From: Hyphobacterium sp. CCMP332
Lineage (GTDB): Bacteria; Bacteroidota; Bacteroidia; Cytophagales; CCMP332
DNA: 64,000 bases
Assembly: GCA_014323545.1 (NCBI GenBank)
Contig: CP058647.1
Span: 310,001-374,000 of the forward strand
Direction: 5' to 3'
Program-made: the position numbers and the translations under genes
Notes under the pieces: generated by a model
Databases searched by the model: none
The model's input: only the letters and a program-made list of their open reading frames with translations
What the model was told of the DNA's origin: nothing
Shown here: positions 1 through 64,000 of the stretch, one piece after another
How the letters are laid out: each line of letters begins with the position of its first letter
How positions within the stretch are numbered: the stretch's first letter is position 1

Positions 1-253
1 TATTATTTATTAATTGTTAATTTTTATTTAAATTAACATGCGTAATTATAATGGAATTAACTGCATGTCTCTTTACATACTAATGTTCTAATCTGTCTAA
101 GTAGTATTTATTAGTGGGTATTGAAATAAGGGAAATTAAGTTAATAACTTTATACATATGTTATCTATAATAAAAAATGGAAAGTCCTGTTCTCAAAGTA
201 ACTTTAAAGATTCAATTACATCATTTTACTATTAAATCAATAAAATCCAAAAA
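1..253. other. AT-rich leader region without a gene
   Basis: No open frame with recognisable protein character, no RNA gene and no strong hairpin is visible. The stretch is very AT-rich and leads into the DUF4386-type gene on the plus strand, so it probably holds that gene's promoter, but no clear TAnnTTTG element could be placed. Confidence 0.4.
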
Positions 254-928
254 ATGATGTCAATCAGAAAAACTGCAATAATTGCGGGGATTTTATGGAT
301 AGTTCAATTGCTAACTGCAAGTATAAGCTATAGTGTAATATTAGATCCTATTTTATGGGGGGGGAATTTTCTTGCCGATATTTCAGTTAATCAATCCTCG
401 GCTAAAACAGCAATGTTTTTAGACTTATTTTGTGGAGCATCTGTATTAGGAATAGCAGTAATTTTATATCCAATATTTAAAAAATATAGTGAACGAATTG
501 CGATTTGGTATGTCGGATTAAGAGTGATTGAATTTGGAACTATCATTATACAAGGAATCCTTCTTCTTTCCTTAATTTCAGTTAGCCATGAATTTGTGCA
601 AGCAACTACCCCACAATCTTCCTATTTGGAAATTTTAGGAAAAACAATTCGACAACAAAGAGATTGGACACAAAATATGACTATCATCTCCTTTTGTTTG
701 GGTGCTTTTATGCTTTATTATTTATTTTTTAAAACAAAACTTGTCCCTCGTTTTATCTCTATTTGGGGACTAATAGCTGTTTTACTTCTATTTACCCAAA
801 TGATTTTGCTAACTTTTGGAGACACTTTAAGAATGGTTCTTATGATCCCCATGGGATTAAATGAACTATTTTTAGGATTTTGGTTGATATTTAAAGGATT
901 TAATTCACACGTTACTTATAATAAATAA
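254..928 (+). CDS. DUF4386-type integral membrane protein
   Basis: The 224-residue product is strongly hydrophobic with about six membrane segments (roughly residues 8-28, 54-74, 86-108, 142-160, 168-188 and 192-214). The overall pattern, including an N-terminal segment of the type RKTAIIAGILWI and the length near 220, matches the DUF4386 family, whose function is unknown. Two adjacent ATG codons (254 and 257) could both serve as start. It is followed by a hairpin-rich spacer and another small membrane-protein gene in the same direction, so the two look like separate single-gene units rather than an operon. The family call rests on recognition of the sequence pattern, not on a search. Confidence 0.75.
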   Translation: MMSIRKTAIIAGILWIVQLLTASISYSVILDPILWGGNFLADISVNQSSAKTAMFLDLFCGASVLGIAVILYPIFKKYSERIAIWYVGLRVIEFGTIIIQGILLLSLISVSHEFVQATTPQSSYLEILGKTIRQQRDWTQNMTIISFCLGAFMLYYLFFKTKLVPRFISIWGLIAVLLLFTQMILLTFGDTLRMVLMIPMGLNELFLGFWLIFKGFNSHVTYNK

Positions 929-979
929 ATATCAATTTGGTTATAGAGGTTATTAATAATCGCTTAAAAGGAAAAAAAC

Positions 980-1094
980 TGTAGATAACAATAGCTATTC
1001 GTCCATGCCAGCGAGGTTTACCCATGGCAAAATCACTGCAAGTCAACGCTCTCAGCGAATTTGTTAGCACAACGTATAGCCAAACGTTGATCAC
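980..1094. repeat. imperfect palindrome, attC-like intergenic element
   Basis: The outer arms GATAACAA at 984-991 and TTGTTAGC at 1061-1068 are near-complementary and are followed inward by ATTCG (997-1001) and CGAAT (1056-1060), with a five-base bulge on one side. Inside are CCATG (1003-1007) and CATGG (1023-1027). A second hairpin, CAACGT at 1070-1075 with ACGTTG at 1084-1089, sits just upstream of the next start codon. The bulged, nested layout resembles integron attC sites, but the outer boxes do not match the classical RYYYAAC/GTTRRRY pair exactly, so this is only a resemblance. Confidence 0.4.
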
Positions 1095-1103
1095 AAATAA
1101 AAA

Positions 1104-1460
1104 ATGAAAACTCTGAATACATACTTTTTGAGTATTTCACTTTTATTCTCCACATTTCTAATATATGTTATTTGGCTTGAGCAAGGGGATATTAATTCGA
1201 TCGGACTTTATTTAGTTCTGTTCTTAATTCCAATTATAATCCTCGGATTCCTGAATGGACTTATTCTAGAATTTGCAGAAAAAAGAAAGACAAATTTACA
1301 GAGAAGATTATGGGGTTTAGGTCCGATTATTTTGATGATTTTATTGATAATCTCAAAAATCAGAATTCTAGATGCTGACATTTGGTTTTTAGGTATTCTA
1401 GCCATTCCTACATTTGGTTTGACTATCGTGATTTGGAAAATTAAACTCAACAAAAAATGA
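1104..1460 (+). CDS. small membrane protein of unknown function
   Basis: The 118-residue protein has four predicted membrane segments (about residues 5-24, 33-54, 70-86 and 93-112) and short charged loops, including the basic stretch EKRKTNLQRR between segments two and three. I do not recognise the family. The start ATG follows a hairpin-rich spacer by only a few bases. An overlapping antisense frame exists but has no protein-like composition. Like its upstream neighbour it looks like an isolated single-gene unit, which would fit a gene cassette; that is inference. Confidence 0.6.
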   Translation: MKTLNTYFLSISLLFSTFLIYVIWLEQGDINSIGLYLVLFLIPIIILGFLNGLILEFAEKRKTNLQRRLWGLGPIILMILLIISKIRILDADIWFLGILAIPTFGLTIVIWKIKLNKK

Positions 1461-1752
1461 ATATTCTTTAAGTAAAAAGGGTAAAAATTAAAAGTTAAAA
1501 GTTAGAAGTTGATCAACTACTTGCCTTCGCGCTGAGCCAATTTAAGCCTTTGGCGATATTTGGAAGCCGCTATGGTCGCTTACGCTAAACCTGCCTAAAG
1601 GCAGTCAGGGCTACAGCGACAGCGTGCTCAGCACGGCGTTAAAACTTCGTTGATTAAAAAAATTTAAGATTGATAATTTTTAATTCGTAATTCGTAATTC
1701 CCATAAAGAGGTTAGAGGATTTTGTTGATTAAAAAATTGATAATTGATTGAA
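1461..1752. repeat. non-coding spacer with AGTTA simple repeats, hairpins and a duplicated 20-mer
   Basis: From about 1485 to 1510 there is a degenerate AAAGTTA simple repeat. From 1529 to 1632 there are inverted motifs (GCTGAGC at 1531-1537 with GCTCAGC at 1626-1632, and the short hairpin CTGCC-TAAA-GGCAG at 1591-1604). At 1637-1656 lies the 20-mer CGTTAAAACTTCGTTGATTA, which recurs exactly at 2448-2467 beyond the next gene. Further AT-rich repeats of AATTCGT follow at about 1680-1700. No coding potential is seen. Confidence 0.6.
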
Positions 1753-2433
1753 ATGAAGGTATTAATAACTGGCGCAACGGGAATGATTGGGAAAGGTGTT
1801 TTGCTTGAATGCCTGGATCATCCTCAAATAGATAAGGTAATCACTATAGGACGTTCGGCATTGGGTATGCAGCATTCTAAGCTCGAAGAGATTATCCATA
1901 AAGATTTTAAGGATTACAGCAGCATTAAAGATAAATTACAAAACATTGATGCGGCTTATCTGTGCATGGGTATTAGTGCAGCTGGCCTGAGCGAAGCGGA
2001 ATACCGGGAAATCACCTATGAATATACCATCAGTCTTGCCAAAACATTGCTGGAATCAAATCCTGAAATGACCTGCACCTATGTTTCCGGTCAGGGTACG
2101 GATTCTTCGGAAAAAGGACGAATTATGTGGGCGAGGGTAAAAGGTAAAACCGAAAACGATCTTTTAAATATGGGTTTTAAGCAGGCCTACATGTATCGTC
2201 CCGGAATGATCATTCCATTAAAAGGCATTAAGTCAAAAACCAAATTGTATCAGTTCATGTACGATTATTTTATGTGGTTGGTCAAACTGGTCAAATTTAT
2301 CGCTCCTAAAACGGTGGTCAATACGACTCAAATAGGGCAATCAATGATTAATGTGACTTTGAATGGATTTGGAAAAAAGATTTTGAATCCGGGAGATATT
2401 ATTGAAAGTCAAAAGTTAAGAGTTAAGAGTTAA
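1753..2433 (+). CDS. NAD(P)-binding Rossmann-fold protein, NmrA/SDR-like
   Basis: The protein begins MKVLITGATGMIGKG, a textbook N-terminal Rossmann beta-alpha-beta with a GxxGxxG dinucleotide loop (residues 7-13). At 226 residues it matches the short atypical SDR/NmrA-like proteins often annotated as NAD-dependent epimerases. The catalytic YxxxK of classical SDRs is not obvious (a WARVKGKTE segment stands in that area), so enzymatic activity is uncertain. I choose ATG 1753 over an in-frame TTG at 1744 because it directly precedes the first strand. The last few codons run into an AGTTAAG tandem repeat, so the natural C-terminus may have been altered by repeat expansion. Confidence 0.75.
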   Translation: MKVLITGATGMIGKGVLLECLDHPQIDKVITIGRSALGMQHSKLEEIIHKDFKDYSSIKDKLQNIDAAYLCMGISAAGLSEAEYREITYEYTISLAKTLLESNPEMTCTYVSGQGTDSSEKGRIMWARVKGKTENDLLNMGFKQAYMYRPGMIIPLKGIKSKTKLYQFMYDYFMWLVKLVKFIAPKTVVNTTQIGQSMINVTLNGFGKKILNPGDIIESQKLRVKS

Positions 2434-2467
2434 GAGTTAAATCAAATCGTTAAAACTTCGTTGATTA
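2414..2467. repeat. AGTTAAG heptamer tandem plus second copy of the 20-mer repeat
   Basis: AGTTAAG is repeated three times plus a partial copy at 2414-2440, covering the stop codon of the preceding gene. It is followed at 2448-2467 by CGTTAAAACTTCGTTGATTA, identical to 1637-1656. The same order (AGTTA-type repeat, then the 20-mer) occurs on the other side of the NmrA-like gene, so the gene is bracketed by direct repeats. Confidence 0.7.
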
Positions 2468-2497
2468 TAAAATTACCAATTGTTAATAGCTAATTGA

Positions 2498-3460
2498 ATG
2501 AAAGCAGCTTATTACACAAAATATGGCGGTCCTGATGTATTGGAAGTTCGGGAGGTGGAAAAACCAAAACCTGTTGATGATGAAATACTGGTAAAGGTCA
2601 AAGCCTGTACCGTGAATCGCACCGATGACCATAATTTAAGCGGTAAACCCTGGGTCATGCATCTGACGGTTGGAATGTTTGAACCGCGAAAAAAAATACC
2701 GGGAACAGATTTTGCCGGAGTTATTGAAGAGAGCGGTAAAAATGTACATGGTTTTATTCCAGGCGATCGGGTGTGGGGTTTCAAAGATGGCATATTGTCT
2801 TCTCAGGCAGAATATTTCTGTATCAATCCCAAAAAAAATGTGCTCAAAATTCCCGAAAACATCGATTTTCAAACAGCTGTTGCTAGTGCCGAGGCAGCGC
2901 ATTATGCCTATTATTTTTACAATAAAATTAAGAACTGGCAAGATTGCCGTATCATGATACACGGAGGAACGGGCGCCATAGGTTCAGCCCTTTTGCAAAT
3001 GGTAAAATATCGTGGTGCTTTTGTCTGTGCCACTTGTAGGCCGGAGCATAAAGAAAGGGTCAAATCCCTCGGAGCTGACCAAATAATTAATTACGAAAAA
3101 GAAGATTTTACCCAACAAGACAGCCAATACGATTTTGTGTTTGACGCCGTCGGTAAAAGTTCATTTGGTGCTTGTAATAAAATTTTAAAACCCCATGGCG
3201 TATATGCTTCAAGCGAATTGGGGCCGGGCAATGAAAATCTTTATTTGCCTCTGACTACTGCACTATTCAGCAAAAAAAAGGTGAAATTCCCTCTTCCTTT
3301 TGACGTTAATAAAAGTCTGAGCTTTGTGTCTCAAATCTTGAGCGAAGGAAAGTTCAATCCACTTATAGACAGGGTTTATACTCTGGATCAGATTAAAGAG
3401 GCCTATGCCTATGTTATTAGCGGGCAGAAAGTGGGGAACGTAATCCTAAACATGCCTTAG
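2498..3460 (+). CDS. NAD(P)-dependent alcohol dehydrogenase / quinone-oxidoreductase-like (MDR superfamily)
   Basis: The 320-residue protein has the two-domain layout of medium-chain dehydrogenases: a GroES-like N-terminal domain (YGGPDVLEVREVEKPKP, then GTDFAGVIEESG) and a Rossmann domain with IHGGTGAIGSALLQ around residue 152. No cysteine-rich structural zinc loop is present and the catalytic zinc ligands are not conserved, so it belongs with the zinc-independent quinone-oxidoreductase-like branch. Substrate is unknown. It starts about 30 bases after the duplicated 20-mer and has no obvious operon partner; the next gene lies 168 bases downstream. Confidence 0.85.
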   Translation: MKAAYYTKYGGPDVLEVREVEKPKPVDDEILVKVKACTVNRTDDHNLSGKPWVMHLTVGMFEPRKKIPGTDFAGVIEESGKNVHGFIPGDRVWGFKDGILSSQAEYFCINPKKNVLKIPENIDFQTAVASAEAAHYAYYFYNKIKNWQDCRIMIHGGTGAIGSALLQMVKYRGAFVCATCRPEHKERVKSLGADQIINYEKEDFTQQDSQYDFVFDAVGKSSFGACNKILKPHGVYASSELGPGNENLYLPLTTALFSKKKVKFPLPFDVNKSLSFVSQILSEGKFNPLIDRVYTLDQIKEAYAYVISGQKVGNVILNMP

Positions 3461-3628
3461 AAATCAGCCAAGAATATTCTGAATACATATATTAAATATT
3501 TTCTATATTTATAAAAGATTTAATAAGTTATATATATAAACGCTTGATATAAAGTAGTATATAACGATTTATTGAGTTGTTCATCTTCTGAGTTAGTATT
3601 TTGATGAGCATTTTTTAGTTGTTGGATT

Positions 3629-4582
3629 ATGAAAAAAATAGTTAAAATTATTGGTTTGGGCGTTCTCTTTTTATTGGTAGTAATCGCAGGTTTTTTGATC
3701 TATGTTGCAAGTAGTGATATTCCCCATTACGAAGTGAAAAGGATTGAATTCACCGCTAAAAGTTCTCCTGAAATAATAGCCCGTGGAGAAAAACTTAGTC
3801 TAATGCTTTGCGCCAATTGCCATATGAATCGTGAAACAATGAAACTGACGGGAAAGCGTATGCCGGATATGCCACCTGAGTTCGGAGAGATATTTTCACA
3901 AAACATAACTCAGGATAAAATAAATGGAATTGGCAATTGGACAGATGCCGAACTTTTGTTTTTATTGAGAACAGGAATAAAAAAAGATGGGCAGTACAGC
4001 CCTCCCTATATGCCCAAACTGCCAACAATGGCGGATGAGGATATCAATGCAATCATCGCATTTCTCCGGTCGGATAATCACATGGTACAGGCCGATCCGA
4101 GTGTTGACATACCTCCCAGACCATCTTTTTTGACAAAATTTCTCAGCCGTGTGGCATTCAAACCATTTCCTATGCCAGAAGAGGCAATAGAAATGCCCGA
4201 TACAAGTAATTCAATAGAATTAGGTAAGTATTTGGCTCATAATCTCGATTGCTTTGCATGTCATTCTGCAGATTTCAAAACCAATAACTATTTAGACCCG
4301 CCTTTGAGCGAGGGCTATTTTGGTGGTGGAAATGAATTGTTGGACTTAGAAGGGAAAACCAAAATTAGTTCAAACCTAACACCAGATAAGGAAACAGGTA
4401 TAGGCTACTGGAGCAAAGCTGAATTTATTGAAGCCGTTAAATATGGAAGAAAAAAAGGCCAAAAACCTCTGCAATACCCTATGGTTCCATATACCCAGTT
4501 AAGTGATAAGGAAGTGGCGGCCATTTATGATTATTTGCAATCTTTGCCGCCTATCTCAAATAAAATAGAACGCGCAATTTAA
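3629..4582 (+). CDS. membrane-anchored di-haem cytochrome c
   Basis: An N-terminal membrane anchor (residues about 8-27) is followed by two c-type haem-binding motifs, CANCH at 61-65 and CFACH at 208-212. Methionines suitable as distal ligands follow each (for example MPKLPTM near 128-134 and YPMVPY near the C-terminus). The 317-residue length and duplicated layout fit periplasmic di-haem cytochromes c that pass electrons between dehydrogenases and terminal acceptors. The stop codon is one base from the next start, so the downstream START-domain gene is almost certainly co-transcribed. The physiological partner cannot be told from the sequence. Confidence 0.85.
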   Translation: MKKIVKIIGLGVLFLLVVIAGFLIYVASSDIPHYEVKRIEFTAKSSPEIIARGEKLSLMLCANCHMNRETMKLTGKRMPDMPPEFGEIFSQNITQDKINGIGNWTDAELLFLLRTGIKKDGQYSPPYMPKLPTMADEDINAIIAFLRSDNHMVQADPSVDIPPRPSFLTKFLSRVAFKPFPMPEEAIEMPDTSNSIELGKYLAHNLDCFACHSADFKTNNYLDPPLSEGYFGGGNELLDLEGKTKISSNLTPDKETGIGYWSKAEFIEAVKYGRKKGQKPLQYPMVPYTQLSDKEVAAIYDYLQSLPPISNKIERAI

Positions 4583-4583
4583 A

Positions 4584-4991
4584 ATGGCAATAATAAGAGT
4601 TGAAGCAAAAGTCAAAGCAGATATCAAAGCCGTTTGGAATAAATGGACCAAAGGTGAACATGTTGTGCATTGGAATTTTGCCAGTCAGGATTGGGAATGT
4701 CCGCAAGCGGAAAACGATCTGAAAGAAAAAGGTGTATTTGACTATCGCATGCAAGCCAAAGATGGAAGTTTTGGATTCAATTTTACAGGCAGACACCTTC
4801 GAATTGTTCCATTTCAACTAATTGAGTCCGAACTGGATGACGGCAGGTTAATGAAGGTGAGTTTTGAAAAACAAGGCAATGAAGTTATGGTAATTGAAGA
4901 GTTTGAAGCGGAAAGCAGCAATTCCATAGAACTACAAAAACAGGGGTGGCAGGCTATTCTCGATAATTTTGCCAATTATGCTTCAGATTAA
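4584..4991 (+). CDS. SRPBCC/START-like (AHSA1-type) protein
   Basis: At 135 residues this fits the Aha1/START-like fold: an N-terminal beta strand with VEAKVKADIKAVWNKWT, the characteristic HVVHWNFASQDWECPQA segment, central beta strands (FDYRMQAKDGSFGFNFTG) and a long C-terminal helix ending QKQGWQAILDNFANY. Family members bind hydrophobic ligands or act in stress responses; many are uncharacterised. It begins one base after the cytochrome gene stop, which implies translational coupling, though the functional link is unclear. Confidence 0.85.
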   Translation: MAIIRVEAKVKADIKAVWNKWTKGEHVVHWNFASQDWECPQAENDLKEKGVFDYRMQAKDGSFGFNFTGRHLRIVPFQLIESELDDGRLMKVSFEKQGNEVMVIEEFEAESSNSIELQKQGWQAILDNFANYASD

Positions 4992-5024
4992 TGCTAATAC
5001 CGCTTTGTTATGAACTAGACTGAA

Positions 5025-6725
5025 TTAAGGCTCTCGTTTATAAAAGACAAAACCGTTTTTTTCACCAATTTTTTTCACACCGAATTCAGCGGCTTCACGC
5101 AAACGTCTGTCCGATTTGTTTTTAGATATAAAATAAACGGGTTTGTCAATGTCCCCTTTTAATAATTTGTTTTCCCAGGCTGTTCTCTGTTCATAATCGG
5201 AGTAATCCTCCACTTCGGGTGCGAATTCAGGTCGCAGTTTTCCATAGAAAAGGTTGGCATAGGTTTTATGGTCAATGGGCTGAATGTAAACATCTTCATC
5301 CGCATGCGCTTTATAATACTCTATGGCTGCCAATTGAGAATAGGCTTCAATTTTCTTGATGGTGAAAAGAACGGAAAGCTTAAGTACAATGGCCGTTCCA
5401 ATGAATAAGACAAGTATACCTGTCATTTTCTTTTTTCTGCCCAGCATAGCAGAGCCGATATAGGCCGTCAAAATCAATAATAACCCTGTGATTGACTCCA
5501 AACCGGTCCAGCCCGGGTTGGCGTCCATATTGGCTCTTGCAAAGGGATCTTTGACCAATTCCTGAATAAACTCAATGTGCATGCCTATGAATGGCAGAAC
5601 GAACAAAGCCAGACCTATCACGGCAGCAATAACACGTATTCCCCATCGCATGGTGTGACGAAAGGCAATTCTCTTTTTGGTTATCTGATACAAAACCAAT
5701 GTTGCCATAAAGGTCAATGGAAAATAGGACAAGGAAGAGTAATGAACGATCTTGGATTTGACAATGCTGAACAATATCAGGACCACCCAAAAAAGGATCA
5801 ACATCCAGAATTTAAAGTTTTTCTGATGTTCAAAATCATGCCATTGAGGAAACAATCCTCTGATTAAAAAAATTGAAGCAGGGAAGCAACCAAAAAACAC
5901 CACAACAAAATGGTAACCAAAAAAGCCTCCATGCCCTGCATCGGGTTGTTTGAAAAGGCGGTAATTGTATTCGATAAATTCTATGATAAACCAGGGGCCG
6001 TTTTTAACGGTTTCCACACCGTACCATATAAAGGTTACCGCGATCATGGTCAGTATAAAAACCAGAAACTGCGGAACGCTTACATACATTCTGAATCTTT
6101 TAAAAACCCAGAACACAAAAAAACATAGACAGAGAATGAGAAATGCCACGGGGCCTTTGGTCAGTACGGCCAAACCGCAAAAAACAGCAGCCATAAGCAA
6201 ATAGACCCAATGTGAATATTTTAATTCTATGTCCTTAAAACCACTTCGTTTCCAATAGGATAAGATGAAGAAGTAAAGACTTAGAAAAATAAAAAAGTTA
6301 AACCAAGGGTCGATAATGCCCGATTGGAAATAAAAAGACGGAAATAATGAACCCATGTAGACAATCGCCCAAATCAAACCGAACTTAGCATTGTAAAGTT
6401 TTTTACCAATAAAATAAAGTGCAGGCAGCATGATCATACCACAGAGCGCGTTAGGAAATCGCGCTGCAAATTCATTGACACCAAAAATCTTCATTGAAAG
6501 CGCCTGAAGCCAGAAAAACAAGGGTGGTTTCTCCCAAAATGGTAAAAAGCGAATGTGAACCCTGGTATAATCTTCCAGAATTAGCATTTCTCTTGCAGCT
6601 TCTGCAAAATTAATTTCATCCCAATCGAAAAGGTGCACATATCCCAGAAATGGGATAAATAGAATTGCGGCCAAAAGGGCGATCAAAAATGGATATTTGA
6701 AATTCAATTCTCTAAATTTTTTCAA
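5025..6725 (-). CDS. ArnT-like membrane glycosyltransferase (GT39/GT83, PMT family)
   Basis: The 566-residue protein has about ten to twelve membrane segments and the family signature in the first periplasmic loop, DWDEINFAEAAREM, in which the acidic pair is catalytic in polyprenol-phosphate-sugar-dependent transferases. FWEKPPLFFWLQAL and NEFAARFPNALCG follow in the usual order. A soluble C-terminal tail of about 120 residues ends the protein. Such enzymes move a sugar from a lipid-phosphate carrier to lipid A, protein or glycan on the periplasmic side. The GT2 gene immediately upstream on the same strand (37-base gap) could make that lipid-linked donor, which suggests a working pair. Confidence 0.85.
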   Translation of the reverse strand: MKKFRELNFKYPFLIALLAAILFIPFLGYVHLFDWDEINFAEAAREMLILEDYTRVHIRFLPFWEKPPLFFWLQALSMKIFGVNEFAARFPNALCGMIMLPALYFIGKKLYNAKFGLIWAIVYMGSLFPSFYFQSGIIDPWFNFFIFLSLYFFILSYWKRSGFKDIELKYSHWVYLLMAAVFCGLAVLTKGPVAFLILCLCFFVFWVFKRFRMYVSVPQFLVFILTMIAVTFIWYGVETVKNGPWFIIEFIEYNYRLFKQPDAGHGGFFGYHFVVVFFGCFPASIFLIRGLFPQWHDFEHQKNFKFWMLILFWVVLILFSIVKSKIVHYSSLSYFPLTFMATLVLYQITKKRIAFRHTMRWGIRVIAAVIGLALFVLPFIGMHIEFIQELVKDPFARANMDANPGWTGLESITGLLLILTAYIGSAMLGRKKKMTGILVLFIGTAIVLKLSVLFTIKKIEAYSQLAAIEYYKAHADEDVYIQPIDHKTYANLFYGKLRPEFAPEVEDYSDYEQRTAWENKLLKGDIDKPVYFISKNKSDRRLREAAEFGVKKIGEKNGFVFYKREP

Positions 6726-6762
6726 ATGTATTTAGAATATTGCTGTTTATCAGTATAATGTT

Positions 6763-7503
6763 CTATTTGAGCAAAGTCCATTTAAGCAATCCCGATTTGT
6801 GAAGAAAATACCGTATAGATACACCAATGACCCCTAAACCGTAAATTGAACTTCTTTTAATATTTATAGAACTGGCCTCGGGAAAATATTTAGTGGGACA
6901 GGTAATCTCGCCAATCTGATATTTTTTATTAAAAATCTGGGCAATGATCTGATTGTCAAAAATAAAGTCGTCGGAGAGTTTATTGTAATCGATCGACTCC
7001 AGCACTTCTCGGGAGTAGGCCCTGTATCCTGTATGGTATTCCCCCAATTTTTCGTTCATCATTAAATTTTGAAAAAAGGTGAGAATTCGATTCGCGATGT
7101 ATTTATAAATAGGCATCCCTCCTCTCAAGGCCCCTTTTCCAAGGATTCTTGAACCGAAAACGACAGGAAATAAATCATTTCCAATTATGGAGGTCATGGC
7201 AGGAATCAACAAGGGTGTGTATTGATAATCGGGGTGTACCATGATGATAATGTCCCCTCCTATTTCCAAAGCACGGTTATAACATGTTTTTTGGTTCCCG
7301 CCATAGCCTTTATTATCGTCATGTCTGATCACATGTTCTATACCTAATTCCTTGGCGAGTTCAGCTGTGTTGTCTTTGCTGTGATCATCTACCAAGACCA
7401 CTTCGTCAACCAGCTGTTTTTCAACTTCTTCTAAAGTTTTTTGAAGCGTTTTAGCAGCATTGTAGGCCGGCATGACCACTACTACTTTTTTTCCCTTGTA
7501 CAT
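6763..7503 (-). CDS. glycosyltransferase family 2 (polyprenyl-phosphate sugar synthase type)
   Basis: The N-terminus MYKGKKVVVVMPAYNAAKTL is the standard GT2 nucleotide-sugar-binding start, followed by VDDHSKDNT (about residue 38) and a metal-site region at VHPDYQY in place of the usual DxD. At 246 residues with a basic, mildly hydrophobic C-terminus it resembles dolichol-phosphate-mannose or undecaprenyl-phosphate-sugar synthases. It sits directly upstream of the ArnT-like transferase, consistent with providing its lipid-linked donor. The actual sugar is unknown. Confidence 0.85.
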   Translation of the reverse strand: MYKGKKVVVVMPAYNAAKTLQKTLEEVEKQLVDEVVLVDDHSKDNTAELAKELGIEHVIRHDDNKGYGGNQKTCYNRALEIGGDIIIMVHPDYQYTPLLIPAMTSIIGNDLFPVVFGSRILGKGALRGGMPIYKYIANRILTFFQNLMMNEKLGEYHTGYRAYSREVLESIDYNKLSDDFIFDNQIIAQIFNKKYQIGEITCPTKYFPEASSINIKRSSIYGLGVIGVSIRYFLHKSGLLKWTLLK

Positions 7504-7548
7504 TCCCTGTGTTTTGTGGCAAAATTATAAAAATACTTTTGCTAGCGA

Positions 7549-8658
7549 TTATTGATTTAAGTGACCGACCAATGAATCAATTAAAATCCTCTGATCAATG
7601 TTTCTTGGACTGGCCTTTTTTAATTGAATCAAAGCTTTTGAGGTGTCTTTTTTGTAGAGATAATTCAAGGCTTTTAAAAGTTCAATATCATTTGAATATG
7701 GCAATGAATCCAGCTTTTTTACTTCTTTTTTCTGCATTAAGTTTTCCACTATATCAGGGATGCTAAGTGGCGCTTCATCTATTTCTAAGTCATTCGATGT
7801 CATTGGTTCTGTGGCTGCAGTACCGGCTATCGTATTTTCCTTTGATTTCTTCTTTTTGGATTTGGATTCTTTTCTGGCCGAACGAATTGCTTCCGGACTT
7901 GCAGGTGCAGCTTCTTCCGCCATTATGCTCTGCTCCATGTCATTTACTGCCAATTGATTTTTTTCAAAGTCCTTCCAAAAATCTATTTCAATTGACAGAA
8001 TCCTGTTTATCAAATCTTCTGAATTAAATTCTTTGCTGCTTTCCACTGCGAGGTCTTCTTCTATAAATGCGTCTTCTTCCGCCTGAAGCAATTTTGCTCC
8101 GAAAAGCTCATCATCTTGTTTTTCCTTTTGATCGCTCTCCCCTTCTTCTTTTGTTTCTGCTTCAATTTCTGACAAATTCTCTTCTTCTTCGACGGCATCT
8201 TCAAAATTCTCGGAAGCAATGGGTTTTGGCATTTCCTCGGCCTTGTTCTGAATTTTTTCCGGCTCTATTGTTTTTTCTTTTCCGGGAATATTTTTGGGAA
8301 CATCCACGACATTCTGATTTTGTACCGGATTAATTAAACTGATCCATACCCAAAGCGAAGCGGATATTAATACGGTAATTGAGGCTGCGATGGCTAAAAT
8401 TCTTCTTGTATTTCCCGTTCCTGCTTTTTCCTGTGACTTTCTGTATTGGATATAGTTTTCAATTTCTTTTAATCTAGAAGTATGAATCGGATCATGTTTA
8501 AAAGCCTCATAGCCTTCCATTGCATCGGATAAAAAAGGATCCTCCGAAGCAGCCTTTTCCAATTTATGCGCATCCTTACCCTTCCGATCGTATTTCAGAT
8601 AGGCCAAAATCGATTTCCACGAAAACAATTTATCACTATGGTTTTTGGACTTGTTCAC
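7549..8658 (-). CDS. putative membrane partner (anti-sigma type) of the adjacent ECF sigma factor
   Basis: The 369-residue protein has a cytoplasmic N-terminal part of about 85 residues, one membrane segment (about 87-109, ILAIAASITVLISASLWVW) and a long, highly acidic and repetitive periplasmic region rich in Glu and Lys. The C-terminal stretch after about residue 310 looks helical. It overlaps the ECF sigma gene by four bases, the usual arrangement for sigma/anti-sigma pairs. It lacks an obvious zinc-binding anti-sigma motif (HxxxCxxC), so the anti-sigma role is inferred from position and topology only. Confidence 0.65.
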   Translation of the reverse strand: MNKSKNHSDKLFSWKSILAYLKYDRKGKDAHKLEKAASEDPFLSDAMEGYEAFKHDPIHTSRLKEIENYIQYRKSQEKAGTGNTRRILAIAASITVLISASLWVWISLINPVQNQNVVDVPKNIPGKEKTIEPEKIQNKAEEMPKPIASENFEDAVEEEENLSEIEAETKEEGESDQKEKQDDELFGAKLLQAEEDAFIEEDLAVESSKEFNSEDLINRILSIEIDFWKDFEKNQLAVNDMEQSIMAEEAAPASPEAIRSARKESKSKKKKSKENTIAGTAATEPMTSNDLEIDEAPLSIPDIVENLMQKKEVKKLDSLPYSNDIELLKALNYLYKKDTSKALIQLKKASPRNIDQRILIDSLVGHLNQ

Positions 8659-9224
8659 TCCAGTTTTCCTTTCAAATTTCTTTTTCCGTTTTGTATATAA
8701 CTTTTCACCTTTTTTATTTCATATCCTGTTTTGTCTGCAATGTCCTGATAGCTCATTTCTTCATAGTAGAACATCTTTAAACATTGCGCTTGTTTATCTT
8801 CCAATTCATCAATGGCCGATTCCAATTGCTGGTACTTAATTTCCCTTTCTTCTATAGGATGCAATTCCAATGGTTTTTCCACATGAATTCCTTCATTTTT
8901 TTTAGAAAGTTTGGTTTCTACATGTTTTTGACTCGATCTCAATTGCATCAGACAGTGGTTTCGAACCAATACATAAAGCCAGGATTTGAAATTTTGAACC
9001 TTGTGATTCGCTAGTTTTTTATGAAGTTCTTCAAAAACTTCCATACTCATGTCTCTGGAATCATTGGCATTTTTAAGGTATTTGAGACCTACACCGTAAA
9101 TAAGATCCTTGTATCGAAGAAACAACTCAGCGGAATATTCAATATTCTCATCTTCAGCAAATTTATCAAGCAGCTCTGCATCGCTGTATTCACTTAGTGG
9201 CCGGTTTAGTCTAAATAGTTTCAA
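8655..9224 (-). CDS. RNA polymerase sigma factor, ECF (sigma-70 family)
   Basis: The 189-residue product carries region 2 (RYKDLIYGVGLKYLKN and the adjacent MSMEVFEELHKKL helix, about residues 42-75) and region 4 (AIDELEDKQAQCLKMFYYEE, followed by the helix-turn-helix MSYQDIADKTGYEIKKVKSY, about 138-182). No region 3 is present, as expected for the ECF group. It is the first gene of a two-gene unit with the membrane protein downstream, overlapping it by four bases. Its regulon is not evident from the window. Confidence 0.9.
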   Translation of the reverse strand: MKLFRLNRPLSEYSDAELLDKFAEDENIEYSAELFLRYKDLIYGVGLKYLKNANDSRDMSMEVFEELHKKLANHKVQNFKSWLYVLVRNHCLMQLRSSQKHVETKLSKKNEGIHVEKPLELHPIEEREIKYQQLESAIDELEDKQAQCLKMFYYEEMSYQDIADKTGYEIKKVKSYIQNGKRNLKGKLE

Positions 9225-9330
9225 TCTTTTACTGATCTCGATTCAAAATTATAATTTGAAAGTTATAAGTATATATAAAATGCATGTCAAAGAGAACAAT
9301 TGCTTTATTTTGGGATGATTCTATAAATCT

Positions 9331-10230
9331 ATGCGGCAAAAAATTCTTTTCTATCTACTTCTGCCATTGCTGATCACTATTTCGTATTTGCCATTCCGGT
9401 TTTTATACCTGCTTTCGGATTTGCTCTGTTTTATTATTAAAGATATCATCTCCTATCGGAAATCCACGGTCATTGAAAATCTGAAAATGGCATTTCCAAA
9501 AAAAACAGAAAAGGAAATCAAAGTCATAAGTGATAAATTTTACTCCTATTTCAGCGATTTTATATTGGAGATCATTAAACTCTATTCCATCTCTGCAAAG
9601 AAACTTAAAAAGCACATCAGTTTTGAAGATAAAAGCATTTTGGAAGAACATTATAAAAAGGGCAAGTCGGTGATTCTTGTGCTAGGCCATTTAGGCAATT
9701 GGGAATGGGCAGGGCCGGGCGCCGGACTTGATTTGCCATTTGTATTTCAAGCCATTTATAAACGTCTTTTAAATCCATATTTTGACAAATTGGTCCTTAG
9801 GTTACGCTCCCGTTTGGGGCCCGAGCTTTTGGAAATGAAAAGTGCTCCCAGAAGCATGCTGATGGATAAAAACAGAATCACCTGTACGGCATTTCCAATG
9901 GATCAGCGGCCGCCGCCTGAATACGCCTATTGGACCACTTTTATGCACAGGGATGCCGGTTTTTTTATGGGGCCTGAAAAAATTGCCCGTAAAATGGGAT
10001 ACCCTGTGATCTATGCAAAAGTGGAGAGGGTAAAAAGAGGTTTTTATAAAATGCATGTACGGGAAATTACCGATAATGCAGGAAATATGAAAGAAGGAGA
10101 AGTTATAGAAGCTTTTGTCAGACAATTGGAAAAAGACATAGAATTATCTCCTGAACTATATCTCTGGTCGCATAAGCGATGGAAACACGATAGACCGATT
10201 GCGAGTCGTCACTCCAAGAAGGATGTGTAG
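9331..10230 (+). CDS. lysophospholipid / lipid A acyltransferase family protein (LpxL/HtrB-like)
   Basis: The 299-residue protein has an N-terminal membrane segment (about 5-35) and the LpxL-type catalytic motif GHLGNWEWAG near residue 118, in which His and Glu of HxxxxE form the active site. Other family blocks follow (FQAIYKRLLNPYFDKLV; QRPPPEYAYWTTFMHRDAG; and ELYLWSHKRWKHDRP near the C-terminus). These inner-membrane enzymes add a secondary acyl chain to lipid A. The gene stands alone; its 3' end adjoins a cluster of palindromic repeats. Confidence 0.88.
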   Translation: MRQKILFYLLLPLLITISYLPFRFLYLLSDLLCFIIKDIISYRKSTVIENLKMAFPKKTEKEIKVISDKFYSYFSDFILEIIKLYSISAKKLKKHISFEDKSILEEHYKKGKSVILVLGHLGNWEWAGPGAGLDLPFVFQAIYKRLLNPYFDKLVLRLRSRLGPELLEMKSAPRSMLMDKNRITCTAFPMDQRPPPEYAYWTTFMHRDAGFFMGPEKIARKMGYPVIYAKVERVKRGFYKMHVREITDNAGNMKEGEVIEAFVRQLEKDIELSPELYLWSHKRWKHDRPIASRHSKKDV

Positions 10231-10609
10231 CAAATGATCTTGGAGTCTCCAATGGGTAATCGAGATTCCAAGAATTCCGTACCGTAATCTTGGAATGACG
10301 AAAAAAAAGAGCGTCTCTCCAAGACGAATGCGTAGCAGTAGTTCTTGGAGTCTCCAAGATTATTATTGAGATTCCGCGCTTCGCTCTGAAATCGAAACAT
10401 TTTTTAAACATCTTCAAAAGTAATCGTCATTCCAAGGCTTGTCCTTGGAATCTCCAACTTAGAATCGAGATTCCAAAAATTCCGTACCGTAATCTTGGAA
10501 TGACGAAAAAAAAGAGCGTCTCTCCAAGACGAATGCGTAGCAGTAGTTCTTGGAGTCTCCATATGCCAATCGAGATTCCAAGAATTCTTAAAAGAATCTT
10601 GGAATGAAG
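10207..10609. repeat. cluster of dispersed palindromic repeats (left of the DUF6588 gene)
   Basis: Four units are visible: 10207-10300, a partial 10311-10395, 10425-10505 and 10516-10609. Full units begin CGTCAyTCCAAG and end CTTGGAATGACG, and contain two internal hairpins (for example CTCCAAGA with TCTTGGAG, and ATTCCAAGA with TCTTGGAAT). The 83 bases at 10274-10356 are identical to 10479-10561, including the A-rich linker between units. The first unit overlaps the 3' end of the acyltransferase gene. The layout is like REP/MITE-type palindromic elements; no transposase is present nearby. Confidence 0.75.
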
Positions 10610-10670
10610 AAATTTTTGAAGTACTAGATCACAACGAGCTCTACACAAATAATAATTCCAAAAAAATTCC

Positions 10671-11726
10671 CTATTCAGAACTTGAGTTTATCAAATAACC
10701 GAGATTAAGAGAGAGCGAATTATATTCTGAAAATTGATAGGCCAAAGCGATTTCAATTCTATCGGCAATTGCTATTGACGTTCCAACAGTCAGATTAACA
10801 AGATTATCTCGATTTACAATATCCACGGGGTCGGTTACCGAAAAAGCTTCCTGTACGAGTAAGTTTTCTTCAACCTTGTATTCATAGGTGCCATCAATCT
10901 TAAAATTTGATTTATTTATAGAATAAGAAGGTACAAGAAATACAGAAAACGATTTATAGGTATATGCAGTCTGTAGATTTAAATTAATCGCATTTGCCTT
11001 GAATATGATGTTTCTATTTTTACCTTCAAAAAACTCTTCGGGCACATAAGAGAATTTTGAGAAGTTATAGTTTCCGGAGACCAATAATTTTAAGGGATGC
11101 TCTTCTTCTAAAAAATACTGTGAAAACTCATGTCTCAATCCGATTCCGCATTGATAATGGTTGACGTTTAGTATTTTAAATGGTGGAAATAATCTGAGAT
11201 TTAATTCAAATTTAGCCGGCAATCCCATATCGGCATTAATTGAAGCATTAGGAGTAGCATTAAAAGGGGAAGTTATACCGGAGAGCACGGGCAATCTGTT
11301 TTCGTATTTAACAGGTCCGAGTAATGTTTGCCCCTCAGTTTCATATATGATGTATTTCTCAGTTTCCCCGCCAAGAACTGTAGGGATGATGGAGTTCTCA
11401 GGATTTTCCAGTTTAAAATTTGGTGTAAAAGGCACCTCATTAAAATCAAAATCTAGTTCATTATCTGGCGTGAAGGTGGATACAGCATGCAGTCCTACCG
11501 AAAATTCAAAAGGTTTTAAAATACTAGAGCGCGATTGCCATCCCGTTCCCAATGAAATGCCATAGCCCGATACCACCGGCTCGACATATTTTTCGGAATA
11601 CAGATTGATATTTGTGTAAAAATCCTGCTCTATCTGATCTTCATCAAAATCAGCAATTTGAGCTGAAAGATATGTGCTTGTCAAACTGAGAAGAATAAAA
11701 ATTACATGTGATAATTTAATGAACAT
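10671..11726 (-). CDS. DUF6588-like secreted/outer-membrane beta-rich protein
   Basis: The start at 11726 gives a signal peptide, MFIKLSHVIFILLSLTSTYLSAQ truncated here by length rules to its hydrophobic core VIFILLSLTSTYLSAQ. An earlier in-frame start would put 17 polar residues in front of it and is less likely. The mature part of about 330 residues alternates polar and hydrophobic residues in strand-like runs and ends in LGYLINSSSE, suggesting a beta-barrel-like outer-membrane protein. The blocks GYGISLGTGWQSRSSILKPF and GLPAKFELNLRLFPPF match what I recall of the DUF6588 family of Bacteroidota. Both flanks carry palindromic repeats. Confidence 0.6.
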   Translation of the reverse strand: MFIKLSHVIFILLSLTSTYLSAQIADFDEDQIEQDFYTNINLYSEKYVEPVVSGYGISLGTGWQSRSSILKPFEFSVGLHAVSTFTPDNELDFDFNEVPFTPNFKLENPENSIIPTVLGGETEKYIIYETEGQTLLGPVKYENRLPVLSGITSPFNATPNASINADMGLPAKFELNLRLFPPFKILNVNHYQCGIGLRHEFSQYFLEEEHPLKLLVSGNYNFSKFSYVPEEFFEGKNRNIIFKANAINLNLQTAYTYKSFSVFLVPSYSINKSNFKIDGTYEYKVEENLLVQEAFSVTDPVDIVNRDNLVNLTVGTSIAIADRIEIALAYQFSEYNSLSLNLGYLINSSSE

Positions 11727-12166
11727 TTGACCTTTTTCAGAATTATATGAATAATTAAAACCAATAGCAAAAAACACTTCTATAATAAATAGAACTATTT
11801 AAATGCCCATGTAAATATCGAGATTCCAAGAATTCCAAACCGGAATCGTGGAATGGACAGCAAAGTTTATTATGATGCCAAAAAGAAGTCGTCATTCCAA
11901 GGCTTGTCCTTGGAATCTCAAACTGAGAATAGAGATTCCAAGAATTCCAAACCGGTATCTTGGAATGACGAATAAAAAGAGCGTCACTCCAAGACAAATG
12001 CGAAGCAGAAGATCTTGGAGTCTCCAAATGCCAATCGAGATCAGTAGAATTCATTTTCCAAATTTAAAAATGTCTTTATAAAGTGTCTGAAAGCCAAAAT
12101 CCCATCAAACAATAATTTGAAATTCACCCAAGCTCCTAATGGCAAGATATTTGAAGATTGAATAAC
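11727..12166. repeat. second cluster of the same palindromic repeats (right of the DUF6588 gene)
   Basis: A partial unit at 11819-11857, a full unit at 11890-11970 (CGTCATTCCAAG to CTTGGAATGACG) and a partial unit at 11981-12041 follow in the same order as in the 10.2-10.6 kb cluster, including the A-rich linker at 11971-11980. The unit at 11890-11970 is a close variant of 10425-10505. The rest of the interval is AT-rich leader sequence for the genes on either side. Several open frames cross these repeats on both strands but are byproducts of the palindromes. Confidence 0.7.
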
Positions 12167-12502
12167 ATGAAGAACTTAATACTTATCATTTCGATCTTTT
12201 TGCTAATTAGTCAGTCTTTATTCGCCCAAAAAGTTTACTCAGTTCAATATTCCAATCAAGCTGATCTTAAGGTTTATGTGGTTAAATATGAAAATCAGGC
12301 TGATTTAAAGGTCTACAAGGTTAAGTACTCCAATCAGGCCGATGAACATGGGCTTTGGTTTTTTACAGATTATGAAAACCAGGCGGATAAGACCATTTAC
12401 TTTGTAGATTATGAAAACCAGGCCGACCTGAAAATCTATTTTGTGGATTATGAAAATCAAGCCGGCTGGCGCAACCGCTCTTTAATACATTTACTTTACT
12501 GA
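12167..12502 (+). CDS. DUF6150-type secreted protein with YxNQAD repeats
   Basis: After a signal peptide (residues 1-20, ending LFAQK) the 111-residue protein consists of six tandem copies of a roughly 14-residue repeat with the core Y-S/E-NQAD, alternating with V/F-Y-x-V strands (for example LKVYVVKYENQAD). This matches DUF6150. I choose ATG 12167; an in-frame TTG lies three codons upstream. Function is unknown; the periodicity suggests a stacked beta structure on the cell surface or in the periplasm. The C-terminus runs into the convergent DUF2807 gene by about 12 bases. Confidence 0.75.
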   Translation: MKNLILIISIFLLISQSLFAQKVYSVQYSNQADLKVYVVKYENQADLKVYKVKYSNQADEHGLWFFTDYENQADKTIYFVDYENQADLKIYFVDYENQAGWRNRSLIHLLY

Positions 12503-13180
12503 TCGTTTATTGCAAGAAATCGATCCGCCTAAATGGGTATCGAGATCCGTAATACGCGGATTCCCAATAAACTCAATGCTGCCTCCTGTTCCCGCAATTG
12601 CTTTTATTTCATCTTTCACACTGCAGGTCATCATGCCTCCTGTGAGCGCCTTGACCTCGGCCTTTCTGGAATTTGTCCTTTCCATTTCAAGAGAAGCACC
12701 CGTATTGACATTGGCTTTGAGGTAATCCACATTACCGTTAATATGAGCCGAACTTCCTGCGCTAACCATTATGTCGAGATAGTCCAGCGATACTCCCAAA
12801 TTTATATTTGATCCTGAATAGGCCGCGATATTTAGAGAATTACCATTGATATCTTCACGACATTGCAATTGTGCACCTCTTTGAACTATAATGTTGTCAA
12901 GCGTGGTATAGTAAATCACAATATCAAAATCATTGTCATTGATCAAACCCTTGTCATTGTTGATTTTCAATAAACTGCCCGTCTGATCAATCTTTATTTC
13001 AGACATGGAACAACAGATATCATAAATTTCAATACCAAGGGTGTCTGAATGAACGAGTTCAACTCTGAGATTTCCGCTGATTTTTATTTCATCGAAATAA
13101 CTCAGAGCTCTTTTTTCTAAATCACGAGCAGAAGCAAAAGTGGATAATAATAAAAATGCGAATAGTGTTTTGTATTTCAT
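12491..13180 (-). CDS. DUF2807 (head GIN domain) secreted protein
   Basis: A signal peptide (KTLFAFLLLSTFASA) precedes a single DUF2807 beta-helix-like domain that starts FDEIKISGNLRVELVHSD and runs to the C-terminus, with repeated strand turns such as YSGSNINLGVSLDYLDIMVSA. The ATG at 13180 is preceded by a good GGAGGT ribosome-binding site eight bases upstream, unusual among its neighbours and decisive for the start. Mature length is about 210 residues. The family is common in Bacteroidota and its function is unknown, with adhesin-like roles proposed. It is divergent from the DUF4097-like gene, sharing the intergenic region at 13181-13255. Confidence 0.85.
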   Translation of the reverse strand: MKYKTLFAFLLLSTFASARDLEKRALSYFDEIKISGNLRVELVHSDTLGIEIYDICCSMSEIKIDQTGSLLKINNDKGLINDNDFDIVIYYTTLDNIIVQRGAQLQCREDINGNSLNIAAYSGSNINLGVSLDYLDIMVSAGSSAHINGNVDYLKANVNTGASLEMERTNSRKAEVKALTGGMMTCSVKDEIKAIAGTGGSIEFIGNPRITDLDTHLGGSISCNKRSVK

Positions 13181-13255
13181 AATGACCTCCAATTTTAAAC
13201 AAAGACAGAAATTTATTAATATAGTTGCCGGGTCAACAAAAAAAAAAATAAAATC

Positions 13256-14110
13256 ATGGTCAAATTAAAACTTATAACAATAGCGGTATTATCAAGCACT
13301 ATTCAATTAATAGCTCAAAATACCTATGAGCTGAATGAAGAGTATTCCATTAACAAGAATGGATTGATTACATTGAATACCAATGATGCGAACATTAGCA
13401 TTACAGGTTCGGAACGTGAAAATGTTCATATTGAAATATATAGAAAAGTTGAAACCGTTGGTGCCGGAAGCGATGAGGAATTTGAAATTAAGATTGAAGA
13501 AAGAAATGGCAACCTCTTCATCAGGGAATTGAGAAAATCAGAAATTAATTATTGGATAGGTTATAGAAACATCGACTATAGAATTAAACTCGAAGTTCCA
13601 TCTACAGTAAAAATGGTCATTTCTGAAGATGATGGCGATTTGAGCATAAGTAATATTTCAGGTGATCTGGATATCAATTGCGAAGACGGCGATCTTGAAC
13701 TGAATAATATATCGGCGAGAAAATTAAATATAGATATCGAAGATGGAGATGTTGAAATGAACAAGATATCCGGTTTTCTTTCCCTCCAATCAGAAGATGG
13801 CGACATCGAAGCAAATAACTGTTCATTTAGCAAAATTGATCTCGACACCGAGGATGGAGATGTAAATATTGAGAGCAGCCTGGCCAAAGATTCAGAATAT
13901 AAATTGGAAACCGAAGACGGTGATATCAAATTTTATATTTCAGGTAGCGGTGCAAAACTGAATTTGAATTGTGAGGATGGCAACATCAGCGTTGAAGGAG
14001 ATTTCAATGAACTAATAAACAAGGAAGGACAAAGACAAATTGAATTCGGCGATAAATCGGCCTTGGTCTACCTCAATACCGAAGATGGTGATATCAAAGT
14101 GTCCAGATAG
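13256..14110 (+). CDS. DUF4097-family secreted protein with EDGD beta repeats
   Basis: A signal peptide (about residues 1-20) is followed by an N-terminal beta domain and then eight turns of a 20- to 22-residue repeat centred on EDGD (SEDDGDLSI, CEDGDLEL, IEDGDVEM, SEDGDIEA, TEDGDVNI, TEDGDIKF, CEDGNISV, TEDGDIKV) between residues about 120 and 284. This periodicity fits the right-handed beta-helix model for DUF4097. The regularly spaced acidic turns could line one edge and bind cations, which is inference. It is divergently arranged with the DUF2807 gene. Confidence 0.8.
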   Translation: MVKLKLITIAVLSSTIQLIAQNTYELNEEYSINKNGLITLNTNDANISITGSERENVHIEIYRKVETVGAGSDEEFEIKIEERNGNLFIRELRKSEINYWIGYRNIDYRIKLEVPSTVKMVISEDDGDLSISNISGDLDINCEDGDLELNNISARKLNIDIEDGDVEMNKISGFLSLQSEDGDIEANNCSFSKIDLDTEDGDVNIESSLAKDSEYKLETEDGDIKFYISGSGAKLNLNCEDGNISVEGDFNELINKEGQRQIEFGDKSALVYLNTEDGDIKVSR

Positions 14111-14119
14111 GATTAAAAC

Positions 14120-14145
14120 TGTTCATTAATGTACATTATCGGACA
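14120..14145. promoter_or_regulatory. 26-base imperfect palindrome, possible operator
   Basis: A perfect 12-base palindrome TAATGTACATTA at 14127-14138 extends outward as an imperfect palindrome from TGTTCAT to TCGGACA. It sits about 105 bases upstream of the next start codon and 10 bases after the previous stop. Its size and symmetry suit a dimeric regulator, but no regulator gene is adjacent. Confidence 0.3.
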
Positions 14146-14250
14146 GTAAAGTTTTTAATTTATATTCATATTTTATTGTATATCAAAGTGTTACGTTTAT
14201 TGGCACACATTTCTCATATATTGAGGCAAGGTCAATTAAAACTTAATACA

Positions 14251-14598
14251 ATGAAAACTTTAAAATTATTTATCGCGTCAATTTTTATCCTAAGTCTGGG
14301 AATCTCTTCAACATTTGCAAGTAATAAAGTAGAAGAAATGAAAAAAGAGGAAAGCTCTTTGAAAGTGGCTTTTCTTCCGCAAAACATCGATCAGATGGTC
14401 GTAAGTTTTGAAAATAGTGGTGAAGATGTTGAATTAAGTCTTATCAATGCCAATGGTAAAAATATCCACACTGAAGCCATAAGCGGAAACGGTGTTTTCG
14501 CAAAACGATACGATCTATCGGAATTGGACAAAGGTGTTTATTCTTTTCAGGTTAGAAAGGGCGACAACAAACTCGAAAGGACAGTCGTGCTCAAATGA
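14251..14598 (+). CDS. small secreted protein resembling a stand-alone T9SS-type C-terminal domain
   Basis: The ATG at 14251 opens a signal peptide (FIASIFILSLGISSTFASN); upstream in-frame codons lack one. The mature part of about 90 residues reads like a type A sorting domain: VELSLINANGKNIHTEAI, then YDLSELDKGVYSFQVRKGDN and a terminal ERTVVLK. There is no passenger domain. Proteins of this size and style are frequent in Bacteroidota and their role is unknown. A strong terminator follows 22 bases after the stop. Confidence 0.65.
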   Translation: MKTLKLFIASIFILSLGISSTFASNKVEEMKKEESSLKVAFLPQNIDQMVVSFENSGEDVELSLINANGKNIHTEAISGNGVFAKRYDLSELDKGVYSFQVRKGDNKLERTVVLK

Positions 14599-14620
14599 TT
14601 TTTAACGTGTAAACTAATCA

Positions 14621-14655
14621 GCCCCCTGGTAAATACCCGGGGGTTTTGTTTTTAT
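14621..14655 (+). terminator. Rho-independent terminator after the small secreted protein
   Basis: CCCCC-T-GGTA, loop AA, TACC-C-GGGGG, followed by TTTTGTTTTT, gives a nine-pair stem with one mismatch and a U-rich tail. Confidence 0.8.
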
Positions 14656-14694
14656 AGGGGTATTTTTAGTTTATTTGAATTCAAATAATTCATT

Positions 14695-16341
14695 ATGCAA
14701 AAATATCTTCTATTAGTCCTTGTTTCAATAATTTTCTTAACATCCTGTCAAAAAGCAGAAGAAAAACAAGATCCTGTCAATTTGATAAATTCCGAAGGCA
14801 TTCTTGAACATATCACAATGCTTGCTTCGGATGATTTTCTGGGACGTATGCCTTTTACTGAAGGCGAAACCAAAACACTCAACTATCTTGAAACCCAATT
14901 TCTAAATATGGGCTTAAAACCCGGAAATGGAGATTCTTATTTTCAGGAAGTCCCGATGGTGGAATTAAATGCCACTCTCAATGGCGAAATGGTCATCAAA
15001 GGGGAAAATGGAGAAATTGCCTTAAGTCCCGGAAGTGAATACGTCGCACTGAGCCGTCAGGTCAAAGAGCAAATTGAACTCAATGAAGCGGAATTGATCT
15101 TTGCGGGGTATGGCATTGATGCGCCCGAATACGATTGGAATGATTATGAAAGCTTGGATGTCGAAGGTAAAATTGTAATCGTCAGAGTAAATGATCCGGG
15201 TTTTGGAACAGAAGACAGTCTGTTTTTTAAAGGCAATACAATGACCTATTACGGGCGTTGGACATATAAATATGAAGAAGCCGCCAGAAAAGGTGCAGCC
15301 GGTGTTATTGTAATTCATCAAACCATTCCTGCAGGATATCCCTGGGGTGTAGTTGAAGGGGGCTGGTCAGGGCCTCAGTTAAATCTTGAAAATGAAGAGG
15401 GCAATATGGACCGCTGTCCGGTAGAAGGCTGGATTTCCTTTGATAGCTTTAAGAAGATAGTAGAATTATCAGGCAAAGAATTATCTATGCTTGACGAAGC
15501 AAAAAAACCAGGATTTAAGGCAATCCCATTGGGCGTAAATGCAAGTCTGGGATTTAAAAACAGCATTAAAGATCGAGGTTCAAAAAATGTTATAGCCACC
15601 TATCCAGGTACTGAAAAAGCAGATGAACATATTATTTTGACCGCACATTGGGATCATCTTGGAATTGGCAAAGTTGTAAGCGGTGATTCCATTTATAACG
15701 GCGCTGTAGATAATGCTTCGGGCACTGCCTGTTTGCTGGAAATAGCAAAAGCATTTAGCGTAGGAAAAATTGAAACCAGGCGCTCAGTGACATTTTTGGC
15801 AGTGACGGCGGAAGAACAGGGATTATTGGGATCGGCCTGGTATTCAGCCAATCCGGTAATAGAACCAAATAAAACCATTGCCAATATTAATATGGATGCG
15901 CTTAATCCTAATGGCCCCATGAGCGATTTAACAGTAGTGGGCTCGGGTCAATCCGAGTTGGAAGATTTGGCCTTGCCTTTTGTGGAAGCGCAGGGAAGAT
16001 ACATGGCTCCGGATCACGAACCGGGTAAAGGATACTTTTTTCGTTCAGACCATTTTAATTTTGCCAAAATTGGTGTGCCTGCCTTTTATGCCAAAGGAGG
16101 TTATGACCATATGGAAAAAGGAGCAGAATATGCTGAGGAAGCAAGAATGGACTATTTAACCAATCAATATCATAAGCCACAGGATGAAGTGGATACCTCC
16201 AGTATTGATCTGCGTGGAATGGTGCAAGATGCACAACTATTTTTTATGATGACCAAAAAACTAGCACAAGAAGACATTTATCCCGAGTGGAAAGAAGGAA
16301 GTGAGTTTAAGGCAATAAGGGAAGAAAGTTTAAATAATTAG
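14695..16341 (+). CDS. M28 family zinc metallopeptidase with PA domain, lipoprotein
   Basis: The 548-residue protein has a lipoprotein signal with cysteine at residue 18 (FLTSC). A protease-associated (PA) insert spans about 110-270. The M28 catalytic core has its expected ligands: H318 in LTAHWDHLG, D339 in NGAVDNASG, the catalytic glutamate pair E373-E374 in TAEEQGLLGS, D401 in INMDAL, and a final His in RSDHFNF. These are co-catalytic-zinc aminopeptidases that release N-terminal residues from peptides in the periplasm or at the surface. It is an isolated transcription unit between a terminator and a degraded gene. Confidence 0.9.
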   Translation: MQKYLLLVLVSIIFLTSCQKAEEKQDPVNLINSEGILEHITMLASDDFLGRMPFTEGETKTLNYLETQFLNMGLKPGNGDSYFQEVPMVELNATLNGEMVIKGENGEIALSPGSEYVALSRQVKEQIELNEAELIFAGYGIDAPEYDWNDYESLDVEGKIVIVRVNDPGFGTEDSLFFKGNTMTYYGRWTYKYEEAARKGAAGVIVIHQTIPAGYPWGVVEGGWSGPQLNLENEEGNMDRCPVEGWISFDSFKKIVELSGKELSMLDEAKKPGFKAIPLGVNASLGFKNSIKDRGSKNVIATYPGTEKADEHIILTAHWDHLGIGKVVSGDSIYNGAVDNASGTACLLEIAKAFSVGKIETRRSVTFLAVTAEEQGLLGSAWYSANPVIEPNKTIANINMDALNPNGPMSDLTVVGSGQSELEDLALPFVEAQGRYMAPDHEPGKGYFFRSDHFNFAKIGVPAFYAKGGYDHMEKGAEYAEEARMDYLTNQYHKPQDEVDTSSIDLRGMVQDAQLFFMMTKKLAQEDIYPEWKEGSEFKAIREESLNN

Positions 16342-16346
16342 CAAGT

Positions 16347-16367
16347 AAAAATGAGAAATGAGCAATT
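16347..16367. repeat. left inverted repeat flanking the four-helix-bundle gene
   Basis: AAAAATGAGAAATGAGCAATT here is complementary in its core (AATGAGCAATT) to AATTGCTCATT, which begins each of two tandem 14-mers AATTGCTCATTTTT at 16842-16855 and 16856-16869. The pair brackets the degraded gene. Confidence 0.5.
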
Positions 16368-16374
16368 TTGTTTT

Positions 16375-16733
16375 TTACTCATGCCTTACTTTTAATGTTT
16401 TGGTAATTGCTACAAGAAATTTAATCAATTCACTAACATTTAGATTTTGTCTACCGTAGTCCTCCAAAGTGATGTAATCAGTTCTGTGTAAGAGCTCAAG
16501 CCAATATCTTGTTTCATGAGCTTCTTTTAATGAAATCATAATTTATGACTGAAGTCCCTTTTACTTTCAGCAAATTCTGATTCATAAATCAATGCACCAA
16601 TAGCAGTGCCGGATCTAACCAATTGCCTAGTCAGATCAAATTCCTGTTCCTTTTTTCGAATTGATTTTACCAAATTCACAATTTGTATTGCAAAATCTAA
16701 ACTTTTATCCTTGACTATATTTTGCCTTTTCAT
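16375..16733 (-). pseudogene. four-helix-bundle (23S rRNA intervening-sequence type) protein, frameshifted
   Basis: The intact frame from 16733 gives 65 residues (MKRQNIVKDKSLDFAIQIV, then RSGTAIGALIYESEFAESKRDFSHKL) and stops at TGA near 16536. Shifting by one base restores MISLKEAHETRYWLELLHRT and SELIKFLVAITKT down to a stop at 16375-16377. The joined product would be about 119 residues, the normal family length. One missing base after the HK codons explains the break. Family members are found as insertions in 23S rRNA or as free genes, and are related to the Avd protein of diversity-generating systems. It is flanked by inverted repeats. Confidence 0.75.
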
Positions 16734-16841
16734 ATATTTTTAAGGTTAAAATAAGTGGTGTATTGAGAATTCAAGTTCAGAAATAAATAAGCGCATAATT
16801 TTTGAACACCATGGCACAATTTCAATTCGTAAATCATTTAT

Positions 16842-16869
16842 AATTGCTCATTTTTAATTGCTCATTTTT
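16842..16869. repeat. tandem 14-mers, right inverted repeat of the four-helix-bundle gene
   Basis: Two perfect copies of AATTGCTCATTTTT lie end to end, and their core is the inverse complement of the motif at 16347-16367. Confidence 0.6.
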
Positions 16870-16874
16870 AATTT

Positions 16875-17609
16875 TTAATTAGTTAAGAATCCTCCATCCA
16901 CCGGAATCAAAGCCCCACTGACATAAGATGATTTTTCTGAAGCTAGAAAGGCAATTACATTAGCTACTTCTTGCGGTTCACCTACCCTACCCAAGGGCGT
17001 TTTTTCTTCAATGCTTTTGAGTTTTTTGGGATCCTCTAAAACCGATTTAACCAAAGCTGTATTGATATACCAGGGCAAAATTGCATTGACCCTGATATTG
17101 TATTGGCCCCATTCCATGGCAAGAAATTCAGTCATTTGATTCATCGCTGCTTTAGTCATGGCATAAACCAAGGTAGAAGTTTTAAAACTTCTTTTGCTTG
17201 CCACCGAACTCACGTTGATAACACTTCCACCCCCACTATTCTTTATCATTGGAAACAATACCCTTGATAAATTATAGGCGCTTTTAATATTTACATTCAT
17301 AAGGCGATTAAAATCCTCATCATCATAAGCCAGAGTTTCTTTTCGAATATTGCTGCCGACATTATTGATCAAAACATCTATTATGGGAAATCTAGTGCTG
17401 ATTAATGACTTGAACTTCTCTATTTCTTCTTTTTGGGAAACATCTATACAAAAAGGAATTAATCGATCTGTTTGCTGAATCGCCGAGGTATCTCTGGCAA
17501 TGGCTATTACTTTGGCGCCTTCCTCCAAAAATAATTCTGTACATGCTTTGCCAATGCCCTTGCTCGCCCCGCTTACTACAATGATCTTATCATTTAATTT
17601 TAAATCCAT
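16875..17609 (-). CDS. short-chain dehydrogenase/reductase (SDR family oxidoreductase)
   Basis: From ATG 17609 the 244-residue protein has all classical SDR marks: cofactor loop VSGASKGIGKA (about residue 11), LINNVGSN (the NNxG strand), the catalytic serine in INVSSVAS, catalytic YAMTK (Tyr and Lys), and a C-terminal LASEKSSYVSGALIPVDGG. An upstream in-frame start would add 18 residues of non-conserved sequence and is rejected. The enzyme reduces a ketone or oxidises an alcohol with NAD(P); the substrate is unknown. It is divergent from the FtsX-type permease gene. Confidence 0.9.
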   Translation of the reverse strand: MDLKLNDKIIVVSGASKGIGKACTELFLEEGAKVIAIARDTSAIQQTDRLIPFCIDVSQKEEIEKFKSLISTRFPIIDVLINNVGSNIRKETLAYDDEDFNRLMNVNIKSAYNLSRVLFPMIKNSGGGSVINVSSVASKRSFKTSTLVYAMTKAAMNQMTEFLAMEWGQYNIRVNAILPWYINTALVKSVLEDPKKLKSIEEKTPLGRVGEPQEVANVIAFLASEKSSYVSGALIPVDGGFLTN

Positions 17610-17728
17610 TATTAAAAATAATTTTTTATACCTGCATTTCGCAATGCAAAAAATGAATTTCACATATAAATATTCTGTTTACAAATTGATTGACTGTTAT
17701 TAATTCAGTTCATTTTGTAATTACGCGC

Positions 17729-20107
17729 ATGCTTAGGAATTACTTCAAAATTGCCCTTCGGTATTTTATCAAGGAAAGAGTTTACGCTATTTTAAATATT
17801 TTAGGACTCTCGATTGGTTTGAGTGTTGGATTTGTCTCTTTTCTTTATTTACGCCATGAACTCTCTTATGACCGATTCCACGAAAAATCAGATCAGATTT
17901 ATCGCATACATCAAAAATTTAATGATGGCGGCACTACAGCGCGCTGCTCTTATCCCATTGGGCCAACATTGGTAGATGAGTATTCGCAAATCACCAATCA
18001 GGTGCGCTTTATGACCGGAGAAATCCGACTTCGCGTTGGTGAGGGCCAATTCATAGAACAGTTTTTGATCGCGGACTCCACCTTCCTTGATATATTCGAT
18101 GTGGAATGGGTCGGGCCTGAGAACCGATCAGCACTTAAAGAGGTCAATGATGTCCTGATTACAGACAAACTCGCGGAACGTTTTTTTGGTAATGAAGACC
18201 CAATTGGCAAGATCATTCGAATCGATGCGGTGGATAATGCACCCGTCGTAGTTAGGGGAATCATTAAGGAATATCCATCTTATTCCCATATGAAGTTTGG
18301 CATTTTGGGAAATATGAAACTGGCCGAATTTATTTCCAATTTTGAAAATGAATGGAATAACCCTGTCGTCTGGACCTATGTCACTATTCCAAACAAGGAA
18401 TCGGCACAGGAATTCATTGACAATCGTCTTGAATCTTTTGTTGCTAAGTTTTTCCCACCTGATATAGGAAAAGGCGCCTGGTTGCCGGTAGTACCGCTTA
18501 CAAGCATTCACCTCGAATCCCACGATTACATCGAATTAAGCAGTAATTCTAGTTATGAATATCTCTATGGTATTTTCGGAATTGGCATGCTGATACTCAT
18601 CCTCGCTGCTGTTAATTACATGAATCTGACTTCAGCAAGAGCTTTGAATCGACTTAAGGAAATAGGCATGCGCAAAGTGGTCGGCGCCAGAAGACTCGAT
18701 ATTATCTATCAATTCCTTTTTGAAGCTTTGTTGATTGCCATTGCGGCAATGATCATATCCATTGTTCTGATCTATTTCTACGTGCAGGGAATTAATAGCT
18801 TTGCTTATATCGACCTGCAATTCCGGCCACTTGAAAATTTTATGCCGGTTCTGGAATTGATGGCCTTTACTTTATTTGTGACTCTTTTTTCAGGGATTTA
18901 TCCTGCTGTCCTCTTATCCTCATTCCCTATAGTTTCCATTATTAAGGGAGAATTTCACGGACAGATCAAGAATACCTGGGTGCGGCGCATCATGGTTACC
19001 TTCCAGTTTGCTATTGTGGCTCTGTTCCTTCTCAGCATTTTTACAATCAACCGGCAGATAAATTTTGTACTCGACAAGGAATTAGGCTATGATAAAACAC
19101 GTGTTGCCTCATTCCGCTACAGCGATAAAATGTTCGAGAATGAAACCGGTGTCAAAGCTTTTATAGCTAACCTGGAATCGCACCCAAATATTGAGTCCGT
19201 TTCAAAATGTTGGGGGCTTCCCGGTGGTGTTTATACCGGCTATAATCACATGAAAATCAATTACGAAGGTCAGCCAAAGGATGAAATGATGGGTATCGGT
19301 GCAATGCACGGTGATTCCAAATACATGGCTACGGTCGGGCTTGAGTTGGTTGAAGGAAGAAATCTGGATGATCTGAGACAATCAGACAGCACATCGGTTC
19401 TGGTTAATGAAACCCTGGTCAGGCAATTCGGTTGGGAAGGTGATGCAATTGGGAAGGAAATCAATTACCTGGGGAACAGAAAAACCAAAGTTATTGGCGT
19501 GGTTAAAGATTTTCACTTTGAATCATTACATACACCAATCAAGCCTATGTCGATTCGATTGACTGATGACTATTTCAATTTTGCCGTAAAAGTTGGACCG
19601 GATGAATTGAGTAAGACACTTGATTTCATTAGGGAAGAATGGATGAAATACGGCGATGAATGGCCATTGGAAATTGTATTGATGGAAGAAGGGTTAAGGA
19701 TGCAGTATGAAGCAGAGGAGAAAATTCTTCAGGTGTTCCAGTGGATGACGCTAATAGCTGTCGTACTGGCTGTTATTGGACTATTAAGTCAGGTCTCCTT
19801 TACGGCGGAAAAGAAAGTAAAGGAAATCGGAATCAGGAAAGTATTAGGTGCTACGCTCGGTCAATTATTCATGATTCTGAGTAAAGAAACACTGATCGAA
19901 ATTCTGATTGCAGCCATGATTGCATTTCCGCTTGGATTTCTCCTACTAAGTCGGTGGCTCAGCGACTTCGCTTACCGCATCGATATGGAATGGTACATGT
20001 TTCTTATCACATTGGTATCGGTCGTGCTTGTTACTGCCTTGAGTATCAGTTATACAGTTGTAAGAGCAGCTCTAAGCAATCCTGTCGACTCTTTGCGCAG
20101 TGAATAA
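17729..20107 (+). CDS. ABC transporter permease, MacB/FtsX type
   Basis: I place the start at ATG 17729 (MLRNYFKIALRYFIKERVYA), 13 codons inside the longest frame, because homologous permeases begin there. The 792-residue protein has two FtsX halves: one membrane segment at about 20-40, a MacB periplasmic domain, a three-segment FtsX block around 270-400 with the motif RLKEIGMRKVVGARR, then a second unit with a segment near 420, a periplasmic part and a final FtsX block (KKVKEIGIRKVLGAT). No ATP-binding subunit gene is adjacent, so it must pair with one encoded elsewhere. Such proteins export peptides or lipids or transmit mechanical signals. Confidence 0.88.
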   Translation: MLRNYFKIALRYFIKERVYAILNILGLSIGLSVGFVSFLYLRHELSYDRFHEKSDQIYRIHQKFNDGGTTARCSYPIGPTLVDEYSQITNQVRFMTGEIRLRVGEGQFIEQFLIADSTFLDIFDVEWVGPENRSALKEVNDVLITDKLAERFFGNEDPIGKIIRIDAVDNAPVVVRGIIKEYPSYSHMKFGILGNMKLAEFISNFENEWNNPVVWTYVTIPNKESAQEFIDNRLESFVAKFFPPDIGKGAWLPVVPLTSIHLESHDYIELSSNSSYEYLYGIFGIGMLILILAAVNYMNLTSARALNRLKEIGMRKVVGARRLDIIYQFLFEALLIAIAAMIISIVLIYFYVQGINSFAYIDLQFRPLENFMPVLELMAFTLFVTLFSGIYPAVLLSSFPIVSIIKGEFHGQIKNTWVRRIMVTFQFAIVALFLLSIFTINRQINFVLDKELGYDKTRVASFRYSDKMFENETGVKAFIANLESHPNIESVSKCWGLPGGVYTGYNHMKINYEGQPKDEMMGIGAMHGDSKYMATVGLELVEGRNLDDLRQSDSTSVLVNETLVRQFGWEGDAIGKEINYLGNRKTKVIGVVKDFHFESLHTPIKPMSIRLTDDYFNFAVKVGPDELSKTLDFIREEWMKYGDEWPLEIVLMEEGLRMQYEAEEKILQVFQWMTLIAVVLAVIGLLSQVSFTAEKKVKEIGIRKVLGATLGQLFMILSKETLIEILIAAMIAFPLGFLLLSRWLSDFAYRIDMEWYMFLITLVSVVLVTALSISYTVVRAALSNPVDSLRSE

Positions 20108-20213
20108 AAAATATGCATGCATTGTTGGGAAATAATTAATGCAAATTGTATTTAGTTGATTGTAAATTAATGATGGTTGTTGGTTTATCCCAAGGAGCTT
20201 ATGTGAATGCAGA

Positions 20214-21017
20214 TTATTTATAATTCAAACTACAGTCCTCATCGCTCAATTCTAATTCAATTGTAAAATGTGAGAAATTATAGGGTTTCAAGATTTCTCT
20301 TATCTTCTTTTTCACTTCAGCCATTTCATTGAATTCATGAATGTCCTTAAGCATAACATGAGTGGTGATAACATGACTCTCTCCTTCCAATGACCAGATG
20401 TGTGTATGATGAAGGGACTTGACTTTTTCCAAGGATGTTATTTTATGTATGATCTCATCCGCATTAATTTCCTTTGGTGTTCCCTGGAGAAATATGAGAA
20501 ACGTTTGGCGTAGACGTTTTACCACATTAATCAAAACAAAAAGCGTGATTAAAATGGAAAGAGCCGGATCGAGATAGGGAATGTATTTAAAATTCAACAC
20601 TATGGCGACGATCAAGACGGCGGTCCAGCCCAAAACATCTTCAATTAAATGCCAGCTAACCACCTTCTCATTAAGCGACTTGCCATGACTTAACTTCCAT
20701 GCTGCATAGCCATTTACCGCTACACCGATTATAGCCAGAATGACCATTCCCTGAGCATTCGCTTCTTGTGGTTCAAAAAAACGGGCTATTGCTTCATTGA
20801 TTATAAAAATTGAGCCCGCAATAAGTATCACACTATTGATTAGCGCACCAAGCAGGGAAAAACGGGAATAGCCAAATGTAAAAAATCGATCCGCTTCACT
20901 TTTAGATTTCTTTTGTAAATACCAGGAAATACCCAATGAAAAACTATCGCCAAGGTCATGAAGAGCATCAGAAAGAATAGAAACACTGTTCACATAAAAT
21001 CCACCGACCAATTCCAA
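20214..21017 (-). CDS. cation diffusion facilitator (CDF) family metal efflux protein, intact part
   Basis: The readable frame of 267 residues begins inside the first membrane helix (ELVGGFYVNSVSILSDALHD). It has the CDF metal site SDALHDLGDS, further membrane segments, a second site at SWHLIEDVLGW (HxxxD) and the cytoplasmic C-terminal domain (HHTHIWSLEGESHVITTHV). CDF proteins exchange protons for Zn, Co or Cd. The normal N-terminus is missing from this frame but can be found at 21018-21095 behind two one-base frameshifts; see that entry. The TTG start at 21017 is therefore probably not the ancestral one. Confidence 0.8.
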   Translation of the reverse strand: MELVGGFYVNSVSILSDALHDLGDSFSLGISWYLQKKSKSEADRFFTFGYSRFSLLGALINSVILIAGSIFIINEAIARFFEPQEANAQGMVILAIIGVAVNGYAAWKLSHGKSLNEKVVSWHLIEDVLGWTAVLIVAIVLNFKYIPYLDPALSILITLFVLINVVKRLRQTFLIFLQGTPKEINADEIIHKITSLEKVKSLHHTHIWSLEGESHVITTHVMLKDIHEFNEMAEVKKKIREILKPYNFSHFTIELELSDEDCSLNYK

Positions 21018-21095
21018 AATGGTAAAAAGCTAAATTCAGGAAAAAGCTACTTTGAGATTTTTATTGTCGTGATCGTGTGAATGATGTTGGCTCAA
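21018..21095 (-). other. disrupted 5' end of the CDF gene
   Basis: In the same frame as the main CDF sequence this stretch reads SQHHSHDHDNKNLKVAF, then two in-frame stops, then LFTILELVGG. Adding one base in the A-run at 21041-21045 (plus-strand numbering) and removing one from the A-run at 21024-21028 restores VAFFLNLAFTILELVGG, exactly the expected CDF N-terminus with its His-rich leader. The ancestral start is probably TTG at 21095. Both changes lie in five-base homopolymers, so either two compensating mutations or two sequencing errors are possible. Confidence 0.65.
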
Positions 21096-21111
21096 AACGA
21101 TTTTTAAATTA

Positions 21112-21492
21112 TCATTGGTTATTTAACCAATTCAATGCACTGTCCATATTCGTAAACATTTTAAACCTTGGATTTGCCCTGTTTTTAACAATAGTTTCAA
21201 CAAATTCTGCCCTTTCCTTTGAATATATCGAGGGGTTGTAAATGATCGCAATAATATCATCAAATTGAAAACCTAAAGTTTCTTTCATGCTCTCCATATC
21301 TGAAAATGCCTGTAACAAAGTTTGACCTTCTGGATTATTTCTTATATCGAATATAAATCGATGGCAATTGTTTTTTCTGGCAATCTCTATCGCTTTTTTC
21401 GATGCAGCCAAATTCGTGGCTGATTCTACTTTGCCTTCGGCACGGGTTATCACCAGTTTGTTTTGGCCGTCAAAACAGGACTCAATTTTCAT
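21112..21492 (-). CDS. small SpoIIAA/STAS-like fold protein (hypothetical)
   Basis: The 126-residue protein starts with alternating strands (KLVITRAEGKV) followed by a helix and a hydrophobic strand HRFIFDIRNNPEG, then FDDIIAIIYNPSIYS and a C-terminal FKMFTNMDSALNWLNNQ. The final motif (a phenylalanine strand, then a short helix with ALxWL) is typical of SpoIIAA/STAS-like proteins that bind lipids or act in stress signalling. No phosphorylatable Ser motif could be confirmed. It is two bases downstream of the bestrophin gene, so the pair is probably co-transcribed and coupled. Confidence 0.55.
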   Translation of the reverse strand: MKIESCFDGQNKLVITRAEGKVESATNLAASKKAIEIARKNNCHRFIFDIRNNPEGQTLLQAFSDMESMKETLGFQFDDIIAIIYNPSIYSKERAEFVETIVKNRANPRFKMFTNMDSALNWLNNQ

Positions 21493-21494
21493 TT

Positions 21495-22517
21495 CTAAAC
21501 TAAAATCTTAAACTTCGATAAGGGTACGATTGGTTCAGGGAGATCCTTTTCATCAATCATTTGTAAAATGTCAATTTCTATTCCTCTTGCCATGGATGTA
21601 ATCGGAACATCATTATAGGAACCTTCAAATGGATTTTCGCTGTAATCGCCTATTACTTCCATCACCCAAAATACCCAGGAAGCAAGTGTTGAAAAAACCA
21701 CTGTCAACCAAACCATTTCAACGGAGCCCATTTCTGCAAAAATTTTCAAAAGGCTAAATGGCAAAAGGGTTATAAATATCATTACAAAGAAAAAATTTGC
21801 TGTGGTGTATTGTCTTGGGAAAGGGAAGTTCTTGATTCTTTCGGATTGTCCTTGCTCCGTATACATCTGAGTAATTAAGTTTTGCATTTCCATATGTCGA
21901 AAATCATCAATCAGGCCATTTTCTCTTAAATTTTTCAATTCAGTCGACTGAAGACTCAATATGTGTGATGCTTTGTTCTTTTTATCTTTTAATTTTTTCA
22001 AGTCTTCTTCATTCAAATAGGCTTCTGCTTCCTCCATCACTTTTTTGGTATCATGCAAACCGATGGATTCCCGAAAACCCTGGTCTTTTTTACTCTTATG
22101 CTCCCAGTCTTTTACTTCACGAAGCTGGGATGTTAAGGCATAAAGCCATGCAATGTGTCTTTTAACCATTCTTTTACGGATGTCGATTAATTCATTTTCC
22201 GGAAAAGGGTGGGCGGTAAATTCGTTGGTGATGAAATCGCGGATCATAACTGTAAATGACCTTGAAGTGTTTACCATACTCCCCCATATTTTTCTCGCTT
22301 CCCATAAGCGGTCATAAGAAGAGTTGTTTTTAAATCCCAGGTAAAATGCAACCGCAATGCCTATCAATGATACCGGTTGCCATGGAATGGCCAGCCAGGT
22401 AAAATCGAAGAAATAATAAAGCGATACAGGAACGCATGCCCAGATTATAAAAATGATTATGCTGTCGATCTGCCAAAGCAGCGTTTGCCATAAGGAATAT
22501 CTTTTACCTGCTTGCAT
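21495..22517 (-). CDS. bestrophin family anion channel
   Basis: The 340-residue protein matches bacterial bestrophins: an N-terminal RYSLWQTLLWQIDSIIIFII, the pore segment IPWQPVSLIGIAVAFYLGFK, and the highly conserved NNSSYDRLWEARKIWGSMVN. Four membrane segments and a long cytoplasmic domain are visible. The C-terminus has the acidic NPFEGSYNDVPITSMARGIEIDIL block that forms the calcium-clasp region in animal homologues. It probably conducts chloride or other anions across the inner membrane. Downstream on the same strand follow the STAS-like gene (two-base gap) and the CDF gene. Confidence 0.88.
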   Translation of the reverse strand: MQAGKRYSLWQTLLWQIDSIIIFIIWACVPVSLYYFFDFTWLAIPWQPVSLIGIAVAFYLGFKNNSSYDRLWEARKIWGSMVNTSRSFTVMIRDFITNEFTAHPFPENELIDIRKRMVKRHIAWLYALTSQLREVKDWEHKSKKDQGFRESIGLHDTKKVMEEAEAYLNEEDLKKLKDKKNKASHILSLQSTELKNLRENGLIDDFRHMEMQNLITQMYTEQGQSERIKNFPFPRQYTTANFFFVMIFITLLPFSLLKIFAEMGSVEMVWLTVVFSTLASWVFWVMEVIGDYSENPFEGSYNDVPITSMARGIEIDILQMIDEKDLPEPIVPLSKFKILV

Positions 22518-22522
22518 AATAT

Positions 22523-23497
22523 TTAATTTATCATCACAAATACCGGAGCTTGTTGGTATTTGTATTCATTGTCGGATAATAATTGCAATTCTTTTGTCTC
22601 CCAGTCCATCAATCCAATGTTAAATTGAGTACCCTCATTATCAAACATTTCTATGGCCAAATATTTGCCATCAGGACTCCAGTCGTGCCATCCAATTGAC
22701 TTATCACTTGTAATTAGCTCCTTTGGTTCACCGCCCTCGACAGACACAGAAAATAGTCGATATTTTCCATTTTGAAAAGATTGAAAGGATATAAATTCTC
22801 CATTTGGATGCCATTTTGGTGGGCCCGTCTTGTATGCATACCAGGGGGCAGTTGTGTCTGATTCGGGGTAAGAGGTCAATCTTTTTAAATTATTTCCATT
22901 ATCATCAAGAGTATAAATGGCCTCGTCAAAACCCGGAATTTTCTTTGATGTTGTTTTTCCGGCCCTGAATGCAATCTGTGAACCATCCGGAGAAAAAGCC
23001 GGGTCGCTGAAATAAGGAAAATCAGGTTTAATTTTTCGGATCAGTTCTCCTTCGGAGTTTATAATATAGAAAGCCGTATCAATGCTCCATCTTGGCGAAA
23101 CAATTATTTCGGAACAGTTATTTCTTGCTGACATCCAACTGTCTCTTAAGGAAATAGCGCTTATTTGCTTTTTATCAGAGCCATCAGCATTCATGCTATA
23201 TAAAAAATAGGTTCTGTGGCTTGTGTCTTTATCGCTGATGAAATAAACCTTTGATGCACAACACATATAGGTCCATTCTACCCCTGGTAAATTTGTAATG
23301 TTCATTTTATCACTACCGTCTATTTCCATCGAAATTATTTCATAATTATCATCATTGATAGAATCAGGAGCATGGACATTGTAAACAATCTTAAAGGATG
23401 GCTTTTCCTCCTCAATGGTTCCATTTTTAGGATTATCAGTGCAGGCAATTAGAAGACTTATAACGATTGTTATAAGGAAATTAAAAAATAGATTCAA
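22523..23497 (-). CDS. TolB/WD40-like beta-propeller lipoprotein
   Basis: The 324-residue protein has a lipoprotein signal (ITIVISLLIACTD, cysteine about residue 19) followed by PD40-type propeller repeats of the pattern SPDGxxIAF (FSPDGSQIAFRAG, WHPNGEFISFQSF, WSPDGKYLAIEMF). About five to six blades can be made out. TolB-like lipoproteins on the periplasmic face often act as scaffolds in envelope complexes; the partner is unknown. It lies just upstream of the bestrophin gene on the same strand, with a five-base gap, so the two are probably in one unit. Confidence 0.8.
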   Translation of the reverse strand: MNLFFNFLITIVISLLIACTDNPKNGTIEEEKPSFKIVYNVHAPDSINDDNYEIISMEIDGSDKMNITNLPGVEWTYMCCASKVYFISDKDTSHRTYFLYSMNADGSDKKQISAISLRDSWMSARNNCSEIIVSPRWSIDTAFYIINSEGELIRKIKPDFPYFSDPAFSPDGSQIAFRAGKTTSKKIPGFDEAIYTLDDNGNNLKRLTSYPESDTTAPWYAYKTGPPKWHPNGEFISFQSFQNGKYRLFSVSVEGGEPKELITSDKSIGWHDWSPDGKYLAIEMFDNEGTQFNIGLMDWETKELQLLSDNEYKYQQAPVFVMIN

Positions 23498-23643
23498 TTT
23501 TAATACTATTGAGATTGACTAAAAATTAAGATGACGCATAAACATTGTTCAATTTGCTATGGAATTTAATAATATTTTTTTAGCCTTGTTTCTAATTCAT
23601 ATAAATGTGCTGATTTTATATGATCTTTACTCTGAAATTTAAT

Positions 23644-25506
23644 ATGAAAACGATTCTAATTCAATTCGCATTTTTCTGGTTGTTACTCTTTCCAAATTTG
23701 GTCTTAGCCCAGGTGGATAGCATTAATAATCGACAGAGTGATAGTCTGTTGTTTGAAAGACAGGCCAAAACTAATTTATTATTGAGTTCTGCAGATTCAT
23801 TGCGAATAAATGACAGTATTGAACAAGCGGCTTTACTAGAAGCTCTTAGTCAGGTACGTCAAAGAGATCTTAAAAAAAAGGCCGAGTTACAGGCAAAACT
23901 TGATTCATTAAAAATTGAGCAATCAGCTAGAGAAGAAAGAATTAAGGAACAAGTAGATTCTTTAAAATCCAATACACCTGGCATTCCTGTTATAATTTTC
24001 AACGATACCGTATTTTATATTTTTTCCAAACTGGGTCCTTTTAAACCAAGTGACAGGGCAGCAAGTATTCAGCAGAAAATTGAATTTTTGGTCGATGAAC
24101 AAATCTATGATCCTGATAAAATAAGAGTATTTAAAGGAGAAGAAAGCAACGATGTATTTCACGATGAAATGATCCTACTTTCTGTAACGGACAGAGATGC
24201 TTTCTGGCTCAATATGAGTAGAAATTCTGCTGCAGAACTGCACGTATTAGAAATAAAGGAATCCATTGAAGCCTATAAAAAAAGAACAAGCCTATTACAA
24301 ATACTCAAGCGAATTGGACTACTGATTCTAGTAATCATAGGTTTTGTGCTCGGAATCCGCTATTTGAATAAGGGTTTTAATTGGTTGAATATTTGGATTC
24401 TGAGAAAAAGCGATACTTATCTCAACGGCATCAAGATCAGAAACTATGAACTCCTTTCCCAGGACCGACAGAAGCAGGTAGCCATATTTATCCTCAATGT
24501 GATAAAATGGATTGTTATCGTCTTTCTTATTTACCTTGCCCTGCCAATTCTTTTTTCAATATTTCCTACAACAAAAGGAATAGCTGTTACTCTTATCGGA
24601 TATGTAATCAATCCGCTAAAGGAAATTGTGATTGCATTGGTGGAATACATACCCGAATTAATAACCATAGCTGTAATATCTTTTGTATTTCACAATCTTG
24701 TTAGACTGTTGCATTTTCTTGCGTCTGAAATTGAAAGCGGTAAACTTATCATTCCTGGTTTTTATGCCGATTGGGCCAAATCCACATTCAATATTCTTAG
24801 GATAATAATTTATGCCTTTGCATTTATTGTTATATTCCCATATCTGCCGGGAAGTGATTCACCGGTATTCCAAGGTGTTAGTGTATTTCTTGGTGTGCTT
24901 TTCTCCTTAGGCTCTTCTTCTGCAATAGGCAATATTATCGCAGGTCTTGTAATTACCTATATGCGTGCTTTCAAAATAGGCGACCGTGTGAAAATTGGCG
25001 AAACAACCGGTGACGTCATTGAAAAATCCATGCTGGTCACAAGGTTGAGAACCATTAAAAATGAAGAAGTGACCATTCCCAATTCGGCTATTCTCAATGG
25101 AAGCACAATTAATTTCAGTACAAGTGCTGAGCGAATGGGACTAATTCTAAATACCGGAGTGACCATAGGCTATGATGTGCCATGGCGTCAGGTGCATGAA
25201 TTACTCATTAATGCTGCATTAAAAACAACAGGCATAGAAAAAGAACCTATTCCCTTTGTTTTTCAAACTAGCCTTGATGATTTCTATGTGAGCTATCAAA
25301 TAAACTCTTATACACATTATCCCGGTGCAAGCGCCAAAATTTACTCTGAATTGCACAGTCATATTCAGGATGGTTTCAAGGAAGCGGGAATTGAAATATT
25401 GTCACCGCATTATCGGGCTGCAAGGGATGGAAATGCGATCACAATTCCACCTGATTACACAAACAAACCAATAAAAGACAATACGGAAGACAAAAAACAG
25501 GAATAA
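23644..25506 (+). CDS. mechanosensitive ion channel (MscS family) with long periplasmic N-terminus
   Basis: From ATG 23644 the protein is about 620 residues: a signal peptide (FAFFWLLLFPNLVLAQ), a charged, coiled-coil-like periplasmic part of about 170 residues, five to six membrane segments, and an MscS core. The pore-lining helix has the small-residue pattern GSSSAIGNIIAGLVITYMRA, followed by the beta domain FKIGDRVKIGETTGDVIEKS and the cytoplasmic cage. These channels release solutes on hypo-osmotic shock. The next gene begins six bases after the stop. Confidence 0.88.
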   Translation: MKTILIQFAFFWLLLFPNLVLAQVDSINNRQSDSLLFERQAKTNLLLSSADSLRINDSIEQAALLEALSQVRQRDLKKKAELQAKLDSLKIEQSAREERIKEQVDSLKSNTPGIPVIIFNDTVFYIFSKLGPFKPSDRAASIQQKIEFLVDEQIYDPDKIRVFKGEESNDVFHDEMILLSVTDRDAFWLNMSRNSAAELHVLEIKESIEAYKKRTSLLQILKRIGLLILVIIGFVLGIRYLNKGFNWLNIWILRKSDTYLNGIKIRNYELLSQDRQKQVAIFILNVIKWIVIVFLIYLALPILFSIFPTTKGIAVTLIGYVINPLKEIVIALVEYIPELITIAVISFVFHNLVRLLHFLASEIESGKLIIPGFYADWAKSTFNILRIIIYAFAFIVIFPYLPGSDSPVFQGVSVFLGVLFSLGSSSAIGNIIAGLVITYMRAFKIGDRVKIGETTGDVIEKSMLVTRLRTIKNEEVTIPNSAILNGSTINFSTSAERMGLILNTGVTIGYDVPWRQVHELLINAALKTTGIEKEPIPFVFQTSLDDFYVSYQINSYTHYPGASAKIYSELHSHIQDGFKEAGIEILSPHYRAARDGNAITIPPDYTNKPIKDNTEDKKQE

Positions 25507-25512
25507 GAAGCT

Positions 25513-25920
25513 ATGTACTGGCCTGTTCTTGTTTTTTTCTCCCTTTTCATTTTAATCACAATTGATGCCTATTTCAGAGCCGAAAGAATCAGTATTGGGC
25601 TTGCTAAGCGATTTAAAATCGTTCTTAGGCTGGTTATTTTGATTGCTTTCAATCTGATTCTTTTCTCAATTATGGCATTGAACCGGACTTATGATATAAT
25701 CATCGCTTTCAATGTATTTCTTTTTCTTAGCTGGATGATTTTTTACAATGGAATGAGCAATGTCTTCGAAGGGCATCACTGGTTTTATCCTCATTTGAAC
25801 AATGAAATTGAACGTAAAATTTATAAGGGTTCAGGAGTAAGGGCAATTGTAAAACAAAGCTTTTTCCATCTACTTAAATGGACTTTGCTAATCGCTTCTT
25901 TTCTTTATCTTTTTAAATAA
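25513..25920 (+). CDS. small membrane protein downstream of the MscS gene
   Basis: The 135-residue protein has three to four membrane segments (about 1-18, 31-53, 56-75 and 114-132) and a conserved-looking central loop FEGHHWFYPHLNNEIER. I do not recognise the family. It begins six bases after the channel gene and is surely in the same transcription unit; an accessory role to the channel is possible but only inferred from position. Confidence 0.6.
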   Translation: MYWPVLVFFSLFILITIDAYFRAERISIGLAKRFKIVLRLVILIAFNLILFSIMALNRTYDIIIAFNVFLFLSWMIFYNGMSNVFEGHHWFYPHLNNEIERKIYKGSGVRAIVKQSFFHLLKWTLLIASFLYLFK

Positions 25921-26037
25921 TCCCTCCTTGCATTTTCCAGGTTAAATAATAGAAACTATTTGATGATTGGGTTATATACCAATTAATTTTTTGTCACTGA
26001 AAACAAGTTAATCATATATATGTTTTTCTATTATTAA

Positions 26038-27195
26038 GTGAAAATAAATCAAAATAAATATCAGTTTATCATAGCGGGAGCCGGCTTGGGTGGTTTGAGT
26101 TTTATCCATCATTTGCTGAGAACCAGCAATTTCAATGGTAAAATTCTCATTCTTGATTCTGACTTAAAAAGACAAAACGACAGAACCTGGAGTTTCTGGT
26201 CGACAAATAAGCCCGAATATCATAGTGTCGGTGAAAAATCATGGCATCAACTCGGTTTTGCCACTGATGATTATATACGTTTTGATACAATTGAGCCTTA
26301 CCGATATTACAGTATTAAAGGCCTTGATTTTTATAATGAAGTCTTTTCTGAAATCAGTCAAAATCCCGGAATAGAATTTAAACGCGAAACAATTTGCATG
26401 GTCGATCGAGAAGTTGATCAATGTATTGTAAAAACCGAAAATGAAACCTATTACTCAGAATACCTTATAGATAGCATTAGCAGACCTCAAATTCCAAAAA
26501 GTAAATACTTTTTAAACTTTCAACATTTTACAGGTTGGTTTATCGAAAGTGAAACCGAAGCATTCGACCCTTCAAAACCAATTTTAATGGATTTCAGAGT
26601 TAAGCAAGAAGGTGCCGCCGGTTTTATTTACTTATTGCCTTTTTCAAAAACAAAAGCCCTGGTTGAATACACACAGTTTAGTCCTCATAAAAATTATTCA
26701 GAAAAAAAATTCAGAAACGAATTGCAGAATTACATCAGCATTGTATTAGCAATTAAGAATTATAAAATTGAACAGGAAGAAATTGGCAGTATTCCCATGT
26801 CAGATTTTCCATTTGACCCCAAACCTGATTCGAGAATATACAGGTTGGGAACTTCTGGAGGAGACACCAAAGGTTCAACCGGCTACACCTTTAACTTTGT
26901 GCAAGAGCACGTCAAGGGAATATTAAAGGAATTATCAGGTCTGGGTTCATTTAGAAGGGACAATTTAAGACACAAATTTTATGATAAATTATTATTAAAA
27001 ATTATCAGTGAGGAACCGGAAAAAGTCAAGGAAATTATGTCTTCACTTTTTAAAGACCAACCAATGAATCGAATCCTGAAATTTCTTGATGAAGACACCA
27101 ATTTGCTTGAGGAAGGGCTGATATTCAGGAAATTACCCTGGCATCCATTTATAAAGGCTCTATTATTTAATAAAAATAATGCGATTTCTATATAA
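26038..27195 (+). CDS. crtY: lycopene beta-cyclase (CrtY family)
   Basis: GTG at 26038 is taken as start (MKINQ), five residues before the FAD/NAD-binding motif FIIAGAGLGGLSFIHHL. The next conserved block NDRTWSFWS and the later GTSGGDTKGSTGYTF (where the CrtY family has a GGxxxxxTGYxF element) identify the lycopene cyclase family. The 385-residue length is normal. The enzyme closes both ends of lycopene to beta-carotene. It overlaps the Blh-type gene by 17 bases, so the two proteins are made together, giving beta-carotene and then its cleavage product retinal. Confidence 0.88.
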   Translation: MKINQNKYQFIIAGAGLGGLSFIHHLLRTSNFNGKILILDSDLKRQNDRTWSFWSTNKPEYHSVGEKSWHQLGFATDDYIRFDTIEPYRYYSIKGLDFYNEVFSEISQNPGIEFKRETICMVDREVDQCIVKTENETYYSEYLIDSISRPQIPKSKYFLNFQHFTGWFIESETEAFDPSKPILMDFRVKQEGAAGFIYLLPFSKTKALVEYTQFSPHKNYSEKKFRNELQNYISIVLAIKNYKIEQEEIGSIPMSDFPFDPKPDSRIYRLGTSGGDTKGSTGYTFNFVQEHVKGILKELSGLGSFRRDNLRHKFYDKLLLKIISEEPEKVKEIMSSLFKDQPMNRILKFLDEDTNLLEEGLIFRKLPWHPFIKALLFNKNNAISI

Positions 27196-28057
27196 AATTA
27201 TTGTACTTTTTCTGGGAATCATTATCTACCGCATTTTCCCTGAATTCGACTTATACCTTGCCTTTGCCCTCATATTCATTTTTGGCATACCACATGGAGC
27301 CACAGATCATATTTTGCATAATCTGATCGACGAAAATAAGATGAACCCTAAACCCAAACCCACATTTCTAATGTACTATTTGGGGATAATATTATCATAT
27401 GCCGTTTTATGGTATTTTTTTCCCGGCTTCTCGCTATTTGTCTTTATTGTAATATCAGCTTTTCACTTTGGAGAGACCCAACTGCACCGGTTAGAGAGTA
27501 ATAATTGGATTAAAATCTTAAATTATATTTTCTGGGGCTCAAGTCTGTTGCTTCTCATTTTTGAACCTCACTTATCAGAAGTTCAAACCATAATTTCCCC
27601 GCACCTACTTGATGTCGGGAGCATGAATTGGGTTATTTCAAATTATTATTATTTGCTTTACGGATTTCTTATTGGAAGTTTTGTTTTTCTAATAAGTGAA
27701 GGTATAAAAACCCTTTTGGTGCAATTAACAGAGCTAATAATACTTTACCTAATTGCTAATTTCACTTCCCTGATATTGGCTTTTGCCCTGTTTTTTGCCT
27801 TTTGGCATAGTCGTGATGCCACTTATGATCAAATCACAAAAATTCGGAAATATGCAATTAATTTCAACTTTAAAGAATGGTTGAAACTAGCTTCCCCATA
27901 CTCTCTCATTAGTATTCTTGGTATTGTCTTGATAATCGTATTTTCTCTTTACATAGATTTAAAAATACCAACAATTACTTTGTTTTTCGTTTTAGTAGCA
28001 CTGATTACTTTACCGCATGTTTTTGTAATGTCTGTTTTTTACAGAAAAACAAAGTAA
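27179..28057 (+). CDS. blh: Brp/Blh family beta-carotene 15,15'-dioxygenase
   Basis: The 292-residue integral membrane protein has about eight hydrophobic segments and the family's histidine signatures: GIPHGATDH near residue 36, AFHFGETQLHR near 93, FALFFAFWHSRDATYDQ near 205, and LPHVFVMSVFYR at the C-terminus. Blh enzymes cleave beta-carotene centrally into two retinal molecules, the chromophore of microbial rhodopsins. The 17-base overlap with crtY confirms a dedicated retinal unit. No rhodopsin gene is visible within the window, so the opsin must be elsewhere or absent. Confidence 0.88.
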   Translation: MRFLYKIIVLFLGIIIYRIFPEFDLYLAFALIFIFGIPHGATDHILHNLIDENKMNPKPKPTFLMYYLGIILSYAVLWYFFPGFSLFVFIVISAFHFGETQLHRLESNNWIKILNYIFWGSSLLLLIFEPHLSEVQTIISPHLLDVGSMNWVISNYYYLLYGFLIGSFVFLISEGIKTLLVQLTELIILYLIANFTSLILAFALFFAFWHSRDATYDQITKIRKYAINFNFKEWLKLASPYSLISILGIVLIIVFSLYIDLKIPTITLFFVLVALITLPHVFVMSVFYRKTK

Positions 28058-28300
28058 TCTAAAATCATTTTTATCTGAATTTACCAGTAAATAAATAAGC
28101 CTTTGATGTTTGGTCAAATGCTTGGTTCTCTTGACAGGGTGCCGTGATGGACTTACTTCGATCCCGAGGCTCTTGAAAATTCCGAAAGCCAAGCCTGAAC
28201 TCAATTATATTTTGAAAATGATTTGATTGAAACTAAGTCAGGCTTGCCCGACGGAGCTCGCAGCTAAGTGAAAATTAATTCTTTTAACAGTTAATTTAAA
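28058..28300. other. intergenic region with an inverted repeat between blh and tRNA-Pro
   Basis: No gene is seen. CAAGCCTGA at 28190-28198 and TCAGGCTTG at 28238-28246 form a nine-base inverted repeat with a 39-base AT-rich loop, which could act as a terminator or processing signal for the convergent transcription units. Confidence 0.4.
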
Positions 28301-28337
28301 AAATATGCCCGCCTTCGCTCTTCGAGCTTCGGCGGGC
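28295..28337 (-). terminator. Rho-independent terminator downstream of tRNA-Pro
   Basis: On the minus strand GCCCGCC (complement of 28331-28337) pairs with GGCGGGC (complement of 28307-28313) across a loop containing a further CTCGAAGAG hairpin, followed by ATATTTTTT. This is in the right place and orientation to end the tRNA-Pro transcript. Confidence 0.75.
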
Positions 28338-28341
28338 GTAG

Positions 28342-28416
28342 TCGGGATGCCGGGATTTGAACCCGGGGCCCCACGCCCCCCAGACGTGTACTCTAACCGG
28401 ACTGAGCTACATCCCG
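28342..28416 (-). tRNA. tRNA-Pro (anticodon GGG)
   Basis: The minus strand gives a complete cloverleaf: acceptor CGGGATG paired with CATCCCG plus discriminator A, a D-arm with AGCTC...GGTTAGAGT, an anticodon stem CACGT/GCGTG around loop CTGGGGG (anticodon GGG), a short variable region, and a T-arm CCGGG-TTCAAAT-CCCGG. CCA is not encoded. The first 12 bases (28405-28416) are repeated in each of the five tandem units immediately upstream of the gene. Confidence 0.95.
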
Positions 28417-28915
28417 CAGTACAAAATGCACTTCTTTCACTCTTTAACCGGATGTAGCGAAGTGCTTGTCCCGAAGTGAAGCGCTAAGCGATTCTACTTA
28501 GGAAGCTACATCCCGCAGTACAAAATGCACTTCTTTCACTCTTTAACCGGATGTAGCGAAGTGCTTGTCCCGAAGTGAAGCGCTAAGCGATTCTACTTAG
28601 GGAAGCTACATCCCGCAGTACAAAATGCACTTCTTTCACTCTTTAACCGGATGTAGCGAAGTGCTTGTCCCGAAGTGAAGCGCTAAGCGATTCTACTTAG
28701 GGAAGCTACATCCCGCAGTACAAATTGCACTTCTTTCACTCTTTAACTGGATGTAGCGAAGTGCTTGTCCCGAAGTGAAGCGCTAAGCGATTCTACTTAG
28801 GGAAGCTACATCCCGCAGTACAAATTGCACTTCTTTCACTCTTTAACCGGATGTAGCGAAGTGCTTGTCCCGAAGTGAAGCGCTAAGCGATTCTACTTAG
28901 GGAAGCTACATCCCG
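28417..28915. repeat. five 100-bp tandem repeats carrying copies of the tRNA-Pro 5' end
   Basis: Units are 28417-28515 (99 bp), 28516-28615, 28616-28715, 28716-28815 and 28816-28915 (100 bp each). They are nearly identical: unit 1 lacks one G, units 4-5 have AAATTGC for AAAATGC, and unit 4 has one C-to-T change. Each ends on the plus strand with AGCTACATCCCG, the first 12 bases of the tRNA in complement, and contains CTCTTTAACCGG, similar to the tRNA D-arm. Each has a nine-base inverted repeat GGATGTAGC/GCTACATCC enclosing a stem AGTGCTT/AAGCGCT, so each transcript copy should fold. The array lies between a likely promoter and the tRNA. Confidence 0.9.
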
Positions 28916-28925
28916 ATTTCTTTTG

Positions 28926-28972
28926 GCCTTCCCGGAAGTGTGATCCTGAAAGGAATTCAACTTTCGGGGAGG
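28926..28972. other. leader stem-loop upstream of the tRNA repeat array
   Basis: CCTTCCCGGAAGT pairs with ACTTTCGGGGAGG across about 20 bases, a 13-pair stem with a few G-U pairs. It lies between the probable -7 element and the first repeat copy on the minus strand, and so would be the 5' leader of the tRNA transcript. Confidence 0.45.
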
Positions 28973-28973
28973 G

Positions 28974-28981
28974 CAAAAATA
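28974..28981 (-). promoter_or_regulatory. probable -7 element for the repeat array and tRNA-Pro
   Basis: The minus strand reads TATTTTTG, matching the Bacteroidota TAnnTTTG consensus. A TTTC one mismatch from the -33 TTTG lies 19 bases upstream. Transcription from here would run through the leader stem-loop, all five repeats and the tRNA. Confidence 0.45.
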
Positions 28982-29052
28982 GAAATGCTTGTATTATAAA
29001 GAAACGGAATCTCAATTTTTCCGTATTTTAAATTTTAAAACAAATCCATACC

Positions 29053-29895
29053 ATGAAAAATTTTAAAACACTTCTAATTCTTATCTCCTTCATAACAATT
29101 ACAATAGCATGCAGCGAAGATGAAGATGTTCCAAACCAACAAGAAGATACATCGGCTTCTGAAGATTATAGCCTGGCCGATAATTTATTTGAAAATGTAT
29201 CCGACGTTGCAGATCAGGCAGAACAAGAAAATGAAGAATATCTGGAAGGTGGTAAGTCCGGCTCCTATCTGGGAACTTGTGTGACCATTACTCTGGATTC
29301 AGCGCTTGGTTCAGGAAGTAATAAGTTAACAATAGACTTTGATAAATCCGGTTGTACAGGAAGAGATGGAAGGGTTCGAAAAGGTAAAGTTTTTGTAGAA
29401 TGGTCCGGTCAATACCGCGATTCGGGAACAGTGATCCTAACCACTTTTGAAGACTACTATGTCGATGATCACCAATTATTGGGAAATAGAACTGTTACCA
29501 ATGGTGGAAAAAATGAAAATAATCAGACATTTTTTACCATTGATGTAGAAGGTAAAGTTATTAAACCCAATGGCGGTGAAGTGGAGTATGTTTCTAACAG
29601 GGTTAGAACCTGGACTGCGGGCGAATCAACTCAAGGTCCACTTTTAGGTTGGATTGATGATGAATACGAAATTACGGGAACTGCAAGCGGAACAAGCTCC
29701 ACCGGGAGAGATTACGAAGTGGAAATAACCAAAGCCCTTGAGATTAATTTATTGTGCAGATGGATTACGGCCGGTACTTTTGAATTAAGACCCGATGGAC
29801 TGGCTGTAAGGGTATTTGATTTTGGCAATGGAAACTGCGATCCGAATGCAACTTTAACCGTAAATAACATAACAATTAATTTTGTGATGCCATAA
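29053..29895 (+). CDS. hypothetical lipoprotein
   Basis: A lipoprotein signal (LLILISFITITIACSEDED, cysteine near residue 20) is followed by an acidic linker of about 45 residues and a beta-rich domain with a repeated 'tCvtIT' style (YLGTCVTITLDSALGSG, LTIDFDKSGCTGRDGRVRKG). Several cysteines could form disulphides (TCVT, SGCTG, LLCRW, GNCDPN). I recall similar lipoproteins in Cytophagales without a known role. The flanks show it as a monocistronic gene with the alpha/beta hydrolase gene starting about 40 bases later. Confidence 0.65.
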   Translation: MKNFKTLLILISFITITIACSEDEDVPNQQEDTSASEDYSLADNLFENVSDVADQAEQENEEYLEGGKSGSYLGTCVTITLDSALGSGSNKLTIDFDKSGCTGRDGRVRKGKVFVEWSGQYRDSGTVILTTFEDYYVDDHQLLGNRTVTNGGKNENNQTFFTIDVEGKVIKPNGGEVEYVSNRVRTWTAGESTQGPLLGWIDDEYEITGTASGTSSTGRDYEVEITKALEINLLCRWITAGTFELRPDGLAVRVFDFGNGNCDPNATLTVNNITINFVMP

Positions 29896-29933
29896 ATCAT
29901 TTTTTTAAGCATTTTTGGAGGAAAGCAAGTCCA

Positions 29934-30938
29934 ATGAATAAGATTTTTAAATTCGGAGGTGCTTTCCTCCTTTTTTTTGTCCTGTTTTATTTTGCAGGCC
30001 CGAAACCTGAAAGCCCCAAGCTCGATCCCAAACTCAAAGAACTTCAGGTTCCTATCAAAGACATCGAATCTTACGTTAATAAACACGAAGCAGAAAATAA
30101 TCATATGAAGGCAGGCAATGAGGCCAAAATAATATGGGCAAAAGAAGCAGGTCGAAAAACAAAATATTCAATTCTTTATTTGCACGGCTTTTCTGCAAGT
30201 CAGCAGGAAGGAGACCCCATTCACAGAAAGTTTGCAAGGAGATATGGTGCTAACCTGTTTTTAGCAAGACTACATAGACATGGATTAAAAGCAGAACATG
30301 CTTTAAAAGGATTGACGGTAGAAAACTATATTGAATCAGCAAAAAAAGCGGTCAATATTGCCAGAGCGCTTGGCGATTCAGTCATTATTATGTCAACTTC
30401 TACAGGAAGCAGCCTTGCCCTTTATCTGGCAGCACATAATCCGGAAATTAAAGGTTTGATCTGCTACTCTCCTAATATCAGAGTCAATGATCCCAGTGCA
30501 TTTTTATTAAATAATCCCTGGGGAGAACAAATTGCAAAAATGATTTTGGGGAGCGACACTTATCACTGGAAGGGCAATGATAGCATTCAAGCTTATTGGA
30601 GTACCACCTACCCGGTAAAAGCCTTGGTCACTATGCAACACCTTCTTGAAAATACAATGACATCAGAGGTTTTTAAACAAGTAAAGCAACCTGTATTTAT
30701 GGGCTATTATTATAAATCCCAAAAAGAACAGGATAATGTGGTGAGCGTGGATGCCGCACTCAGGATGTTTGATGAGCTGGGATCTGCTAAAGAAAACAAA
30801 GTAAAAATTCCATTTCCTTTGGCAGGACATCATGTCATTGCATCCAGGCATCAATCCAAAGACTTAAAATCAATTGAAAAGGAAACTTATAAATTTGCTG
30901 AAAGTATTTTGGGATTAACTCCGCAATATGAATATTAA
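29934..30938 (+). CDS. alpha/beta hydrolase (esterase/lipase type), membrane-anchored
   Basis: An N-terminal membrane segment (FLLFFVLFYFAGPKP) precedes an alpha/beta-hydrolase core: oxyanion region YLHGFSASQQEGDP, nucleophile elbow MSTSTGSSLALYLAA (serine in a GxSxG-like turn with T-S-T-G-S) and a C-terminal histidine in PLAGHHVIASRHQ. The 334-residue length is normal for such esterases. The elbow is atypical (no strict GxSxG), so the nucleophile assignment is tentative. The stop overlaps the DUF4421 gene start by 11 bases, implying co-translation. Confidence 0.75.
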   Translation: MNKIFKFGGAFLLFFVLFYFAGPKPESPKLDPKLKELQVPIKDIESYVNKHEAENNHMKAGNEAKIIWAKEAGRKTKYSILYLHGFSASQQEGDPIHRKFARRYGANLFLARLHRHGLKAEHALKGLTVENYIESAKKAVNIARALGDSVIIMSTSTGSSLALYLAAHNPEIKGLICYSPNIRVNDPSAFLLNNPWGEQIAKMILGSDTYHWKGNDSIQAYWSTTYPVKALVTMQHLLENTMTSEVFKQVKQPVFMGYYYKSQKEQDNVVSVDAALRMFDELGSAKENKVKIPFPLAGHHVIASRHQSKDLKSIEKETYKFAESILGLTPQYEY

Positions 30939-31935
30939 TTCAATTGTCATTGTGTTCTTATTACTTTTAATAAACCTGGAGAAGTCCTATTCAATTATTA
31001 TTCAGGAAGAAGATACAGCATCAAATATTGTCACTTATCACGATGACCTGAATTTGAAATTCATTTTAAATACTAAGTACAATGATTTCATAATTGATAA
31101 TGAAATTCTTCCGGGAAGGATTCATTGGAAAACCAATGATAACAATAACATTGGAATTGGCGGCAATTATAAATGGTTTGGATTAAACCTCTTATTCAAC
31201 ATACCGGCATTAAATAACGACGATGAAATATATGGGAATACAACAAGTTTTAATTTGATTGGGAATATATACACTAAAAAAATAGGCCTGGATTTATTTC
31301 TACAAAGCACCAGAGGTTTTTATTTGGAAAGTCCCGAGACCTGGAATCCGGGCTGGACACCGGAACAAATTTATCCCCATAATTCAGGACTTAATTTTGA
31401 GAGTCTTGGGGCCAATTTTCTTTATGTCTATGATGCTGATAAATACTCTCTTAGATCTAATTTTATTTTAAATGAAAGACAATTGGAAAGTGCGGGTTCA
31501 GCCATACTCGGTTCCTATTTTAATATTTTTTCACTGAGCACAGATACTTCATTTATCCCCTTTGCGCCGGATACAGCCGCAGAATATGCCCTCGATATTC
31601 GGGAAGCCAATTATGCCAATTTAGGTGCATTTATTGGTTACTCACATACTTTTATCATTGAGGATTATTTCTTCATTTCTCTTACCGGAGCTTTAGGTGT
31701 AGCAATCCAGGGGTCCAATATCACCACAGATAATGAGTTGTATAACAATGAGGATCAGCAAAATATTAATGGAAAATTTCACCTGCGCGCTGCTTTGGGC
31801 TATTCCAATGACATTTTCTTCAGTTCCTTATCCTTAATTGCCGATAATAACAGATTGGGGCAAAGCTTGAATTACAATTTTGGATATGCGCGACTGACTT
31901 TCGGCTACAGAATTAAACTAAAAAAGAAGGCCTGA
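30928..31935 (+). CDS. DUF4421 family outer-membrane beta-barrel-like protein
   Basis: A signal peptide (IVIVFLLLLINLEKSYS) is followed by about 310 residues of alternating strands ending in an aromatic C-terminus (YNFGYARLTFGYRIKLKKK). Blocks such as IHWKTNDNNNIGIGGNYKWF and LGLDLFLQSTRGFYLESP match the DUF4421 family, which is predicted to form a barrel in the outer membrane. The gene overlaps the hydrolase gene and ends inside a strong terminator hairpin. Confidence 0.75.
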   Translation: MNINSIVIVFLLLLINLEKSYSIIIQEEDTASNIVTYHDDLNLKFILNTKYNDFIIDNEILPGRIHWKTNDNNNIGIGGNYKWFGLNLLFNIPALNNDDEIYGNTTSFNLIGNIYTKKIGLDLFLQSTRGFYLESPETWNPGWTPEQIYPHNSGLNFESLGANFLYVYDADKYSLRSNFILNERQLESAGSAILGSYFNIFSLSTDTSFIPFAPDTAAEYALDIREANYANLGAFIGYSHTFIIEDYFFISLTGALGVAIQGSNITTDNELYNNEDQQNINGKFHLRAALGYSNDIFFSSLSLIADNNRLGQSLNYNFGYARLTFGYRIKLKKKA

Positions 31936-31953
31936 TTAAAAACCAGGCCTTCT
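31925..31953 (+). terminator. hairpin terminator at the end of the DUF4421 gene
   Basis: AGAAGGCCTG, an eight-base A-rich loop, and CAGGCCTTCT form a perfect ten-pair stem overlapping the stop codon of the preceding gene. The following run is TGTAAACC rather than a U-tract, so it may act as a processing or attenuator hairpin as much as a classical terminator. Confidence 0.65.
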
Positions 31954-32136
31954 GTAAACCAAATGCTAATACTATACTACGAAACTTTCATTCTGTTGGA
32001 TGAAAACTACAATGCAAATGTTTAAATAGTCACTTTTTAAAACAATGATCCAAATCACTATTAATTAGGACATTTAACAATATTTTCTCATATAGGTCTT
32101 TCTGCAATTCATAGAGTACTCTCTTTCTTTTTATTT

Positions 32137-32144
32137 TATCTTTG
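32137..32144 (+). promoter_or_regulatory. probable -7 element upstream of the epimerase-CBS operon
   Basis: TATCTTTG matches the Bacteroidota TAnnTTTG consensus and is followed by GCGGC, a sequence often seen after such elements in Cytophagales. It lies ten bases before the ATG at 32154, so the leader would be almost absent. Confidence 0.4.
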
Positions 32145-32153
32145 CGGCTCGAA

Positions 32154-33161
32154 ATGAAAATCTCAGCCTCAGTATATTCCAGTAAAGAAAGATCAATAAA
32201 GGCCCTTGTACAGGAGCTTGATGAATGTCACATTGATTTGCTTCATATCGATTGCAATGATGACCCCAAAGTTTTTGATGATATAAGGGAAATACGAAAA
32301 TTCAGCAATACGCCCATTGATATTCACATTATTTCTGACCAACCCGAAAAGTATTACGGCGAACTTGAATCACTGGAATTGGAATACGTCACCTTTCAAT
32401 TTGAAAACCTTTCTAAAAAATTAACCTTTCCCAAAACTAATAAAACCAGATATGGCCTTGCCATTATTTCGGATACGCCGGTAGAAGTTTTTGATGATTA
32501 TAAAGATGAATGTGATTTTATCTTAATCATGACCACCACTCCCGGTCAAAGCGGTGGGAAGTTCAGAAAAGATAATTTTAAGAAAATAAGGAAATTCAGA
32601 AATACATTTCCCGGGAAAGAAATACATGTCGACGGCGGCGTAAATCACGAAGTGGCCTTCATTTTAAGAATTTTAGGTGTTCATTCGGTAGTTTCCGGCT
32701 CTTATCTTGTCAATCATAAGTCCATAGGAACGGCTTTGCTTCATTTGAAATCATCTATCGTACATTCTGATTATAAATTGAAAGATTTTATGATAGATCG
32801 GGAAGATGCACCAGTGCTTAATGAAAACAGAATGAAGGTGCGGGATATCATTCAAAGTATTGATCAGCACAAACTTGGCTTTACAATTATTGAAAATAAC
32901 GAGGAAAAGCTGATTGGATTATCCAGTAATGCAGATGTCAGACGCGGACTCTTAAAACATATTGATAATTTTAATGCACTTCAAGCAGAAGATATTGTTA
33001 ATTTTGCACCCGTAACAATAAATGAAGATTCCTCTACTTCTGAATTATTAAATTTGATTAATCAAAACAATTTTCTCATTTCTTTTTTACCTGTAGTAGA
33101 CTCCGATAATAAATTAAAAGGAGCAGTTACATTTATAAATTTAATTCGTAGCGAATCATGA
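32154..33161 (+). CDS. ribulose-phosphate 3-epimerase-like barrel fused to a CBS domain pair
   Basis: I place the start at ATG 32154, four codons inside the longest frame. Residues 1-200 form an RPE-type TIM barrel with all four metal ligands in place: H31 and D33 (LLHIDCND), H58 (DIHIISDQP) and D160 (HVDGGVN). It also has the MTTTPGQSGGKF phosphate loop. Residues about 225-335 are a CBS pair (IGLSSNADVRRGL and LPVVDSDNKLKGAVTFINL) much like that of KpsF/KdsD arabinose-5-phosphate isomerase. The protein thus looks like a KdsD layout with the sugar-isomerase domain replaced by an epimerase barrel. The stop overlaps the next gene by four bases. Confidence 0.7.
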   Translation: MKISASVYSSKERSIKALVQELDECHIDLLHIDCNDDPKVFDDIREIRKFSNTPIDIHIISDQPEKYYGELESLELEYVTFQFENLSKKLTFPKTNKTRYGLAIISDTPVEVFDDYKDECDFILIMTTTPGQSGGKFRKDNFKKIRKFRNTFPGKEIHVDGGVNHEVAFILRILGVHSVVSGSYLVNHKSIGTALLHLKSSIVHSDYKLKDFMIDREDAPVLNENRMKVRDIIQSIDQHKLGFTIIENNEEKLIGLSSNADVRRGLLKHIDNFNALQAEDIVNFAPVTINEDSSTSELLNLINQNNFLISFLPVVDSDNKLKGAVTFINLIRSES

Positions 33162-34156
33162 TAATTCATCTCAAACCAGGGATCGACGAAAAAATTGCCA
33201 ATAAATTGGCGCAACAGACATCGTCAATAATATTTAAGAATCATAAAAGTTTTGTACTTGTAAGTTCATCCAAAACCAAGGTGATTCCTCCTATATTGGA
33301 GGAAGCAGCGGATAAATTCTTCGTTTTGGAGTCCGATATACAACTGGCAAGCAGGGACTATCAGAATGAACTGAGAGAAGTAGATATTAACGGTGTAATA
33401 ATTGGTGGAAAAACCAATAATACACTGATGATTACAGGACCTTGCTCAATTGAAAGCTGGGAACAAATAAAGCAAAGTGCAGAATTATTAAAAAAACATA
33501 ATATCACCACGCTCAGAGCGGGTTGTTATAAACCAAGGACTTCTCCTTATTCATTTCAGGGATTGGGACTGGAAGGTTTAAAAATGTTGGCTAAAATCAG
33601 AGAAGAATACGGATTCAATATCATTACTGAAGTAAGAGATGCCTCTCACATTGAGGAGGTAATTGAATATGCGGATATAATTCAGATTGGTGCAAAAGCC
33701 ATGTACGATCAGGGTATATTAAAACGATGTGGAACCGCAAATAAACCCGTGTTACTTAAAAGAGGTTTTGGCTCTACAATACAGGAATTTGTACAAGCAG
33801 CTGAATTCATACTTTCCGGAGGAAATGAAAACGTCATGCTCTGTGAAAGAGGAATACGAACCTTTGAAACGAAAACGCGATTTACACTGGATCTTTGCGG
33901 TGTTTCTTATCTTAAAGAAAATGTCAATTTACCGGTAATACTGGATACAAGTCACGCGATGGGTTATAGCTATGGTGTGCCCGATCTTACAAGAGCTTGT
34001 ATGGCTATGGGAGTAGACGGACTTCTTATTGAAAGCCATCCAAATCCAAAAGTGGCTAAGTCAGACGCGGCTCAACAACTGAATTTTGATGAGTTTGAGG
34101 CCCTTTACAAGACTTTGGATCCTATTGGAAAAGCTGTAGGAAGAAACCTAATCTAA
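33158..34156 (+). CDS. aroF: 3-deoxy-7-phosphoheptulonate (DAHP) synthase, type I-beta with ferredoxin-like regulatory domain
   Basis: Residues 1-70 form the ACT/ferredoxin-like feedback domain known from Thermotoga DAHP synthase (MIIHLKPGIDEKIANKL). The barrel contains metal-binding C96 in GPCSIES, the PEP/phosphate-binding KPRTSPYSFQG (about 125-135), DIIQIGAKAMYDQ, LLKRGFGSTIQEF, and CERGIRTFE. KPRTS marks DAHP rather than KDO-8-phosphate synthases. It condenses PEP with erythrose-4-phosphate in aromatic biosynthesis. It overlaps the upstream epimerase-CBS gene by four bases and shares a TAATG junction with the downstream KdsC-like gene. Confidence 0.88.
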   Translation: MIIHLKPGIDEKIANKLAQQTSSIIFKNHKSFVLVSSSKTKVIPPILEEAADKFFVLESDIQLASRDYQNELREVDINGVIIGGKTNNTLMITGPCSIESWEQIKQSAELLKKHNITTLRAGCYKPRTSPYSFQGLGLEGLKMLAKIREEYGFNIITEVRDASHIEEVIEYADIIQIGAKAMYDQGILKRCGTANKPVLLKRGFGSTIQEFVQAAEFILSGGNENVMLCERGIRTFETKTRFTLDLCGVSYLKENVNLPVILDTSHAMGYSYGVPDLTRACMAMGVDGLLIESHPNPKVAKSDAAQQLNFDEFEALYKTLDPIGKAVGRNLI

Positions 34157-34647
34157 TGCGAGAAAAACTTGAAAAAATAAAGATGATCATCCTGGATGTA
34201 GATGGAACTATGACTGACGGTGGTGTTTATATAGGGGAAGATGGAAGTCAAATGAAAAAGTTTAATGCCCGCGATGGCATTGCTATTCAGCAAATGATAA
34301 AAGATGGTTTAAAAGTTGGTATAATTAGTCATAGCAAAAGCTCAGGAATGGTCATGACCAGGGCTAATATGCTGGGAATTGAGTTTTGTTATGTGGGAGA
34401 AGAACCCAAAGAAGTTGTTTTGCAACGTTGGTTGGAAGATCTTGGTTTAAAAGAAGAAAACGTCTGTTTTATCGGTGATGATATCAATGATCTGACGATT
34501 ATGAAAAATTGTGGACTTGCTGTGTGCCCGGCAGATGCAGACGAAGCCATAGCTGACATTAGCCATTATCAGCTATCCAAAAATGGAGGTGATGCCTGCA
34601 TTAGAGAGTTTTATCAGCATTTGTTAAGACCTACTTTGAAGGATTGA
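34156..34647 (+). CDS. HAD phosphatase, KdsC (KDO-8-phosphate phosphatase) family
   Basis: The 163-residue protein begins with the HAD nucleophile block MIILDVDGTMTDGGVYIGED (DxDGTxTDG), then FNARDGIAIQQM, the threonine-type motif replaced by GIISHSKSSGM (KdsC usually has ITGRKS), and C-terminal GDDINDLTIMKNCG with the two acidic metal ligands. The tetramer-forming length fits KdsC, which removes phosphate from KDO-8-phosphate. The stop-start TAATG overlap links it to the DAHP synthase. Its substrate here could be a different 3-deoxy sugar acid phosphate; this is inference from context. Confidence 0.78.
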   Translation: MREKLEKIKMIILDVDGTMTDGGVYIGEDGSQMKKFNARDGIAIQQMIKDGLKVGIISHSKSSGMVMTRANMLGIEFCYVGEEPKEVVLQRWLEDLGLKEENVCFIGDDINDLTIMKNCGLAVCPADADEAIADISHYQLSKNGGDACIREFYQHLLRPTLKD

Positions 34648-34886
34648 TTTAGGAGAAATCAATTCACTTTCTCTAATAATTTTCCTTCTCTTATTCTCCA
34701 ATTCTTCAGTAAAGAATTCCTGAATCTTTTGCTTAACTGATTTACCTCTGCTTCCCAATTTCGATATATTAGATTCCTCGGGCATTGCTTTCGTTTTTTA
34801 TCATCATTATAATGAAAACAAGGTATTTTAATATTAATACTTAAAGAATAAGAAAAGTCAACAGAAGATATGATATGACTCAAGTA

Positions 34887-36665
34887 TTAACTGACTTCCA
34901 GAGGCAGGACAATAAATACCTTTGTACCCTCTCCTATGTTAGATTGAAGATCGATTTTACCACCCATAGTTTTAAGACTCGCTTTAGCTATATAAAGGCC
35001 CAAACCTGATCCTTTTGAATAATGTGAGGCCCTGTAATACATTTTGAAAACCTTGTCCATTTGATCAGGTTCAATGCCGAGTCCATCATCGTGTATTTCT
35101 ATGCTGACTTGCTTCCCTTCTACCCTTGCTGAAATAAACAAATTCAATTTATTCAAATCGCGATCATAATATTGAAATGCATTGTCTATGATATGATTCA
35201 TGATCAAAGAAAAACGTTTTGGATCATTGTCTATCATCAGGTTTGGTTCGATTTCCATTCTGATATTGACAGGTAATGATGACTTAATTCTTTTATCACT
35301 AATTATCTTTTTAATTGATTTTTTTAAATCAAAACGCTCGGTTTGAATCTCATCTTTGCGCAATTCAACATACTCATTGATCTCTGCTAAATAGTTTTCA
35401 ATTTGACCGAGAGCCTGTTCCATCATTGCAATGGTTTGTGGATCATTAGTGTCTAGTTTTTTAAGTTTAATCAACTCTGTAAGTCCTTGTAGAGAATTAA
35501 GTGGAGCTCTCAATTTACTTGATGAGGAACTTACAAACTGATCCATTTCCTCTCCCAGTTTGAGGAGTTTACTATTTTGCAAATCAAGCTCTTCAGATTT
35601 AGCCATTGTCTCTTCAAATTGATCTTTTAACTGACTAACCAATTTTTTGTAGGATTGGGTTAGCGATTTGAGTTCGAGTATGTCAATATTTTCATCCAAC
35701 AAAAGGTCGGCCTTCCAATCCTTGTAAAGGAAACTTTTTATATTTTCTGATAGATTTTTTACGGGTTTTGAAAATCGATTGGCCAATAGAATACTCAATA
35801 TCAATGAAAGTAATATTGCCAGAGAAGTAATGGATAAAACCCAAATTCCTGCTTTCTTAGATGTTTTTGCTACTCTGTCATCGAATGAAGTCGAAAGATT
35901 TGAGAATGAATTTATCGTTGAAATTTTTCTTTGAAATAAATCGTACTTTTTTCCGCTGTTTTGTTCAATTCCCAAGGTAAAATCAAGCTGAACCAGCTCT
36001 CTGAATTTATTTCTATAAAGTTTAAGAATTTCTATGCCCGCTTCATACTTATTTTGGTTGTTTAATTTTTGTATCAGACTTTGAGAATAATTCTCGAATT
36101 TATTTACGTATAAACTATCTTTTCGAATAATGTAGTCTTTTTCATAGCGTCTCAATAATAATATCCATTCTTTTCTAAAATTCAGACTTGCAGAATCCTC
36201 CAATAATTTTGCCCAATGCCGCATTTCTCCTTCAACACCAAAATCCTTAAATCCTTTTTCCCTGTATAAATCAAGAACTTCATTGTATACATTATTGTAT
36301 TCCTCCAATTCAAGAATCAAATTTTCAAAATTAATGTCGAGACCAGAGTTTAAAGGTTCTTTTTTGGATTTATACAATTGTCGGAAAATCTCAGATTCAA
36401 GACTATCTCTGAAGACCAGATACGGACTTGTTCTCTTTTCAAAAAATTCAGAATTCTCTATATCATTTTTAAGAAATTGCTCATCCAAAGACATCATGTG
36501 AAGGCTTGACATCATCAATTCGTCAATTTTATCCTCAACCTTATTCATGGTTTCTATTTGCCCATAGAAGTAAAAAATAAGACTAAAAATGCCAACGGTT
36601 ATTAGTATCAGGAGAAAAAATCCCGACAAAAGACGAGCGCGAATGGTATTCAATAACAAAGGCAT
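34887..36665 (-). CDS. histidine-kinase-like protein lacking the phosphoacceptor His
   Basis: The 592-residue protein has an N-terminal membrane segment (about 12-34), a periplasmic sensor region of about 240 residues, a second segment (about 276-296), a HAMP-like linker with coiled coil, then HisKA and HATPase_c domains. The phosphoacceptor box reads FVSSSSSKLRAPLN where active kinases have FVxSxSHDLRAPL: the His is Ser383 (codon 35517-35519) and the adjacent acid is Lys384. The ATP-binding lid looks intact (N-box MNHIIDNAFQY, G1 DDGLGIEPDQ, G2 GSGLGLYIAK). No response-regulator gene is adjacent. It may be a pseudokinase or work with another histidine. Confidence 0.85.
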   Translation of the reverse strand: MPLLLNTIRARLLSGFFLLILITVGIFSLIFYFYGQIETMNKVEDKIDELMMSSLHMMSLDEQFLKNDIENSEFFEKRTSPYLVFRDSLESEIFRQLYKSKKEPLNSGLDINFENLILELEEYNNVYNEVLDLYREKGFKDFGVEGEMRHWAKLLEDSASLNFRKEWILLLRRYEKDYIIRKDSLYVNKFENYSQSLIQKLNNQNKYEAGIEILKLYRNKFRELVQLDFTLGIEQNSGKKYDLFQRKISTINSFSNLSTSFDDRVAKTSKKAGIWVLSITSLAILLSLILSILLANRFSKPVKNLSENIKSFLYKDWKADLLLDENIDILELKSLTQSYKKLVSQLKDQFEETMAKSEELDLQNSKLLKLGEEMDQFVSSSSSKLRAPLNSLQGLTELIKLKKLDTNDPQTIAMMEQALGQIENYLAEINEYVELRKDEIQTERFDLKKSIKKIISDKRIKSSLPVNIRMEIEPNLMIDNDPKRFSLIMNHIIDNAFQYYDRDLNKLNLFISARVEGKQVSIEIHDDGLGIEPDQMDKVFKMYYRASHYSKGSGLGLYIAKASLKTMGGKIDLQSNIGEGTKVFIVLPLEVS

Positions 36666-36947
36666 CTTAAAGTACCAATATTAATACGATTAGCAGAAAG
36701 CGTTTAGGAAAGGATAGATTTAAAACAATCCATGTAAGCTAAGAGCCAAATATGAACAATATACATAGCAAAATATCTTTATTTAATTAAATTATAAATT
36801 CAATAATATCTTATATAATACTGATTTTCAATTTTTTAAATGATTTCAATAAAGTTGCGTATATCTATTCTAACTAGGTAATTTAGCAGCTGAATAAGTA
36901 TCAAAATGGCTTAAATGTCAAATAGATTAAAGAATATCATATGACAA

Positions 36948-37655
36948 TTATTTTTTCAGAATAGTAAATTCCACTCTCCTGTTTTTCTGTCTTCCTTCTT
37001 CCGTTTTATTATCTGCTATTGGATGTGAACTTCCATAACCTTTGGCCATTAGGCGATTTTTTTTGATCCCTCTTACTTTAATCAAATAAAGTCCTACGGA
37101 TCTCACCCTTTCTTTAGATAGCTTTTCATTAAAATTTTCATTGCCGGTGCTGTCGGTATGGCCAGAAATTTCGATAATAGAGCGCTCATGTTTTATCAAC
37201 CAATCTGCAAGTTCATCCAATTGGTCGTATGATTCTGTTTTAAGTTCTGAGCTGTTGACTTCAAAATAAATATTATTGAGTATAAAGGTCATGTTCTCTT
37301 CCCATTTCGGCTTGCCTTCATCAATTTGCTCAACTTTATCTGAGATAACATTTTTTTGCTTTTCAGCCTTCACTAATCTTTCGAATTGCACTGCTCTTCG
37401 ATCGGCTGTATCACCTCTGGCTATACGTGCTTGTCTTTCCTTGAATCTTTCTTTAGCCGCTTTTTTTCGCATATTATGTTGATGTGTCTTTTTTCTGCAA
37501 GCTTTCTTAAAACATATCATCGGCTTGTTTCCGGTTCTGTCAGTGTGAAGAACTACCGGCGGCATACTACAAGACACAATTAAAACGGATACAACAACAA
37601 TATAAAGTCGGGAATAGATTTTTTTAAGTTTAGGATCGTTAAAAATGTTATTCAA
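36948..37655 (-). CDS. OmpA-family peptidoglycan-binding lipoprotein
   Basis: A lipoprotein-like signal (LYIVVVSVLIVSCSMPP, cysteine near residue 29) and a very basic linker (ACRKKTHQHNMRKKAAKE) precede the OmpA C-terminal domain. That domain shows IYFEVNSSELKTESYDQLDE, the diaminopimelate-binding SGHTDSTGNENFNEKLSKER and MAKGYGSSHPIADNKTEEGR, then the usual RRVEFTI end. It anchors the outer membrane to peptidoglycan. The gene is monocistronic and convergent with the neighbouring kinase-like gene's upstream region. Confidence 0.85.
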   Translation of the reverse strand: MNNIFNDPKLKKIYSRLYIVVVSVLIVSCSMPPVVLHTDRTGNKPMICFKKACRKKTHQHNMRKKAAKERFKERQARIARGDTADRRAVQFERLVKAEKQKNVISDKVEQIDEGKPKWEENMTFILNNIYFEVNSSELKTESYDQLDELADWLIKHERSIIEISGHTDSTGNENFNEKLSKERVRSVGLYLIKVRGIKKNRLMAKGYGSSHPIADNKTEEGRQKNRRVEFTILKK

Positions 37656-37736
37656 AATTTATTTTAATAAATGAATTGAAAGTTTTTGCAATAATATTGA
37701 ATCGAAATTCAAATAATAATAAAGATTTCATAATCT

Positions 37737-38507
37737 ATGACTATGTTCTTTTACGTTTCTAAAATTCTTATGTTTCTTATCCAACCGCTGAATTGGATAA
37801 TTATTATTTTGCTTTTAGCAATCTTTCACAAAAATAAGAAAAGGGCTTCAAGATTATATCTTTTGGCTTTTCTTCTCCTTATTACTTTTAGCAATCCTTT
37901 TCTTATCAATCAATTGTACAATAACTGGGAACCGGCTCCAAAAAGCTATTCTGAACTTGAGAATTATGATCTAGTAATTGTGCTCGGAGGCTTTAGTAAT
38001 GCCAGCAGGCCGCCGCGGGATCGCGTACATTTTGTTAAAGGCGCAGATAGACTAATTCATGCTATAGAAATATATAAAATCGGCAAATCGCAATGCCTTT
38101 TATTAAGTGGGGGTTCATCGAGAATTGTAGGTGAAAAAATAAGTGAAGCCAGATCAGTTATGCCTTTTCTTTTGAATATGGGCATTCCCCGAGATTCAAT
38201 TTTGCTTGAAGCAAATTCAAGAAATACGCATGAAAATGCCAAGGCTTCCAGAGAAATAATTAATAGAAAATACAAAGGAGGCAAGTTTTTACTGATTACT
38301 TCTGCCTTTCATATGAAACGAGCCAAAGCTTGTTTTGAAAAAGAAGGAATTCAAGTCACAGCTTTCCCGACTGACTATTATGGTAATGAGATAAACTGGT
38401 CGCCGGTACAAACATTTATTCCCAAAAGCGATGCATTTCATCTTTGGAATCTATTAATCAAAGAATGGCTGGGGATAATAGTTTATAAAATCGCAGGATA
38501 CATCTAA
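37737..38507 (+). CDS. YdcF/SanA-like (DUF218) membrane protein
   Basis: Two hydrophobic segments at the N-terminus (about 3-24 and 32-52) precede a DUF218 domain: LVIVLGGFSNASRPP, CLLLSGGSSRI, the ANSRNTHENAKASREI helix, and LLITSAFHMKRAKACFEKEG. These motifs define the YdcF/ElyC/SanA group, implicated in envelope biogenesis and undecaprenyl-phosphate metabolism. The 256-residue length is normal. Its 3' end overlaps the convergent aldehyde dehydrogenase gene by four bases. Confidence 0.85.
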   Translation: MTMFFYVSKILMFLIQPLNWIIIILLLAIFHKNKKRASRLYLLAFLLLITFSNPFLINQLYNNWEPAPKSYSELENYDLVIVLGGFSNASRPPRDRVHFVKGADRLIHAIEIYKIGKSQCLLLSGGSSRIVGEKISEARSVMPFLLNMGIPRDSILLEANSRNTHENAKASREIINRKYKGGKFLLITSAFHMKRAKACFEKEGIQVTAFPTDYYGNEINWSPVQTFIPKSDAFHLWNLLIKEWLGIIVYKIAGYI

Positions 38508-39871
38508 TTGATCCAAATAGTCTTTGCATTTACAAATTCTCTGATTCCCAAAGCTGATAATTCTCTACCATACCCTGATTTTTTAATACCTCCAAATGGA
38601 AGTCTTGGGTCTGATTTCACCATTTCATTAATAAAAACAGCACCGCTATTGATTTTAGCAGCTAAGGTGGCTGCCTTTATTTTGTTTTTTGTCCATAGAG
38701 AAGCTCCAAGGCCAAAAACACTATTGTTTGCAAAGGAAATAGCCTTCTCTTCATTTTCAACACGCATTAAACAGAATACCGGACCGAAAAGCTCTTCATC
38801 GAATGCCGGAATTCCCGGTTTGATATTTTCCAATACTACAGGGTGAAAAACAGAACTCCCGTTTTCAGGTTTTTTACCTGGAATAATTGCTTTTGCACCT
38901 TTATTAATACTTTTTTCAACCTGATCCCAAAGTCCTGAGGCAAGGTCGGGACGCGCCATTGGACCGAGCTGGTTTTGTTCGTCCATCTGGTTTCCAACTT
39001 TTAAGTTTTTTACTCTTTCCAAGACCTTCTTTTTGAATTCTTCATAGACCTCCTTTACAATAATAAATCGTTTTGCAGCAATACAACTCTGACCTGTATT
39101 TATCATTCTCGAATCTATTGCTTTTTCAACCGCTAAATCTAAATCTGCATCCTCTAATACTATAAAGGGATCCGAACCACCAAGTTCCATTACCGATTTC
39201 TTAATGTATTTCCCAGCCATCCCCGCAACAATACTTCCGGCTTGTTCACTTCCTGTGAGGGTAACAGCAGCAATTGAACGGTGAGAAATGATGTTTTCTA
39301 CTTGCGTATTATCGATAAGCAATGATTGAAATACACCTTTTGGAAATCCACTTTTTTCAAAAACTTCTTCAATGGCCATACTGCACTGCGGCACATTCGA
39401 AGCATGTTTCAGTACGCAAACGTTGCCCGCCATTACCGCTGGGGCTGCAAATCTGAAAACCTGCCAAAATGGGAAATTCCAGGGCATAACAGCAAGAATC
39501 CCTCCTAAAGGTTGATAATGAATATAACTCTTTTGGGCTTCTGTTTCAATTTCCACATCCTCAAGATGTTCTGCGGCATGATGTACATAATACCGGCATA
39601 CCCAGGAACATTTTTCAACTTCTGCGAGGGCTTCTCTTATGGGTTTGCCCATTTCCAAACTTATTATTTTAGCAAACCGTCCCTGATGCTCCATTAAATA
39701 TTCGGATGCATTTATAAGAAAAGAACTTTTTTCCTGTAAACTAGATTCGCGCCAATCTTCATAAGCTACAGAGGTTTTTTCTAGAATTTTTAACACCTCT
39801 TCATCCGTAAGCTGATCATATTCTTTTAGAACTTCAGAATTGTAGGGATTAATGGATTTTATTTTTTTCAT
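38504..39871 (-). CDS. NAD(P)-dependent succinate-semialdehyde dehydrogenase-type aldehyde dehydrogenase
   Basis: The 455-residue enzyme has the standard aldehyde dehydrogenase landmarks: cofactor region [21 protein letters not shown] near 130, [17 protein letters not shown], catalytic Glu in [11 protein letters not shown], catalytic Cys in [12 protein letters not shown], and [14 protein letters not shown] near the C-terminus. The short N-terminus and sequence style match the NAD-dependent succinate-semialdehyde dehydrogenases (YneI-like) of Bacteroidota. It oxidises an aldehyde to the acid, probably succinate semialdehyde. Overlap with ydcF-like gene is convergent. Confidence 0.85.
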
Positions 39872-39967
39872 AATTTAAAACCTGATTTGAGAGATAGCAG
39901 ATAATGCGAATAAAAAATTCTCCGTGGAATAATTTAGACATTGCAATTCTTTAATTTCAAAATCTCA

Positions 39968-40750
39968 ATGACTGAAAGAGCAAAGATAAAGTCAATTTAT
40001 ATCTATCCTATCAAATCATTAGACGGTGTTAAGATAGATAATATTGCATTTAATAGAAGCGGAGGTCTAGTAAATGACCGGCTTTTTGCATTTAAGGATT
40101 TCAATGGCGAATACATTAATGCTAAAAATTATCCTGAAATAATTAAGCTCAGATCCGATTTTGACCTGGATAAAGGCCTTTTAAATCTAAAAAACGCAAA
40201 CAATAAATTAAGCTTTAACCTTTTTGATGAAATCGACTTAATAGAAGAATGGTTTTCAGAATATTTTAAAAAGAAAGTTAAGCTTCACAGAAATAGTGAA
40301 ATGGGTTACCCGGATGACAGAAAAAGGCCCGGCCCTACTATTTACAGTTATCAATCATTGGAACTGGTTAAATGCTGGTTTCCCGAATTGAGTATTAATG
40401 AACTGAGAAGAAGATTTAGAGGCAATATAGAATTGGATGCCGACCTGGATGGTTTTTGGGAAGATGAACTTTTATTAAGTGATATGAAACACGGTTTATT
40501 TCAATTGGGAAATATTGAATTCCAAGCTGTAAAACCTTGCCCCCGATGTCCTGTGCCTACCAGAAACTCGATTGATGGTAAAATCTACAGGGGTTTTCAG
40601 AAAACATTCACAGAAAAAAGAAAGAATAATGTATCGGTTTCAGTGGATAAAAAGCTCTTCCCGCATTATTATATGTTTGCAATAAATACACTGGTGAGCA
40701 ATCCGGAATCCGGCAATATTAAATGCGGGGATATCCTGAACAGACACTAA
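39968..40750 (+). CDS. MOSC domain molybdenum-sulphur carrier protein
   Basis: The ATG at 39968 starts SIYIYPIKSLDGVKIDN, the MOSC N-terminal beta-barrel motif (YPIKS), followed by GGLVNDRLFAFKD. The MOSC core has LFQLGNIEFQAVKPCPRCPVPTRN, whose cysteines can bind the molybdenum cofactor sulphur as in mARC proteins. An in-frame ATG nine codons upstream gives no homologous sequence. The 260-residue length fits YcbX-like reductases that detoxify N-hydroxylated compounds. It is convergent with the GT4 gene (four-base overlap). Confidence 0.85.
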   Translation: MTERAKIKSIYIYPIKSLDGVKIDNIAFNRSGGLVNDRLFAFKDFNGEYINAKNYPEIIKLRSDFDLDKGLLNLKNANNKLSFNLFDEIDLIEEWFSEYFKKKVKLHRNSEMGYPDDRKRPGPTIYSYQSLELVKCWFPELSINELRRRFRGNIELDADLDGFWEDELLLSDMKHGLFQLGNIEFQAVKPCPRCPVPTRNSIDGKIYRGFQKTFTEKRKNNVSVSVDKKLFPHYYMFAINTLVSNPESGNIKCGDILNRH

Positions 40751-41910
40751 TGGATCAAAGAATTGTATATCTCAATTAAATGATTATAGTTTTTTTCAGG
40801 TGTATATTTCAATGCATATTCTTTTTTAGCATTTATTGACATCTGGTCTTTGTTTTCATGGTCCTCAAACTTTTCTAAAACTGAATTGAGATCCTCGGGA
40901 TCGCCAGCTTTAAAATGAAACCCATTGATTCCTTCTAAAACCAACTCTGAATGGCCTCCGATATCAGAGACAATTACCGGTGTTCCAACCGAAAATGCTT
41001 CAATAATTGTCAAACCAAAAGTTTCGTACCATTCAGATGGAAAAATAAGGGCCTTTGCGCTTGAAATTAATTGCATTAATTCAGAACGTTCTTTAAAGCC
41101 ATGAAATTCAATATTTTCATTCCTTTCAGAGGCGTTTAAAACCTGATGTTCTAATTCACCCGATCCGAATATTTTTATTTTCAATCCGGAAGACTTAAAG
41201 GCTTCCAGCATTGTCAAAACTCCCTTTTCTTGGGTCAATCTTCCAAGAAAGATATAATAGTCTTCTTTTTTAGAACTTACTATTGTCGGTTCATCCACAT
41301 AATTGGGTTTGAAAACCATTTTGTTTTTATCGATTCGCAATGATGATTTTTCAAAAATTGGTTTAGAAAAATTATTTAAAATTATAAAGCGGTCAATACA
41401 GTTTTTATAGGTTCCGGCTAACTTATGAATTGCCGTTATCAGCACAACTAACGTTGTTTGAAGCATTGATTCTCTGTAAATTTTTCGAAGAATAGCCTTT
41501 ATAGGGAATAGCTTATCTGTACTTTCGGTATAAATCTTTCCATTGTGATAGAGCGTTGCGCTAGGACAAATGAGCCGGTAATTATGCAAGGTATGCACCA
41601 CAGGAATACCATATTTTTTTGCCACACGAAATACCGCAGGTGAGGCAACAAAAAAGGTATTGTGTACGTGTATAATATCCGGTTGAAATGCACGAATTCG
41701 TTTTTTTAATACCCATGCACTTCTCGAATTGTATATACTTTTAAAAAAATAAACTATTTGAGATATTCTGCCTCCAATGCTTTCATTTGAAAAGACAAGG
41801 CATTCTACATCATGGCCATTATCGCGTAATAACTTAGCCTCATTGTTAAAAACCACATCTTCACCACCACCGTGATTTTTATAAAAAGTATGAATAGAGA
41901 TTATTCGCAA
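40747..41910 (-). CDS. glycosyltransferase family 4
   Basis: The 387-residue protein starts MRIISIHTFYKNHGGGEDVVF and shows the two Rossmann domains of GT-B enzymes. The C-terminal half has YIFLGRLTQEKGVLTMLEAF, FHGFKERSELMQLISSAKALI, the donor-binding FPSEWYETFGLTIIEAFS and GTPVIVSDIGGHSELV. These retain the E(x)7E-type catalytic region of family 4. It transfers an activated sugar, substrate unknown, probably to a glycan or glycolipid. It stands near the secreted hypothetical gene but not overlapping it (38-base gap). Confidence 0.88.
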   Translation of the reverse strand: MRIISIHTFYKNHGGGEDVVFNNEAKLLRDNGHDVECLVFSNESIGGRISQIVYFFKSIYNSRSAWVLKKRIRAFQPDIIHVHNTFFVASPAVFRVAKKYGIPVVHTLHNYRLICPSATLYHNGKIYTESTDKLFPIKAILRKIYRESMLQTTLVVLITAIHKLAGTYKNCIDRFIILNNFSKPIFEKSSLRIDKNKMVFKPNYVDEPTIVSSKKEDYYIFLGRLTQEKGVLTMLEAFKSSGLKIKIFGSGELEHQVLNASERNENIEFHGFKERSELMQLISSAKALIFPSEWYETFGLTIIEAFSVGTPVIVSDIGGHSELVLEGINGFHFKAGDPEDLNSVLEKFEDHENKDQMSINAKKEYALKYTPEKNYNHLIEIYNSLIH

Positions 41911-41947
41911 TAGGGTTTTTGGCTTTGAAATGGCAAATTGTTAACGG

Positions 41948-43168
41948 CTAATTTTTCTCATTATCCTCGCATTCGGATTCAAAGCCTTTAAGAACAATCC
42001 AACGTTCTTTATTCATGAGCAACCTGCCATTTTCATGAAACAAACGATATGTTTGAACCTTATCCGCAGAACTCATTAGGTTTAAATGCGGCACTCCATA
42101 GTGAACTTCAACATTCCAATCCCCTTCTATAACTTTTCTTTTTCCATCTTTTCCTGGCTCTACCATTTTGAAGGTCATATCAGGACACAGGTTGATCCAG
42201 GCAGTCGTCTTTAATATTTCAGATGATACCACATCAGAGGTACTTCCTTTTCCAAATTTGAGGCTCTTTCCTTTCAAATCATAAGACCACCTTTCGGCAA
42301 GAGGATGTTTTGTGATTGGGAAAAATGACATGGTGTTAATGATTAGCTCCAATTCAGAATTAGCTGTGGATAAATACTCATCTTCCTTCATGACATAAAA
42401 CATGATCACTCCGTGGCCATAATCTCCAATATTTGAAATTCCCTCAACCTGAACTTTATAGCCTTCAAAATACCCTTTTGCATCAAATGAAATCAGACTG
42501 TCAGTTTGATTTTGAATATTGGTTATGATCAAATTCATCTCTTCATCAGAATAACCCTTGCTTAAAAATGATTTCAGTTGTGACATTTCTTTAAAATCGT
42601 GTCTGAAAATCATTATGAAACCAAAACCGGAAGTGGGAATCAGAATGATATCGCTGTTGTTATTTTCTGCTTTAAAACCTTTTGGTATATTAAATTCCAA
42701 ACCGAGATATGGAGCACTGATACGGCCGGCTGAAATGTAATTGGCATCATTTCCTCCTTTGCTAATTCCTGAAAACGGATTATGCAAAGTCTTTTGAGGT
42801 TTTTTGGCCGAAGAATCAGGTAGAAACATCAAATCGTATTGCGTCGCATAATTGGGTTCGCCAAAATCTGTCATATCAATAATATAGAGATGAAGGTGAT
42901 CACCCAAAATATCCATTTCAAAAAAATGGGCATTGTCTCCCAGATTGATCAATCCTTTACCTCTCTTTTCTTCCACAGAACCGTGTAAATAATATATACC
43001 TCTGTAATCGTGCAATTCTCCGGAAATTTGACCATCCTGTTGGACAATCTCAAGATAGCTTGTTTCTCCTTCAAATTCATGGGTATAAACACCGCTAAAA
43101 TCTACACTTTGGGCATTTACTTTGAATAAGATTAGAAATGATAAAAAGCAGAAAGAAAGTATTTTCAT
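41948..43168 (-). CDS. secreted protein of unknown family
   Basis: From ATG 43168 the 406-residue product has a signal peptide (FCFLSFLILFKVNAQ) and a beta-rich mature part. The first domain, FSGVYTHEFEGETSYLEIVQ, has a lipocalin-like flavour; later parts include DLMFLPDSSAKKPQ, GFGFIMIFRHDFKE, and a C-terminal segment with YDLKGKSLKFGKGSTSD. I recognise no named family. An upstream in-frame ATG adds only MKKRYRT and is less likely. It is near, but not coupled to, the GT4 gene. Confidence 0.6.
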   Translation of the reverse strand: MKILSFCFLSFLILFKVNAQSVDFSGVYTHEFEGETSYLEIVQQDGQISGELHDYRGIYYLHGSVEEKRGKGLINLGDNAHFFEMDILGDHLHLYIIDMTDFGEPNYATQYDLMFLPDSSAKKPQKTLHNPFSGISKGGNDANYISAGRISAPYLGLEFNIPKGFKAENNNSDIILIPTSGFGFIMIFRHDFKEMSQLKSFLSKGYSDEEMNLIITNIQNQTDSLISFDAKGYFEGYKVQVEGISNIGDYGHGVIMFYVMKEDEYLSTANSELELIINTMSFFPITKHPLAERWSYDLKGKSLKFGKGSTSDVVSSEILKTTAWINLCPDMTFKMVEPGKDGKRKVIEGDWNVEVHYGVPHLNLMSSADKVQTYRLFHENGRLLMNKERWIVLKGFESECEDNEKN

Positions 43169-43253
43169 AGTCCTGTATCGCTTCTTCAAAAATAATAAAT
43201 TAAATTGCTTTAAACGCGATTGAACAGATTAAGTCTTTTGCGGTTATGATTTT

Positions 43254-44030
43254 ATGATCGATCTTATACAATATCTGGCTCTTGGTGTTTTAATTTACGT
43301 GAGTTTATTCTATATCCTTGCTACAATAATTAAAAACTGGTCGATTATAGATATCGTCTGGGGGCCCGGTTTTGTGTTAATCGCCATAATGGCAATTATT
43401 TATACCCGTAATTATAATATCTTTTCTTTAACAATTTCCGCTCTTGTCACTCTCTGGGCCTTACGTCTCGCATTTCATATAGGAATTAGAAATATCGGCA
43501 AAGGTGAAGATTTTAGATATGCCAATTGGAGAAAAAAATGGCAGCCCCATCCCGAAATACAAGGCTATTTTAGGGTTTTTATTTTGCAGGGAATAATAAT
43601 GCTCATCGTATCATTACCCATTTATGTAACCATTAAATTCAGTTCAACAGATTATTCCTTTATTTATTTCATTCCCGGTATTCTGATTTTTTTTATTGGA
43701 TTCATATTAGAAGTTAGTGCTGATTTACAGCTCAGAAACTTTAAAAAAGATGACAAAAACAGCGGGCATTTAATAAATAGTGGCCTGTGGTCAATATCTC
43801 GACATCCCAATTATTTGGGGGAAATCATACTATGGTGGGGTATAGGATTTTTTTCACTACCCTTTGAATATGGCTATTTAGGACTTCTCGGGGCCCTTTG
43901 TATTCATTTAATTATTCGCTTCATATCTATTCCAGTATTGGAAGAAAAATGGAAACTCAGAAAGGATTGGAAAGAAATCGAAAAAGACACTTCAATTCTC
44001 TTTCCATATTTAAAAAAAAAGCCCTCCTGA
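43254..44030 (+). CDS. DUF1295 family membrane protein (steroid 5-alpha-reductase / isoprenylcysteine methyltransferase-like)
   Basis: The 258-residue protein has about seven membrane segments and the conserved NWSIIDIVWGPGFVLIAI near residue 29, LRLAFHIGIRNIGKGEDFRYANW, and the C-terminal signature RHPNYLGEIILWWGIGFF. The HPNYxGE motif marks methyltransferase/reductase members of this superfamily that bind cofactor near the membrane. Exact substrate is unknown. A short hairpin terminator follows before the convergent peptide transporter gene. Confidence 0.82.
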   Translation: MIDLIQYLALGVLIYVSLFYILATIIKNWSIIDIVWGPGFVLIAIMAIIYTRNYNIFSLTISALVTLWALRLAFHIGIRNIGKGEDFRYANWRKKWQPHPEIQGYFRVFILQGIIMLIVSLPIYVTIKFSSTDYSFIYFIPGILIFFIGFILEVSADLQLRNFKKDDKNSGHLINSGLWSISRHPNYLGEIILWWGIGFFSLPFEYGYLGLLGALCIHLIIRFISIPVLEEKWKLRKDWKEIEKDTSILFPYLKKKPS

Positions 44031-44054
44031 AATCAGAAGGACTTTTTTCTTTCT
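44015..44054. terminator. bidirectional terminator between DUF1295 and the peptide transporter
   Basis: AGCCCTCCTG and CAGAAGGACT pair with two mismatches (eight of ten pairs) across a four-base loop, with A-rich sequence on one side and T-rich on the other, so both convergent transcripts could end here. Confidence 0.6.
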
Positions 44055-44066
44055 AAAATTTATAAT

Positions 44067-45584
44067 TTACCTCACGCCGTGTAATAGTTTCTTCAAGACG
44101 GGAGAAATCAGAATTAGAAATAATCCCGTGCCCATGGCGAAAAGTCCGATATTTGTATAAACTTCTTCATAGACCATAAAGCTCTCAGCTCTGGTCAACT
44201 CTACGCCATCTCCACCTTCAACCGTTCCAGTTAACTGAGCAATTTGACCAGCAAGAAAATTTGCTCCTGCAAAAGTTAAGAACCAGGCGCCCATTACTGT
44301 TCCGGTTAAATCCTTTGGTGCCAATTTGGTGACCATGGACAAACCGATCGGAGATATAAAAAGCTCTCCAGTGGTATGGAAAAAGTACAATAGAATGATT
44401 ATGATATGTGGAATCAAAAAAGTTGCGCTTACAGGAGAAAGTGGAACGAGTAAATACCCAAATCCAAGAAATGCAATGCCCAAGCCAAATTTGGCCGGAA
44501 TATTTGGATTCATTTTCATTTTATCCAGTTTGACCCACATCCAGGAAAAAATTGACCCCAATACCAATATGAAAAATGGATTGTAAAATTGTGTGGTTGC
44601 AGCAGCCATTTCCCAATTGCCCAACCAGGCAAAAGTCCTGTTGATATGATCACGAGCAAATATGGTCAAAGATGTCCCCGCCTGCTCAAAGAAGGCCCAA
44701 AATACCACATTGAATAACATCAATATAATCAACATAAATATTTTATCCCTTTGAACATTATCGCTACTAAATGCAGTACTTAATAAATTAAAGACCACAT
44801 AAATTGCGGTGGCAGCAAGTAACCAGCCTACGACAGTATAATAAGTAAATAGCACATAAAGCATGGGTATTACCGCAAGAGATGCCAAAATGGTAACAGT
44901 CTGAAGATTTAATGGCCCTAGGAAAGGGGCGTAAAGTTTTTGAGGATTAGGTGGCTCTGCATGTGGGTAGACCAATTTTCTGCCTAAATAAAAAATCAGA
45001 AATCCGGCCATCATACCAACACCTGCCATTGCAAAACCCCATCTATAGCCATATACACTACCAATTTGAGCAACAATTGTCGTAGCTAAGAATGCACCGA
45101 CGTTAATACCTATGTAGAAAATAGTAAATCCTGAATCTCTTCGTGGGTCGTTTTCTTCATAGAGTTTACCTACCACCGAAGATATATTAGCCTTGAAATA
45201 CCCGTTTCCAACTATAATTGTAGCCATTCCGATGTACAACCAGGATTCTGAACCTCCGAGTATTAAAAATTCTCCAATGGACATTAAAATTCCACCGAGA
45301 ATGATTGCAATTCTGTATCCCAGAATTTTGTCTGCGACTTTCCCGGCTATTACCGGTGCCGCATAAACCAATGCCGTATAGGCACCATATATTCCAAAGG
45401 CTTCATTATTACCTTTCATGATTGAATCAATAAGATAAAGGGTCAAAAGTGCCCTCATCCCATAATAACAAAACCTCTCCCACATTTCGGAGAAAAACAA
45501 GATCATAAGACCTCTTGGGTGGCCTAAAAATGTTTTTGTAGAAGGCAGAGAAGAAGGTCCCTCATTTTGCGGTGAATCTGTCAT
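44067..45584 (-). CDS. proton-dependent oligopeptide transporter (POT/PTR family, MFS)
   Basis: The 505-residue protein has about 12-14 membrane segments and the POT signatures: LFFSEMWERFCYYGMRALL with the ExxER proton site, GGILMSIGEFLILGGSES, and FTIFYIGINVGAFLATT. It imports di- and tripeptides with protons. Length is normal. It terminates near a bidirectional terminator shared with the DUF1295 gene. The reading start at 45584 follows a proline-rich, polar N-terminus typical of this branch. Confidence 0.9.
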   Translation of the reverse strand: MTDSPQNEGPSSLPSTKTFLGHPRGLMILFFSEMWERFCYYGMRALLTLYLIDSIMKGNNEAFGIYGAYTALVYAAPVIAGKVADKILGYRIAIILGGILMSIGEFLILGGSESWLYIGMATIIVGNGYFKANISSVVGKLYEENDPRRDSGFTIFYIGINVGAFLATTIVAQIGSVYGYRWGFAMAGVGMMAGFLIFYLGRKLVYPHAEPPNPQKLYAPFLGPLNLQTVTILASLAVIPMLYVLFTYYTVVGWLLAATAIYVVFNLLSTAFSSDNVQRDKIFMLIILMLFNVVFWAFFEQAGTSLTIFARDHINRTFAWLGNWEMAAATTQFYNPFFILVLGSIFSWMWVKLDKMKMNPNIPAKFGLGIAFLGFGYLLVPLSPVSATFLIPHIIIILLYFFHTTGELFISPIGLSMVTKLAPKDLTGTVMGAWFLTFAGANFLAGQIAQLTGTVEGGDGVELTRAESFMVYEEVYTNIGLFAMGTGLFLILISPVLKKLLHGVR

Positions 45585-45729
45585 TTAGTAAGCATTTAGT
45601 TTCTAATTCTTTCAAAAAGTACAATGATGCAAATTATTTTCCAAAATTTATGATTCTCGTCAAATTCTTAAAAATTGAATGATTTATATACAAAGTGATT
45701 TTTATCAGGGATGGATCATCTTTTATGTT

Positions 45730-45737
45730 TATTTTTG
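45730..45737 (+). promoter_or_regulatory. probable -7 element of pckA
   Basis: TATTTTTG matches the Bacteroidota -7 consensus TAnnTTTG and lies 25 bases before the ATG at 45762. No clear -33 TTTG is visible at the expected spacing. Confidence 0.4.
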
Positions 45738-45761
45738 CGGCCTGATAAAAAACTAAAAACA

Positions 45762-47369
45762 ATGACTTCAAACGTTGACCAGGCTCTGAAAGACGAGTTT
45801 ATCAAAATGGGTATTGGCAAAGCCTCTGAAATTAAATACCAACTTACTCCTTCTCAACTGGTGGAAGAAGGAATTAAAAATAGCGAAGGTGTGCTTACAG
45901 ACAACGGCGCATTTATGTGCGATACCGGGACATTTACAGGTAGATCTCCTAAAGACCGTTTCGTAGTTGAAGACGAAACCACAAAAGATTCCGTTTGGTG
46001 GGGACCAGTTAATATTCCTATTTCTTCTGCGCATTTTGATGGTTTACAGGACAAAATGTTAAAGTTTCTCGAAGGACAAAAATTGTATGTCCGGGATGCT
46101 TATGTTGGTGCCGACCCCAATTACAGATTAAGTCTTAGAGTTATTAATACATTGGCCTGGCATAATCTTTTTTGTAACAATATGTTTTTGAGACCTTCAA
46201 AAGAAGAGCTTAAAGGTTTTGATCCCACATTCACAATAATTTGCGCACCTGATTTTAAAGCCGACCCTGAAGTTGACGGCACAAGACAGGAAAATTTTGC
46301 CATTATAAATTTTAAAAAGAAAATGATTCTGATCGGCGGAACTGCTTATTCCGGTGAGATGAAAAAAGGCATGTTCTCGGTGATGAATTATATCTTGCCA
46401 CATGAAAAAAACGTGCTTTCAATGCATTGCTCTGCCAACATTGGTGAAGATGGAGATACTGCTGTGTTTTTTGGCTTATCCGGTACTGGTAAAACCACAT
46501 TGAGCGCCGATCCAAATCGCGGATTGATCGGAGATGATGAACATGGATGGACAAAAAACTCAGTGTTTAACTTTGAAGGTGGTTGTTATGCCAAGGTCAT
46601 TGACTTGACAAGAGAAAAAGAACCCGAAATCTGGGATGCAATTAAATTTGGAGCCATTGTTGAAAATACCAGATTTCTACCTGGAACCAGCCAGGTTGAC
46701 TATACCAATTCCTCTGTTACGGAAAACACAAGATCTGCTTATCCCATTGATCATATTAGCAATGCTGTAGAACCTTCAATTGGAAAAATTCCTGATAATA
46801 TTTTCTTCCTTACTTGTGATGCATTTGGTGTTTTGCCACCAATTTCAAAATTGCAAAAAGGACAGGCCATGTATCATTTTATTTCCGGATATACGGCAAA
46901 AGTAGCCGGTACTGAAGCCGGAATTACAGATCCGGTTACTACTTTTTCAGCTTGTTTTGGAAGTCCGTTTCTTCCTTTACATCCAACAAAATATGCCGAA
47001 ATGCTAGGAAAGAAAATGGACGAGCACAAAGTAAATGTTTGGCTCATTAATACCGGCTGGACCGGTGGACCATTCGGTGTGGGATCTCGAATGAAATTAT
47101 CATATACCCGGGCTATGATTACCGCTGCGCTGAAAGGTCAGATTAATAATGTTGAATTTGAAAAACACCCTATTTTTGGATTGGATGTACCAAAATCATG
47201 TCCGAATGTCCCTTCTGAAATTCTAAATCCTAGAAATACCTGGACAGACAAAGATGCCTATGATAATAAGGCCAATCAATTGGCCAGAGCATTTGTGGAA
47301 AACTTTCAAAAGTACGAAGACTTTGCCAACGCCGATATTATGGCCGGTGCGCCAAAAGCCATGGTTTAA
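45762..47369 (+). CDS. pckA: phosphoenolpyruvate carboxykinase (ATP)
   Basis: From ATG 45762 the 535-residue enzyme shows GTFTGRSPKDRFVVED near residue 56, FFGLSGTGKTTLSADPNRG (the kinase P-loop near 240), IGDDEHGWTKNSVFNFEGGC with metal-binding Asp and His, and NTRFLPGTSQVDY. It converts oxaloacetate and ATP to PEP, CO2 and ADP at the start of gluconeogenesis. The upstream 17 in-frame codons are rejected because the family starts with the TSNVDQAL-like helix. A hairpin terminator follows. Confidence 0.95.
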   Translation: MTSNVDQALKDEFIKMGIGKASEIKYQLTPSQLVEEGIKNSEGVLTDNGAFMCDTGTFTGRSPKDRFVVEDETTKDSVWWGPVNIPISSAHFDGLQDKMLKFLEGQKLYVRDAYVGADPNYRLSLRVINTLAWHNLFCNNMFLRPSKEELKGFDPTFTIICAPDFKADPEVDGTRQENFAIINFKKKMILIGGTAYSGEMKKGMFSVMNYILPHEKNVLSMHCSANIGEDGDTAVFFGLSGTGKTTLSADPNRGLIGDDEHGWTKNSVFNFEGGCYAKVIDLTREKEPEIWDAIKFGAIVENTRFLPGTSQVDYTNSSVTENTRSAYPIDHISNAVEPSIGKIPDNIFFLTCDAFGVLPPISKLQKGQAMYHFISGYTAKVAGTEAGITDPVTTFSACFGSPFLPLHPTKYAEMLGKKMDEHKVNVWLINTGWTGGPFGVGSRMKLSYTRAMITAALKGQINNVEFEKHPIFGLDVPKSCPNVPSEILNPRNTWTDKDAYDNKANQLARAFVENFQKYEDFANADIMAGAPKAMV

Positions 47370-47398
47370 TATTTACAAGGATTAATTATAACAATCAC

Positions 47399-47420
47399 AA
47401 AGCCCTGAAAAGGGCTTTTT
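47399..47420 (+). terminator. Rho-independent terminator of pckA
   Basis: AAGCCCT-GAAA-AGGGCTT followed by TTTTTT gives a seven-pair stem with a tetraloop and a U-tract, ending at the stop of the convergent menA gene. Confidence 0.85.
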
Positions 47421-48320
47421 TTATAGTCTGGAAATAAACATCAAAGCTGACATTAAAAAGGAACTGAGCGCTACAACTTTTAATTGCGAATCGAGCTTAT
47501 GGTTATCATCGGTTTTCCAGACTTTCACAAGGTGAAGCCAAAGGATAGGGAAAACAATCATAAATGACCATTCATAACCCGAGTAACTATTATGATTGGC
47601 GTAGGAAACTAAAATTACTTGTGGAATAATAATTAAAAAGCTGTGATAAATTTTTGCAGATCTGTATCCGATCCGTACTGGAATTGAGAATTTTCCCGCT
47701 TGCTTATCGCTCTCAATATCTCTCATATTGTTGACATTTAAAACAGCTACAGAGAATAGCCCAAATGATATTGCCGGTAAAACATCGGATAATATCAGTT
47801 CCCGAATTTGAAGAAAGGCAGTTCCCATAACCCCGATAATCCCAAAAAATACCAACACAAATAAGTCACCCCATCCGGCATAACCGTATGGATTTCTACC
47901 GGCTGTATAATTAATTGCTGCCCAAATTGATAAAAGTCCTAAAACAAACATGGAAACAACTTTGATCAATTCATTCTTTGGGAAAGACAAATACAATAAC
48001 AAGACTCCTGAAATAAAGGATAAAAAAGCAAAAATAATTATCGCCCACTTCATGGAAGAAACAGATATCTGTCCGCCCGAAACCATCCTTTCAGGTCCTT
48101 TCCTACCCTTGTGATCTGCACCGTGAATGGAATCGCCATAGTCATTGGCAAAATTTGATAAAATCTGAAGTAACAGTGTTGTTGTTAAAGTCAGAAAAAA
48201 GACTTCGTATTTAAATTCAATTCTGCCTGCTGTTATCGCTGAGCCGGCCAAAATCGAAGCGAAAGACAATGGTAATGTTCTGAACCGGGCCGCTACTATC
48301 CAGTGCTTTAGTGAAGCCAA
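47421..48320 (-). CDS. menA: 1,4-dihydroxy-2-naphthoate polyprenyltransferase
   Basis: The 299-residue UbiA-family protein has about eight to nine membrane segments and two aspartate-rich motifs: NFANDYGDSIHGADHKGRKG (about 58-77) and NMRDIESDKQAGK (about 185-197). The N-terminus KHWIVAARFRTLPLSFASIL is typical of MenA. It attaches a polyprenyl chain to 1,4-dihydroxy-2-naphthoate in menaquinone biosynthesis. It is on the same strand as, and directly downstream of, the glutathione peroxidase gene (no intergenic bases). Confidence 0.92.
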   Translation of the reverse strand: MASLKHWIVAARFRTLPLSFASILAGSAITAGRIEFKYEVFFLTLTTTLLLQILSNFANDYGDSIHGADHKGRKGPERMVSGGQISVSSMKWAIIIFAFLSFISGVLLLYLSFPKNELIKVVSMFVLGLLSIWAAINYTAGRNPYGYAGWGDLFVLVFFGIIGVMGTAFLQIRELILSDVLPAISFGLFSVAVLNVNNMRDIESDKQAGKFSIPVRIGYRSAKIYHSFLIIIPQVILVSYANHNSYSGYEWSFMIVFPILWLHLVKVWKTDDNHKLDSQLKVVALSSFLMSALMFISRL

Positions 48321-48893
48321 TTATTCTTTAATTGCATTTAAAATTTTATCGCCCATCGGTTTTACCCCAGATTGAAAAAAATGAGTCAATTCACCTTTCT
48401 CATTGACGAGATACTTGCAAAAATTCCAATTGGGCGCATCCTCGTTCCAACCGTTTAATTCTTTTGTGGATAACCACTGATATAATGGATGCATGTCGAC
48501 TCCTTTTACAGATATCTTTTCAAACATTTGAAATTCCACACCATAATTTCTTCGACAAAATAATGCTATTTCAGAATTGTTCCCTGGTTCCTGTGAACCA
48601 AAATTATTTGCAGGAAAACCCAAGATTACAACTCTATCTCCGTGCTTTTCATGTAATTCCTGTAATTCAGCATATTGAGGTGTATAGCCACATTTCGATG
48701 CTACATTAACCAGCATCACCTTTTTTCCCTGATACTTACTAAAATTAATTAAATCTCCTTCAATCGATTTTAATTTAAAACTGTAAAAGTCTGACGAATT
48801 ATTTTCACTCATATTTCCCGGTCTTGATGTGGACTTGTTAAAACAAGCAGTGAATAAAACAAATACTAAATAAAGGAAACTTATCTTTTTCAT
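48321..48893 (-). CDS. glutathione peroxidase family protein, lipoprotein
   Basis: The 190-residue protein has a lipoprotein signal (FLYLVFVLFTACFNK) and the peroxidase core: VNVASKCGYTPQYAELQ with the peroxidatic Cys, VVILGFPANNFGSQEPG with the conserved Gln, and WNFCKYLVNEKGE with the catalytic Trp and Asn. The enzyme reduces peroxides, probably with thioredoxin rather than glutathione in bacteria of this kind. It abuts menA exactly and is three bases from argS, so the three are likely one unit. Confidence 0.9.
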   Translation of the reverse strand: MKKISFLYLVFVLFTACFNKSTSRPGNMSENNSSDFYSFKLKSIEGDLINFSKYQGKKVMLVNVASKCGYTPQYAELQELHEKHGDRVVILGFPANNFGSQEPGNNSEIALFCRRNYGVEFQMFEKISVKGVDMHPLYQWLSTKELNGWNEDAPNWNFCKYLVNEKGELTHFFQSGVKPMGDKILNAIKE

Positions 48894-48895
48894 AA

Positions 48896-50686
48896 TTACA
48901 TTTTGTCTGGTACCTGAATACCCAATAAACCCATCGCCTTTTTTATTGTTTGAGCAGTGATCTGAGACAGTGCCAGCCTAAACTTTATCATATCATTGTT
49001 TTCTTCATTAAATATTGGAGAATCTGCATAAAAACGATTGTATTCTTTGGACAGATCGTAAACATAATTTGCTATTAATGATGGATCAAAGGCTTTAGCC
49101 GCCTCAATAATTCTATCTTCAAATAATGATATGATAAATAGCACTTCCCTTTCTGATTGGCTTAGCTCTGCTTCCATCTCCAGGTTTAGGTTGCTGAATT
49201 CAATTGTTTCAGTCTTTGCTCTTCTTAAAATTGCCTGAATTCTAGCATGTGTATATTGAATGAATGGACCTGTATGACCTTGAAATTGAATAGATTCTTC
49301 TGGGTCAAATAACATTCTTTTCTTCGGATCTACTTTTAGAAGAAAGAACTTCAATGCTCCAAGACCGAGATTATGATAAAGTGATTGTGCTTCTTCACTT
49401 TCAAAATCTTCAATTTTACCCAGTTCTTTGGTGTGCCTCTCTGCTGTATTTTGCATTTCCATTACCAAATCGTCAGCATCAACAACTGTTCCTTCCCTCG
49501 ACTTCATTTTACCTGAAGGCAAATCCACCATACCATATGAAAGATGATAGCATTTTGATGCCCATTCGTAACCTAGCTTTTCAAGTATTTTGAACAGGAC
49601 TTTAAAATGATATTCCTGTTCATTCCCGACGGTATAAACAATACCATTAAGATTTGGGAAATCTTCATACCTCTGAATTGCTGTTCCAATGTCTTGGGTC
49701 ATATACACCGAGGTCCCATCTGCTCTCAACAAGAGTTTTTCATCGAGGCCTTCATCGCTCAAGTCTACCCAAACAGAGCCATCTTCTTTTTTTCTGAAAA
49801 TCCCTTTTTCAAGTCCTTGCATTACTATGTCCCTACCTTTGAGATAAGTTTCAGATTCATAATAGAGTTGATCAAAATCTACACCAATGAGATCATAAGT
49901 GGAATCGAATCCTTTGTAAACCCATGAATTCATTTTTTTCCATAGCTCATTGACCTCTTCATCACCTTTCTCCCATTTCTTAAGCATTTCCTGGGCTTCT
50001 TTTAATATGGGCGCTTCCTTTTCTGCTCTTGTTTTTTCATAGCCGGACTCAATCAGTTTTTCAACTTCGGCTTTGTATTTTTTGTCATATTCTACATAAT
50101 ATTTACCAACGAGTTTATCACCTTTTAACCCGGAAGATTCGGGTGTTTCCCCTTTACCAAATTTTTTCCAGGCAAGCATGGACTTGCATATGTGGATCCC
50201 ACGATCGTTAATTATCTGGACTTTTTTTACTTTATTCCCTGCAAACTTTAAGAGTTCCGAAACAGACCATCCCAGGAAATTATTTCTCAAATGACCTAGG
50301 TGAAGTGGCTTATTGGTATTTGGAGATGAGTATTCAACAACATATAGTTTGTCACCATTGTCAATATTTGGCCATGAATTATCAAATGCAATATTGTTAA
50401 GAAATGATACCCAGTCTCGGTTTTTTAAACTAAGATTTAAAAACCCCTTCACTACATTATAATCAGCAACTATAGCCTTTTCTTTAAGTTTTGAGCCAAT
50501 TGATTCTGCTATTTCTTCGGGTTTTTTTCTTAGTAGTCTGGTCAGTGGAAAAGTTACGATGGTAATATTACCTTGAAATTCTTTTTTAGTAGGTTGAATG
50601 AGCAATTCAATATTCTGATCCTTGATTGAAAAATCATCATTCAATATATTGAGAATGTCATTTTTTAATTGGGTTTCCTTGATCAT
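48896..50686 (-). CDS. argS: arginyl-tRNA synthetase
   Basis: At 596 residues it fits class I arginyl-tRNA synthetase: the N-terminal Add1 domain, YSSPNTNKPLHLGHLRNNFLG with the HIGH-equivalent HLGH near residue 126, VDLPSGKMKSREGTVVDADD (the KMSKS-equivalent), and a C-terminal DALR domain (HARIQAILRRAKTE onward). It charges tRNA-Arg with arginine. It overlaps the upstream arginase gene by four bases, so the two arginine-using proteins are translationally coupled. Confidence 0.95.
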   Translation of the reverse strand: MIKETQLKNDILNILNDDFSIKDQNIELLIQPTKKEFQGNITIVTFPLTRLLRKKPEEIAESIGSKLKEKAIVADYNVVKGFLNLSLKNRDWVSFLNNIAFDNSWPNIDNGDKLYVVEYSSPNTNKPLHLGHLRNNFLGWSVSELLKFAGNKVKKVQIINDRGIHICKSMLAWKKFGKGETPESSGLKGDKLVGKYYVEYDKKYKAEVEKLIESGYEKTRAEKEAPILKEAQEMLKKWEKGDEEVNELWKKMNSWVYKGFDSTYDLIGVDFDQLYYESETYLKGRDIVMQGLEKGIFRKKEDGSVWVDLSDEGLDEKLLLRADGTSVYMTQDIGTAIQRYEDFPNLNGIVYTVGNEQEYHFKVLFKILEKLGYEWASKCYHLSYGMVDLPSGKMKSREGTVVDADDLVMEMQNTAERHTKELGKIEDFESEEAQSLYHNLGLGALKFFLLKVDPKKRMLFDPEESIQFQGHTGPFIQYTHARIQAILRRAKTETIEFSNLNLEMEAELSQSEREVLFIISLFEDRIIEAAKAFDPSLIANYVYDLSKEYNRFYADSPIFNEENNDMIKFRLALSQITAQTIKKAMGLLGIQVPDKM

Positions 50687-51636
50687 CCCTTTCTTTTTTC
50701 AAGTTCATGAACTGTTTTATCGAAAACCTCAAATGCCAAATTTGCCATTTTGTTGAGTTCATCCAGTGTTGGGTTTATTTCAACCATTTCCCATGCAACA
50801 ACTTTTTCCCAGGAAATCAATTTTGAGTTCAATTCAATTGCTTCTTCATGACTTAAACCGTTGTCAACCGGCGTTCCGGTTCCTCTACTGAGGCTTGGAT
50901 CCATGCTGTCAACATCAAAGGATATATATACTATGTCACAATTATTCAATCGCTTTTTGGTTTTCTCAATTGCCGCATCTAACCCGGTTTCCCTTAATTC
51001 CTCAACAGGAATGTTTAACATGGAATTTTTATCTATTAAATATTGCTCAGGTTTTTCTGTTGATCTAACAGCTATAAAAACAACATCTTTGTAATTATAC
51101 TTTGGACCCTCAATTCCAAGATTTTTAATTTTATTCCATTTATCGATAGTTTCTTTTTTAGGATTGTTTATTCGGCAATCCTGATTATCCTCAGCAGCAG
51201 CCATAGCCAAGGGCATTCCGTGCATATTGCCACTTGGGCTGGTGTATGGTGAATGCAAATCCGCATGCGCATCGATCCAAATTATACCCAAACGTTTATC
51301 GGGAAATGCTCTTTTTATTCCGGCAATACTGGCATAAGCCATAGAGTGATCTCCGGATAGAATCAAAGGGAAAATTTGTTCATTAATGACTTTAGTCACG
51401 TTTTGAGCATGTTTTTCTCCAACTTCTAATATCCCTTCTATGTATTTGCCATTCGGGTTCTGGGGTGGTAAATCCAAATCGTGATTTCGATGCGTTAATT
51501 TTGATGACTTGTATTTAGCAAAGAGTCTGGACTTCTTATTTCTAGCGGAAACCTTAAGTGCGTCAACACCTAAGCTTGCCCCCCTGGTACCTGCTCCTAA
51601 TTCTGAGGGCACTTCAATAAATTCAATGGACTTCAT
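50683..51636 (-). CDS. rocF: arginase
   Basis: The 317-residue protein has the binuclear manganese sites of the ureohydrolase fold: GDHSMAYASIAG near residue 94, WIDAHADLHSPYTSPSGNMH near 120, and SFDVDSMDPSLSRGTGTPV near 225. The first residues SIEFIEVPSELGAGTRGASLG match the arginase rather than agmatinase start. It hydrolyses arginine to ornithine and urea. Overlap with argS by four bases is unusual and may balance arginine use. Confidence 0.9.
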   Translation of the reverse strand: MKSIEFIEVPSELGAGTRGASLGVDALKVSARNKKSRLFAKYKSSKLTHRNHDLDLPPQNPNGKYIEGILEVGEKHAQNVTKVINEQIFPLILSGDHSMAYASIAGIKRAFPDKRLGIIWIDAHADLHSPYTSPSGNMHGMPLAMAAAEDNQDCRINNPKKETIDKWNKIKNLGIEGPKYNYKDVVFIAVRSTEKPEQYLIDKNSMLNIPVEELRETGLDAAIEKTKKRLNNCDIVYISFDVDSMDPSLSRGTGTPVDNGLSHEEAIELNSKLISWEKVVAWEMVEINPTLDELNKMANLAFEVFDKTVHELEKRKG

Positions 51637-51747
51637 TAATCGTAAAAAGATTTTTCATTCTAAGACACTACTCATGCCTTTTCAAAATGGCTGCAAATAT
51701 CAGATTTTTAGATGAATTTTTGAATTCTCAGAAAAGAATCATTTCAA

Positions 51748-52257
51748 TTATTCCCGGTATTTGAGAATTGTTTCGACGGCTTCACTAAGATTTGCGAAAT
51801 GTCTCTCGTTTTTTTCCCAGGGCTTGTTTACTCTTAAGCCTTTTATGCCAATTTTTTCCGCCGAGACAATATCGCGATCGCTATCTCCCACCATCCACGA
51901 ATTGGAAACATCAATTTTGTATTTTGAAATAGCCCGTTCAAACATTAAAGTATCCGGTTTTCTTGAAATGCTTTGAGTAAAATCAGGGTGATAAGGTGAA
52001 TAAAACATATCATCTAAAATATGATCGCATTGTTCCTGAAGAAATATGTGACAATTATGAACATGTTCTTTTGTATATAAGCCTTTCGCTATGCCTCCCT
52101 GATTGGTAATAACGATTAATAAGAATTTCGATTTCTTTAATTTCTCCAACGCTGCTTTTACTCCTTTAATTATGACAAAATCCTCCACATTGAAAGTATA
52201 TTCACCGCGTTCCTGATTCAATACACCATCTCTGTCAAGAAAAACACATTTATTCAT
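51748..52257 (-). CDS. HAD-IIIA phosphatase, GmhB-like, lacking the zinc-binding loop
   Basis: The 169-residue protein starts MNKCVFLDRDGVLNQERGEY (HAD nucleophile DxD), then IVITNQGGIAKGLYT, the lysine region SISRKPDTLMFERAI, and MVGDSDRDIVSAEKIG. This is the D-glycero-D-manno-heptose-1,7-bisphosphate phosphatase layout, but the expected zinc loop of the CPHHP/CxCRKP kind reads SPYHPDFTQSISRKP and has lost its cysteines. It may therefore act on another phosphate. It stands alone, downstream of nothing obviously linked to it. Confidence 0.78.
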   Translation of the reverse strand: MNKCVFLDRDGVLNQERGEYTFNVEDFVIIKGVKAALEKLKKSKFLLIVITNQGGIAKGLYTKEHVHNCHIFLQEQCDHILDDMFYSPYHPDFTQSISRKPDTLMFERAISKYKIDVSNSWMVGDSDRDIVSAEKIGIKGLRVNKPWEKNERHFANLSEAVETILKYRE

Positions 52258-52292
52258 AATTACAATTTATACAATAAAGTCCTTTCAATCGT

Positions 52293-52300
52293 TATCTTAG
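52293..52300 (+). promoter_or_regulatory. possible -7 element of the dolichol-phosphate-mannose-type synthase gene
   Basis: TATCTTAG is one mismatch from TAnnTTTG, followed by CGCC as at other promoters of this window, 28 bases before the proposed TTG start at 52329. Confidence 0.3.
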
Positions 52301-52328
52301 CGCCAAAATTAAAATCGATTTAAGCCAA

Positions 52329-53087
52329 TTGAAAGATAGCCTGGTAATCATACCGACTTATAATGAGATCGACAATATTGAAGGTATTATTCGAAAAACA
52401 TTCGATGTGTCTTCCATTTTTCACATTTTAATTGTAGATGACGGATCACCTGATGGAACAGCCGACAAGGTAAAGCAATTGCAATCCGAATTTGCCGAAA
52501 GATTGTTTATGCTTGAGAGACCCGGAAAAATGGGTTTGGGTACAGCATATATAACAGGATTTAAATACGCCCTTGAAAATGGCTATGAGATGATCTATGA
52601 AATGGATGCTGATTTTTCCCATGACCCTAACTCTCTCTCTGACCTCAGAAAAGCAATTGCAGAAGAGGGTAATGATATGGCCATAGGTTCCAGATATGTC
52701 ACAGGCGTAAATGTGGTTAACTGGCCAATGGGAAGAGTGTTGATGTCATTCTTTGCAAGTAAATATGTGCAATTCATCACGAGCATGCCAATCAATGATG
52801 CTACAGCTGGTTTTATTTGTTATTCAAGAAAGGTGCTGGAAACCATTGATCTAGATAAAATTCGTTTTGTAGGCTACGCCTTTCAAATTGAAATGAAATT
52901 TAAAACATGGAAATACGGCTTTAAAATCAAGGAAGTACCGATAATATTTACAGACAGAACCAAGGGCACCTCAAAAATGTCAAAGCGAATTTTTAAAGAA
53001 GCATTTTTTGGTGTAATTCAATTGAAAATGGAAAGTTGGTTTACCAAATACATACGCGAGGAAAGCAGCAATAAATCTCAGTCCTGA
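52329..53087 (+). CDS. polyprenol-phosphate mannosyltransferase-type GT2 (Dpm1-like)
   Basis: TTG at 52329 is chosen as start because it gives MKDSLVIIPTYNEIDNIEGI, the correct GT2 N-terminus with no spare residues. Motifs follow: ILIVDDGSPDGTADKV, ERPGKMGLGTAYITGFKYAL and MDADFSHDPNSLSDL (the DxD equivalent). Dpm1-type enzymes make polyprenyl-phosphate-mannose or -glucose from NDP-sugar. The C-terminus has no membrane segments. The 3' end overlaps the convergent alpha/beta hydrolase gene by ten bases. Confidence 0.88.
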   Translation: MKDSLVIIPTYNEIDNIEGIIRKTFDVSSIFHILIVDDGSPDGTADKVKQLQSEFAERLFMLERPGKMGLGTAYITGFKYALENGYEMIYEMDADFSHDPNSLSDLRKAIAEEGNDMAIGSRYVTGVNVVNWPMGRVLMSFFASKYVQFITSMPINDATAGFICYSRKVLETIDLDKIRFVGYAFQIEMKFKTWKYGFKIKEVPIIFTDRTKGTSKMSKRIFKEAFFGVIQLKMESWFTKYIREESSNKSQS

Positions 53088-53935
53088 TTTAAAGACTCAA
53101 TAATTAACTTTTTAATCAGCTCTGGGTGTGTCCATGGCAAAAAATGGTTAGCGCCCTTAATTGTTTTTATTTCCAGGTATTCTTCGGGAATATTCTTTTC
53201 TGTAAACCAAACATTTTCATAAGGTACCAAAATGTCTTTTGTGCCATGAACATGTACTATATTGGTTGATATTTCAGCCCACATTCCTTCAATTTCGGAT
53301 AAGGCTGCTTTATGACTGAATTTTTCATCTGAAGCCACTGTCCAAACCCTTGGTGTTAGCCATCTGAAAGGTGGCCACTTGGCCAAATAAGAAATCCAGA
53401 ATATGATTTCCCTATCCGGATCAATTGCCGGGGCCAGCATTATAACTTTATCGATTAGAGTATCATTTTGGTAAGCCATTATTCCGGCTATTGGTCCTCC
53501 AAATGAATGTCCAATAAGAACGATATTCCCAAAAGAACTCAATTCTTCATTTATCAGTTTTTTTAGCATTTCCGCCTGCCGTTTAATGGACTTTTCAGAT
53601 TTGCCAAAATCGGAATATCCATAACCGGGCCTATCAATCGCCACCATACTACAAATCGAAACCATTGTACTGTCCATGAGAAAATGATAATAATCCTGCG
53701 ATGAACCCGGAGCACCATGGATAAATATTATAAGGTTTTGCCTGTCTCTTCCGGTTTTTATATATCTGATCTGACTGTTTTCAAATTGGAAATAGTGAAT
53801 ACCAACGGAAATTCCAGTTTCATTAAATTCCCGCCGGACGACTTCATCACTTATACGGAATTGCATGCAGCTATTCAAAAAAATGATAAAAAGAGCTATG
53901 ATTACAAGACTGATCAATAAAGCTCTTTTTTTCAT
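53078..53935 (-). CDS. alpha/beta hydrolase
   Basis: The 285-residue protein has an N-terminal membrane segment (about 7-27) followed by LIIFIHGAPGSSQDYYHFL (oxyanion loop), VAIDRPGYGYSDFGKSEKS, the nucleophile elbow IVLIGHSFGGPIAG (Ser in GHSFGG), and HGTKDILVPYENVW and GANHFLPWTHPEL with acid and His. The pattern is that of the epoxide-hydrolase/haloalkane-dehalogenase-like branch. The 5' end is just upstream of, and reads away from, the beta-propeller gene. Confidence 0.88.
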   Translation of the reverse strand: MKKRALLISLVIIALFIIFLNSCMQFRISDEVVRREFNETGISVGIHYFQFENSQIRYIKTGRDRQNLIIFIHGAPGSSQDYYHFLMDSTMVSICSMVAIDRPGYGYSDFGKSEKSIKRQAEMLKKLINEELSSFGNIVLIGHSFGGPIAGIMAYQNDTLIDKVIMLAPAIDPDREIIFWISYLAKWPPFRWLTPRVWTVASDEKFSHKAALSEIEGMWAEISTNIVHVHGTKDILVPYENVWFTEKNIPEEYLEIKTIKGANHFLPWTHPELIKKLIIESLNQD

Positions 53936-53944
53936 TTGGCTATA

Positions 53945-55276
53945 TTATTTTTTGAGATAAGGGCGATTAATATAAATGGCATCTCCGTCAAAAGACGGAT
54001 GATTTGTAAGTCGGTCTTTAAATTTTCCACGGTTGCTCATCAGGTAAATCTCCCAGTTATCGTCTCTATTACTTCCAAAGACAAGATCTTTAGCATCCGG
54101 ACTAAATGTTGCCATTATTTCCATTCCCGGTGAATTGGTCAACTGCCCTATTTCGCCGGAATTGAGCTCGAGATAATATAAATTGATGTAATCAAGACTG
54201 TCCTTATCCGAATGAAATACAATTACATCATCATATGGACTTACAGAAGGATTGCACTCATTCCATTCCGAATTAGTCAGATTTATAAGAGAATCATTTT
54301 TAAGGTTTAACATAAATAAATCTTCATTGCCATTTCTGTCGCTTTGAAAAACTATTCTATAGCCGTCGTTCATGAATAAAGGCTTCTTATTATTGGAGGA
54401 ATCAAAACTTATCCGTTGAACAGAATTATTATCAAAATCATGGATGAATAACTGAAAGTAACCCTCGATGGTGTCATGAGCTACAATTTTGTTCTCGAGG
54501 GGATGTACTTGAAAATAAAAGTCATCAAATATTATTTCCTTAATGAATTCATTTTCATCATTTCGCAAATTATATCGGTAAATGGCCTGGATTGAATCCT
54601 TATCATCCAAATAGTACAAATAATTACCATCGATTGTGGCCCTTGGCGACCACTGATTTGAATTACCGTTAAGCAATGGATTTAGATTTGTGCCATCGGT
54701 TTGTATTTCATAAATATCCGAATTCCCATTTCTATTGCTGACAAATGCAATACTTTGTTTTTTCTCTTTGCCGGCATAAGGATTCGATAATTTATTTTCT
54801 AAAAATTCAATTCTGTCGGGATCAGATGAATAAACCATTTCAATAATCTGCATCTGAGGGGTAAAATAAACGATGATTCCTAATACCACTGCAGGAATCA
54901 AACGAATGGATACATTTTTTAGGTAAGTCAAATTTTTCCTCACCGTTAATACTAATATAAACAAGGCTGCTATCGCAATGAGAGAAAGTGATATACCAAT
55001 AAATAATACAAAAGCTCCACCTTCTATAATCGATAGTTTCAGAGAAAACCCCAGGGGAACAATTAGCATTGGCAGAATGAAAATAAAAGCATACCAGGGA
55101 ATGGCACCGAACTGAGACTTATTTATGCTTTTCAAAAACCAGATTCCTGTTAGCAATGTGGTTGAAGTAACTAAAATATAAGAATAAACATGATGGCCTG
55201 AAATCAATATCAGGGCAGACAGCATTGCCAAAACGGCTAAAACAATTTCAAGTTTTGCTGTTCTGTTCAATTTCAT
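53945..55276 (-). CDS. membrane protein with C-terminal TolB-like propeller
   Basis: Residues 1-150 contain about five membrane segments, and the rest is a PD40-type beta-propeller with repeats such as IAFVSNRNGNSDIYEIQTDG, NDGYRIVFQSDRNGNEDLF and FSPDAKDLVFGSNRDDNWEI (six blades). Such proteins are often linked to two-component or transport systems as sensors. Here it is followed within four bases by the LolC/E-like permease gene in the same direction, so a functional link with that transporter is plausible. No enzyme activity is evident. Confidence 0.75.
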   Translation of the reverse strand: MKLNRTAKLEIVLAVLAMLSALILISGHHVYSYILVTSTTLLTGIWFLKSINKSQFGAIPWYAFIFILPMLIVPLGFSLKLSIIEGGAFVLFIGISLSLIAIAALFILVLTVRKNLTYLKNVSIRLIPAVVLGIIVYFTPQMQIIEMVYSSDPDRIEFLENKLSNPYAGKEKKQSIAFVSNRNGNSDIYEIQTDGTNLNPLLNGNSNQWSPRATIDGNYLYYLDDKDSIQAIYRYNLRNDENEFIKEIIFDDFYFQVHPLENKIVAHDTIEGYFQLFIHDFDNNSVQRISFDSSNNKKPLFMNDGYRIVFQSDRNGNEDLFMLNLKNDSLINLTNSEWNECNPSVSPYDDVIVFHSDKDSLDYINLYYLELNSGEIGQLTNSPGMEIMATFSPDAKDLVFGSNRDDNWEIYLMSNRGKFKDRLTNHPSFDGDAIYINRPYLKK

Positions 55277-55279
55277 TGT

Positions 55280-56500
55280 CTAACTAAATTTAATTGCATT
55301 TACCGGTTTGATTCTTGATATTATTTCAACTGGAATCCATAAAAATATCCCAATGATTAAGACCGAAAGTAAATTAACTCCGATAATGTAAGGCCATACA
55401 AATTGAATGGGAACTGCATCCATATAGTAATTGTCGGCATTCAAGGGAATAACTTCAAAATAGAATTGCAGAGCGGCAAGGACAAGCGCGATGGAATTAC
55501 CATATAAAAGGCCTTTAGCCATAATAATTAAGCCATTGTTGATAAAAATACGTTTTACATTAGAATCCTGTGCTCCCAGTGCCTTCAGTACACCAATCAT
55601 ATTGGTTCTTTCCATGATCAATACAATCAAAGTAGCGATCATGTTAAAAGTAGCCACAACCAGTATTATACCAATGATCAATGCCACATTGCGGTTTAAA
55701 AGACTCATCCATTCAAATATTTGAGGATATTTATCTTCCACTAATTCTATTTGCATGGAATAATCAATTAATTCAAAAACCTCTTCTGAAGTCTGATTGA
55801 GATTGTCGTATTCAGAAATAAACAGTTCAAAACCGCCCACCAGGCTATCATTCCAATTGTTGAGTCTTTGGATGAGTTTCAGATCCCCGATAATCACATT
55901 ATCGTCGAAATCTTCCAATCCGGTTTTATAAATTCCGGAAATTCTGAGTTTTCTAGTCCTTACCGGTTCCTGAATAAAATAAAGCAGGACATCCATACCC
56001 GTATCAAGTAATAGAAGTTTTGACAAACTCTCGCTGATCATTATTTCTTTTGAATAATTGCTATCAGGTAAATAAATAGCTTTGCCTTTTTTAATATTTT
56101 TATCAAATCTCGACCAGTTATAATCGCGATCAATACCTTTCATAATTACACCTTTGGTGTCTTTATCAGTTTTAAGCAATCCGGCTTTATAGGCAAATTT
56201 TTGGATGTCTTTTACATTCGGAATGCTTTTTGCGTTTTTATATATTTCTGAATTTGAAGAAATCGGAGGATTATCATAAATATTGGTCAAACTGAAGCGT
56301 GTGATTTCCATATGACCTGTAAAGCTTAGGATTGTATCCTTAATATTGCTTTTAAATCCTTCGAGAATACAAAAAGACAATACCATGATCGCTATACCAA
56401 TGGCTACACTTCCTATGGCAATTCGCATAACAATTGGAGTAAAAGCACTGGCTTTTCCGGAATTTATACGTCTTGCAATAAAAGTATTAAGATTCTTCAA
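55280..56500 (-). CDS. LolC/LolE-like lipoprotein-releasing ABC permease
   Basis: The 406-residue protein has one N-terminal membrane segment with SGKASAFTPIVMRIAIGSVA, a MacB_PCD-type periplasmic domain (about 50-240) and a three-segment FtsX block near the C-terminus with ATFNMIATLIVLIMERTNMI and LKALGAQDSNVKRIF. This matches LolC/E permeases that pull lipoproteins out of the inner membrane. No LolD ATPase gene is in the window. The propeller-domain gene lies three bases downstream in the same direction. Confidence 0.85.
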   Translation of the reverse strand: MKNLNTFIARRINSGKASAFTPIVMRIAIGSVAIGIAIMVLSFCILEGFKSNIKDTILSFTGHMEITRFSLTNIYDNPPISSNSEIYKNAKSIPNVKDIQKFAYKAGLLKTDKDTKGVIMKGIDRDYNWSRFDKNIKKGKAIYLPDSNYSKEIMISESLSKLLLLDTGMDVLLYFIQEPVRTRKLRISGIYKTGLEDFDDNVIIGDLKLIQRLNNWNDSLVGGFELFISEYDNLNQTSEEVFELIDYSMQIELVEDKYPQIFEWMSLLNRNVALIIGIILVVATFNMIATLIVLIMERTNMIGVLKALGAQDSNVKRIFINNGLIIMAKGLLYGNSIALVLAALQFYFEVIPLNADNYYMDAVPIQFVWPYIIGVNLLSVLIIGIFLWIPVEIISRIKPVNAIKFS

Positions 56501-56525
56501 GCTTAGATATTAATTTCGCTCACAA

Positions 56526-57731
56526 ATGAAGATTAAAAAAATATTTTTACCCAATATACTTTTAATACTTACACTATTTATAAGTGATTTTTCCAGTGCT
56601 CAATTCTGGGATGATGAGCAAAGCAATGATATCATCGTTGGTGCGGAACAAACAAAATTATACATTCCCTTATTGGTGGGTAAAAAAGTGGGCGTGGTAA
56701 TGAATCAAACATCCCTGGTGAATGATCAATACCTGGTCGATACACTTTTGAGTCTTAAAATCAAGGTAAAACGAATTTTTACTCCTGAACACGGTCTGAG
56801 GGGAAATGTGGATGCCGGTAAGGAAGTAAGAAACGGGATAGATCCCCACACAAACCTGCCTGTTATTTCACTTTATGGTGATCAAAAAAAACCACTTCCC
56901 GAACACCTCTCAGATTTGGATGTCATTGTATTTGACCTTCAGGATGTAGGCGCGAGGTTTTATACTTATATCAGCACAATGCACTATGTCATGCAAGCCT
57001 GTGCCGAGAATGATAAAAAAGTTATTGTTATGGATCGCCCCAATCCGAATGGTCACTACGTGGATGGGCCTGTATTAGAATTGAGTCATAAATCATTTGT
57101 CGGGCTCCACCCTATCCCAATTGTTCATGGAATGACTGTCGGTGAATTGGCAAAAATGATCAATGAAGAAGGATGGCTTGGCGATGGAATATATTCAAAA
57201 AAGCAATGCATCTTGGAAGTCATCCCATGTAAAAACTACGATCACTTAAGAAAATACGATTTGCCGGTAAGCCCTTCTCCAAATTTACCCAACAGCCAAT
57301 CCATAAAATTGTATCCATCCCTTTGTCTATTCGAAGGGACTGCTATTTCAGTTGGAAGAGGAACGCATTTTCCATTTCAGGTTTACGGTCATCCATCCTT
57401 TGCATCAATGTCATTTGCTTTTACGCCAAGAAGTTTGCCGGGGCATGCCAGCAAGCCAAAATACATGAATCAGAATTGTTATGGTAAGGATTTAAGAGAT
57501 GTCAATGAGATTGGATTTACTCTCAAATATTTGATCGATGCTTACAATGCTTTTTCCGATAAAAGTAAATTTTTTAATCCTTATTTCAGGAAATTAATAG
57601 GCAATGATCAAATCCAAAAATGGATAGAAGAAGGAAAAAGTGCTGAATTAATCAGCAAAAGTTGGATTGCCGATATAAAAGAATTTAAGGAAATAAGAAA
57701 AAAATACCTTCTCTACGAAGATTTTGAATGA
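56526..57731 (+). CDS. namZ: DUF1343 exo-beta-N-acetylmuramidase (NamZ-like)
   Basis: A signal peptide (FLPNILLILTLFISDFSSA) precedes the DUF1343 domain: VGVVMNQTSLVNDQYLVDTL, FTPEHGLRGNVDAGKEVRNG, and VFDLQDVGARFYTYISTMHY, the signature region with acidic residues for catalysis. NamZ removes terminal N-acetylmuramic acid from peptidoglycan fragments, supporting cell-wall recycling. The 401-residue length is normal. The stop overlaps fmt by four bases, so a shared unit with fmt and folA is likely. Confidence 0.88.
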   Translation: MKIKKIFLPNILLILTLFISDFSSAQFWDDEQSNDIIVGAEQTKLYIPLLVGKKVGVVMNQTSLVNDQYLVDTLLSLKIKVKRIFTPEHGLRGNVDAGKEVRNGIDPHTNLPVISLYGDQKKPLPEHLSDLDVIVFDLQDVGARFYTYISTMHYVMQACAENDKKVIVMDRPNPNGHYVDGPVLELSHKSFVGLHPIPIVHGMTVGELAKMINEEGWLGDGIYSKKQCILEVIPCKNYDHLRKYDLPVSPSPNLPNSQSIKLYPSLCLFEGTAISVGRGTHFPFQVYGHPSFASMSFAFTPRSLPGHASKPKYMNQNCYGKDLRDVNEIGFTLKYLIDAYNAFSDKSKFFNPYFRKLIGNDQIQKWIEEGKSAELISKSWIADIKEFKEIRKKYLLYEDFE

Positions 57732-58651
57732 TGAAGAAAGAATTGAGAATCGTATTTATGGGAACGCCGGATTTTGCCGTACCGAGTCTGGAAATACTGA
57801 TCGAGCAAGGGTACAATGTAGTTGCTGTTATTACAGCTCCTGATAAACCATCGGGAAGAGGCTTAAAGTTAAATTCTTCACCTGTGAAAAAAGCAGCCGA
57901 AGCAGCCGGATTAAGAATTCTTCAACCTAAAAATTTAAAAGCCGCAGAATTTCAGGAGGAACTTAAAAGTCTCAATGCCAATTTACAAATTGTTGTTGCA
58001 TTCCGAATGTTGCCGGAATCGGTATGGAGTATGCCGGAATTGGGCACCTTCAATTTGCATGCTTCCCTCCTTCCAAAATATCGAGGAGCCGCCCCCATTA
58101 ACTGGGCTATTATAAATGGGGAAAAAGAAACCGGATTAAGTACTTTTTTTCTTAAACACGAAATTGATACAGGCGATATTATTGATCAGCAAAAGGAAGA
58201 AATAAGGGATGATGATACTGCGGGGACTTTATATAAAAGACTAATGCATGAGGGCAGTAATCTGGTTTTAAAGACGGTGAAATCTATTGAAAATGGAACC
58301 GTTGAGACCTTTGAACAAGACTTTTCAGATAAAGATCCAAAGGCACCTAAAATATTTAAGGAGACAAGTGAAATTGACTGGAATTGCGATTGCGATAGGC
58401 TATTCAATTTTATACGGGGTATGTCGCCTTTCCCTTGTGCATGGACCAGAATTGATGATAAAAAACTAAAAGTTTACTGGGCCGAGAAAGAAAAAACAAA
58501 ACACAATTCGCCTTTGGGCAAAACAATTACTGATAATAAAACCAAATTGGGTTTCTATTGTAGTGATGGCATAATTTGGCTAAAGGATGTTCAACTGGAA
58601 AGTAAGAAAAGAATGAAAGTGGATGATTTATTAAAGGGGTTTAGGATATGA
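57728..58651 (+). CDS. fmt: methionyl-tRNA formyltransferase
   Basis: The 307-residue enzyme begins KKELRIVFMGTPDFAVPSLE and contains the formyl-donor site FNLHASLLPKYRGAAPINWAI, the catalytic Asn/His/Asp set (INGEKETGLSTFFLKHEIDTGD) and a C-terminal tRNA-binding domain. It formylates methionyl initiator tRNA with 10-formyl-tetrahydrofolate. Two adjacent ATG codons (57728, 57731) allow either start. The four-base overlap with folA ties a formylfolate user to a dihydrofolate reductase. Confidence 0.94.
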   Translation: MMKKELRIVFMGTPDFAVPSLEILIEQGYNVVAVITAPDKPSGRGLKLNSSPVKKAAEAAGLRILQPKNLKAAEFQEELKSLNANLQIVVAFRMLPESVWSMPELGTFNLHASLLPKYRGAAPINWAIINGEKETGLSTFFLKHEIDTGDIIDQQKEEIRDDDTAGTLYKRLMHEGSNLVLKTVKSIENGTVETFEQDFSDKDPKAPKIFKETSEIDWNCDCDRLFNFIRGMSPFPCAWTRIDDKKLKVYWAEKEKTKHNSPLGKTITDNKTKLGFYCSDGIIWLKDVQLESKKRMKVDDLLKGFRI

Positions 58652-59142
58652 AAGTGTCAATGATTGTTGCAGCTTCTGAAAACAATGTAATTGGAAAAAA
58701 CAATGAAATGGTTTGGCATATGCCCGCCGACTTCCGCTATTTCAAAGAAAAAACTAAAGGCCATATTATAATTATGGGAAGAAAGACTTTTGAATCTCTG
58801 GGCAAACCTTTGAAGTACAGAACGAATGTCATCGTCAGCAAAAGAGATAACTATAAACCGGAAGGAACCGAAGTTTTCAATTCCATAGACAATGCATTAA
58901 AATGGGCTTCAAATCATGGTGACGATGAGGTATTTATAATTGGTGGGGCGAGTATTTACAAACAGGCAATGTCAATTGCGGACAGGATTTATCTTACACG
59001 AATTCACGGTGTTTTTGAGGGAGATACTTACTTCCCTGAACCGGGAGAAAGATGGCAACTGATCTCTTCAAAAAAGAACAGTTCCGATGAAAAAAACCCT
59101 TATGACTATACTTTTTTAGTCTACGAAAAAATCAAGGATTAA
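58648..59142 (+). CDS. folA: dihydrofolate reductase
   Basis: The 164-residue protein has VSMIVAASENNVIGKNNEMV, WHMPADFRYFKEKTKGHIII with the proton donor region, IMGRKTFESLG and the NADPH site IIGGASIYKQA. It reduces dihydrofolate to tetrahydrofolate with NADPH. It follows fmt with a four-base overlap and ends ten bases into the convergent porU2-like gene. Confidence 0.94.
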   Translation: MKVSMIVAASENNVIGKNNEMVWHMPADFRYFKEKTKGHIIIMGRKTFESLGKPLKYRTNVIVSKRDNYKPEGTEVFNSIDNALKWASNHGDDEVFIIGGASIYKQAMSIADRIYLTRIHGVFEGDTYFPEPGERWQLISSKKNSSDEKNPYDYTFLVYEKIKD

Positions 59143-62100
59143 ATAAAATTTTCCCAACCAAAGGTGCTGAAATTAAGCCATCGGAACCAATGCCTTCAAT
59201 TTGTATTCGATAGATATACATCCCCGGACGAAGATTTTCTTTATTTGAATTATCTGAGTTCCAGAATTCAATTTTATTATTTCCCAATTTTATCTGTTCA
59301 GTTATATCCTTTCTAAACACATTTCTACCTTGCAGATCATAAAAAGAAATTTCAAAATGCTCAGGTTTATCCTTACCACTTAAATTGAAAGTTATATTAA
59401 GTGATGAATTAAATGGATTAGGAAATATGCTAATTTCATCATATTGACTTGGAATTGCTGTTTGAACCTGGAACTCAATCACCTTAGGAAATACGCCCGC
59501 AAGGTTTCCGCTTGCATCTCTACCATTGAATTCTAATTTATATTCTCCATCGTACAAACTATCTGCAAAAATGATTAATTGAAAATTTTCAGTGTTTGTT
59601 TGAGGTATGATCAATATGTTCTCATCGGAGATGGATAGCAATGAATCAACAAAGTTTTCGGTTTTATATAATTCAAAAAAGATGGCTGAAGAGTCTTTTA
59701 TTTTTAGAAAGGGGTTTTCATCCTGAAGACTGATTCTTATTTCCGTATTGTAAGCGACAACATCATTGTTTACAATTCGAATTCCATCGAAAGTTGCGGA
59801 GATGATTGGCGGGACCTCATCGCCGAAAACGTTAAAATCAGTCTCAAGAATATTATTATCATAAAATAATTCGCTTTCATCATAAGGGTTTACAAACGTT
59901 CGTAGCGTTAAATCACCTATTAAGCCACTTGTAATTAATTCATAATTGAAAATGCTCGAATCACCGGATTTTGGAGGATCAATATATTTTTCAGAATTAA
60001 CGGTTTCATTAATTGAAAATGTAACCCTCAATGAATCGGTAAAATCAAATTCAGAAATATTTTTAAAACTAAAGTCCAAGTTCAAAGTATCACCTTCCTG
60101 AATTGAAATATTTTGATAATAGTTAATTCCAAACGCCAATGGATCAATAAGACCTTCTGCCGTACCTTCATATATTACGGTCCATTGATGTAACTGTGCG
60201 GGGCTTCGGTCGATACTGTCTTCAAAATATGATGTTAAAAAGATGTAGGGATATGCATCTGCATCGATACTTGACAAGTCTGTTACTCCTTTCGTCAGAT
60301 CGGAAAAAATCAAATCTTCATAGCCGTTATTTTTCAATCCTAAAAGATCGACGCGATATATATCATTTTGTTCTTTATGGATATCAAAATCAATGTTTGA
60401 CCAGGATTTTGCAGGGCCAATTCTAACGCTTTTTATTCTCCCATTTCTGTAAGTCTCGGTTAGCGTATATGGCAAATCAACAACTTGGGAGTCAATAGGC
60501 TGACTTAAGGCGGTATCTCCCCGAATATAAAATGAACCGTTCCAGTTTTTCCGACCCAAATACATAAAGGGTTCAAATCGCTCCAGGTCATCCCATAACA
60601 AAGTATCAATACCAAAAGAGGACAAGGTATCCCTCAGTGCTGAGCTCAAGGTATTAAAATTGATAAGTCCGTGTGCCATGAGCATGATGTAATCATCCGG
60701 ATTGGTTTCATTGATGTAATTAAAAAGGCTGGTTTCCAAACTATCCACCCGGATATCAACATTGGTAAACTGACGCACTCCAAATGGTTGGATACCACAA
60801 TTTCGTCCATCCCAAGGAGAAAGGTCCCTGTAAGGTTGCCCGGTTTGCCCACTTATTCGCACCAAGAGCATTCGGTTTGCAGCACAAGAACGCGCTTCCA
60901 GATTAGAATTTTTTCTTAACAGAGCATTGCCAATTTTTATTAAGGTGGTATCTCTATAATTACCTTTTTGGCCTGCAAAACGCAATTCCAGATCTGAAGA
61001 AAAATCCAGGAATTCCAATTCTCTACTGGAATCGTTTAACCGCAATCCTCCGGAATATTCATTGTCGATAAACTGGCCATAAACACTTTGAGACCATCCT
61101 GAATTGCTTCCTTCTATATAAGTAAATGAACTTCCGGACCATATGGTATCTTCCAGTTTTTTACTTCTCCAAAAATAGACGGAAGTATCGCTGAGGCTTT
61201 GAGCAGGCAGTTCTAAATTCCAGATTCCGGTGTTTCCGCTTTGGTATTGAAAGGTTTTTTTAAAAGGACTATCAAACAAATAGCTACTGTCGAGCTCAAA
61301 TTGATAAAGAATCGAAGAAACACCTTCTGGCAGTTGGGCACTTGAAACCATACGCACAGAACTATTTGATACTATTCCAAAATTGACCGGACTTATATTT
61401 CGAACATATTGTACAGGCAAGAGAAGACTATAGGAAGCGATATTATTTACTTCATCGCTCTCCGAAATATAATTGCCCGGATCCAGCCTTATGGAGAATT
61501 CATTCAATCCTCCAAGACTTGAATTATCGGGATAATTGTATATGGTATAAAATACGGTATCAGAATATCCAAAAGAAGGGATATAAACGGTATCAAATAT
61601 TGAGCTGACCGGCGATTGGCGCTCGACCAGAATACCAACAAATTCATCCGAAAACCGACCCAAATTTTCTAAAGGAATAAGCAATTGAAATGAGTCTGTA
61701 TTAGTAGTTATGGCAGTACCATCAAAACTTCTGGCAATTATTCCAGATTGGTCAATGGCATAATCCGCCTGGCCTAATCCTCCGCTTATTCTAAGTGCCG
61801 GGTCACCCTGTAAAGTCATAAGTTCTAATTGCGATTGTATGAACTTCCCATAAAAGGCCGAGTATTCATCTTTAAAATTATTTGATGACTCAGTTAAAAT
61901 ATCACCAACGGGTTTGCCGAAATACAAACTGTCAGCAAAAGCTGTTTTATAAAAATGCTCTGTGTAAAATTTTAATATGGGGTCAAATCCATCAAAAGAA
62001 TGAGCCAGCATCAAAGAAGCTCCTTTTGCAGGCACATTGATCCAATTTTGTGCCCAGGATTCAAAAGTTTCATAAATTCTTCCTGTTTCACAACCATTGA

Positions 62101-64000
62101 TGATAAACATGGGGTATTGCCCATCGCTGTTGTTATAATTCAGATTGGGATCATTTACATCTCCGATTTCTATGTCATTAAATTGTGCACTTGAGTGACC
62201 ATACATGGTCAGAAGTGAAATTCCGCGATTAATAACTGTATCTATAAAAATATTCTGAACTCCCGCCGGTTCTGTTTTATTTATAGTTTGGACCTCAGCA
62301 CCAAGAAATGGGCCCTCTGCAATGGCCTTGAATTGATTGACGTGGTTGTAAAATCTTTGGATTTCTAATTCCGTTACACCGCCACTCAAGTGAAGCATTC
62401 GCTTTCTCCATAAACCATTATTAACAGGATCCTCAAATTCCTTGATTTTATTAAGATAATCCAATACCTGTTGTGGAGTACGGGATGCTATTCTGCCAAC
62501 ACCAAATGCAATTTCATTGGGATTCTGTGGATTGAAATTCATCACATAAGGCCAGTCGCCGCCCGGATAACCAAAAGTTGGTACTAAGTTTTTATAAGTG
62601 AAAAGCTCGGGATTAAACCGGTATCTGTATACGACATTATTGATCCTCACCGTTTGATTAAAAAATAAACCTTTACCAATCAGGAATAAATAATTGGAAC
62701 TCGCAGAACTATTATTATGCATATATCTGCACAGTTCTCTTATACCAACAGGACTACTTTCCCCAAATGAAAATTGATCAAAAACTTCCTCTATTTCAAT
62801 TTTCAAAGGTTTAAAGTTTCCTCCCTGTGAAGAACCTCGAAAATCGTAGTAAAGCTGGACCACCGAATCAAATTGATTGGGATAAACCATTATAAAATCC
62901 TGGTCAGGATTACTGAGATTTTGATAATCTCTGTAATCAATTTCCGAAATAGTTGCAATCGATGATCGCTGGCATATCAATATTTTGCGCTTTATGACAT
63001 TTGCATTGTTGATTTCCACTTTAAGTTCACTTAAAAGTGAATTGTAGCTTGTTTCACAAAAGCTAAGATTAAACGGGTCACTGATATCAATAGCAAAAAC
63101 ATCATTAGCTGAATTTATATTCAAATCATCGATGCTAAAGCTAATTTCATTGCCTAAGCTCGAATCCAGAACAAAAACTTTTGATTGCAAGCCAAACATT
63201 CCAATATTCTGAGGGTAAAACAATTCGGCATGGGTTGGTGAAAACGCACCTGAATTAATTGTAGCGTCTATTTTCAGACTGTTATTTTCAATATCAGAGG
63301 CCAATATTTCGCCATCAATTTTAACCGGGCCAGCTTGATTTTTAAAAACATTGGAATTCCATACTCTGGGACTGCTGTTTCCCAGTGAAATTGAACTTGA
63401 ATTATTTAACTTCCCCTCTGCTATCAATCGGACATCTAATAATGGAGCAGGACCCGTACTTGAGAAGTTAGTAATTGAATCAATTAGCATTTGTATGGAT
63501 GAAGTACTGTATGCGCCGGACCATCCTTCCCCGGGTTGAAATGAGCCCATATATAAGAAAGCGCTATTATCGCTGTTGTAATTTTCACCCGGATTATAAC
63601 GATAAGAGCTTGGTTCCCAGTGTGTATTTGCGAAGTGATAGTCCGTATTGATTGGATTGCTCACATTTGAAATAGCAAAGCGTTTTCCTGTTCTGGCGTC
63701 CACATACCAAGTCAAAAAATAAGCGCTGCTGTCAGAAAACATGTTCAAATAAGGATTGGCAAGACCTCCTTCAAAATACAAACCGGTATCAAGGCTTGCA
63801 TCATTGTGTTTGCCGTAAAAGTAAATGTCTCCATTTTCATAATGAATGGCCATCTCCTGACCCCGATAAAAAATGGCCCATTTGCTAGAATCAATGGTTG
63901 CAATATTAAAACCTGCAGAAGCCAGGGCAGTGCCTAAGTCATTTTGATCCAGTTTATATAGAGCATCCTTTGCTACTTTAATCTTAAAGTAGGACATAGA
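59132..64000 (-). CDS. PorU2-like C25 (gingipain-fold) protease, partial at the N-terminus
   Basis: At least 1621 residues are in the window and the frame is still open past base 64000, so the N-terminus and signal peptide lie beyond the right edge; the ATG at 63997 is internal. The C25 catalytic residues are H601 (TMYGHSSAQFND, codon 62195-62197) and C636 (IINGCETGRI, codon 62090-62092). N-terminal sequence YFKIKVAKDALYKLDQND is the usual opening of PorU and relatives. Several beta domains follow, and the last about 90 residues are a T9SS type A sorting domain (SIFPNPFNSSLNITFNLSGK). The length fits the PorU2 branch better than PorU. Confidence 0.85.
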   Translation of the reverse strand, partial: SMSYFKIKVAKDALYKLDQNDLGTALASAGFNIATIDSSKWAIFYRGQEMAIHYENGDIYFYGKHNDASLDTGLYFEGGLANPYLNMFSDSSAYFLTWYVDARTGKRFAISNVSNPINTDYHFANTHWEPSSYRYNPGENYNSDNSAFLYMGSFQPGEGWSGAYSTSSIQMLIDSITNFSSTGPAPLLDVRLIAEGKLNNSSSISLGNSSPRVWNSNVFKNQAGPVKIDGEILASDIENNSLKIDATINSGAFSPTHAELFYPQNIGMFGLQSKVFVLDSSLGNEISFSIDDLNINSANDVFAIDISDPFNLSFCETSYNSLLSELKVEINNANVIKRKILICQRSSIATISEIDYRDYQNLSNPDQDFIMVYPNQFDSVVQLYYDFRGSSQGGNFKPLKIEIEEVFDQFSFGESSPVGIRELCRYMHNNSSASSNYLFLIGKGLFFNQTVRINNVVYRYRFNPELFTYKNLVPTFGYPGGDWPYVMNFNPQNPNEIAFGVGRIASRTPQQVLDYLNKIKEFEDPVNNGLWRKRMLHLSGGVTELEIQRFYNHVNQFKAIAEGPFLGAEVQTINKTEPAGVQNIFIDTVINRGISLLTMYGHSSAQFNDIEIGDVNDPNLNYNNSDGQYPMFIINGCETGRIYETFESWAQNWINVPAKGASLMLAHSFDGFDPILKFYTEHFYKTAFADSLYFGKPVGDILTESSNNFKDEYSAFYGKFIQSQLELMTLQGDPALRISGGLGQADYAIDQSGIIARSFDGTAITTNTDSFQLLIPLENLGRFSDEFVGILVERQSPVSSIFDTVYIPSFGYSDTVFYTIYNYPDNSSLGGLNEFSIRLDPGNYISESDEVNNIASYSLLLPVQYVRNISPVNFGIVSNSSVRMVSSAQLPEGVSSILYQFELDSSYLFDSPFKKTFQYQSGNTGIWNLELPAQSLSDTSVYFWRSKKLEDTIWSGSSFTYIEGSNSGWSQSVYGQFIDNEYSGGLRLNDSSRELEFLDFSSDLELRFAGQKGNYRDTTLIKIGNALLRKNSNLEARSCAANRMLLVRISGQTGQPYRDLSPWDGRNCGIQPFGVRQFTNVDIRVDSLETSLFNYINETNPDDYIMLMAHGLINFNTLSSALRDTLSSFGIDTLLWDDLERFEPFMYLGRKNWNGSFYIRGDTALSQPIDSQVVDLPYTLTETYRNGRIKSVRIGPAKSWSNIDFDIHKEQNDIYRVDLLGLKNNGYEDLIFSDLTKGVTDLSSIDADAYPYIFLTSYFEDSIDRSPAQLHQWTVIYEGTAEGLIDPLAFGINYYQNISIQEGDTLNLDFSFKNISEFDFTDSLRVTFSINETVNSEKYIDPPKSGDSSIFNYELITSGLIGDLTLRTFVNPYDESELFYDNNILETDFNVFGDEVPPIISATFDGIRIVNNDVVAYNTEIRISLQDENPFLKIKDSSAIFFELYKTENFVDSLLSISDENILIIPQTNTENFQLIIFADSLYDGEYKLEFNGRDASGNLAGVFPKVIEFQVQTAIPSQYDEISIFPNPFNSSLNITFNLSGKDKPEHFEISFYDLQGRNVFRKDITEQIKLGNNKIEFWNSDNSNKENLRPGMYIYRIQIEGIGSDGLISAPLVGKILFNP

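Follow-up and report, generated by a model that had tools for sequence, protein, structure and literature searches.

Five tandem units before a tRNA-Pro gene as probable remnants of a GIY-YIG element that rebuilds its tRNA target

Upstream of a tRNA-Pro(GGG) gene in the 64,000-nucleotide stretch of DNA analysed here (the window) stand five tandem units, each of which begins with the 5' end of that tRNA. We propose that the array probably represents ORF-less remnants of an element that encodes a GIY-YIG nuclease and rebuilds the tRNA gene it enters, and that the remnants were amplified by unequal recombination. The anatomy of the units, its recurrence at other tRNA genes, the association with nuclease genes, the displacement of the promoter and the single unit in related genomes can all be read directly from the DNA.

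RESULTS

Anatomy of the array

The array occupies positions 28417-28915 of the minus strand (499 bp in total) and consists of five units of 100, 100, 100, 100 and 99 bp, whose pairwise identity is 97-100%. Tandem Repeats Finder delimited the repeat to 28405-28915 (period 100, 5.1 copies, 99% matches, score 994), confirming the original prediction of five units of about 100 bp between a promoter and tRNA-Pro. The order on the minus strand is promoter motif, 58-base leader, five units, tRNA-Pro(GGG), inverted repeat and a run of T's. The promoter motif match TATTTTTG (28974-28981) has the form TAnnTTTG, which we take to be the Bacteroidota -7 promoter element. It lies 66 bp before unit 1 and is the sole such match between a point 150 bp before the array and tRNA-Pro; a sigma-70 scan listed no site at 28981-28974. 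The leader (28916-28973) is predicted to contain a hairpin. Repeat finding and identity comparison placed the promoter-proximal unit 1 at 28816-28915, unit 2 at 28716-28815, unit 3 at 28616-28715, unit 4 at 28516-28615 (100 bp each) and unit 5 at 28417-28515 (99 bp), with starts at 28915, 28815, 28715, 28615 and 28515. The intact tRNA-Pro(GGG) gene, called by ARAGORN and Rfam, starts at 28416 (28341-28416) and is followed at 28298-28337 by the inverted repeat GCCCGCC..GGCGGGC and a T-run, a likely terminator that was found by eye and was not listed by a scan with a loop limit of 8.

The exact first 12 bases of the tRNA had been predicted to open every unit, and this was found: the minus strand of the window has six occurrences of CGGGATGTAGCT, at the five unit starts and at the tRNA 5' end, and the plus strand has none. 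Sequence comparison located the copy in unit 5, identical in all units, at 28504-28515. After the 12 bases comes a hairpin-containing insert of about 51 bases, then a D-arm-like block and finally a tail of about 20 bases. The D-arm-like sequence CCGGTTAAAGAGT, also expected in each unit, is present in four of the five, with CCAGTT in its place in unit 2; in unit 5 it spans 28439-28451 and equals tRNA nt 17-27 plus 2 extra bases. The earlier description of a unit as the 12-mer plus a segment X was correct for the 12-mer, but the whole is a 5' tRNA fragment (nt 1-12 and the D-arm-like block) split by a hairpin.

ARAGORN and Rfam found one tRNA only in the array region, and the units matched neither tRNA nor another known RNA; over the whole window Rfam returned tRNA only and no group I intron, and tRNA-Pro is uninterrupted. 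No ORF longer than 50 amino acids overlaps the array, which can thus be at most an ORF-less derivative of a GIY-YIG homing element, and no trace of a nuclease was seen in the Pro units. On the plus strand beside the array (26038-28057) lie two overlapping ORFs that match lycopene cyclase (PF05834, E 7e-48) and beta-carotene 15,15'-dioxygenase (PF15461, E 1e-43), together a pair for retinal synthesis. At 12242-12464 the window has two imperfect tandem repeats of 39 bp that adjoin each other, possibly within a protein gene.

Tandem repeats being a classic source of error, the array could be an assembly artefact or a collapsed or expanded repeat. We regard this as scarcely credible: the genome is a single 3.33-Mb contig, the units carry distinct substitutions (only units 3 and 4 are identical), and a single-unit form is present in both relatives described below.

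Single units before the same tRNA in related genomes

The window's genome (G000) was compared with two relatives of the same family (G001 and G002). When G000 was searched with unit DNA, everything outside the array was a match of 14-17 bases with an E value of 1 or more. A dispersed repeat of the REP or MITE kind was ruled out on this ground, the genome containing the array and chance matches only. No match was obtained by blastn of the unit against 58 other genomes (E 0.01), or by a scan of genome contigs with the protein neighbouring the array. The pattern GGATGTAGCT..GCTNCATCC, sought in 194 genomes, occurred in G000 and G001 only; its closing strand differs in G002.

Reading the DNA upstream of tRNA-Pro(GGG) revealed one diverged unit each in G001 and G002, directly before the gene. 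These units have the identical 12-mer and another hairpin interior, and a complement of the 5' strand is again present. Because they retain the 12-mer but differ inside the hairpin, the absence of the unit by DNA similarity is misleading. Among 23 tRNA-Pro(ggg) loci, four have an upstream self-copy starting at nt 1, those of G000, G001, G002 and G049. In the last, which belongs to another family (locus L015), a copy of nt 1-14 stands before tRNA-Pro(ggg), with a hairpin and then a D-arm-like block after it. The idea that X might be met in other genomes was therefore borne out as structure and not as DNA similarity: homologues stand before tRNA-Pro(GGG) in the two family members and in a single genome from outside the family, whereas no similar DNA was found in the rest of the genome or in the 58 others.

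Repeated insertion and unequal crossing-over had both been put forward as the origin of the array. Given the single unit in each of G001 and G002 and the 97-100% identity of the array units, the evidence is stronger for unequal recombination than for five insertions.

Self-copies at other tRNA genes

The surroundings of tRNA genes were fetched from the three genomes, and ARAGORN called 94 such genes in the fetched DNA. Those with at least 200 bp upstream (91 of 94) were kept; the tRNA-Pro(tgg) row of L093, and L108 and L116 (22 and 72 bp upstream), were left out. A 5' self-copy was scored if at least 11 of the gene's own first 13 bases matched within 450 nt upstream. This was the case for 23 of the 91 genes (permuted mean 1.56, maximum 8 in 500 permutations) and, within 250 nt downstream, for none of the 91. 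With a stricter match of 12 out of 13, 22 genes retained a copy (permuted mean 0.55, maximum 3). All three genomes contributed (9/33, 7/35 and 7/23 genes).

For the 3' end (own last 14 nt, at least 12 matching), copies were detected within 250 nt downstream of 13 out of 90 genes (L047, L051, L074, L076, L079, L083, L084, L092, L102, L104, L106, L109 and L118), with a permuted mean of 0.31 and a maximum of 2 in 300 permutations, and within 250 nt upstream of 0/90. The original prediction had set the 5' end used here against the 3' end used by tRNA-targeted elements, a contrast that proved half right, since 3' copies also occur, downstream of tRNAs. Both kinds of copy were seen at some tRNAs (in G001 the Met of L074, Asp and Arg cct; in G002 Arg cct).

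The promoter motif was found no more than 60 nt from the tRNA in 41 of the 68 genes lacking a 5' copy, compared with 0 of the 23 that have one (Fisher p 5.7e-8). In 10 of these 23 the motif lies within 60 nt of the outermost copy; the corresponding distance in the window is 66. As the motif stands by the outermost copy, this copy seems to hold the old start of the gene, the intact tRNA having been displaced from its promoter.

In size, the 5' units of the three genomes fall into 56-167 bp (solo) and 291-423 bp (with an ORF). A second tRNA block of at least 8 exact bases is present in only 16 of 32 units. The same tRNA can be occupied differently in the three genomes: at tRNA-Asp G001 has an ORF-bearing unit, G002 two solo units and G000 none, and the tRNA-Met(cat) that begins with GGCGAGG has no unit in G000, one in G001 and three in G002. 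Near a tRNA-Ser/Arg/Pro cluster of G000 (L052, G000:C1:448765-450475, positions 2-256) we noted an imperfect repeat with a repeated peptide phrase in its ORFs.

GIY-YIG nuclease genes beside tRNAs

Three units, those at Arg(tct) and Ser(tga) of G000 and at Asp of G001, encode a small GIY-YIG protein (PF01541, E 1.1e-16, 2.7e-15 and 3.7e-19). The suggestion that a tiny element might exploit a tRNA 5' end and leave the tRNA rebuilt is thereby supported in part: the anatomy recurs at many tRNAs, sometimes with a GIY-YIG ORF inside.

Relatives of the nuclease were sought by protein comparison in bacterial and archaeal genomes. Of the 86 loci obtained, the best 80, from many phyla, were analysed. 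Since the queries were themselves linked to tRNAs, these best 80 of 86 represent the tRNA-linked subfamily; near-duplicates are included (L140/L147, L167/L169), and one locus, L158, probably comes from G001, to whose protein it has a branch of zero length. In this sample 63 loci have a tRNA within 600 bp, the tRNAs near the nuclease are on the same strand in 86 cases and on the opposite strand in 1, and tRNA density is 0.96 per kb near the nuclease versus 0.05 per kb further out. Of the 62 same-strand loci in this set (best 80 of 86), 42 carry part of the adjacent tRNA on the far side of the ORF at a score of at least 14 (permuted mean 1.6, maximum 6 in 300 permutations), and the remaining 20 have none at score 14. 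The pieces differ with the position of the tRNA. If the tRNA follows the ORF (29 loci), all 22 best pieces lie inside nt 1-50; if it precedes the ORF (33 loci), 18 of the 20 best pieces are in or reach the 3' half, L151 and L167 having 5' pieces. UvrC, which shares the domain, served as control: 0/13 loci had a tRNA within 1.5 kb on either side.

Proximity to tRNAs is not a property of all small GIY-YIG genes. A tRNA or tmRNA lies within 1.2 kb on either side of 4 out of 7 such genes in G000 and 3 out of 8 in G001, and of none of the rest; 8 of 17 small GIY-YIG loci have a tRNA, and in an overlapping set of 20 stretches from other genomes a tRNA is present in 9 and absent from 11. No 3' copy was found at the G000 nuclease genes located 3' of tRNA-Asn and tRNA-Met, and the four nuclease relatives on viral contigs had no tRNA in the fetched stretch. 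Locus L267 of G001 (G001:C65:36060-38663, positions 701-1062 and about 1200-1400) has a tmRNA gene with a GIY-YIG ORF some 140 bp downstream of it on the same strand. This location suggests that tmRNA may also serve the element class; no clear 3' copy of tmRNA was found there.

The possibility that elements of the 5' and 3' types form two nuclease lineages was considered and dropped. Loci were labelled by their nearest tRNA (L126 is labelled 3', yet has 5' copies), and the tree, with 31 of 78 inner branches well supported, required 15 and 20 changes of label, where shuffling gave means of 25.5 and 25.4. The tree mixes both polarities, from which it appears that polarity is not tied to nuclease lineage.

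These data bear on an origin without any nuclease, in which slippage or recombination errors would duplicate tRNA ends, hairpins would grow, unequal crossing-over would produce arrays, and the GIY-YIG genes would be opportunistic passengers. Such an origin would agree with the lack of an ORF in 29 of the 32 5' units of the three genomes and of any ORF trace in the Pro unit, with the many small GIY-YIG genes that lie away from tRNAs, and with the fact that unequal crossing-over between 12-base repeats suffices to make an array. It leaves other observations unaccounted for. ORF-bearing and ORF-less units have anatomy, polarity and side in common, 5' copies occur solely upstream and 3' copies solely downstream of the tRNA, and copy-bearing tRNAs are separated from their promoters; across phyla, moreover, the nuclease gene sits between partial copy and intact tRNA (the 42/62 loci above) with the strand bias of 86 to 1 in the best 80 of 86 loci. 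We consider the nuclease-free origin unlikely and continue with remnants of a nuclease element as the preferred reading.

Palindromes in the copied pieces

At nuclease loci a palindrome interrupts many of the partial tRNA copies; its sequence is frequently CCTGCCTGCCGGCAGGCAGG or a variant of it. Split copies were present at 24 loci. The break falls where the D-loop ends (nt 21/22) in 8 of these, within the T-loop (18 nt from the 3' end) in 6, and elsewhere in the others; in the 14 D-loop or T-loop splits no tRNA bases were lost. As only these 14 of 24 loci have the palindrome at one of the two sites, the site is perhaps not a defining feature. The T-loop site agrees with GTTCSAWTY, the reverse complement of the SegB motif, which fits the T-arm. 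We infer that the palindrome may mark the place where the nuclease cuts. The window units have their hairpin after nt 12, unlike the 21/22 site of many ORF-bearing elements, and the hairpin itself differs from CCTGCCTGCCGGCAGGCAGG.

With up to one mismatch, CCTGCCTGCCGGCAGGCAGG occurs at three places in G000, all of them beside tRNAs. In genome G020 the same palindrome and its variants were found at 16 sites (L233-L248), and the 1.6 kb fetched for each contained no tRNA; this suggests that the palindrome is mobile, or at least dispersed, by itself. Several of the G020 sites are nested in another inverted repeat, GATTGCTTCG..CTCGCAATGAC, giving palindromes within palindromes. That CCTGCCTGCCGGCAGGCAGG is specific to tRNAs was dropped as an assumption, only 2 of 24 sites from other genomes having a tRNA in 1.6 kb.

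One could suppose from the palindromes in the D- or T-loops of the copies, and from the G020 sites away from tRNAs and inside other inverted repeats, that a REP- or MITE-like palindrome family targets hairpin loops in general, the tRNA copies being mere targets and the nuclease irrelevant. This is highly improbable in our judgement, because the intact tRNA beside each broken copy would be left unexplained, the G000 sites are all next to tRNAs and the hairpin of the Pro units is not this palindrome.

Other tandem arrays

Arrays are not confined to tRNA-Pro. In G035 (L273, G035:C2:233200-236500) a tRNA-Leu(taa) gene is followed by three units of 345 bp, identical at 331-342 of 345 positions, each composed of a GIY-YIG ORF and a palindrome-split 3' tRNA copy. 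In G002 (L270, G002:C101:839-3943) two tandem nuclease units of the 3' type follow tRNA-Thr(tgt), and their copies carry the palindrome TCCCGAT..ATCGGGA in the T-loop. G002 also has ORF-less arrays: one of three 128-bp units at tRNA-Met, identical at 121-123 of 128 positions, and one at tRNA-Leu(tag), whose three units diverge more. Next to the ORF-bearing 3' arrays at tRNA-Leu and tRNA-Thr and the ORF-less arrays of G002, the array of the window appears as an ORF-less 5' counterpart. High identity within arrays, together with the single units in relatives, favours unequal recombination of a resident unit over five insertions.

Predicted RNA folding of the units

The original prediction that a unit folds through GGATGTAGC/GCTACATCC was reproduced by folding of units 5 and 2. 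This stem is predicted to pair the copied 5' strand within each unit; in unit 5 the strand GCTACATCC (28450-28458) complements the copied tRNA 5' strand and would close the unit hairpin. For unit 5 alone the predicted energy is -31.5 kcal/mol (z -2.2). Pairing of the first 12 nt of unit 2 with the rest of the unit scored -16.6 against a shuffled mean of -9.3, and none of 200 shuffles was as good. The orphan 5' strand is predicted to be closed by pairing at p<=0.02 in 7 of 23 units, the window unit among them, and with this count closing of the hairpin was dropped as a general unit property.

In the minimum-energy fold of the full transcript (z -12.8, 20 shuffles) the outermost unit is predicted to pair with the tRNA 3' end, replacing the tRNA's own 5' strand. 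Judged from this pairing, interference with tRNA-Pro is possible, and the modelled fold speaks against harmless insulation of the orphan strand. Closing of the orphan strand within a unit may, by the same kind of modelling, be a remedy for interference with the true tRNA.

These folds are relevant to the possibility that the array is a regulated leader RNA, five structured units being kept to control the output of tRNA-Pro(GGG) through competing 5' strands, processing or decoys. Consistent with this are the position of the units between promoter motif and tRNA, the closed pairing in 7/23 units, the full-length fold, and the invariance of the 12-mer over 7 aligned units from the three genomes while the hairpin interior diverged. 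The last observation has another possible explanation, since gene conversion with the tRNA could preserve the 12-mer; Rfam matches the tRNA only, the number of units varies (5, 1 and 1), and 68 of 91 tRNAs have no such unit. Taken together, a regulated leader is distinctly improbable as the reason for the array, and remnants of a tRNA-rebuilding nuclease element remain our preferred reading.

DISCUSSION

Proposed origin of the array

In the sequence of events that we infer, which comprises nuclease cutting, order of insertion, loss of the ORF, route of amplification, transcription and processing, each unit would be the leftover 5' part of tRNA-Pro(GGG), its D-arm interrupted by a hairpin. The complete 5' form would consist of a tRNA 5' part (often with a D-loop palindrome), the GIY-YIG ORF and the intact tRNA, and the mirror form of the intact tRNA, the GIY-YIG ORF and a tRNA 3' part (often with a T-loop palindrome). 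The nuclease is envisaged to cut the tRNA gene in its D- or T-loop. Repair of the break would insert the ORF together with a fresh tRNA end, so that the gene is rebuilt and the old end remains as a promoter-proximal (or terminator-proximal) fragment. Loss of the ORF would then leave solo units of 56-167 bp, and the repeated tRNA 5' end would permit unequal recombination, possibly triggered by nuclease cutting, by which one unit could become five. The array would presumably be transcribed as a leader and taken off by the RNase P cut at the tRNA 5' end. In some units, those of tRNA-Pro included, the complement at the unit end could pair with the orphan 5' strand and perhaps prevent its competition with the true tRNA.

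A wider generalization is possible, although on balance we doubt it in its full extent. The elements may be a phylum-spanning class of minimal homing elements, made up of a GIY-YIG nuclease of about 80-100 residues and a tRNA replacement piece, with 5' and 3' forms, palindrome-capped stumps, ORF-less satellites amplified at tRNA genes by the nuclease acting in trans, and repeated transcribed leaders that alter tRNA maturation, a selfish element having thus turned into an architecture of tRNA dosage. If true, essential tRNA genes in many bacterial phyla would be a regular homing ground for tiny nuclease elements, and many orphan GIY-YIG genes, with the odd partial tRNA copies adjoining them, would be explained. 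An element that restores its target with a replacement end of its own would have a way to be harmless without an intron, and the arrays would be a chromosomal parallel to the amplification driven by SegB in phages. The class has known cousins in SegB and the mitochondrial mobile ORFs; among the titles and abstract starts returned by searches of open-licence PMC papers we found none on partial tRNA copies flanking bacterial GIY-YIG genes, and no description of a bacterial, tRNA-restoring form that works at either end.

Comparison with known systems

Integrative elements with a tyrosine recombinase insert at a tRNA gene and restore the tRNA by a copy of one end. Restoration by a one-end copy is common to them and to the units described here; the latter differ in being 56-167 bp, or 291-423 bp with an ORF, and in using 5' as well as 3' parts. 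No integrase was seen at the array (499 bp, no ORF longer than 50 amino acids; neighbouring ORFs scanned in part), and the repeat is the tRNA 5' end, not a 3' att site. REP/REPIN and other bacterial palindromic repeats are likewise short palindromes in intergenic DNA, but each unit here holds part of the tRNA that it precedes, and the window unit occurs at one locus only.

Mobile ORFs have been described in fungal mitochondria, in atp6 of Allomyces and in atp6, atp9, cox2 and nad3 of Glomus (PMC3630166). As far as the available part of that source goes, they resemble the elements proposed here in that an endonuclease ORF enters an essential gene and brings a replacement end, the old end being left behind in some, and the nuclease is of the GIY-YIG type in the atp9 case (PMC3630166). 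They differ, within the same portion of the source, in having protein genes as targets, in the use of 3' ends, in having neither a tRNA nor a D/T-loop palindrome, and in the LAGLIDADG nuclease of the other three Glomus genes (PMC3630166).

The closest known relative is SegB of phages T4 and T6, which the accessible part of its survey describes as a free-standing GIY-YIG homing endonuclease of the tRNA region that cuts inside tRNA genes at the motif RAWTSGAAC (PMC13096335). SegB and the elements of this work share a GIY-YIG nuclease, a position adjoining tRNA genes and the lack of an intron, and the reverse complement of the SegB motif fits the T-arm, where the 3'-type palindromes are seated. 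There are also clear differences. The SegB survey, in that accessible part, concerns phages (PMC13096335), whereas the elements here are chromosomal and come from many bacterial phyla. Here the ORF is flanked by a partial tRNA copy, by which the host tRNA would be rebuilt; the same part of the SegB account gives no flanking tRNA pieces beyond microhomology. The D- or T-loop palindrome in the copy, the ORF-less solo units and the arrays likewise set the present elements apart from SegB as there described. For the amplification itself SegB provides, in what is accessible of that account, the precedent that a GIY-YIG nuclease can drive tandem amplification (PMC13096335).
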